This document shows positions 1 through 35,306 of a stretch of 35,306 bases of DNA, in pieces. Origin of the DNA: Candidatus Woesearchaeota archaeon (GTDB lineage: Archaea > Nanobdellota > Nanobdellia > Woesearchaeales > JAGVYF01); assembly GCA_023264635.1 (NCBI GenBank), contig JAHFLT010000001.1:1-35306 (forward strand), in the 5' to 3' direction. How positions within the stretch are numbered: position 1 is the first letter of the stretch; every line of letters begins with the position of its first letter. The notes below the pieces were generated by a model. It saw only the letters and a program-made list of their open reading frames with translations, ran no database searches and had not been told where the DNA came from. Both the position numbers and the translations under genes were made by a program.

Positions 1-36
1 AGAAAAGCATTGGTAGTTTCGTCGCCGACCGAGATA

Positions 37-115
37 CGGTAATCTCCGAAGGAGTTACCGAGTGAGGGAGGCGAAAGGTTGCTGGGGATTATAAGGGGCC
101 GCTGGAGCCCCTTAT
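37..115 (+). ncRNA. putative structured RNA / leader, possibly truncated at the window edge, class unknown
   Basis: Two strong stems: CGGTAA(t)CTCC-gaa-GGAGTTACCG (37-60) and ATAAGGGGC-cgctgga-GCCCCTTAT (91-115). Flanking TCGCC (about 21-25) can pair with GGCGA (70-74). No ORF covers it. Confidence 0.4.
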
Positions 116-198
116 TTCATCTATGGAACTTGCAACAGAGCCCTTGCGTGTACGCATTGACGCAAGCATTTTAAACCGCTTTCTGTTCCCAGCAAGTA

Positions 199-1473
199 AT
201 GACTAAAATCCACATAGAAACGCAGGGGTGCAGCGCCAATGCAGCAGAATCAGAGATAATGGCTGGTTTACTGAAGACAGCTGGCTTTGGCCTAGGTGAA
301 AAGAATACGGCAGATGTCGTGCTCATCAATGTCTGCACTGTGAAAGGGGAATCCACTGCATTGAGAGCCATTAAAGAGACAAAAGCACTGCATCCGTCAA
401 AGAAACTGGTCGTAGCTGGATGCGTCACTCAACGCCTGCTGACAAAGCTGAGGGAGATAGATGAAGACGCATGTGTTCTGAATACACATAATATCCACAA
501 TATCGTTTCTGTGGTTGAGGAAGCTGTCAATAACACGCCGTTAACAGCATTCTCACGGCAACCAGAAGTGAAGGTGGGGCTGCCTCGCGTCCAGAAGAAC
601 CCTGTGGTTGGAATTATTCCTATTCTCAACAGCTGTGCAAGTCACTGCACATTCTGTTCCACTAAACTTGTCAAGGGGAAACTACTCTCGTATCCAAAAC
701 AGGCAATACTCATTGAAACACGCAGGATGCTCGTCAACGGCTGTAAAGAATTATGGATAACGAGCCAGGATAACGGTGCATACATGCTGGATAAAGGAGC
801 ACGAGAATTGCCATCCCTTCTGTTAGAAATATGTAAGTTACCTGGTGATTTCAGCGTGCGTCTTGGTATGACGAATCCCGCACATATTATTAAAATGCTT
901 CCAGAATTGCTTGACGTCTACAGGAATCCTCACATGTATCAATTTCTTCACATTCCAATACAATCGGGCAATAATCGTATTCTTGCGTTGATGCAACGGG
1001 AAAATAATGTAGAGGAATATGAATCTATCATAACCGAGTGCAAAAAGGCATTTCCCAGTATGACTATCGCGACAGATGCTATTGTTGGATTCCCAACAGA
1101 AACAGAGGCTGAATTTTTGGACACAGTTGAGCTTCTCAGAAAAACATCACCAGATATCGTAAACATCTCACGTTTCAGGGTACGGCATGGTACATTGGCA
1201 GCACGCATGGAACAACTTCCTGGAGAGGAAACAAAACGTCGATCACGTTTGGTATCGAGTATCTGCAATAACATTAGTTTGTTGTGCAATGAGAAATGGC
1301 TTGGATGGGAAGGAAAGATACTTATCACTGAAGTGGGGAAAGAGGGCACGTGGATTGGAAGAAATTTTGCATATAAACAAATCATTGTAGCTGGAAACTA
1401 TACATTAGGTGAACAAATAAAAGTAAAGATAACAAAAATCACTCCCTATGATTTACACGGTATTTTGGGATAG
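199..1473 (+). CDS. archaeal MiaB-like / MtaB (CDKAL1-type) tRNA methylthiotransferase, radical SAM
   Basis: 424 aa; N-terminal UPF0004-type start (IETQGCSANAAESE), radical-SAM CxxxCxxC (CASHCTFC), C-terminal TRAM-like segment. Confidence 0.9.
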   Translation: MTKIHIETQGCSANAAESEIMAGLLKTAGFGLGEKNTADVVLINVCTVKGESTALRAIKETKALHPSKKLVVAGCVTQRLLTKLREIDEDACVLNTHNIHNIVSVVEEAVNNTPLTAFSRQPEVKVGLPRVQKNPVVGIIPILNSCASHCTFCSTKLVKGKLLSYPKQAILIETRRMLVNGCKELWITSQDNGAYMLDKGARELPSLLLEICKLPGDFSVRLGMTNPAHIIKMLPELLDVYRNPHMYQFLHIPIQSGNNRILALMQRENNVEEYESIITECKKAFPSMTIATDAIVGFPTETEAEFLDTVELLRKTSPDIVNISRFRVRHGTLAARMEQLPGEETKRRSRLVSSICNNISLLCNEKWLGWEGKILITEVGKEGTWIGRNFAYKQIIVAGNYTLGEQIKVKITKITPYDLHGILG

Positions 1474-1547
1474 ATGTAACATGGTATTCCTAAAGGAGGT
1501 GTTTCCCAGATAGGTTTTACTTACCGGATTTACGTACCTGATTTGTT

Positions 1548-2663
1548 TTACTTGCATGATTTTTTCTTGTCCAGTTGTTCCAGAAGCCCATAAAGACATG
1601 GAATCTCCTTCAAGAGCCCGTCATTATCTCGCATATATTTTTTTACCAACTTGATACTTTCTTTTCCCTGGGCTTTGTCAGTAATACGATAGAATGATGC
1701 CTCTCTGAATTCTGCAGCGTCTTTGTCCACATAGATACTACAGAAGTCTCCGTTTGCTCCCAGAGAGCCGGGATAAATAGTGACTGTATGGGGGTTATGA
1801 AGGTCAGCACCCACTATCCCGGGAACTTGTCCTGTGAGTACAACTGCAGGTCCCATCTTTTTCAGGTAATCTTCCAATGCACCTGTTTCAAAGTCTGCTG
1901 GAATCCCCCAATCAGACATGCAGTGGGGAGGCACGTGCGAAACAATAATATCCGGCTCAGCTCGCATAAAATGTGACACAGCTAATGACAAATAAAGACC
2001 TGTCTCTTCATCTTTATCCTCCTTGTATTCCAATAACAGCTCATGGGGGATATATTTTGGTCTTTTTGTTCCTGAGCCATAACCCGCAATGACAAGTCCG
2101 TCTATTGTCTCGTGCCGTAAGTGTAGATTTTTCTCCTTCAGGAAATTATCAAAGTGCTTACCATCAAAGCTTCCGGGAAGTGTATAGACATTGCCGGGAA
2201 ATTCAGACAATGCCTTGGCAAAACTCTCATAGTGTGAATACATTGTCTTTAGCGCTTCCTCAAGAGTCTCCTTTACGTCCAACGTGTGTACGCCTTTCTC
2301 AAATCCTGCTTCGATTATCTTTGCATCTTCCCTTATCTTCGGACTGAGCCTATCAAAACTCAAATCCCTCGTCAACGCTTGCGCAAATGGTCTGAGATGG
2401 CGCACATCAAATGGCTGCCCATTAGTAATCTGTCGAGCAAGCTGCTGCGCTTGAGGAACTGCAAGGATGCTAAGAAACCGTTGTGCAACTGCATCAAATT
2501 CATGGAATTGCTGTAATGCTTCTGCCTTCTCTTGGGGGAGAACATCAAGAACAACATTTCCTGCGATTATTGTACTATCGTGCTTATTTTCTTTTACGTA
2601 TTCACAAAGAACTGGTAACATATCAAAATTACCAAAAACATTTGCAGCATAAAGGATTTTCAT
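1548..2663 (-). CDS. calcineurin-like metallophosphoesterase family protein
   Basis: 371 aa; MKILYAANVFGNFD start, PGSFDG, IVSHVPPHC, LTGQVPG motifs in phosphoesterase order. Confidence 0.7.
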   Translation of the reverse strand: MKILYAANVFGNFDMLPVLCEYVKENKHDSTIIAGNVVLDVLPQEKAEALQQFHEFDAVAQRFLSILAVPQAQQLARQITNGQPFDVRHLRPFAQALTRDLSFDRLSPKIREDAKIIEAGFEKGVHTLDVKETLEEALKTMYSHYESFAKALSEFPGNVYTLPGSFDGKHFDNFLKEKNLHLRHETIDGLVIAGYGSGTKRPKYIPHELLLEYKEDKDEETGLYLSLAVSHFMRAEPDIIVSHVPPHCMSDWGIPADFETGALEDYLKKMGPAVVLTGQVPGIVGADLHNPHTVTIYPGSLGANGDFCSIYVDKDAAEFREASFYRITDKAQGKESIKLVKKYMRDNDGLLKEIPCLYGLLEQLDKKKSCK

Positions 2664-2756
2664 TGTTCCACCTTCATTGTTTCATCCCACCAATGTCACT
2701 AGAGCTGTTTTTTTAAATGTTTGCAGGATTTGTTACTACTCAGAGATAGATTTATA

Positions 2757-3362
2757 ATGTACTGCTCTAAATTATCAAATGTGAAACAGCTTATTGGCGT
2801 ACAGCACGTAAATGAGGAGAATGAATTAGAGAATGTTTTAGCTATGCTTGATTTTCCACGCACTGCTGGACTTGAATTGCCAGAGGATTACAAAGAGAAA
2901 GAAAGTCTAGGTCTTGTTCTCTTTTTCTTCACTAAGCTAACGCATTGTTTACACAAAAGAAAAGTCGATGTTATACCGCTTGAGAATTGGTCATTATCTG
3001 ACCGCTTTTATTCGCTGAGCTATGCAAAAAGAATTCTTGTCGGAGAGCATACCAGAGAAAAACTCGAAAGAGAAATCCAATCTTTAGAAAATTTTATCAG
3101 CCCATACAATCCCCCAGAGATCCTATATCCCGCCATGCACCGTGTGCAACGTTGCAGGGATGTACTAAGCATCCTGAATTCAGGAGTTACTTTGACTGAT
3201 GTGATAAGTAAATGGGATGACATAAATGTGCAACGTGAAGCATACATGCTGGGGAAAATTATGAGTTGCAAACCTGATGTTGTCATCATCGGCAATATGC
3301 ATGCAAAAAAACTGCATCACAGATTGCCAGAGTATACTTATCTCTCATCTCCGGCTCTGTAG
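2757..3362 (+). CDS. TraB/PrgY-like protein, probably truncated at the C-terminus
   Basis: ATG after TTTATAA; 'LIGVQHVNEENELENVLAMLD..GLELPEDYK' resembles the TraB N-terminal GTAHVS...ELD pattern; ends inside an IS-end-like sequence. Confidence 0.45.
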   Translation: MYCSKLSNVKQLIGVQHVNEENELENVLAMLDFPRTAGLELPEDYKEKESLGLVLFFFTKLTHCLHKRKVDVIPLENWSLSDRFYSLSYAKRILVGEHTREKLEREIQSLENFISPYNPPEILYPAMHRVQRCRDVLSILNSGVTLTDVISKWDDINVQREAYMLGKIMSCKPDVVIIGNMHAKKLHHRLPEYTYLSSPAL

Positions 3363-3369
3363 AAAGTCT
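3353..3369. repeat. solo IS-end-like sequence ggctctgtagaaagtct
   Basis: 16/17 identical to the terminal inverted repeat of the IS relic at 16239-16255 / 17118-17134. Confidence 0.6.
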
Positions 3370-3782
3370 CGCCCTCATTCTCCATTGTAATTCAGCTCGC
3401 ATGCGCTGTTAGTCTGTAAAGTGACACAAAGGAGAATTGATTTTCTCATTGCTATCTATTGATATGTGCTGTTTTCTACGTTACATCTTGATTATGCTTT
3501 GAAAAGAACATAGTTCCTCTGTTTGGAATTCATTCTTTTGTAGCTTTCATTAGTTGCAATGCCCAACGTTCACGTGCGGCTTCACCGCACCATAAGGGAA
3601 TGCTCTGGAGAACCCAAAATGAATCAAAATAGCGATAGCTTTCAAGGTTTTAAGTCTTCTGGTCTCGTAGCCCGTGATACACGGAATAATTGGGTCACAA
3701 TGTACGTGGAAAGCTCCGTCGATAAATGATTAGTTCTCGTCGATAGTAATATGTATTCTATAGTATCGAAATCTTTTAATAA

Positions 3783-3810
3783 TCTTAGTATATACTGTAG
3801 TATACTAAGA
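3783..3810 (+). promoter_or_regulatory. inverted repeat / hairpin ending on the start codon of the downstream small gene
   Basis: TCTTAGTATA (3783-3792) ... TATACTAAGA (3801-3810), perfect 10-bp arms; the ATG begins at 3810. Confidence 0.6.
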
Positions 3811-3968
3811 TGAGACGTTTTGAATTCAAAAAAGATGCATTTACTTTTCAAACAGAAGTAAAATTTTTTTTTGAGAAAAAAATTACGAAGTTTGGTAATG
3901 GCGCAAAAATAGATGCTCCGAAAGAGCATATCGGTAAAAAGGTGATTGTTCTTGTCATTGAAGAATAA
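3810..3968 (+). CDS. DUF2080-like transposon-encoded protein (52 aa)
   Basis: My translation: MRRFEFKKDAFTFQTEVKFFFEKKITKFGNGAKIDAPKEHIGKKVIVLVIEE*; the 'KKxTKFGNGAKIxxPKExIGKKVxV' pattern is typical of DUF2080. Absent from the supplied ORF track. Confidence 0.75.
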   Translation: MRRFEFKKDAFTFQTEVKFFFEKKITKFGNGAKIDAPKEHIGKKVIVLVIEE

Positions 3969-5268
3969 AAATGTGATTATTAAAGAATTAGAAGTAGAAC
4001 TTGAAAAGGTTCGCAAAGAAAAAGACCGCTTGGAGAAAGAAAATATAGAGCTCAAAAGAATTCTCACTATTTTCATCAACCCTCACACGCCACCTTCAAA
4101 AAAAGTTTTCAAGACAAGAACTCCTCCAGCTTCGAAGAAGCTTGGCGCGCCTATATGTCACAAAGGAGCAACCAGAGAGATTTCAGAACCAACTCAAATC
4201 CTTAAACATTTTTTAACCAAGTGCCCAAAATGTAACGATTTGCTCAATAGACCGTTTGAGATTGAAGAAAGAACTATTGAGGAAATTCCAGAACCTCAAC
4301 CAGTTAAAGTTACTAAACATATCATCGGTTTTTACCACTGTAAAAATTGCGGTGTGGTCACCGCAGAAACAGATTTACCCCAAGAAGGAAGTTTTGGAAA
4401 AAACACTTTAGCCCACGTAATTCTTATGAAATATGATGACCGGCTACCAGCAAGAAAAGTAACAAACTCACTTCAGAGACAACACGCTTTGAAGTTAACT
4501 CACTAGACGATATTAAACATTATTCAAAGAGTCGTTAAAGCAGTACAATCTGCTTTTGAACAAATCAAAACAATAATGCGAACTTTCTTCAATGTTTACA
4601 TTGATGAAACTGGAATTAAAGTTCAAGGAAAACAATTCTGGATCTGGATATTCACAACATCCACAACAACACTTTTTCTCATTAGAAAAAGCAGGCATTG
4701 CAAAGTCGTTGAAGAAGTTCTCGGGGAGAACTTAGAAGGAGTAATCAACTGTGACGGTTGGGAGACATATATTACCTACAAAACTAAAAATGGAAAAGTG
4801 AAAATACAACGCTGTTGGGCTCATGCTCTCAGAGAAGTAGAAGCAGTAGTCGATAAATACAAAGAAACGAAATCATTAAACAAATGGCTTAACGACATTT
4901 ATGTTATGGTTTGTAAAGCAGGAGAAAGTAGCAAACCGCTTTATATCAGAGAACGACTCAAAGAAAAATGCGAGAGAGAATTACAAGCATGGCTTGACAT
5001 AGCCAAGCCATACAAAGAACTCAAAACAGTAAGAACTAAAATAGAAAACGGTTTTGAAAATTGGTTCACTTGCATTATTTATCCAGAAGTCGAACCAACC
5101 AATAACCGAGCAGAAAGAATGCTCAGAGAACAAGTTGTGCTAAGAAAAATCACAGGCACGCTAAGAAACGAAAAAGGAACAACCGCCAATGAAGTCATAA
5201 TGAGCCTAATCACAACTTGGAGACAGCAAAACAAAAACCCATTCTTAGAGCTTAAAGCTCTCCTTTAA
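3946..5268 (+). pseudogene. IS66-family transposase interrupted by a single in-frame TAG (4504-4506)
   Basis: ORFs 3946-4506 and 4576-5268 are in the same frame. Reading through TAG gives ..LPARKVTNSLQRQHALKLTH*TILNIIQRVVKAVQSAFEQIKTIMRTFFNVYIDETGIKVQGKQFWIWIFTT.., matching IS66 architecture (CxxC zinc finger, DET catalytic motif). The true start may be GTG at 3973. Confidence 0.85.
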
Positions 5269-5350
5269 GCTTTCCACGTACATAAAATCAAATAATTTAT
5301 ATATCACATAGTTTTTAAAATGTTATTCAAAATAGTAAAAGAGTTGACGA

Positions 5351-7009
5351 ATGATGTTACGTAAAATTATTGCGTTTTTGATATTGATTCCATTGTTTGC
5401 AGTTTTTGCATCTGCAGCAAACTGTGATGTTTCTGTAACCCCTGCTGTTATTGATATTGACAATGATCTTAGCGTAAATGCAGGCAGGGTTACTGTGTTT
5501 GGGAAAGGTACAGCAAGTTCATTCAATGGAAATACCAAAGTTGAAGTAAATTGTAATGTTGCTGGCGCATTGCCTGGGGCTAATCAGGATATTGTAATTG
5601 CAAGAATTGCAGCATATACTCAAACCACTTTGTCGTATACCGACGCGTATTGTACATACAAGTCTTCAAGTAAGGATATTGACTACAAGGTAAGCACTAA
5701 AATTTTGCTGCACGATGTTGTCTGCAGCGGAGGCTATTGCTTTAGTAATATCGTTTGCAACAAAGGCTCAAACAACTATGCAACCGTAACGGTCAAAGCG
5801 TCTTCTAAATCAGCTGATACTACTCCCATGCCAATTACACCTGTGCCAACTACACGTTCTGCACCTAGTGAACCTTGTGGAGGATTAAACCAAAAGCCTT
5901 GTACAACATGTCCAGCTGGAACTGAGTTTAAAACGTGTATAGCAGGCTGTATGGTGCCAAACTTTAGAAGCGGGTCGAAAGAATCTCCCATTTGCTGGCC
6001 TTGCCCTACAGCTGCATTTGACAAAGAAGGTAATTGTGTTTCCTGCGGTCATGAAGAGCAAAAGTCATGCGGTGGAAATTGCCTTGCTGGACTTACAGTG
6101 AATTCAGAAGGTAAATGTGTAAAGAATAGTGAACCTTGTGGAGGATTAAACCAAAAGCCTTGTACAACATGCCCAGCTGGAACTGAGTTTAAAACGTGTA
6201 TAGCAGGCTGTATGGTGCCAAACTTTAGAAGCGGGTCGAAAGAATCTCCCATTTGCTGGCCTTGCCCTACAGCTGCATTTGATAAAGAAGATAATTGTGT
6301 TTCCTGCGGTCATGAAGAGCAAAAGTCATGCGGTGGAAATTGCCTTGCTGGACTTACAGTGAATTCAGAAGGTAAATGTGTAAAGCAAACCCGGAATGTA
6401 GAGAATGTTGATAATGGAGATGTAGATGTTATCGGAGATGAAAAGGAATTGAGGTTTGGGTTGGATTGGAAGTGGAGTTTGATTGGAGTGCCTTATGGGG
6501 CTATTTCAAGCGAAGACCACTCCTGCATTTCAAAAATATATTTCTACAACAAAGAAGCCAACAAATATCAAAAGATTGTCAACTTGAAAGACAAAAACCT
6601 AATAGGAAAAGGCTTGTGGGCAATGAGATCAACAACAGGTGTTGGAGGGTGTACAATAAAATACGCTGGCAAGTTCTTAGCCTCTCAAACAATAGAGTTG
6701 AAGAAAGGCTGGAATTTGATAAGCGTTCAAACAGAGAAGGGCATAGATACTTTAAAATCCACAAGTTGCAAGATTACCGGCGGGCCATATATGTACAGTG
6801 GATTCATTGAAAAAGGAAAGCCCCAGGGATATATGAAACGCGACAAGTTAAACTTTGGGAGCGGTTATTGGATTAAAGTTGCTGATAACTGCAAGCTAAC
6901 CAACGAAGAGGATGAAGAAGCTCCTCCAGCGCCCCCAGAGTCGTCTGAGAGCGGAACAATAACGCCCCAGGGAGGAAGAGGCAGGAGGTACGTAGGGGAT
7001 GCAGGATAA
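5351..7009 (+). CDS. secreted Cys-rich repeat surface protein with C-terminal 'KKGWNLIS' domain
   Basis: Signal peptide MMLRKIIAFLILIPLFAVFASAA; two near-identical 87-aa Cys-rich repeats; C-terminal 'IELKKGWNLISVQTEKG' segment. Confidence 0.8.
   Translation: MMLRKIIAFLILIPLFAVFASAANCDVSVTPAVIDIDNDLSVNAGRVTVFGKGTASSFNGNTKVEVNCNVAGALPGANQDIVIARIAAYTQTTLSYTDAYCTYKSSSKDIDYKVSTKILLHDVVCSGGYCFSNIVCNKGSNNYATVTVKASSKSADTTPMPITPVPTTRSAPSEPCGGLNQKPCTTCPAGTEFKTCIAGCMVPNFRSGSKESPICWPCPTAAFDKEGNCVSCGHEEQKSCGGNCLAGLTVNSEGKCVKNSEPCGGLNQKPCTTCPAGTEFKTCIAGCMVPNFRSGSKESPICWPCPTAAFDKEDNCVSCGHEEQKSCGGNCLAGLTVNSEGKCVKQTRNVENVDNGDVDVIGDEKELRFGLDWKWSLIGVPYGAISSEDHSCISKIYFYNKEANKYQKIVNLKDKNLIGKGLWAMRSTTGVGGCTIKYAGKFLASQTIELKKGWNLISVQTEKGIDTLKSTSCKITGGPYMYSGFIEKGKPQGYMKRDKLNFGSGYWIKVADNCKLTNEEDEEAPPAPPESSESGTITPQGGRGRRYVGDAG
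5867..6385 (+). repeat. tandem duplication, 261-bp period (2 copies)
   Basis: Copies 5867-6124 and 6128-6385 differ at 3 positions that I could find. Confidence 0.95.
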
Positions 7010-7670
7010 AATAAAAAAAATAACTTTGATTTCATTGCTCATTTCAGTGCTTTTGGTAGCTGGCTGTGTTGAAACAAGCATTTCTGATGACCAAGGCAGC
7101 AGCAACTTAAAGCAAACCGAAGAGGCACCCCCAGCACCGCCCCAAGACGATGACGATCAACTGCATGCACTTCCCAATGATGAGGGCACAACTGATCAAA
7201 AGGCAAGCGCTGATCAAACAGTGCTTCAAGTTCAAAGCGTTTCCAATGATGAAATTCCTCCAATTCCAATTGATTCCGAGACAACTACTTCATCAAATCC
7301 AAAAGAGTTTGTAGGATTGTGGAGTGCGTTTTCATCTAGATTGTTCTATGATGCTGGCGGTGGCGGAGCGCTTGGAAGCGGCACTGGATATCCTATGGAA
7401 ATAAATGCTGATGGAACTTGGAAGTACAGCAGTTCTGCAGGCAAATGGCATGTTGAAGATGTTACATCAGCGGATTGGACAAAGTGGAAGATAAGTGATT
7501 ATGGTCCAAAAAGAAAAATGGTGTTAGACGGTTGGAACAACGGAATTGCAGACGGACCGGTTGAAGAATCTAGTGGAAGAGTTGACTTCTTCTGGAGTAT
7601 TTATCGGGTTGGACCACCAAAAGTTGGAGTTCCGGGGCTGGTAAATGTGAAATATGGGCATACCAACTGA
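6999..7670 (+). CDS. lipoprotein of unknown function
   Basis: Signal plus lipobox 'LISVLLVAGC'; overlaps the upstream stop by 11 nt; shares the EEAPPAPP linker with the upstream protein. Confidence 0.7.
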   Translation: MQDKIKKITLISLLISVLLVAGCVETSISDDQGSSNLKQTEEAPPAPPQDDDDQLHALPNDEGTTDQKASADQTVLQVQSVSNDEIPPIPIDSETTTSSNPKEFVGLWSAFSSRLFYDAGGGGALGSGTGYPMEINADGTWKYSSSAGKWHVEDVTSADWTKWKISDYGPKRKMVLDGWNNGIADGPVEESSGRVDFFWSIYRVGPPKVGVPGLVNVKYGHTN

Positions 7671-7946
7671 TTAAAAAGTGCCCCTCACTATAACGAAATG
7701 AAGAAATGTCCCCTTTGATGTTTGTTCTTGATGTGTCGCTCACTCATTTGATAGAACGACGCCCTCTTTCTCAACTCTGCGGACGCAGGTTTCCAGAACT
7801 TGCGTAACTGGAAACGAACTTAACAGGGCTTATATGGGAAATTGGGTCGGCATAGCCTAAAACGCCAAGCGTTTTCCAGAATTTTCCCAAATACCAATCC
7901 ATCTCTGAAAATTTTGTCAGGAGTGAAAAATCTGGGTTGCCTTAAA

Positions 7947-8005
7947 ATTTAACTCCACGAGGAAATCGAGGAAAATTCAACTTCGTAAAATTCCATACGT
8001 TAAAT
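7947..8005. repeat. attC-like palindromic site (hypothesis)
   Basis: ATTTAAC (7947-7953, fits RYYYAAC) is the exact reverse complement of GTTAAAT (7999-8005, fits GTTRRRY); inner arms GGAAAT (7961-7966) / AATTCC (7989-7994). Confidence 0.35.
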
Positions 8006-8023
8006 ACAATTTGAGTTGGGGCT

Positions 8024-9013
8024 CTACTGATTCTATATTCTATTATCCCGAAACTGGTTAACATCCCAAAACTAGTTAACGTCCTGTAAGTTCTTTCCAG
8101 ACCTCTCTAGGTGTTTTATATCCAAGGCTCATGTGTGGCCTCACATTGTTATAGTGATCTATGTAGTCTTTTAATGTAGTAAAAGTCCCTGTTAAGTACT
8201 CTGTTTTATACGTAAGAAAGAATCTTTCTACTTTACCATTTGTTTGTGGTCTATTCACTCTTGCTAGGCAGTGTTTTACGCCCATTGCCTGCAGTGATAC
8301 TTGATATGTGTTCAACTGGAGTAGTCCATTTCTGTCAGGGGTATTATTGTAATAGGTTGGACCATGATCAGTCATAACACCCTTTGGTTTTCCATATTCC
8401 AAAATTCCAGCCTTCAACAACGCAAGGCTGTTTTCTATTGTTGTACTTTTGTAAATTCCATAAGCCGTTATAAGTCTGGTTCTATCGTCGATGTACACAC
8501 TAAGATTTTCATTAGTAAATGGATCAAAGCTCCAATCCGTATGCCATAAATCGTTGGGGTTAGGAAGCTCATATCTAACCCATTTGCGAGGTTTTTGCTT
8601 TTTAACATTAGGAAGTACCAAGTTGTTTCTAACTAGTAGTTTTTCAATCTGTCTGTGGCTTATAGTGAAACCGCTCTTTTTGAGAACTTCTTCTATGCGA
8701 CAAGCACCATAACCAAACCGTTTACGTAAATCAAAAATGATAATTGCAGCGTTTTTTCCCAAGGACGTTTCGGGTCGCCCGGTTTTGTGGTCTTTGAGGC
8801 CATCCCAACCCCACTCCTGATATTCCCGCATTATTTTAAAAATACTAGTCGACTGATTTTCTGAGCAAGAGCAATTTGCTTTATTGGAGTACCCTTCAAA
8901 ACTTGTTTAACAATCCAGACTCTTTTCTCAAATGTTAATTTGTACATAGACCTCACCACAAGTGAGGTTTATATGTTAACTAAAAACGGGATAGCACACT
9001 ACTGATTCTATAT
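8024..9013 (-). mobile_element. IS481-family insertion sequence with flanking 15-bp direct repeats
   Basis: Direct repeats ctactgattctatat at 8024-8038 and 8999-9013. Imperfect TIRs tatcccgaaactggttaacat (8044-8064) / atgttaactaaaaacgggata (8973-8993). Transposase inside. Confidence 0.85.
8076..8947 (-). pseudogene. IS481-family transposase, disrupted or frameshifted near 8857-8863
   Basis: ORF 8076-8831 has HTH_28 and rve/DDE motifs (WHTDWSFDPF, YIDDRTRL, TDHGPTYYNN, RPQTNGKVERFF). The N-terminal HTH (MYKLTFEKRVWIVKQVLKGTPIKQIALAQ) lies in another frame starting at 8947. Confidence 0.75.
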
Positions 9014-9051
9014 GACAAGATTTATAATATTAAAATTAAATTATAATACAA

Positions 9052-9357
9052 ATGAATAGATGGAACATACCTAAAGATCTTGAAATTAAAATAATCAATA
9101 GAGATAAATCTTGTGTTTATTGTCATTCAGAATTTAATAAAAAATCGTATAAGGAACTGGCAACTTGGGAACATATTGATAACAATGCAAAAAATATATC
9201 TAAAGATAACATTGTTTTATGCTGTACTTCTTGTAATGCAAGTAAAGGCATTAAGATGTTACCTGAATGGTTTAATAATCCTTATTGCCAAAAAAAGAAA
9301 ATCAATAAAGATACAGTCACAAGCATAGTTAAAAAGTCAATTGAGTCTTCTGATTAA
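9052..9357 (+). CDS. HNH endonuclease family protein (101 aa)
   Basis: CVYC...WEHIDNNAKNISKDNIVLCCTSCNASKG matches the HNH ββα-metal pattern with two Cys pairs. Confidence 0.8.
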   Translation: MNRWNIPKDLEIKIINRDKSCVYCHSEFNKKSYKELATWEHIDNNAKNISKDNIVLCCTSCNASKGIKMLPEWFNNPYCQKKKINKDTVTSIVKKSIESSD

Positions 9358-9474
9358 TTTACGATTTATACGAGCCCCAACTCAAACTCTTCTTCGCTTT
9401 GCTCCTCGTTCCTCCCACTTCGTAGTCGGAATGATTTAACAGGAATTTTACGGTTCACTTCGCTGCGCTCGTTC

Positions 9475-9661
9475 TCCCAAATTGAATTTTCATTTCTTGA
9501 AGAAAAACTATAACGGAAAGCAGGTTGCCATTGTCGCACACAAAGCTCCGCAGTTGTCTCTTGATGTAATTTTGAAACACATAACTTGGGAACAAGCATT
9601 TGCGGAAGATTGGAGAAAAAGAAAAGCATGGCAACCTGGCTGGGAATATGTTCTTGAATAA
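9475..9661 (+). pseudogene. 3' fragment of a histidine phosphatase (phosphoglycerate mutase-like) gene
   Basis: Frame ending at TAA 9659-9661 reads ..PKLNFHFLKKNYNGKQVAIVAHKAPQLSLDVILKHITWEQAFAEDWRKRKAWQPGWEYVLE*; 'VAIVAHKAPQLxLDV' resembles the C-terminal catalytic His motif. No 5' half is present. Confidence 0.55.
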
Positions 9662-9872
9662 AGTTTTGCCCCTTAATTATTAAGACGTCCTTTTCTCGAC
9701 TCACTCCGCTTCGATCCGTGCCACGCTGCGCTCTCGTTTCGCTCCACTCAGGTCACTTAACAATGATCCTGACGTTAGGCGTAATTCAGAATTTGGCTTT
9801 CCCCCCGCCACCCACCCAACTGACGGCGCGCTAATCATAAACTATAATAACAGTGAATTTAATCATTAGGAT

Positions 9873-11519
9873 ATGAACAGAATTGCAATTTTTGGAGAGC
9901 CAGGCACTGGCAAAACAACCACCGTTAAAAAGATTGCCAAGCTTATCAATTGTAAAATAATAGAGGCATCTAAGGCAGTCGTTTTTCCTATTGCCTTAAA
10001 TTTTGAAAAATTACCCAGAGAAGACTATTTGTTGAGAGAGTTAGATAAGATTTCAAAAAAGAGAAGTCGAAAAGTGAGTAGAGAAATGGCAATGAATACT
10101 TTTATTCGTTTGAAAGAAACTTACTCTCCCGATTTCATTGCAAGGGTACTGCATGAGATTTATGTAAAAAATTCTGAGTATAAATCTGTGATTTTTTCCG
10201 GTTTACGAGGATTAGACAATGTCAACTACTGCAGATTACATAACGACTTGGTTGTCTACCTTAAAGCAGACAAAAATGAATTAATAAATCGTCTGCGTAA
10301 AGAAAAAGGATATACTCAACAACAGGCACTAACTGAATTAAAAAAAGAACAAGATCTATACAATACAAAAAAGATAGAAAAAGTGGCCGATTTAGTTATA
10401 AACACCTCCACAAATGATGTAACCCAGGTTTCTAAAAAGATTTTATCAAAACTTGAAAGCTGGAACAGAGTGTGCAAAAGATGTGTCAATACAGGTAAAA
10501 ATCCAACCATTAAATTTGACAAAAATGGTTACTGTAATATCTGTAGTTCTTACATTGCGCATCTTGATTTGCCTCACCTGAAAAAAGAGTTGGATTTTCT
10601 TAAATCATTTAAAGGGACTGGAAAAGGAAAATATGATGTTTTGGTTGGTATATCTGGAGGTAAAGACAGTACTGCCACCTTATACACTATTAAGCAAATG
10701 GGATTTACACCACTTCCTGTAACGCTTGATTTAGGATATCTCCCGGAAACAACAATTCCTAGAGCAAGAGAAATGGCGAAACTTCTAAACACAGATTATG
10801 AAGTTATAGATATAAGAAAATATATTAGAAAAATTGATTTAGCTTCATACAAGAAAACAATTAAACTTTATAAAGAACCATTCACGCTTGAGACAAAAAT
10901 AAAATTCAAGAAAGCTTATGAAATAGGCAGAAAACATTATTCTGTCAGGTGCAAACATTCTCCAATTTTTGTAAGAACGTGTCAGCTGTGTAGAAGAATG
11001 GTTATCAGGTCGTACTATAGCGAAGCCTTGAAACGAGGAGTCAATGTAATGATATTAGGAATTAATGAGTGGACAAATCTTAGCGTTGCACAAAAAGGGA
11101 AGGGATACAAAGTTTCAGGAGTAAGAAAACTTAAACCTACTAAAAACAAGCAGGCCGTATATGTTTTTCACCTGCCTTTCTTGCTCCAAAGAAATAGTAA
11201 AGATACTAAAAAAATATTAGACAAGATAGGTTGGACTCCTCCAAAGGGGGAAGATTTTATTGAATCAAATTCTAACTCTTGCTTATATGCGCGATCAACA
11301 GAACGAATGGCAAAAAGATTATTAGAGTTCCATCCTGATAGTACAAGATTAGCTCGAGAAGTAACTGTCGGGTTTATTACAAAAAAACAAGCTCTAAAAG
11401 CACTGGGCAAAATACACCCTTACAAATATACTCCTCGCCAAGTTTTAGAAAGAGCAGGTATTATATCAAAACAAAATGAGAAACAGCGCGCGCCGTCCCG
11501 CCACCGAGTGACCTCCTGA
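9873..11519 (+). CDS. fusion protein: N-terminal P-loop nucleotide kinase-like domain + zinc-ribbon N-type ATP pyrophosphatase (WbuX / N-acetyl sugar amidotransferase-like)
   Basis: GEPGTGKTTT Walker A; CKRCVNTGKNPTIKFDKNGYCNIC zinc ribbon; SGGKDST PP-loop; second Cys cluster CKHSPIFVRTCQLC. Confidence 0.8.
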   Translation: MNRIAIFGEPGTGKTTTVKKIAKLINCKIIEASKAVVFPIALNFEKLPREDYLLRELDKISKKRSRKVSREMAMNTFIRLKETYSPDFIARVLHEIYVKNSEYKSVIFSGLRGLDNVNYCRLHNDLVVYLKADKNELINRLRKEKGYTQQQALTELKKEQDLYNTKKIEKVADLVINTSTNDVTQVSKKILSKLESWNRVCKRCVNTGKNPTIKFDKNGYCNICSSYIAHLDLPHLKKELDFLKSFKGTGKGKYDVLVGISGGKDSTATLYTIKQMGFTPLPVTLDLGYLPETTIPRAREMAKLLNTDYEVIDIRKYIRKIDLASYKKTIKLYKEPFTLETKIKFKKAYEIGRKHYSVRCKHSPIFVRTCQLCRRMVIRSYYSEALKRGVNVMILGINEWTNLSVAQKGKGYKVSGVRKLKPTKNKQAVYVFHLPFLLQRNSKDTKKILDKIGWTPPKGEDFIESNSNSCLYARSTERMAKRLLEFHPDSTRLAREVTVGFITKKQALKALGKIHPYKYTPRQVLERAGIISKQNEKQRAPSRHRVTS

Positions 11520-11568
11520 CTCTTCGCCAGCCCTTCGGGACATTGCACTTTTTCCTTCGGAAAACTAC

Positions 11569-11691
11569 GCAGAACAGCAACTATACGAAAACCTCGTTGC
11601 ACTTCGGTTTCACAAATCCTCGTCATCTCTAAAAAAATTTCCAGCTCTGTTTCACTAGGGAAAAAATTTCGTTTAGTTGCATACGTTAGGC
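11569..11691. repeat. attC-like structured sequence after the fusion gene (hypothesis)
   Basis: GCAACTATACG (11577-11587) pairs with CGTTTAGTTGC (11670-11680) at 10/11; then ATAC and GTTAGGC (11685-11691, GTTRRRY). The 5' box is degenerate (GCAGAAC). Confidence 0.3.
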
Positions 11692-11760
11692 ACAGTAAAA
11701 AAGAAAAAATCTTATATAGCAATAAGCCCGCCCATCTGACCAAAACAATGAGGTGTTAAT

Positions 11761-12270
11761 ATGAAAAGTGTTAATATGCAAAAAGCTTCCTTATCGCTTT
11801 TGCTTGCGTTATGTGGAACTGGTTATGCTGAAGAAGGCATCACCGAAATTCTGGAGAAGAGTGACATCGCAACCAAACAAGCATCCCTGTATGCCAGTGG
11901 ATTTGTTATAACGAAAACAAGTGCAGCTACTGTATGGTATGATGAGAAAATTTTCCCACGGTGCCAGGTGCGCTACTTATTTGATGATGAGAAGCATTTG
12001 ACGAGCATGACTATGGACATTTATGAGAATACCGACAATCATGTGTGCCATCACCATTATACCTTTGTAGATGAGGATGCCGATGGAAAAATTGATTCGC
12101 TGGAGCACGGCTATGCCAGCAAGTTTGCTGATGACTACTTCAACACTATGCACACTGCAACATTTGCACTTGTTCAAGCGCAAAAAAGGTTTGTGGAGCT
12201 ACATGGAGAACTCGGTGTTAGCGATATCTCTACAAAATGGATAGAAAAATACCGCAGTGAAAAAAAATAA
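11761..12270 (+). CDS. secreted protein of unknown function
   Basis: Signal-like N-terminus; DEDADGKID acidic motif; weakly similar to ORF 13721-14329. Confidence 0.55.
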   Translation: MKSVNMQKASLSLLLALCGTGYAEEGITEILEKSDIATKQASLYASGFVITKTSAATVWYDEKIFPRCQVRYLFDDEKHLTSMTMDIYENTDNHVCHHHYTFVDEDADGKIDSLEHGYASKFADDYFNTMHTATFALVQAQKRFVELHGELGVSDISTKWIEKYRSEKK

Positions 12271-12308
12271 GCAAAACTATTTGAAGAGAGAAAACTAGGT
12301 GCTTCTTT

Positions 12309-13712
12309 GTGAACGTTACTTTCACTAGTTATGGTGCCGCCGAGTGTGTTGCCGGCTCAAGACATCTTTTAACAGTGAATGATTACAAGCTACTTGTAGA
12401 TATAGGTTATGAACATAGCCACCTTCCAGAACCACTTGGTTTCGATTCAGCGTCTTTGGATGCCCTTGTGCTCACACATGGTCATGCAGATCATGTCGGA
12501 AGATTATATGAACTCGTGTACCAAGGATTCTGCGGACCAATATATACTCATCCAGCGACGAAAGATATCTGTCGTGTCCAACTGGAAGAAGAGCTTATCA
12601 TCTCAATGTTCCGGAAGGGCAAAAGAGTCAAACAACACCAGATAGATCGTGCAAAACAGGAGATAGAAAAGATAGTTGATAGAATCACTCCCATCCCGTA
12701 TGGACAAAAGCAGGTGCTGACACAATCTCTAACACGTACAACACTAGATGCTGGCCACCTTATTGGTTCTGAACAGGAGTTATTTACAGTAGACAATATC
12801 ACCATTGGGTGCGGGGGTGATTTGGGAAGAACTGATGCAGAGATACCATTTACTAGAAAACCAGAACAGCTTCCAAAGAATCTCGATTTTTATGTTCTTG
12901 AGGGAACATATGGCACAAAAGTACACACGAGAACGCGGTCTTTTAGTGATGAACTGATAGATTGGATTCAACTAGCACATAGTCGTGGAGGCAAGCTTGT
13001 CTTTCCGACATTCAGCATCCAGCGTGCACAACACATGCTCATCTACTTATTCCATCTTTATGAACAAAAGAAAATTCCGAAGATAGATATAGTTTTTGAT
13101 AGTCCATCAGCAGAAAAAGTTAATAAGATTGTTCTTAAGCACATTAACTGCCTTGATGTCCTTACACAGAAGTTGTTCACAAATGCTACGCACAACCCGT
13201 TCAGATTTTCGGCGTTGAAATATACTCGGAACACACAGGAGAGTATTGCTCTTGGTTCAAGAAAGACTCCGGCAGTTATTATTACTTCCTCTGGTATGTG
13301 TAATGGGGGTAGGGTTGAGAATTATTTAGCTAAGATAATACAAGACAAGCGTAATGTTCTTGTGTTGACTGGTTATCAGGCACAAGGCACGAAAGGGTCT
13401 TATCTAGCCAATGGTGCACATGAAATACGCGTTAAGGGGAAAAAAGTGTATGTGAATGCTACTATTGGAAAAGTCCACGGTTTCTCGGGGCACTCCGACT
13501 GCCAGGAAAGCATTAAGCACCTCAAAAGCAGCAATGACCCCAACAAAGGAGAGGATTTCGCTGGTATTTTCCTTGTACATGGAGAAAAGCAAAACCTTTG
13601 TGATTTAAAACAAATGCTAAATAGCGTTGGCTTTCGCAATGTCGTTGTCGCTGAAAAAGGGAAGACGTACAATCTGTATGAGATGTACCAAAAGTTTCAT
13701 AAACTGATATAA
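12309..13712 (+). CDS. MBL-fold beta-CASP ribonuclease / aCPSF-like protein
   Basis: LTHGHADHVGRL, DAGHLIGSEQ, ITSSGMCNGGRVENYL, VHGFSGHSDCQE, LVHGE motifs; GTG start. Confidence 0.9.
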   Translation: MNVTFTSYGAAECVAGSRHLLTVNDYKLLVDIGYEHSHLPEPLGFDSASLDALVLTHGHADHVGRLYELVYQGFCGPIYTHPATKDICRVQLEEELIISMFRKGKRVKQHQIDRAKQEIEKIVDRITPIPYGQKQVLTQSLTRTTLDAGHLIGSEQELFTVDNITIGCGGDLGRTDAEIPFTRKPEQLPKNLDFYVLEGTYGTKVHTRTRSFSDELIDWIQLAHSRGGKLVFPTFSIQRAQHMLIYLFHLYEQKKIPKIDIVFDSPSAEKVNKIVLKHINCLDVLTQKLFTNATHNPFRFSALKYTRNTQESIALGSRKTPAVIITSSGMCNGGRVENYLAKIIQDKRNVLVLTGYQAQGTKGSYLANGAHEIRVKGKKVYVNATIGKVHGFSGHSDCQESIKHLKSSNDPNKGEDFAGIFLVHGEKQNLCDLKQMLNSVGFRNVVVAEKGKTYNLYEMYQKFHKLI

Positions 13713-13735
13713 TTCTCCGTTTGCTGGTGAGTGAT

Positions 13736-14329
13736 ATGAAAAGAACTCTAATCGCGTTGATTGGTACTGCTTTATTGACTGGGTGTAGTGGAACTGGAGA
13801 AAACCCAAAAGAAGAGAAAAATGTGAGTTTTCCAAAATCAACTTCGAAAGAAGAATTGTCCAGTTTAGTAGCACAATATAGTGTAAAAAACAAAGATGTG
13901 GAAGAATGGAAGATAAGAGCCACTGTTATTAAAAAAGGATGTGATGGTGATTTTACTGTAAGGTATTATTTCAACAAAGCCAGGGAAGAGGATAGTCTAA
14001 CGGTTACCTATAACGCTAACACTCACTCCATCGGACAGTTTCATGATTTTCATGATTTAGATGTAGTCGACGATGGTGCTGATGGCATTATAGATTTAGT
14101 GATCATGAAACATATTATCATCACTAGGTATACAAATCAGAAATGGATAAACCACTCCACTTTTCAAGGAGATATAAATCAGGTGGTAAATCATGCCCAG
14201 AAAGTGTATGATGTTTATCGTACTTTACTCGATGTAGAAAAGCATAGACCTAAGAAAGTGCCTCCTACTCCTGCAGAATTACCATTTGGAGTTATCTCAC
14301 AACGCTCAAATCCACAACATTTGAGATAG
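13736..14329 (+). CDS. lipoprotein of unknown function
   Basis: MKRTLIALIGTALLTGCSG lipobox; DDGADGIID motif; overlaps the convergent relA 3' end. Confidence 0.6.
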   Translation: MKRTLIALIGTALLTGCSGTGENPKEEKNVSFPKSTSKEELSSLVAQYSVKNKDVEEWKIRATVIKKGCDGDFTVRYYFNKAREEDSLTVTYNANTHSIGQFHDFHDLDVVDDGADGIIDLVIMKHIIITRYTNQKWINHSTFQGDINQVVNHAQKVYDVYRTLLDVEKHRPKKVPPTPAELPFGVISQRSNPQHLR

Positions 14330-16193
14330 TTCTGATCTGCTTGAGCGTCTGTTCCAGTCGTTCTTCATCATCAACTTGAACACCCAAAGAAATAAGAATC
14401 TTCTCTTTCTTCGGCTTTGTGTTGATGGAAATGAGATTGATGTGCTTATAAGAAAACACGTTGAGTATCTCAGCAGCCAATCCAACACGATCCGTCACCG
14501 TAATGTTCACACGCTGTTCTTTGACAGTACCTGTCTTCCAGCGAACTTTCACATTCTGAAATGCCTTCATGCTCACAATATTGAAGCAATCACCGCGATG
14601 CACTGATATCTTACCCTCTCTCATCTTGAAACCTGTAATAGGATCACCTGATTGAGGAGTGCAACACTTTGAGAATTTAACTACCGCATGAGGAAAATCG
14701 TCAACTGTTATATTCGCAGTCAGGTCATCAATATTACCAAGTTCTGGCTTTTTTTTATCCTCAACCTGTATATGCAATGCTTGGCGTATTTTATTACGCG
14801 CGTGAGCGGTTTTCACTAAACTCAGCCAGTGCCGGGAAGGGGTAACATTTTTCGATGTCAAAATTTCCACAACATCTCCAGAATGTAACGATGAATCCAA
14901 TGGGACGAGCACTCCATTAATTTTTGCACGGGCACAATGACTACCGACATCAGTATGCACTGTGTATGCAAAGTCCAATGGAGTCGCATTCTCTGGCAGT
15001 GTAATCGGTTCTCCCTTGGGTGTAAAGACAACTATTTCGTCTTCAAACAAATCTATTTTCAGCGTCTCAACAAAGTCCTTGGCATTTGCTGACTTCGCCT
15101 GCCATTCCAAAATCTGCTTAAGCCACGCAATTCTCTTGTCAAATCTTTTGTCACGTTCACTGCCTTTGTATATCCAATGCGCTGCTATTCCCTCTTCAGC
15201 TTCCCGATGCATATCTACGCTTCTGATCTGGACTTCTATGATCTTACCGTTATAAAGGATTTTTGTATGGATGCTCTGATACCCATTTGGTTTGGGATTT
15301 GCAATATAATCAGCAAACAAATTAGGCATATGATGCCAATGGCTGTGTACAACACCTAAGACACGATAGCAATCTTCAACAGTAGGGACAATAATACGGA
15401 TTGCAAGTAGGTCATGGATATTATCAAATGAGGAATAACGGCTTTGCAGTTTCTTGTAAATACTGTAGTAAGACTTTGCTCTGCCATAGACATGATGCTT
15501 TAATCCAATTTCCTGCATTTTACCTTTAAGCTCATCCATGAACCGTTGAACCTGCCGTTCTCGTTCCTCCTTGGTTTCAGCAACCTTTTGGATAATATAA
15601 TTGTACTTTTCTGGGTCAAGATAAGGCAGTGCACTATCTTCAATTTCACTTTTTAGTTTATACATTCCCAATTTGTGAGCAATGGGAGCATATATTTCAA
15701 GTGCCTCATTGACAAGTTCATTCCTTCTTTTATCTTGCACATTCACAAGACAGTCCATATTCTGCAGTACGTCAGCTAGTTTCAACAAGATAACACGGAT
15801 ATCCTTTGTAGATGCAAGAAGTACTTTCCTGAAATGCTCTGCCTTTTCATCCTCAGACGTTTCCAGGGTAATACGTTTGAACTTAGTAAGTGCTTCGACT
15901 AGTAATAGGATTTCTGCTCCAAAGAGCTCTTTCACTCTTTCTGGCTTTGTTTTGGTGTATTCTAATATATTATGCAGTAGCGTGGCTGCAACACTAGCAG
16001 AATCAAGTTTCAAATGCAACACTATCTGTGCCATCTTGACAGCATGCACAAAGAGATTATCTCCATATGCAACTCTTTTCTGATCATTATGTGTCTCTTT
16101 TGCAAAATCATACGCCTTTCTGACTATTTCTATGTTTGCCTTTGGATTGTATTCCAGCATACGTTTAGCAAGTTCTTCTGCAGTTGGAACCAT
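14292..16193 (-). CDS. RelA/SpoT homolog (long RSH: HD, synthetase, TGS, C-terminal ACT-like)
   Basis: GRAKSYYSIYKK, DLLAIRIIVPTVEDCYRVLG, DYIANPKPNGYQSIHT, EVQIRSVDMHREAEEGIAAHW; TGS 'VVFTPKGEPITLPENATPLDFAYTVHTDVG'; C-terminal ACT-like domain. The HD motif is degenerate. Confidence 0.92.
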   Translation of the reverse strand: MVPTAEELAKRMLEYNPKANIEIVRKAYDFAKETHNDQKRVAYGDNLFVHAVKMAQIVLHLKLDSASVAATLLHNILEYTKTKPERVKELFGAEILLLVEALTKFKRITLETSEDEKAEHFRKVLLASTKDIRVILLKLADVLQNMDCLVNVQDKRRNELVNEALEIYAPIAHKLGMYKLKSEIEDSALPYLDPEKYNYIIQKVAETKEERERQVQRFMDELKGKMQEIGLKHHVYGRAKSYYSIYKKLQSRYSSFDNIHDLLAIRIIVPTVEDCYRVLGVVHSHWHHMPNLFADYIANPKPNGYQSIHTKILYNGKIIEVQIRSVDMHREAEEGIAAHWIYKGSERDKRFDKRIAWLKQILEWQAKSANAKDFVETLKIDLFEDEIVVFTPKGEPITLPENATPLDFAYTVHTDVGSHCARAKINGVLVPLDSSLHSGDVVEILTSKNVTPSRHWLSLVKTAHARNKIRQALHIQVEDKKKPELGNIDDLTANITVDDFPHAVVKFSKCCTPQSGDPITGFKMREGKISVHRGDCFNIVSMKAFQNVKVRWKTGTVKEQRVNITVTDRVGLAAEILNVFSYKHINLISINTKPKKEKILISLGVQVDDEERLEQTLKQIRTISNVVDLSVVR

Positions 16194-16239
16194 AAGACTA
16201 AAAATAAAGAATGTGTTTTTAAGGGTTTTGTAAAATAGG

Positions 16240-17056
16240 GCTCTGTAGAAAATCTCCCTAAGTATAAGCCTAAATTGTAGGCTATGAGCCTACAAAAGAG
16301 CTCAGCATTGAACATTGGCATACTTCTTGATTTAAGAGAGTTCCCGAAAAGTCTTTTAAGTGCTGAAAATAAACACTCTACGATATTCCTCTGCCAGTAT
16401 AAACGCCAATCCATACAATCTCTCATCACTTTTCGAAATTTTCCCCTTCGACATCCTTTCCGAACAGGCATCACTGCAAAACTTCCATGGTCGTTTAGTC
16501 ATTTGTGTAGCCATTCAGCATCAAATCCTTTGTCCATGAGCACAATCTCTGGTATAACTGGATTTTGCTTATGCAAAGCAGGTACTCGTTGAGCTTCATG
16601 ATAAGGTTTAGCAAAGAAAGAACCAGCGAGAAACTTTCTTCGCTCAACATCAATCATAGCCACTGCTTACACTGGCCCTCCTACAGGACCCTCTCTATCT
16701 ATTCTCTTCAAGAAGTAATGACTCGGACCAGAGCTGGAAAAGCCAGTACCATCAACTGCTGTCAGGCAAACTACATCAACAGTAGTTGTTGCAGCTAACA
16801 AAGATTACCAAAGTGATTTTGGGAATCTTTTAGCAGCTTTCTATAGAGTTGTCCAATGCAATGAAACGTGATAGAATTCTTCTAGAAAATGCATAGCCCG
16901 TCTGTAAGAAAGCTGATAAACTTGATTGATAACTAGTCCCAAACAAAGGATCCACGTTTCAAATTTCTTGGGACCTATTTGGTGATAGTATCTCGGGTGT
17001 CCTGCTGCCTTAAACAACCGCTTAATTTTTGTATTTAGTCTCTTTTCTTTCTCCAT
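16240..17056 (-). pseudogene. IS5-like transposase pseudogene with in-frame TAG, TAA, TAA, TGA
   Basis: The same frame throughout encodes MEKEKRLNTKIKRLFKAAGHPRYYHQIG...TAVDGTGFSSSGPSHYFLKRI...AVAMIDVERRKFLAGSFFA...MDKGFDAEWLHK..VMPVRKGCRRGKFRKVMRD..YWQRNIVECLFSALKRLFG. Confidence 0.85.
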
Positions 17057-17104
17057 GGTGGAGCTCAGCTCTCCACCCTGCTCCCACAGGGTAAAACCTG
17101 TGGG
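17057..17104 (-). promoter_or_regulatory. two adjacent hairpins in the IS leader
   Basis: GGTGGAG/CTCCACC (17057-17063/17071-17077) and CCCACAGG/CCTGTGGG (17083-17090/17097-17104) between the IS end and the transposase start. Confidence 0.55.
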
Positions 17105-17151
17105 GGGGTTTTACTTGAGATTTTCTACAGAGCCTGTTTCTGCGCTATCTT

Positions 17152-17159
17152 TATATAGT
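17152..17159 (+). promoter_or_regulatory. putative TATA box of the lipA-pdh operon
   Basis: TTTATATA about 30 nt upstream of the lipA ATG, outside the IS end. Confidence 0.45.
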
Positions 17160-17187
17160 AACACGGCAATAAATTGAGTAAGAAAAA

Positions 17188-18069
17188 ATGGTGACTGATT
17201 GGATTAAAGTGCGTTTACCTGTGGGAGTTCATGTTGATAGAATGAGATCTATCTTACGGAAGAGAAAACTTGTTACTGTCTGTGAAGAAGCGCATTGCCC
17301 GAACATTGCAGAATGCTGGGAAACAACAGCTACATTCATGCTTATGGGTCCTGTCTGCACAAGAGGATGTAAATTCTGCGCAGTTACTTCTGGAAAGCCC
17401 GGACTTTTAGATAAGGATGAGCCAGAAAAGCTGGCAGAAGCTATAGCCGAGATGGATTTAGATTATGCGGTCCTTACATCTGTTAATAGAGATGATATCC
17501 CAGATGGTGGAGCTACCCATTTTGCGGCTTGCATTATCGCAATCCGTGAAGCACGTCCAGACACACTGGTGGAAGTGCTTATTCCGGATTATCTCGGTGC
17601 GCCGTTACAGAGTATTATTGTCGCTAGGCCTGTTGTCATTGCGCATAATCTTGAGACTGTTGAGCGACTACAGAGTGTTGTGCGTGACAGGAGAGCTGGT
17701 TATGCTCGGTCGCTCACCGTTCTGCGGCAAGTCAAAGAAAAGAATCCTGCTATCTACACCAAATCATCTCTGATGGTGGGTCTTGGGGAGACCGAGGAAG
17801 AGGTTACGGATGCTCTACATGCTCTGCGACAAGCAGGAGTTGACATTGTGACAATTGGCCAATATCTCAGGCCAAGCCAATGGCATCTGCCAGTGCAAAA
17901 ATATTATCACCCGGTAGAATTCAAGCAGATTGAGGAAACGGCAAAAGAGTTGGGCTTTGTATTCAGCGCTTGTGGTCCTTTAGTCAGAAGTTCATACCGT
18001 GCAGGTGAACTGTTCATAAAAAATATTGTTAAAGGAGGTATGTATGAAGAAAACAGTAGCCACGTTTAA
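17188..18069 (+). CDS. lipA: lipoyl synthase
   Basis: CEEAHCPNIAECW and CTRGCKFCAV clusters, SVNRDDIPDGGATHFA, GLGETEEEV, RPSQWHLPV. Confidence 0.95.
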   Translation: MVTDWIKVRLPVGVHVDRMRSILRKRKLVTVCEEAHCPNIAECWETTATFMLMGPVCTRGCKFCAVTSGKPGLLDKDEPEKLAEAIAEMDLDYAVLTSVNRDDIPDGGATHFAACIIAIREARPDTLVEVLIPDYLGAPLQSIIVARPVVIAHNLETVERLQSVVRDRRAGYARSLTVLRQVKEKNPAIYTKSSLMVGLGETEEEVTDALHALRQAGVDIVTIGQYLRPSQWHLPVQKYYHPVEFKQIEETAKELGFVFSACGPLVRSSYRAGELFIKNIVKGGMYEENSSHV

Positions 18070-19099
18070 GGTGGAGTATCTCCAGATACTAAATGAAAAG
18101 GGGGAAGTTGATAAGAGATTGATGCCTACGTTGAGTAATGATGACCTCAAGAAGATGTACCGATTCATGGTTTTGTCACGCGTCTTTAATGATAAGATAC
18201 TCAAGTTGCAGCGTCAAGGAAGACTTGGAACACTGGCAAGTATCCGTGGCCAGGAGGCTGCACAAGTTGGCAGCGCTTTTGCATTACAATCACAAGACAT
18301 GGTCTTCCCCTCATTTAGGGAGCATGCAGTTTTTATTACTCGGGGAATTTCAATGAGTGGAATGATTCTTGCATTTGCGGGGGATGAACGTGGACAGAAG
18401 ATTCCGGAAGGCAGCAATAATTTCATGTATTCTGTTCCTGTGGGCACCCATCTTCTCCATGCAGTTGGTTATGCGTGGGGAATGAAAATCAGGAAAAAAA
18501 ATGCTGTTGCCATTGTCTATTTTGGGGATGGTGCAACAAGCGAGGGAGATTTTCATGAGGCGCTGAATTTTGCTGGTGTCTTCCAAGCACCTGTCATCTT
18601 TCTCAATCAGAACAATCAATGGGCTATCTCTCTGCCACGCTCACGGCAATCGCATGCGGAAACATTAGCACAGAAGGCGATTGCATATGGGTTTGAGGGG
18701 ATTAAGGTGGATGGCAACGATGTTTTTGCAATGTATAAAGCAACAAAGGATGCACTTGATAAGGCACGGAAAGGCGGAGGACCAACGTATATTGAAGCTT
18801 ATACATATAGAATGGATGACCACACAACAGCGGATTCTGCGATACGCTATCGTGACCAGAAAGAAGTTGATGTGTGGGCAAAGAAAGACCCGATAGATAG
18901 GTTACAGAGATTCATAACAAAGAAAAGGATATGGTCTAAGAAAGATGAAGACAAGCTGCTTGCAGAATGCTCTGACCTCGTTGAGAAAGCTGTTGCAGAA
19001 GCTGAGAAAATATCTCCCCCTAATCCTAAGGACATGTTCACTTATATGTATGCAGAACCAACATCGATCTTGCAGGATGAAATGAAAGATTTAGAATGA
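18044..19099 (+). CDS. pdhA: pyruvate dehydrogenase E1 component alpha subunit
   Basis: TPP motif GDGATSEGDFHEALNFAGV..NNQWAIS; SD aaaggaggt 5 nt upstream of ATG 18044; overlaps the lipA end. Confidence 0.93.
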   Translation: MKKTVATFKVEYLQILNEKGEVDKRLMPTLSNDDLKKMYRFMVLSRVFNDKILKLQRQGRLGTLASIRGQEAAQVGSAFALQSQDMVFPSFREHAVFITRGISMSGMILAFAGDERGQKIPEGSNNFMYSVPVGTHLLHAVGYAWGMKIRKKNAVAIVYFGDGATSEGDFHEALNFAGVFQAPVIFLNQNNQWAISLPRSRQSHAETLAQKAIAYGFEGIKVDGNDVFAMYKATKDALDKARKGGGPTYIEAYTYRMDDHTTADSAIRYRDQKEVDVWAKKDPIDRLQRFITKKRIWSKKDEDKLLAECSDLVEKAVAEAEKISPPNPKDMFTYMYAEPTSILQDEMKDLE

Positions 19100-19195
19100 G
19101 AATAGATACAAGAGTAGAATAGGAATATGATAACGTAAAAATAAGAAGATAGAGATAACGTAAGAATAAAAAGATGGATAACGATACCTAAGACC

Positions 19196-20173
19196 ATGGC
19201 AACAATGACAATGGTTCAGGCATTGAATGCTGCATTGCGCAGTGAGATGGAGAGAGATAAGAATGTCATCCTCTTGGGGGAGGACGTGGGTAAGGATGGG
19301 GGAGTCTTCCGTGTCACTGAAGGATTATATGATGAGTTTGGAAGCGAAAGGGTTATTGATACGCCTTTGTCAGAGTCGGGTATTGTCGGGTCATCAATAG
19401 GCTTGGCACTTGCAGGCTTTAAGCCTGTAGCAGAGATTCAATTCATGGGATTTGATTATCCTGCATTTGATCAGCTTATCTCTCATGTGGCGCGCATCAG
19501 GTCAAGATCAAGAGGAAGATATTCATGTCCACTTGTGGTGAGGATGCCCTCTGGTGGAGGAGTCAAAGCGCTCGAGCACCACTCAGAAAGCACAGAAGCG
19601 CTTTATCTCCAAGCGCCTGGCCTAAAAGTTGTCATGCCCGCTACTCCAAGTGATGCAAAAGGATTACTTGCTGCTGCTATCCGTGATCCAGATCCTGTCA
19701 TTTTCCTCGAGCCGAAAAAACTCTATCGTTCCATCAAGGAAGATGTCAAGGAAGAGAATTATCTTACACCTATTGGAAAGGCGCGTATTGTACTTAGTGG
19801 GAAAGATGTCTCTCTTGTGTCATGGGGAACTATGGTCCATGTTTGCCTGGAGGCTGCAGAGGCATTGAAAGCACAACGTATTGAGACTGAAGTGATTGAC
19901 ATGCGTACATTGTCTCCATTGGACTTTGGAACAGTTGCAGCTTCAGTAAAAAAGACTGGACGTATCGTTATTGTGCATGAGGGGCAACGAAGTTGTGGCG
20001 TTGGCGCAGAGATAGCAGCCTGGCTGGCTGAGAGGAGCATGACTGATTTAGCAGCACCCATTGTACGTGTTACTGGCTGGGATGTTATCTATCCCTTGGC
20101 AAAACTTGAGAACTATTATCTGCCAGATAGCAAGCGTGTGCTAAAGGCAGTAGAAAAGGTAATGAGATTCTAA
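19196..20173 (+). CDS. pdhB: pyruvate dehydrogenase E1 component beta subunit
   Basis: GEDVGKDGGVFRVTEGL, DTPLSESGIVGSSIGLA, EIQFMGFDYPAFDQL, VIDMRTLSPLD. Confidence 0.95.
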   Translation: MATMTMVQALNAALRSEMERDKNVILLGEDVGKDGGVFRVTEGLYDEFGSERVIDTPLSESGIVGSSIGLALAGFKPVAEIQFMGFDYPAFDQLISHVARIRSRSRGRYSCPLVVRMPSGGGVKALEHHSESTEALYLQAPGLKVVMPATPSDAKGLLAAAIRDPDPVIFLEPKKLYRSIKEDVKEENYLTPIGKARIVLSGKDVSLVSWGTMVHVCLEAAEALKAQRIETEVIDMRTLSPLDFGTVAASVKKTGRIVIVHEGQRSCGVGAEIAAWLAERSMTDLAAPIVRVTGWDVIYPLAKLENYYLPDSKRVLKAVEKVMRF

Positions 20174-20174
20174 G

Positions 20175-21569
20175 ATGGCATACGACTTTCGATTTCCGGA
20201 TGTGGGAGAAGGTATTCATGAAGGTGAGGTTGTGCGATGGAAAGTTAAAGAGGGTGATAAGGTCACAGAAGATCAAGTCATTGCTGAGGTGCAGACAGAT
20301 AAGGCGCTTGTCGAGATACCATCCCCAAAGAGCGGCATTATCCTGAAACGCGCTGTTGCAGAAGGACAAAAAATCAGGGTCAATGACGTGTTTTGCATTA
20401 TTGGAGAAGAAGGGGACATGAGTAAGACGCCGAAGATACAAAAAAACGGAGCAAAAAATGAAGTCAAACCAGCACCTGCAGTGCAACCAGTAACTAAAGT
20501 AGATGTATTAAGCCAAATGAGACCAGTTCTTCCTACTGCTGTTCCGGGGAAGATTGTTGCAACCCCGAGAACAAGACAATTAGCCCGTTCACTTGGTGTA
20601 GATATGAACAAAGTAACAGGAACAGGAGTAGCTGGCCGGATTACAGATGAGGATGTACAGCGTTCTGCGAATGGAGTAAAGGGAGTGAATGGGAGGGAAG
20701 GAGAGAACGAAACAAAGGGAAAATTCTCCTCACCAGGAGCATCACTAGTATCGTCACCAGCTCCATCACTATCATCACCACCATCTGTGAGCGGCAGTGA
20801 TAGAGAGATATCATTTTCAGCATCTATTACCGAAACCAGGAAAGCGTCAACAGTCACATTCGAAAAGTGGGGTAGTATTTTACGGATTCCGCTGAAGGGT
20901 ATCAGAAGAACTACTGCAGAACATATGGCACGCGCATGGGCAATAATTCCCCATGTTACGCACATGGACGAAGTTGATGTGTCTGAGCTTGCTGCCCGCA
21001 GGGAAAAAGAAAAAATGGAAGCTGAGAAGCACGGGTACAAGCTGACGTATTTACCATTCATCACCAAAGCAGTTATTGCTGCATTGCGTTTGCATCCCTA
21101 TTTCAATTGTAGTCTTAATGGAGATGAAATTATTGTGAAAAAATATTATAACATCGGAATCGCTGTGGATACAAGCAACGGCGTAGTCGTGCCGAACATC
21201 AAGAATGCTGAGAAGTTATCTATCCTCGAACTGGCACGAGAGATGCAGACATTGGCAGAAAAGTGCCGTGATGGAAGCATAACTTTGGATGAGATGCAAG
21301 GTGGCACATTCACTATTACTAATATTGGGTCTTTGGGTGGGATAATGGCTACACCGATTATCAATCATCCTGAAGCAGCTATCCTTGGCGTTGGTGCCAT
21401 ACGGGAAAAAGCTGTTGTCCGAAAAGGAAAAGTTGCAGTGAGAAAGATTATGCCTCTCTTCCTTTCGTTTGACCATCGAGTAATTGATGGGGCTGCTGCT
21501 GCCAAATTCGTAAATGATATCATCCGTCATCTTGAGGATCCTGATTTGATGCTGGTGGATGTGGCTTAA
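20175..21569 (+). CDS. pdhC: dihydrolipoamide acyltransferase (E2)
   Basis: One lipoyl domain (VQTDKALVEIPSP), E3-binding domain (ATPRTRQLARSLGVDMNKVTGTG), catalytic FDHRVIDGAAAAKFV. Confidence 0.95.
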   Translation: MAYDFRFPDVGEGIHEGEVVRWKVKEGDKVTEDQVIAEVQTDKALVEIPSPKSGIILKRAVAEGQKIRVNDVFCIIGEEGDMSKTPKIQKNGAKNEVKPAPAVQPVTKVDVLSQMRPVLPTAVPGKIVATPRTRQLARSLGVDMNKVTGTGVAGRITDEDVQRSANGVKGVNGREGENETKGKFSSPGASLVSSPAPSLSSPPSVSGSDREISFSASITETRKASTVTFEKWGSILRIPLKGIRRTTAEHMARAWAIIPHVTHMDEVDVSELAARREKEKMEAEKHGYKLTYLPFITKAVIAALRLHPYFNCSLNGDEIIVKKYYNIGIAVDTSNGVVVPNIKNAEKLSILELAREMQTLAEKCRDGSITLDEMQGGTFTITNIGSLGGIMATPIINHPEAAILGVGAIREKAVVRKGKVAVRKIMPLFLSFDHRVIDGAAAAKFVNDIIRHLEDPDLMLVDVA

Positions 21570-22972
21570 TGGTCATGGGAGAACTTGCGGAAAAGACGCA
21601 GGTTGTTGTCATTGGCGGTGGTCCGGGCGGTTATGTTGCTGCTATCAGGGCTGCGCAGCTTGGCAAGGATGTCATTCTCATAGAGAAAGAGAATAAGCTT
21701 GGTGGCATGTGTCTTCATCATGGTTGCATTCCGTCAAAAGCACTTATCCATGCAAGTAATTTTTTCTATTCGATAAGGCAAGCGGGAATAGTAGGAATAA
21801 AGACAGGTAAAGTTTCCATAGATACAAAAAAATTACAAAGCTGGAAGGAAGGAATTATTACCCATTTGGCTGATAACTTGAGTAAGCTCTGTACGCTGAA
21901 CAAAGTCGAGAGATTGCAGGGTGAAGCAGAATTCGGTGACAGCCATACGCTGCGTGTAGGGGGGGAAGTTGTCTCTTTTGAGTATGCCATTATTGCTACC
22001 GGATCTAGGCTGAATGAGCTTCCTGCGTTGCCGCATGATGGAAAATTTATTTTGAGCGCAAAAGATGTGCTTGCTTTGCAGAGCATACCAAAAGAGCTGC
22101 TTGTTGTCGGTGGCGGATACATTGGACTTGAATTGGGGACTGTCTTTGCGAAGATGGGGAGTAAGGTGGTTGTTGTTGAGCTGCAGGAGCAGCTACTTCC
22201 GGGCTATGAGCCAGATATTGTTGCAGTCGTGCAGGAACAGATGGAAAAAATGGGAATCATTGTGCTGACTAATGCTTCTGTGGGGAAAATGGTAAAAGGC
22301 AAAATCATCGTGAAGCAAAATGGAAAGACACAATCATTTACTCCCTCGTGTGTTCTTGTTGCAGTGGGAAGTACACCCAATACAAAAATACTGGGTCTTG
22401 AGAACACAAAGGTAAAAATGGATGAGAAGGGCTATATCATTGTCAATGAAAAAATGCAGACAGATGAGCCCACTATTTTTGCAATAGGAGATTGTACTGG
22501 GGCGCCGATGTTGGCGCACAAGGCATCTCGCCAAGGTAAGGTTGCTGCTGAAGTCATTGCCGGATTGCCATCTGCCTTTGATAACCTTGCATGTCCTGCG
22601 GTGATTTTTACTGACCCTGAAATAGCCACCGTGGGTTTAAGTGAAAAAGAAGCGCGGCAACAGTATGATGTGCGCACAGGAAAATTTCCCTTTAAAAATT
22701 CAGCACGTGCTATGACGCTGAATGAAGAGGATGGATTCGTAAAAATTATAGCAGACGCAAAAACAGAACAGATTCTTGGGGTGACTATTGTGGGTATCAA
22801 TGCGTCTGAGCTAATCAGCGAGGCTTGTCTCGCTATCGAGATGGGAGCGTTTCTCGAAGATTTGGCAGATACCATTCACCAGCACCCCACCCTTTCTGAG
22901 TCCTTAATGGAAGCAGCAGAAGCTGTGAGAGGTACGGCTATCCATCTGTTCCAGGGAAAAAATGGACCATAA
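21569..22972 (+). CDS. lpdA: dihydrolipoamide dehydrogenase (E3)
   Basis: GGGPGGYVAAIRAAQLGKDV, GGMCLHHGCIPSKAL, C-terminal HQHPTLSES; TAATG overlap with E2. Confidence 0.95.
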   Translation: MVMGELAEKTQVVVIGGGPGGYVAAIRAAQLGKDVILIEKENKLGGMCLHHGCIPSKALIHASNFFYSIRQAGIVGIKTGKVSIDTKKLQSWKEGIITHLADNLSKLCTLNKVERLQGEAEFGDSHTLRVGGEVVSFEYAIIATGSRLNELPALPHDGKFILSAKDVLALQSIPKELLVVGGGYIGLELGTVFAKMGSKVVVVELQEQLLPGYEPDIVAVVQEQMEKMGIIVLTNASVGKMVKGKIIVKQNGKTQSFTPSCVLVAVGSTPNTKILGLENTKVKMDEKGYIIVNEKMQTDEPTIFAIGDCTGAPMLAHKASRQGKVAAEVIAGLPSAFDNLACPAVIFTDPEIATVGLSEKEARQQYDVRTGKFPFKNSARAMTLNEEDGFVKIIADAKTEQILGVTIVGINASELISEACLAIEMGAFLEDLADTIHQHPTLSESLMEAAEAVRGTAIHLFQGKNGP

Positions 22973-23082
22973 CTGCAGCTTCGAACCGTGAGATGGTGCT
23001 TACTTATCGTGTAGATGGGATTCTAAAATGCCACAGCATTCCAAAGAAATTCCATTACATCTTTGCACTTTCGAATCTACTG

Positions 23083-24516
23083 TTATCCCCCAATAAGCAG
23101 CCTGTTAGAATTCACACGCACTTTCTTACCTGCTTTTGTGTTATACCGTGCGATAGCTGGTGGAAGCTTAAATGAACCTAAAATCCTCAGATTTGATTTT
23201 ATTTTATAGACAATCAATCGTTCTTCATATGCCTCAAGTTCTGGTATGCGCCACTCAAGCAATGTGCCTCCATGTACATGTTTAAGTATCTTTTCTGGTT
23301 TCATTGTACCATGACCAAATTCATGTATTACTTCTGTAAGATGAGGTATCTCGTCATGGATCGTCACATTCTCTATAGCAGTGCTTGTCCTGTTTATCAC
23401 CGAGAGAAGGATCTTCACTTCGGAGACACCACCCTCTCTTGTTTCAATGTTCTTTGCTTTCTTTTTTATGAGCAGCGGAGTCCTGAAGATGTAATAGAGA
23501 CCCATGAGAAGTAAGAGTGCCAAAAAGAGATGAAATATTGGGCGATAATTCGAATACAGAATTATTTTCGCTGTTTCACCTGGCTCCAATGTAAATTCCC
23601 ATGCACGATATCGTGTTCCATCTATAGCCAGAATCTCTTTAGGGTCTGGATTTGACCACGTGAATAAAGCTGAAAGGAGTGGCGTAGGTTCCAGGACACG
23701 CTGCATATGCCGTGCATTGCCCGTGTTCTTGTACGTCTTGACTTCCTCATGCTTGAGGAAAGCTTCTTTCACATCACTCGTAACAATAAAATCTGACGTA
23801 TAATCAATGATCTGAAACTCCTGGAAGTTACAAACAAAGGAGTATTGCTCAACCCATACCGTTGTCTTTAGCGTATCTCTTTGTGGTAACTGCAATGGGT
23901 CAAACTGTATGGGGAATGTCACCTCTTTTTTTTCATTTGGACCTACTATAACTTGATAGGGCGAATTCTTGATAAGGTTACTTGCAAATTCTATTTGTAA
24001 TGAAGAAATATTCCTCGCATTGAGATTTGTCAACTGAAGAGTGAGATTCACAAGTTTTCGCGGGTCTATTTTGTCTAATAGTCTTACTGAGCACTTCACA
24101 TTTGGGAGATACTCTTTTTGACTGGATGTAGATGTGATATAAATAATCATCTCGGCATCCTTGCTGACACCAGTTGCCTTGGATTTCACTGTCACCTTAG
24201 ATGTATGGCCGCCGTATGGCGTCGTCTTTGCAGGATGAAGATAAATGCGTGTTGTATAGCTGTTTTGTACATTATTGATGCCCGTCTGGTAATCACTCAA
24301 TGGCTCAGTATAATAAAGATCCCAGAGTCCTACTCCAGTGAACTCGAGCGTGTAATCATCTGTTTGAGCATTCTGTATAGTCAGATAAAATATTGCTTTA
24401 TCGTCAGGTCCAATTCTGTCTTTGATGGGCTGGACTGAGACAGAGAAATCTGCAAAAGCTACAGGAAGTACAAACAGAATAATGAATAACAGCACACTCT
24501 TTTTCATGCCGGCCAC
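23083..24516 (-). CDS. secreted/membrane protein with DUF11-like domain
   Basis: Signal peptide, beta-rich ectodomain, TM 'LFLALLLLMGLYYIF', then DUF11-like 'INRTSTAIENVTIHDEIP'. Confidence 0.6.
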   Translation of the reverse strand: MAGMKKSVLLFIILFVLPVAFADFSVSVQPIKDRIGPDDKAIFYLTIQNAQTDDYTLEFTGVGLWDLYYTEPLSDYQTGINNVQNSYTTRIYLHPAKTTPYGGHTSKVTVKSKATGVSKDAEMIIYITSTSSQKEYLPNVKCSVRLLDKIDPRKLVNLTLQLTNLNARNISSLQIEFASNLIKNSPYQVIVGPNEKKEVTFPIQFDPLQLPQRDTLKTTVWVEQYSFVCNFQEFQIIDYTSDFIVTSDVKEAFLKHEEVKTYKNTGNARHMQRVLEPTPLLSALFTWSNPDPKEILAIDGTRYRAWEFTLEPGETAKIILYSNYRPIFHLFLALLLLMGLYYIFRTPLLIKKKAKNIETREGGVSEVKILLSVINRTSTAIENVTIHDEIPHLTEVIHEFGHGTMKPEKILKHVHGGTLLEWRIPELEAYEERLIVYKIKSNLRILGSFKLPPAIARYNTKAGKKVRVNSNRLLIGG

Positions 24517-24623
24517 CAGTGATTGATTAACACCTACTATCTACTACTAAATATCGACTACTAATCTAACGGAATAACTGTTTTACTTTAAGCTTTAAGA
24601 ATATATAAAGGTTTGTACAAGAA

Positions 24624-24860
24624 TTATTTTGAGGGTCTTGTTCGTGCTGACTGTCTTCTAAAACCATATCCCATCTCCTTCACTACTGCCTGAATATGCT
24701 CTTCATCAAGCTTCTTCTCATCGTATTGCACCGCTGCTTTGCGCGTATCAAAATCCACTTTAACAGTAACAACACCGTCTTTAGCGCTGAGCGCGGTGGT
24801 AATCGACTGTACACAATTGCTGCATGACATCCCGTCAATATAGAAAGTTGTCTGTTTCAT
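24624..24860 (-). CDS. heavy-metal-associated (CopZ-like) protein
   Basis: GMSCSNCVQSITTAL HMA motif, 78 aa. Confidence 0.9.
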   Translation of the reverse strand: MKQTTFYIDGMSCSNCVQSITTALSAKDGVVTVKVDFDTRKAAVQYDEKKLDEEHIQAVVKEMGYGFRRQSARTRPSK

Positions 24861-24943
24861 GACAATTATTTGTAGGCACAGTGCTATTTATTGCTTTTGG
24901 ATATTGCTTTCGGAAAGAGTGCGTAAAATACGTAAAATGACTT

Positions 24944-25735
24944 TCATTTGTCCAAAACCACGAATCCATTTGCAATCTTTCGCTCTTCTCCGTCACTAGG
25001 ATTGTTTTGGACAATGTTTTCTGTTTTTGTCATTCCATAGAATTCGCCGCTTAGAACAAGCGTTGATGACCCGCCTCCATCGAAATTAATTCCCTCAACA
25101 CAGCCGGTTTTGAGTAAAATGTTTGCTAGTTCCTCCAGTTGCAATCCCCGTTCATTTCTTCTTCGTCCATCGGCAACAACCAGCACAAGACTACCATCAC
25201 TTTTTTTTCCTATAGCTGTACGAGGATGTGTATCTACCTTGTCCAAAGCAAAGTCCTCTTCTCCGGTAGCACGGCGAGCAATGTTCTTGCTCTCTTTCAC
25301 AAGATAAGGTCCTGCTGTAAGCAAATAAAAAAATGGTGGTGGGTCTGCTTCTCCAAAGTAGCCAAAACTTACTGTGTTGCCGCTTATCCCCATTTCAACA
25401 CGACCAAAATCTATTTTTTCCATGTGTTTACCATGATAAATTAGTGTCCCTATTACATCACCATTTTCCCTATTGAAATAACCACCATTGATTCCTACAA
25501 GTACATTCTTATGCTCATGGTTTTCGAGTGATGTTATCATCGCGCTCAATCGCCTTTTCCCGCTCCCAGTCACCACAAGTTCCAGCTCATGCACGGGCTT
25601 GACATATACATAATGAACGGTTGTGCCATAAGCACGTTCTTGTATGTATTCAATAGAGGGATATGGCTTGGGGTTACTAACCTCTGCGCTGTAGACCAGC
25701 GCAGGGTAAAGAAAAAGAGCCACCACTTTTTTCAT
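24944..25735 (-). CDS. phosphodiester glycosidase (NAGPA/DUF2233-like) secreted protein
   Basis: INGGYFNRENG, HPRTAIGKKSDGSLVLVVADGR, GCVEGINFDGGGSSTLV. Confidence 0.85.
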   Translation of the reverse strand: MKKVVALFLYPALVYSAEVSNPKPYPSIEYIQERAYGTTVHYVYVKPVHELELVVTGSGKRRLSAMITSLENHEHKNVLVGINGGYFNRENGDVIGTLIYHGKHMEKIDFGRVEMGISGNTVSFGYFGEADPPPFFYLLTAGPYLVKESKNIARRATGEEDFALDKVDTHPRTAIGKKSDGSLVLVVADGRRRNERGLQLEELANILLKTGCVEGINFDGGGSSTLVLSGEFYGMTKTENIVQNNPSDGEERKIANGFVVLDK

Positions 25736-25838
25736 GATATATCTTGTATATGTGATTATCTATATACATTACCCATGTAATACCAATAAGGTATATAGAA
25801 ATTATTAAAAAGGTCGAAGAGCACTATTTCTCTTCACT

Positions 25839-27371
25839 ATGTCTCTTGAAAAGAGGGTAAGAGAACAATGGAAACGTGTTCTTGCCATTGGAACATATCC
25901 CCTGACGGGAAATTTTCCTGAAAACATAAAAGACAGGTTGGAATATCGCTTTTTGGGAGTCTATAATAAACAGACAGCGACGATTGTTAGTATCTGTACA
26001 AATCCTGTCCTGTACACCATGATTGGTGGTACATTCTTTGGAAATGTTGGTGCTGAAGTAGGTCTCTTCACTGCAGTAGCTGAATGGTTTGTCCGCTTGC
26101 CACTTGTCATGAGCGGCTGCTCACCAGCAAGTCTGGCAGGCATTGTCATGACAGAAGAAGAAGGCACAACATGGAAACAACGCTTCAAGAAGTGCACAAA
26201 AAGGTTTGTCTCCAAATGGGCAGTGCTCGGTGCGTTAGGTGCGGCATTGATGATCAAATTTGACTATGACAGTCATGAATTCGAACAAAAGTACAAAAAC
26301 GAACTACAGCACATCCAAAAACAGCAGATAAGTGAAACCTCATTTACCCTTTTACTGAATCGTAAAGAGAATATTTCTATTCTTGCTGAATGTATAAAAA
26401 AAGACAAGTTTGTGCTTGCAGCACTGCCTGCTGAACCCGAGGGGAAGTATAAAATTGATAAAGATTTTCTCCCCTATTACACAAAAGAAGTAAAACCGGA
26501 GCTGGATTTGATTCTACAGGATCATCAGCCACAGCCAAATGTACGCTTCGGTTATTATGAAGGCATCAAGGAACCGCTCTTTATAGATATGCTGGGATTG
26601 TTGGGGTTAGGTGGAGTAATTTTTGGTTTTGGCATTCAGAAACGTTTTAGATACTCTGGAATTAGTTTTTACAATCTTGCCAACAGCATATGTGATACAG
26701 TGGACCACCGCAGGGTTGGCATACTCCCCCGTCTTGGAGGAGCCATGCGTACAGGATATTATGGAGTAACGTATCTAACTCATGCAATTCTTACAGAAAT
26801 AAATATGCTGGGCTTAATTATTTGTGCAGGCACAGCGCTGCATCTTGTCATTGGCACATCAAATTCTTATAATATCCTCAGCAAACAAATCACGATAACC
26901 CCTTCCAGTTCACTCAATATTGGCAAAACAAAGGAGGATCTTGCAATAGTTCTGGCCCATGAGAGTACGCATGCATACCAGGATAGAATGAATTGGCCAG
27001 TATCCAGCACGCTCACAGAAGGACATGCGCGTGCCATAGAGATATTGTGTGCTGAGGAGATGGCAAAGAAAACGGGAAACAAAGAATGGCTCAGGGGACC
27101 TTTGAGTAGAGAATTGATTGAGATGAAGGCGATGTACTATACACTGTGTGCGAATTACTCAGTTGCGCCAGATCAAGCTATTATTGGAGAGCATGATGTT
27201 GATGCTGTTACGAAAGCACTGTATGAACATATCTCAAGCGATGGCCATGCGAAAGGCATTGCTTTGTTTAGAGTAGCAGAATATCATTATGGACAAAAGG
27301 TGTACAGTGATGTACGTGCTGGCAGGTTCACGGTCCTTATGCCGGTTATGCCAATAATTGAGCAAAAATAA
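25839..27371 (+). CDS. membrane protein with HExxH putative metallopeptidase motif
   Basis: 'VLAHESTHAYQDRM' contains HESTH; several hydrophobic segments. Confidence 0.5.
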   Translation: MSLEKRVREQWKRVLAIGTYPLTGNFPENIKDRLEYRFLGVYNKQTATIVSICTNPVLYTMIGGTFFGNVGAEVGLFTAVAEWFVRLPLVMSGCSPASLAGIVMTEEEGTTWKQRFKKCTKRFVSKWAVLGALGAALMIKFDYDSHEFEQKYKNELQHIQKQQISETSFTLLLNRKENISILAECIKKDKFVLAALPAEPEGKYKIDKDFLPYYTKEVKPELDLILQDHQPQPNVRFGYYEGIKEPLFIDMLGLLGLGGVIFGFGIQKRFRYSGISFYNLANSICDTVDHRRVGILPRLGGAMRTGYYGVTYLTHAILTEINMLGLIICAGTALHLVIGTSNSYNILSKQITITPSSSLNIGKTKEDLAIVLAHESTHAYQDRMNWPVSSTLTEGHARAIEILCAEEMAKKTGNKEWLRGPLSRELIEMKAMYYTLCANYSVAPDQAIIGEHDVDAVTKALYEHISSDGHAKGIALFRVAEYHYGQKVYSDVRAGRFTVLMPVMPIIEQK

Positions 27372-27467
27372 GGTTCTTTACACATTAAGCAGAAATAGAA
27401 TTCTTCATACTGATTTACACCGAAACTATGAAGACTGCTGAGACTATAGACATACGAGTTTCTGTTG

Positions 27468-28241
27468 TTACGAGGACACGAATCCTGTCAGCGTGAGCTG
27501 TTCTTTTGTCTGCTGTATCCATTCCGTAAGCGCTTTGTAAAGCGGTTGATAATCATTAGTTCCCAGATAATTATTCTTCTTAAGATACGCAACGTACCAG
27601 TGCAGAAAGAGCGCTTCTTCTTTTGTCTTGCCGCTGATGCCATCCACTTTTTGCCTTTGCTGAAGAGAAACATTATTACATGTGTGATTTCGTGGTCTGT
27701 ATCCTTCCCATGAGTACCAGTGTTTTGCTGTCATATACCTAAAGGCAGTTTTTTCCCAGTCCGAGAATTGCATTAATTTGCTTTTGCCCACGTTGTAGTA
27801 CTCACCATCATATGCGTCCTTGATTGCAGGAAGTTTTGCAATGACAGTTTCAACAGCTTTTCGGAATTCATTATAAGTAGTATGCTTTGTGCGTTTTAGT
27901 TCAGCAAGAACCTCAAAGACAGCACGCTGGTGTGACTGTGACATAGCTCCTGCAAAGCTCCTGTTGCCGAGGAAGAAGATATCATGCCGCTTATACGGGA
28001 TAGGTCCCAGGTTTCCTTCATAAAATGGCAAGCCATTATTATCAATGACAATTTTCTCTTCTTTATGGTAAATAGAGAGTGTTTTCTCAGCAGCATAGGT
28101 TTTTGTTCCATCTGTTGCAGTGGCGATAATAGTTGCCTCATAGATTTCTCCCGATGGATGATTCTTTTCGAGGACACGGTATTTCCTGTCACTGGCTGCC
28201 TTCTGCAGCAACGCTTCCAATGATACTTCTATGAATGTCAT
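27468..28241 (-). CDS. hypothetical protein
   Basis: Long 257-aa ORF, no family recognised. Confidence 0.5.
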   Translation of the reverse strand: MTFIEVSLEALLQKAASDRKYRVLEKNHPSGEIYEATIIATATDGTKTYAAEKTLSIYHKEEKIVIDNNGLPFYEGNLGPIPYKRHDIFFLGNRSFAGAMSQSHQRAVFEVLAELKRTKHTTYNEFRKAVETVIAKLPAIKDAYDGEYYNVGKSKLMQFSDWEKTAFRYMTAKHWYSWEGYRPRNHTCNNVSLQQRQKVDGISGKTKEEALFLHWYVAYLKKNNYLGTNDYQPLYKALTEWIQQTKEQLTLTGFVSS

Positions 28242-28392
28242 CGTTTTTGTAATGATGTAATAGTTTATATGTATTTGTGAAAGGAATATTCCTTCAAGAA
28301 TTATAAAGAACTAAAGAAAGAGTACTCCTCCAAGAATTAGAGAGAAACAGCAGAGAAATCCTTATATCTTTCTGCTACTTAGAGACCATATC

Positions 28393-29007
28393 ATGACAGC
28401 CAAAGAGATCTTTTTTGATTTTATCGGATTCTTGCTGCTATTGCTCTTCATAGCACAAGCAGGGTTGCTTATCCTGTCGCATGACTACAGGTATTTCGTC
28501 TGGTTTTCCAATCACGCTGCACTGATTATTGGTCTTGCTATCTTATATCGCAGTTCACTCTGGATAACTGCGGAAGTTGCCATTGGTTTCGTACCAGAGA
28601 TGGTATGGATAACTGATTTTGTATATCATATTTTTACAGGAAAATTCCTGACAGGTGTTACAGCATATCTTGCTGTGCTGTCACCGCTCCAGTATGCCAT
28701 TGCATTGCAGCATCTCTTGGTAATTCCCCTGGCACTGCTTTGCCTCTGGTTTATGGGAGCTGATGGTAACGGTATGATGGTTGCATTTGTCCATGGTGTT
28801 TTATTGTGGCTTAGTGGCTATGTACTTATCCCTGAAGCGAACATCAACTGCTCTTACAAATCATGCATCACGTTGCTCGACCATCCAGCTTATATTCTCT
28901 TCTGGCCATTTATTGCATTGCTGGTGATATTCATGTCGTATGGTCTTCTCCTTCTGGTATGCAGAAAAAAGATTAGAGAAAATAATCTTCACACTAATTC
29001 ACACTAA
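28393..29007 (+). CDS. multi-TM membrane protein of unknown function
   Basis: 204 aa with about six hydrophobic segments. Confidence 0.6.
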   Translation: MTAKEIFFDFIGFLLLLLFIAQAGLLILSHDYRYFVWFSNHAALIIGLAILYRSSLWITAEVAIGFVPEMVWITDFVYHIFTGKFLTGVTAYLAVLSPLQYAIALQHLLVIPLALLCLWFMGADGNGMMVAFVHGVLLWLSGYVLIPEANINCSYKSCITLLDHPAYILFWPFIALLVIFMSYGLLLLVCRKKIRENNLHTNSH

Positions 29008-29420
29008 CAATCTTCACACCAAGGATAATCATTTATAACAAAAGCATATAATGCATTGATTCTCCGCCTTTCTTGGATAATGACCTTTTCGACGTCACAA
29101 TTTTGTCTGTAAGGAAAAGATGCGCAAAGCTCTTTTATGCGCTGCAAGCGGTAATGAACGACCGTAAGTTCTGCTTTCATGTAGCCAAAAGCTCCTTTGT
29201 CGTAATACATTTTTGCGCTGCGTATTTGGGGATACGTATCTTCTAAGAGTGTTATGAGCCTCTTTTTGTTATCTAGCTCATTTCCTACAATACGACCATC
29301 ATTTTCTACTATATCCTTAGCTCTCGCGAGTGCCTTAAATGTAGAATCATAATATTTAGTGATTTCTTCTAATGTAAGTGTGCCAAAGTTTTTACAGGTC
29401 ATTTTATTCTCTGGTTTCAT
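29004..29420 (-). CDS. hypothetical protein
   Basis: 138 aa, charged/helical. Confidence 0.4.
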   Translation of the reverse strand: MKPENKMTCKNFGTLTLEEITKYYDSTFKALARAKDIVENDGRIVGNELDNKKRLITLLEDTYPQIRSAKMYYDKGAFGYMKAELTVVHYRLQRIKELCASFPYRQNCDVEKVIIQERRRINALYAFVINDYPWCEDC

Positions 29421-29585
29421 TTATGTTGAAGTTATGTTTAATAAGATAGCCTATATATCATTTATACAAATAAATACAGAAATACAGAACTCCATCCAAA
29501 AACAAGGAATAGTAGGAACACTATAAACATTAATATACCTGAGGAATATACAACAAAGATACATAAAACATACCTGCATTGAATC

Positions 29586-29876
29586 ATGATCCGCATAACA
29601 ATCCCATTTCTAAGATTCTATGAAGAACAGCTTGCTGGCAATGTCCAGAAATTATCTGAATTGGAAGTGCTCTGCAAGAACGTGACACACCATATTGACA
29701 AAACCATTGCCACAGTCAAAGTCCTGGAGAAGCATGGCTGGAAATGGGAAACGACGTATAATGATATCCTTCTCTTCAAACCGCATTTCTTGGCAATGAC
29801 AAAGGCAGATGCACTTGCAGAATTAAAACAGCTAAAGATCGATACATCCCTTCTTGAAATTGAAGTGGTAAGGTAA
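29586..29876 (+). CDS. hypothetical protein
   Basis: 96 aa ORF in a gap with no competing ORF. Confidence 0.4.
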   Translation: MIRITIPFLRFYEEQLAGNVQKLSELEVLCKNVTHHIDKTIATVKVLEKHGWKWETTYNDILLFKPHFLAMTKADALAELKQLKIDTSLLEIEVVR

Positions 29877-30005
29877 CATCAGAGAAGTGACGTGTGAAAG
29901 TGACGCGTGGAAGAGAAAATGTTATAAAGAGTGCTCTTTTTGCATGGATTCGTTATTACTTTTGATTCGTTATTAACTTTATTACATTAACGAGGGTGAT
30001 TGCCA

Positions 30006-31223
30006 ATGAAGAATATACTTATGAAAACCATCTCTTTAGTATTGATTTTACTAGCGGTGTTGGTATCTTTTGCAGCTGCGCAGGAGCAGGATGTTCCCTT
30101 GCCGCCAACACAAACAGAACCAACAGCAGCGCCAGAAACAACAACAGAAAGCCAAGACAAGCCCCAAGTGAATGCACTGAAAACCGGCTTACAGATTGCA
30201 GGCAAAGAATTTCTGATAAAGCTCGATGCCGCTATTGCGGTTGCTAAAGAGAAAAAGGATAATCTTGGCAACCTTGAAAAGCTGCGGGATGATTTTGCAG
30301 CGTTGCTGACAAAAGCAGAAAGTGTCACTACTCATGATGCTGTTAAGCAATTACATGATCAAATGAAAGAGCTTACAGAAAAGGTCAGAGCTGAAGCAAA
30401 GAAAGTAAACCTCGCATTGCATGGAAAAGAGATTAAGAATGCAGGTGAGGATGCATTAAGAGAAAAGCAAGAAGAACTCAAGAAGTTAAAAGGAAAAGCA
30501 GAAGAAGCTCGTAAGAAGGCACTTCTAAGGCAATTCGAAGATCACCTCGAGCATGTTACCAAACAGCTTGCAAGGATGAAAGGGCGCGGCCTGAACACTA
30601 TTGAGATAGAGGCTAAGCTAAAGGATTTCGAGAATGTTAAAGCTGATCTTGAGAAAGCACTTTCTTCTGCGGATAAAGTAGCTGTAAAGGATGCTATGCT
30701 AAAGATGCGGAATGCATGGAGTACTCTGCAAAAAGCACTTGCATCTGTGGAAAAACAGCGTGCAGCGTTGGAAGCACTGAACAAGGCAAAGGAGCTGGCT
30801 GACAAAGTCCAGAAACGAAGTGATGAATTTCAAAAGAAAGGCCAGGATACCGCTGCCCTTGAAAAGGCTTTGGTTGAATTTAAACAGAGAATAGCAGACG
30901 CACAGAATGCAGCAGCAAATGGAAATTATGAAGGCGTAAAGAACATGCTGAAAGAAGCAAGAAAGCTTTTCGATGATGTCAAAAAGGGCTATGAGCATGC
31001 CCAGAAAGAGAAAGCCACTGAAAAGGCAGAAAAAATCTTAGAGAAAGCATCTGAGAGATTAGAGAAAGAAAAGGCCAAGCTAGAAGAGAACAAGGAGAAG
31101 ATGATAAAGCACGTTGAGAAGCTCACAAAAGCAGGAGAGCAGCTTGAGAAAGCAAAAGAAAGAATAGGGAAAGTAAAAGAGAAACTTAGTGACAAAGAAA
31201 AGGTAAAAGGTGAGGCACAATGA
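30006..31223 (+). CDS. secreted coiled-coil protein
   Basis: Signal peptide MKTISLVLILLAVLVSFAAAQ then about 350 aa of K/E/A-rich heptad-like sequence; ATG at 30006 (the track uses a TTG). Confidence 0.7.
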   Translation: MKNILMKTISLVLILLAVLVSFAAAQEQDVPLPPTQTEPTAAPETTTESQDKPQVNALKTGLQIAGKEFLIKLDAAIAVAKEKKDNLGNLEKLRDDFAALLTKAESVTTHDAVKQLHDQMKELTEKVRAEAKKVNLALHGKEIKNAGEDALREKQEELKKLKGKAEEARKKALLRQFEDHLEHVTKQLARMKGRGLNTIEIEAKLKDFENVKADLEKALSSADKVAVKDAMLKMRNAWSTLQKALASVEKQRAALEALNKAKELADKVQKRSDEFQKKGQDTAALEKALVEFKQRIADAQNAAANGNYEGVKNMLKEARKLFDDVKKGYEHAQKEKATEKAEKILEKASERLEKEKAKLEENKEKMIKHVEKLTKAGEQLEKAKERIGKVKEKLSDKEKVKGEAQ

Positions 31224-31549
31224 AACGTTTATTTTTTATCCTGTTGACAGCAGTCCTGCTTCTGGCATTAGGCTGTGGAAAAAGCACAGAGCAACCAGCA
31301 GAGAAAGTAGTGAAGTTGAGTGAACAACCTGTTGAAAAAGTTCCGGAAAAAACACCTGGAAAACCCGAAGAGAAACAAGCGATGCCCGCGTCAGAGCAAC
31401 CAGTAGAGGAAGCTACTGAGAAACCAACACCAGAACCAGTAACAGATATTAGCGGAGAAGGCATAGAACCTACAGAAGCACCAGTTGAACAAGAACAGGT
31501 TTCATCATTAAACGATGAAAGCCAACCTTATTTTGGTAATGTGATCTAA
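31220..31549 (+). CDS. Pro/Glu-rich small lipoprotein
   Basis: Lipobox LLLALGCGK; ATGA overlap with the coiled-coil gene; EQPxEK repeats. Confidence 0.65.
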   Translation: MKRLFFILLTAVLLLALGCGKSTEQPAEKVVKLSEQPVEKVPEKTPGKPEEKQAMPASEQPVEEATEKPTPEPVTDISGEGIEPTEAPVEQEQVSSLNDESQPYFGNVI

Positions 31550-31606
31550 TTTTTTTATTTTTCTCTCTTTCATATAGCTTCTCTTTTATATAGCAAATTT
31601 CTTTAC

Positions 31607-33214
31607 CTATTTTCTTATGCCAAGATGCCAGTGATCTGCATGCGCTTCATTATCTCCTGGCCCAATAATTGCGCGGAAATAATTCTGTGCTGTCTGGCGT
31701 ACAAGAGCATTATTTGCATCGTTCACTGTTCGTGCATCAATAATCATGCCGTTCGCGAATACAATCTGCTGGACATCCATTGCATCACCCCACCAATGTC
31801 CAGAAGGGACACCTGGTTGTCCACGAACATCACGATCATTCCGTGCACCGAGATGCTCAACGCGTACAACAGGACTGCCCACGGTACGTTCAAGCTCATG
31901 CACAAACTGCGTCAGACGATAACGTAATACTGGACTGGCACCAGCAGTTGTTTCAATTCCAGATGGTGCATAAACGTACACTGGCTGTCTGGTTGATTCA
32001 GGCATAATCTGCGTTGTTGTTCGGAAAGGATTACGTGAAACATCCGTAGTACCATCCTGATAGATGGTAACTTCATGCTTACCAATAGAGATTGTCGTTT
32101 CTGGAGCAGCAGCGTATAATTCCTTCATCTTCTTTATGCTAACAGACTCAGCCTTCAGCTCAGGTGAGACAAGAACATCCACCCCATTTGCGCTTATCAT
32201 CAGCTTTCCTTTCTGAGAATGCTCATCAACATCAAACTGACCAGATTCTATGTGGTCTATATGCACTCCGGGATCATCTTTACTCGATGACAACCCACTT
32301 TCCTTATAGATAGTGAAGCCATTGTCTCCTGTTGAGCTGATACTGTAGACAGGCAGGTTATCTTTCAGCTCATTATAAGTGGCAGTTACTGGCTTTTCTG
32401 CTTTATACCCCGCAACAATCTTTGCTACCTCTCCTTGTTTACCCAAGACATAGATGGAATGCTGATCTGCAATAAGTTCCTCATGTTTATTACTTAAAGT
32501 GTACAGCAGTTTCCCTCCTTGTTGTAATCCGTGTTTCTTGTTGTTATCTATGGAATAATACTTGTTTCCATTTTCAATGGACGCACTAACGGTATGTTCA
32601 CTACCCATTTTATTTGTGATGATGACACCATCCCCATGACTTGTGACGCTATAATCTCCAGTATCACGGCTAATGACTTCTACTGCCGCTCCTTTCTTAT
32701 TCTCAAGCTTTTTTCCACCTTCCTTTATGGACGGCGCATTGGTCTTGAGCAGATCCCCCTCGATTGTTACTTCGAGATCATTTTTATCTGCAATGGTTCC
32801 GAATTTTTTTGTGTGAACATTTCCCTCTTTGTCTATTTTTGTTTCTTCCAAACTGCCCGGAAGCGTTATCTTCTTTTTGCCTTCGGAAATGATAAATGCC
32901 TCTTTGGTGATTATCATGCTTTTTCCTTTGTATGTTTCTATTGATAGGCTACCACTTTTGGGATGCACAAGTCTCTTATTCTTGTTATCGTATGTCACTT
33001 TTTCAGTAGTTATAGATAATGAGTCCATCCCAAGAGCTTTAGCCAGTTCATTGTTGTTCAGCTTTGAAAGATCGCTTACTTTTGCAAGGACTTCAGGTTT
33101 CATGTCCTCTGCCTTGAGCATCTGCAACTCTTTTTCACCCATTGTTGAAACATCTTTTTCAGCTGCACCAGCCATAATAGCTACCACCAAGAGGAAGAAT
33201 AAGAATAGCCTCAT
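31607..33214 (-). CDS. secreted protein with C-terminal M15/extensin-like peptidase domain
   Basis: C-terminal 'PSGHWWGDAMDVQQI ... EAHADHWHLGI' fits HxxGxAxD...HxDHxH; ATG at 33214 overlaps the upstream TGA. Confidence 0.7.
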   Translation of the reverse strand: MRLFLFFLLVVAIMAGAAEKDVSTMGEKELQMLKAEDMKPEVLAKVSDLSKLNNNELAKALGMDSLSITTEKVTYDNKNKRLVHPKSGSLSIETYKGKSMIITKEAFIISEGKKKITLPGSLEETKIDKEGNVHTKKFGTIADKNDLEVTIEGDLLKTNAPSIKEGGKKLENKKGAAVEVISRDTGDYSVTSHGDGVIITNKMGSEHTVSASIENGNKYYSIDNNKKHGLQQGGKLLYTLSNKHEELIADQHSIYVLGKQGEVAKIVAGYKAEKPVTATYNELKDNLPVYSISSTGDNGFTIYKESGLSSSKDDPGVHIDHIESGQFDVDEHSQKGKLMISANGVDVLVSPELKAESVSIKKMKELYAAAPETTISIGKHEVTIYQDGTTDVSRNPFRTTTQIMPESTRQPVYVYAPSGIETTAGASPVLRYRLTQFVHELERTVGSPVVRVEHLGARNDRDVRGQPGVPSGHWWGDAMDVQQIVFANGMIIDARTVNDANNALVRQTAQNYFRAIIGPGDNEAHADHWHLGIRK

Positions 33215-33924
33215 TGTCTCACCGCGAAAGCCCACGTCAGCTGCATTGCGTCATCAGCAGTATCAGTAATAAAATACATGACATTCTGGTCACCAAAAAT
33301 CGTATCTATAGCAACATGTTCTTTCTCTTCCATAGCCAATAAATCGCTTGACGGCACTCTCAATGGATCAGATGCAATTGCGTGAGTAATTCTATTTGCG
33401 AGAGTATAAAGTGCCAGGATGCGTGCTTTGGAACGCACAGCTATTGGTGGCGCTTTTTGTTCATTGTTATCATGCACCAGTACACCGGGATAAGTCACTA
33501 TTGCCCGTGTGTCTTCCGAAGAGAGGACAATGTTTACTGTTATTTCTCCAATCTCTTTTCGGAAACTTCTCTCTATTTCCATGCATTTTACAACCCTTTC
33601 TTTTGCAGCGTTCTCCAATGATTTTTGCACTTGTTCTTGGCTCGGTACCATTATCTGTTTATGAAAATAGACTGCAATATTTCCAAATAAAGTAGGGATG
33701 AATTTCTCTGCCTGCACATTGTAGCCACCATAAAACGGGATGTCGAAAAATATCTCTTCCAAAGCCTCTTCTGTGCATGCTGCTAACGTTGTTGCTTGAA
33801 GGTGTGGTGTTATCTCTCTCTGCATGCCCGTTCTTAGGAGAGCATAAATAATTATTGAAAAAAGAATCACTACTCCTAAAACTATAAAGAATGTAACCTG
33901 CCCTCTTTTTCCTCCTTTTCCCAT
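33211..33924 (-). CDS. class-III-signal-like (RGQVTFF) membrane-anchored surface protein
   Basis: N-terminal GKGGKRGQVTFFIVLGVVILFSIIIYALL, typical of DPANN surface proteins. Confidence 0.6.
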   Translation of the reverse strand: MGKGGKRGQVTFFIVLGVVILFSIIIYALLRTGMQREITPHLQATTLAACTEEALEEIFFDIPFYGGYNVQAEKFIPTLFGNIAVYFHKQIMVPSQEQVQKSLENAAKERVVKCMEIERSFRKEIGEITVNIVLSSEDTRAIVTYPGVLVHDNNEQKAPPIAVRSKARILALYTLANRITHAIASDPLRVPSSDLLAMEEKEHVAIDTIFGDQNVMYFITDTADDAMQLTWAFAVRQ

Positions 33925-33962
33925 CGGCTCATTAAGGAGTTAAGAGAATAAAAGCTTTTCTC

Positions 33963-35306
33963 TCAGGAAAACTTCAGTTTTACTGTTGCCAGTTTCTGTT
34001 GCGCGGGATAGGTTACCTTAAGATCGCTTCGTGTCGAACCAGATACTTCGTAAAGTGCACCATACGATGTCATGCCTTTCAGCGTGTCTCCGACTGTCTC
34101 AAGGTGAAGTGTTCTTTGGTCTGGTACTTGTAGATTAATCTCATTGCCTTTGCTTATGGTTACTTTCACATCCTCGTTGCTTGACCCGTCCTTGAGCTTG
34201 TTGGCGACAGTAGTGAGAGTAATGTCCTGACTCGTTTTTCCGGAAATGTCCTGCGTTGTGCCTAGATTGAGTAAAAGTCCACCAGATGCAACAATCATTA
34301 CTTTGTCATTACCCACATTACCATTTCCATTGAGATCTACGCCTATTGCGCTGCCATTTACCGGAACAATGAAGTTATAGTTCTTTCCCGTTACGCTAAA
34401 GCTTCCCGTTCCAAAACCACTCGCATCGACGGTATATGTGGCATCACGTGTGGATCCTGCAAGATCCTTTACCTGGATTTTTTTATTATCCTTGTCTACC
34501 TGAAGCAGCTGATAAATCTGGGTAATCCCTTTTTCATTATTGCTGTCAGTTACCACAAAATAGTCATCCCGCTTGATATTTCCGTTGCTGTCCTCTACGA
34601 ATAGAAGGTCTTGATTGTCATCTCCAAACTTAAACGCATTAGTCGAGTCAATAAGGGGTATGGTATAGCTTTTACCACCATTGTTAATAAATGACAATTC
34701 CAGCATCCTTGCATTCCGGTGTTTAATGGTAACAATATCTCCTTTTTCATTGCTGAATCCCTCATAGATAATGTTCCAGTTTTTTGTCAAGAGAGAGGCT
34801 GGCTCTGCACTCTGCTTTCGTAAATCCCCTTGAGGAGGCATATAGACATCATTCTCTGTTCCTTTTGCCTCGAGACGGTACTTCAGCAAGTCAATCCGCA
34901 TCACGTCAGACCTGCTGGTTGCGCGGATCATTGCACGACCCCGTTCAACCGGCAAACCATTCACGCGCACATTGCGTTCGAATTGGTTGTTGGTAGCATC
35001 ATTATCTATGAATTCGAGTTGGTCAGCACCTATAAAAAACTCAACAATACCTTTCTCTGTTCCACCTACATTATTGAAAAGGATATCCTTTATTGCTATG
35101 ATAAAAGAATTATCAACGTTGAACACATCGCCTATCTTCAGGTCAGGAGATATTTTGCCATTGACGGTCATGCGCACCTTGTTGTTCTTTCCATCAATGA
35201 GCGTGGCAACCACTTCGTATTCCTTGTTGTCTTGCGGGAAAGACTGGCTTGCGCCCTCTTCAAGCAAAGCAACTGTTGTACCCCTCAGAAACTTAAGGAA
35301 AACTGC
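33963..35306 (-). CDS. S-layer-like surface protein, 5' end beyond the window
   Basis: Frame remains open past 35267 to the window end (AVFLKFLRGTTVALLEEGASQ..); Ig/beta-rich surface-protein composition. Confidence 0.6.
   Translation of the reverse strand, partial: AVFLKFLRGTTVALLEEGASQSFPQDNKEYEVVATLIDGKNNKVRMTVNGKISPDLKIGDVFNVDNSFIIAIKDILFNNVGGTEKGIVEFFIGADQLEFIDNDATNNQFERNVRVNGLPVERGRAMIRATSRSDVMRIDLLKYRLEAKGTENDVYMPPQGDLRKQSAEPASLLTKNWNIIYEGFSNEKGDIVTIKHRNARMLELSFINNGGKSYTIPLIDSTNAFKFGDDNQDLLFVEDSNGNIKRDDYFVVTDSNNEKGITQIYQLLQVDKDNKKIQVKDLAGSTRDATYTVDASGFGTGSFSVTGKNYNFIVPVNGSAIGVDLNGNGNVGNDKVMIVASGGLLLNLGTTQDISGKTSQDITLTTVANKLKDGSSNEDVKVTISKGNEINLQVPDQRTLHLETVGDTLKGMTSYGALYEVSGSTRSDLKVTYPAQQKLATVKLKFS

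Follow-up and report, generated by a model that had tools for sequence, protein, structure and literature searches.

Which substrate does a protein serve that carries a kinase-like domain at its front and an ATP-pyrophosphatase-like domain behind it? This question is raised by one gene of a Candidatus Woesearchaeota archaeon (assembly GCA_023264635.1, contig JAHFLT010000001.1), in a stretch of 35,306 nucleotides that was analysed as a whole and is called the window below. A preliminary description of this DNA had proposed an unusual fusion of a P-loop kinase-like domain with a WbuX-like ATP-pyrophosphatase, a stand-alone enzyme by which one substrate (sugar, nucleotide or tRNA) would be both phosphorylated and adenylated. 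The host group is poorly known, and a nucleotide role would make the protein a member of an undescribed enzyme family.

The ORF at 9873-11519 starts with ATG, and the Walker A, the zinc ribbon, the PP-loop and the second Cys cluster (C360, C370 and C373, plus C470) are all present in it as described. The features are listed here with the alignments of the PP-loop domain homologues (A4) and of the kinase domain (A6); alignment A5 covers the cyclohydrolase domain discussed further on.

9873..11519, + strand: complete gene of the fusion, 548 aa (P-loop kinase-like plus zinc-ribbon PP-loop domain); full-length homologues
9873..10457, + strand: N-terminal P-loop nucleotide/shikimate-kinase-like domain, aa 1-195; Pfam AAA_18, SKI and AAA above cut-off, alignment A6
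9894..9917, + strand: Walker A GEPGTGKT, aa 8-15; its G13 and K14 do not vary among 7 homologues
10200..10247, + strand: conserved kinase-domain motif GLRGxxNxxYCxxHxD, aa 110-125; alignment A6
10290..10361, + strand: LID-like region within the kinase domain, aa 140-163; SKI match 116-194, with R140, A152, E155 and E159 conserved (A6)
10473..10544, + strand: zinc-ribbon tetracysteine C201-x2-C204 ... C221-x2-C224; nearly invariant in A4, LpNASAT motif type
10653..10670, + strand: PP-loop SGGKDS, aa 261-266; invariant in A4
10980..10991, + strand: CQLC (C370, C373), on the CxxC [4Fe-4S] ligands of TtcA/TtuA by hhalign; both Cys invariant in 11 homologues
11280..11282, + strand: C470, distal Cys of the putative cluster triad; placed by hhalign on the third Cys of TtcA, invariant in A4
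11331..11381, + strand: HPDSTRLAREVTVGFIT signature, aa 487-503; made up largely of invariant or nearly invariant residues in A4

The fusion of a kinase-like P-loop domain (Pfam AAA_18, SKI and AAA) to a PP-loop ATP-pyrophosphatase-like domain (SGGKDS) was confirmed, and a search for its recurrence found it at full length in separate assemblies. It exists in a second Woesearchaeote (L002, 82% identity) and in four Patescibacteria at 54-72% identity, namely in Ca. Buchananbacteria (L003, 72%), where it adjoins groES/groEL, and in three more genomes from that bacterial class (G506, 64%; G473, 61%; G502, 54%). Its C-terminal part was also found at the end of contig L004 (92% identity). Purifying selection acts on both halves of the fusion: in the comparison with L002, dN was far below dS in each, with values of 0.16 and 1.49 in the kinase half and of 0.06 and 1.45 in the PP-loop half. 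Because the gene is present in six independent assemblies and both of its halves are under such selection, it is not an assembly join, and an assembly or binning artefact was ruled out.

Counted in genome samples, the kinase fusion occurs in 2/371 DPANN genomes (phylum-level sample) and, at class level in CPR, in 4/381; among 380 genomes sampled at CPR phylum level it was detected only in that of L003. It was absent from the sampled congener and the sampled same-family genome of the host. A PP-loop-domain tree placed the fusions of Woesearchaeota within those of CPR (support 98 and 79). The GC content of the gene is 34.7% versus 41.0% for the window. The patchy distribution, the nesting and the low GC together suggest that the gene was acquired by horizontal transfer, with CPR bacteria as the probable donor. 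A virus or plasmid origin was rejected after searches of viral_contigs, phages and plasmids returned distant canonical N-acetyl sugar amidotransferases (NASATs) and no close relative. Upstream of the gene, IS66 transposase pieces (3946-5268, +) and an apparently truncated IS481 transposase (8076-8831, -) were observed, which, with the lower GC of the gene, suggest a mobile neighbourhood.

The N-terminal part belongs to the P-loop nucleotide/shikimate kinase superfamily. Within aa 1-200, AAA_18 (33.4 bits, cut-off 29.4), SKI (28 bits, cut-off 22.1) and AAA were all matched above their Pfam cut-offs, together with a Walker A. The Walker A lysine and the conserved R/E/D residues are retained in all kinase members (A6). 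Identity to L003 is 57% in the kinase domain and 82% in the PP-loop domain, a sign of faster divergence of the former. Only one stand-alone homologue of the kinase domain was found (L034, G177:C107, about 45% identity). It sits on a high-GC contig with uvrA in a Woesearchaeotal bin, to which this contig is probably foreign.

The likeness of the C-terminal domain to N-acetyl sugar amidotransferases turned out to be a distant one. WbuX (TIGR03573) is the best NCBIfam match, but it reached 76.1 bits versus a cut-off of 203.2 and covered only 135 residues (aa 199-333), so the label of a WbuX-type amidotransferase could not be kept. A canonical WbuX of the same order as the host, L005, scored 321 bits and has HisH adjacent. 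The motifs that define NASATs are a tetracysteine CxxC...[GN]xCxxC and an SGGxDS PP-loop (PMC10607449), and the fusion contains both (C201/204/221/224; aa 261-266). In the profile comparison, the match to NASAT spanned the whole PP-loop domain with E=2e-27, and those to TtuA/NcsA and TtcA had E-values of 5e-17 and 1e-12. AlphaFold gave an unusable model of the full protein (4-sequence alignment, pLDDT 36.5) and a weak model of the C-domain (8-sequence alignment, pLDDT 50.7), which suffices for the fold family only; in Foldseek its top matches were TtuA, LpNASAT and LarE, and the YcfA-GTP structure 9kq9 was also matched.

The second Cys cluster carries a further resemblance. In hhalign, CQLC falls on the CxxC of TtcA and C470 on its third Cys, and the fusion by alignment has the triad of TtcA/TtuA/NcsA (CxxC plus a distal Cys) as putative cluster ligands. 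The corresponding C142/C145/C233 of MmNcsA bind a [4Fe-4S] cluster that is required for catalysis (PMC10067955); the distance from the first to the third Cys is 100 residues in the fusion versus 91 in MmNcsA. The triad is absent from the HisH-adjacent NASATs L005, L131, L132 and L136. That it is unique to the family of the fusion was ruled out, since two NASAT-like proteins amid sugar genes (L009:1471-2652 and L129:2974-4041) carry it; no HisH was found within 3-6 kb around either. The triad may be an older trait that belongs to a subset of the NASAT-like proteins. Its presence in these two proteins means that the triad alone proves neither sulfur chemistry nor a nucleotide substrate, and makes it weaker evidence. 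No match to PF01171 (ATP_bind_3) was obtained in the Pfam scan at E<=0.1, and the host carries a separate PF01171 protein (G000:C26). No CxxC pair follows C470, which means that the second C-terminal zinc finger of the TtuA/NcsA type is absent.

Is the kinase the standard partner of this PP-loop domain? It is present in 6/6 full-length members, which form one clade, but not in the sister clade. Homologues 51-61% identical to the PP-loop domain of the window were found in four other DPANN genomes (G769, G113, G671, G706), and the tree separates the kinase clade from this PurH clade with support 100. Their PP-loop domains score 64-79 bits to WbuX. G769 encodes a single protein (L057:8565-10154) in which the N-terminal IMP-cyclohydrolase domain of PurH (PurH2) comes first and the PP-loop domain sits exactly where the missing AICAR-formyltransferase (AICARFT) domain would be. 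In G671 and G706 (L058, L059), the cyclohydrolase gene and the PP-loop gene overlap by 11 bases. For G113 we infer a fusion across a contig break, as its two parts were found at the ends of separate contigs (L063, L045). The cyclohydrolase parts scored 184-229 bits to purH models (197-229 bits to PRK00881). The catalytic residues of human PurH are K66, Y104, D125 and K137 (PMC3261824). All four aligned residues are retained (K71, Y110, D131 and K143 in L058) and invariant in A5, and the GGRVKT motif is changed to PQGVKT or KQGIKL. The AICARFT half was not found in the four genomes, and no clear PurD was found in three of them; therefore, the sister-clade protein is not an ordinary PurH. The PurD match in G113 is partial, at 30 bits.

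In a PurH2 search, five genomes of the sister group, including G683, scored 262-394 bits, against roughly 200 at most for every other genome. A divergent TrmB-type regulator lies upstream of the gene in G769 and G706, and in G683 one was recognised by sequence likeness before the PurH2-like gene. This gene of G683 (L126:4673-5269, G683:C24) is an orphan with no PP-loop gene, and is followed by DNA methyltransferase-like and cysteine-hydrolase-like genes. None of the papers searched mentions both N-acetyl sugar amidotransferase and PurH. A direct IMP-to-AMP amination replacing PurA was set aside, as PurA is present in the genome of the window and in others; it was not found in G113, G769, G706 and G290. 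Adenylosuccinate-synthetase-like genes were also seen in CPR genomes with the kinase fusion, three in G502 (C13, C53, C57) and two in G506 (C3, C5).

The genomic context was also inspected. As the preliminary description had stated, the protein stands alone: the Pfam scan of the ORFs in the 35 kb window revealed neither HisH nor HisF, nor a polysaccharide/glycan cluster. No cysteine desulfurase or sulfur carrier lies beside the gene. Its neighbours vary from genome to genome, and a nucleotide-gene context exists in one genome only, G506, where the gene lies amid tmk, dcd, DHFR, thyA and dut (thymidylate kinase, dCTP deaminase, thymidylate synthase, dUTPase). Other genes of the window are recorded here in their own right. 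An orphan HNH-endonuclease-like protein of 101 aa (9052-9357, +; weak PF01844 match) lies just upstream of the fusion. A beta-CASP nuclease (12309-13712, +) has type VII CRISPR Cas14 as its best NCBIfam match (263 bits, cut-off 800) and aCPSF1 as the second (225 bits, cut-off 580), both under the cut-offs. A full-length bifunctional RelA/SpoT-type protein (14292-16193, -) matches TIGR00691 above the cut-off with 608 bits; stringent-response synthetases are unusual in archaea. In this DPANN archaeon, a lipoyl synthase gene also precedes an operon that is complete for a pyruvate-dehydrogenase-type complex (E1 alpha, E1 beta, E2, E3; 17188-22972, + for the whole).

That the partner can be either a kinase or an enzyme that closes the purine ring suggests a free nucleotide, probably one with a purine, as the substrate. 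Both front domains are unrelated and come from families of enzymes for small phosphorylated molecules, which makes a nucleotide the simplest reading; the link to PurH narrows the earlier options of sugar, nucleotide or tRNA in the same direction. The PP-loop domain thus probably modifies free nucleotides and not sugars. There is precedent for PP-loop enzymes with free purines as substrates: YcfA/TgsB function in 6-thioguanine production (PMC7994395), and YcfA is represented by a structure with GTP (9kq9). The nucleotide genes around the G506 copy also speak for this reading. We propose that the C-terminal domain would use ATP to adenylate a carbonyl on the nucleotide, with release of PPi, and that the adenylated oxygen would then be replaced, most likely by sulfur, with ammonia as the alternative. 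Sulfur could be delivered by a putative [4Fe-4S] cluster on C370/C373/C470. The kinase-like domain would phosphorylate the same nucleotide before or after the PP-loop step, and phosphorylation plus adenylation of one substrate, as suggested earlier, is plausible. In the sister clade, the IMP-cyclohydrolase domain in the place of the kinase would make, or hold, the purine substrate. Fe-S binding, the nucleotide substrate, sulfur rather than nitrogen and the order of steps are what we infer from the architectures and alignments. The PurH2-like gene of G683 counts against the nucleotide reading, because it occurs without a PP-loop gene, and so do the variable neighbourhoods and the lack of a cysteine desulfurase or sulfur carrier next to the gene. 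Our assignment of the fusion to an undescribed nucleotide-modifying PP-loop family with this mechanism is tentative, and we hold it with somewhat less than even confidence.

Other readings were weighed against the same evidence. The protein could be a stand-alone WbuX/NASAT amidotransferase with a fused sugar kinase, in which the sugar is phosphorylated and the PP-loop domain turns its N-acetyl into an acetamidino group. WbuX as top family match, NASAT as top profile over the whole length and the LpNASAT-like tetracysteine and PP-loop motifs agree with this, but the WbuX cut-off is missed by far (76 versus 203 bits, against 321 for the HisH-adjacent member of the same order), the HisH-linked NASATs lack the triad, the window has neither HisH/HisF nor a glycan cluster, and IMP cyclohydrolase is the partner in the sister clade; we judge this reading quite unlikely. 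The aligned [4Fe-4S]-type triad and the fold similarity would fit a TtcA/TtuA/NcsA-type tRNA-thiolation enzyme in which the kinase-like or PurH2-like part binds RNA or has an accessory role. This is unlikely too, given the missing PF01171 match beside a separate PF01171 protein in the host, the missing second zinc finger, the very patchy distribution of the family, and the free nucleotides that PurH2 and nucleotide kinases use as substrates.

The PP-loop domain of L057 fills the missing AICARFT position, and no other AICARFT was found in the sister-clade genomes, as expected if the domain were a non-homologous AICARFT replacement that activates formate or another C1 unit and feeds the cyclohydrolase to make IMP. 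But three of the four genomes, having no clear PurD, offer no de novo pathway to complete, the kinase clade is left unexplained, and the Cys triad suggests a reaction with sulfur or nitrogen, which makes such a replacement very unlikely. Finally, the N-terminal domains may be non-catalytic nucleotide sensors that regulate a PP-loop domain with some other substrate. The faster divergence of the kinase domain and the exchange of two unrelated nucleotide-binding domains are in line with sensing; the retention of the Walker A lysine and the R/E/D residues in all kinase members, and of all four IMPCH catalytic residues, argues for catalysis and leaves a purely sensory role improbable.

The nucleotide-modifying reading would have several consequences. 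An enzyme for a modified free nucleotide, one missing from all pathway maps, would be common to two groups of organisms whose cells are very small and mostly depend on a host, NASAT-type enzymes would be linked to the tRNA-thiolating PP-loop enzymes, the retention of half of PurH without a purine pathway in some DPANN genomes would be explained, and the automatic annotation of such proteins as 'N-acetyl sugar amidotransferase' would be corrected. In its widest form, CPR and DPANN would have a mobile family that builds an unrecognised thio- or amino-purine nucleotide, with a nucleotide kinase or an orphan IMP cyclohydrolase (some beside a TrmB-type regulator) as its front end; we regard this as possible but doubtful.

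Compared with known systems, the fusion shares with NASAT/WbuX/WbpG (TIGR03573; LpNASAT 8WEX) a tetracysteine zinc ribbon followed by an SGGKDS PP-loop. It differs from them in falling below the family cut-off, in having a triad that the HisH-linked members lack, in its family being joined to a kinase or PurH2 domain, and in a window without HisH/HisF and glycan genes. With TtcA/TtuA/NcsA, the PF01171 tRNA sulfurtransferases, it has in common the PP-loop fold and the aligned [4Fe-4S] Cys triad, whereas the PF01171 match and the second zinc finger are missing, the zinc ribbon is different and an extra N-terminal enzyme domain is present. LarE of the [4Fe-4S]-dependent type has a PP-loop fold and inserts sulfur into a free nucleotide-type substrate (PMC9283937); its likeness to the fusion is limited to the PP-loop core. 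The kinase domain shares the Walker A, the LID-like region and the C-terminal part with AAA_18 / shikimate-cytidylate-kinase-like P-loop kinases but, unlike these, falls in no curated equivalog. PurH provides the alternative N-terminal partner of the sister clade, its IMP-cyclohydrolase half, with catalytic residues retained and the PP-loop domain in place of the missing AICARFT half, whereas the window protein has a kinase-like domain and no PurH2 domain.
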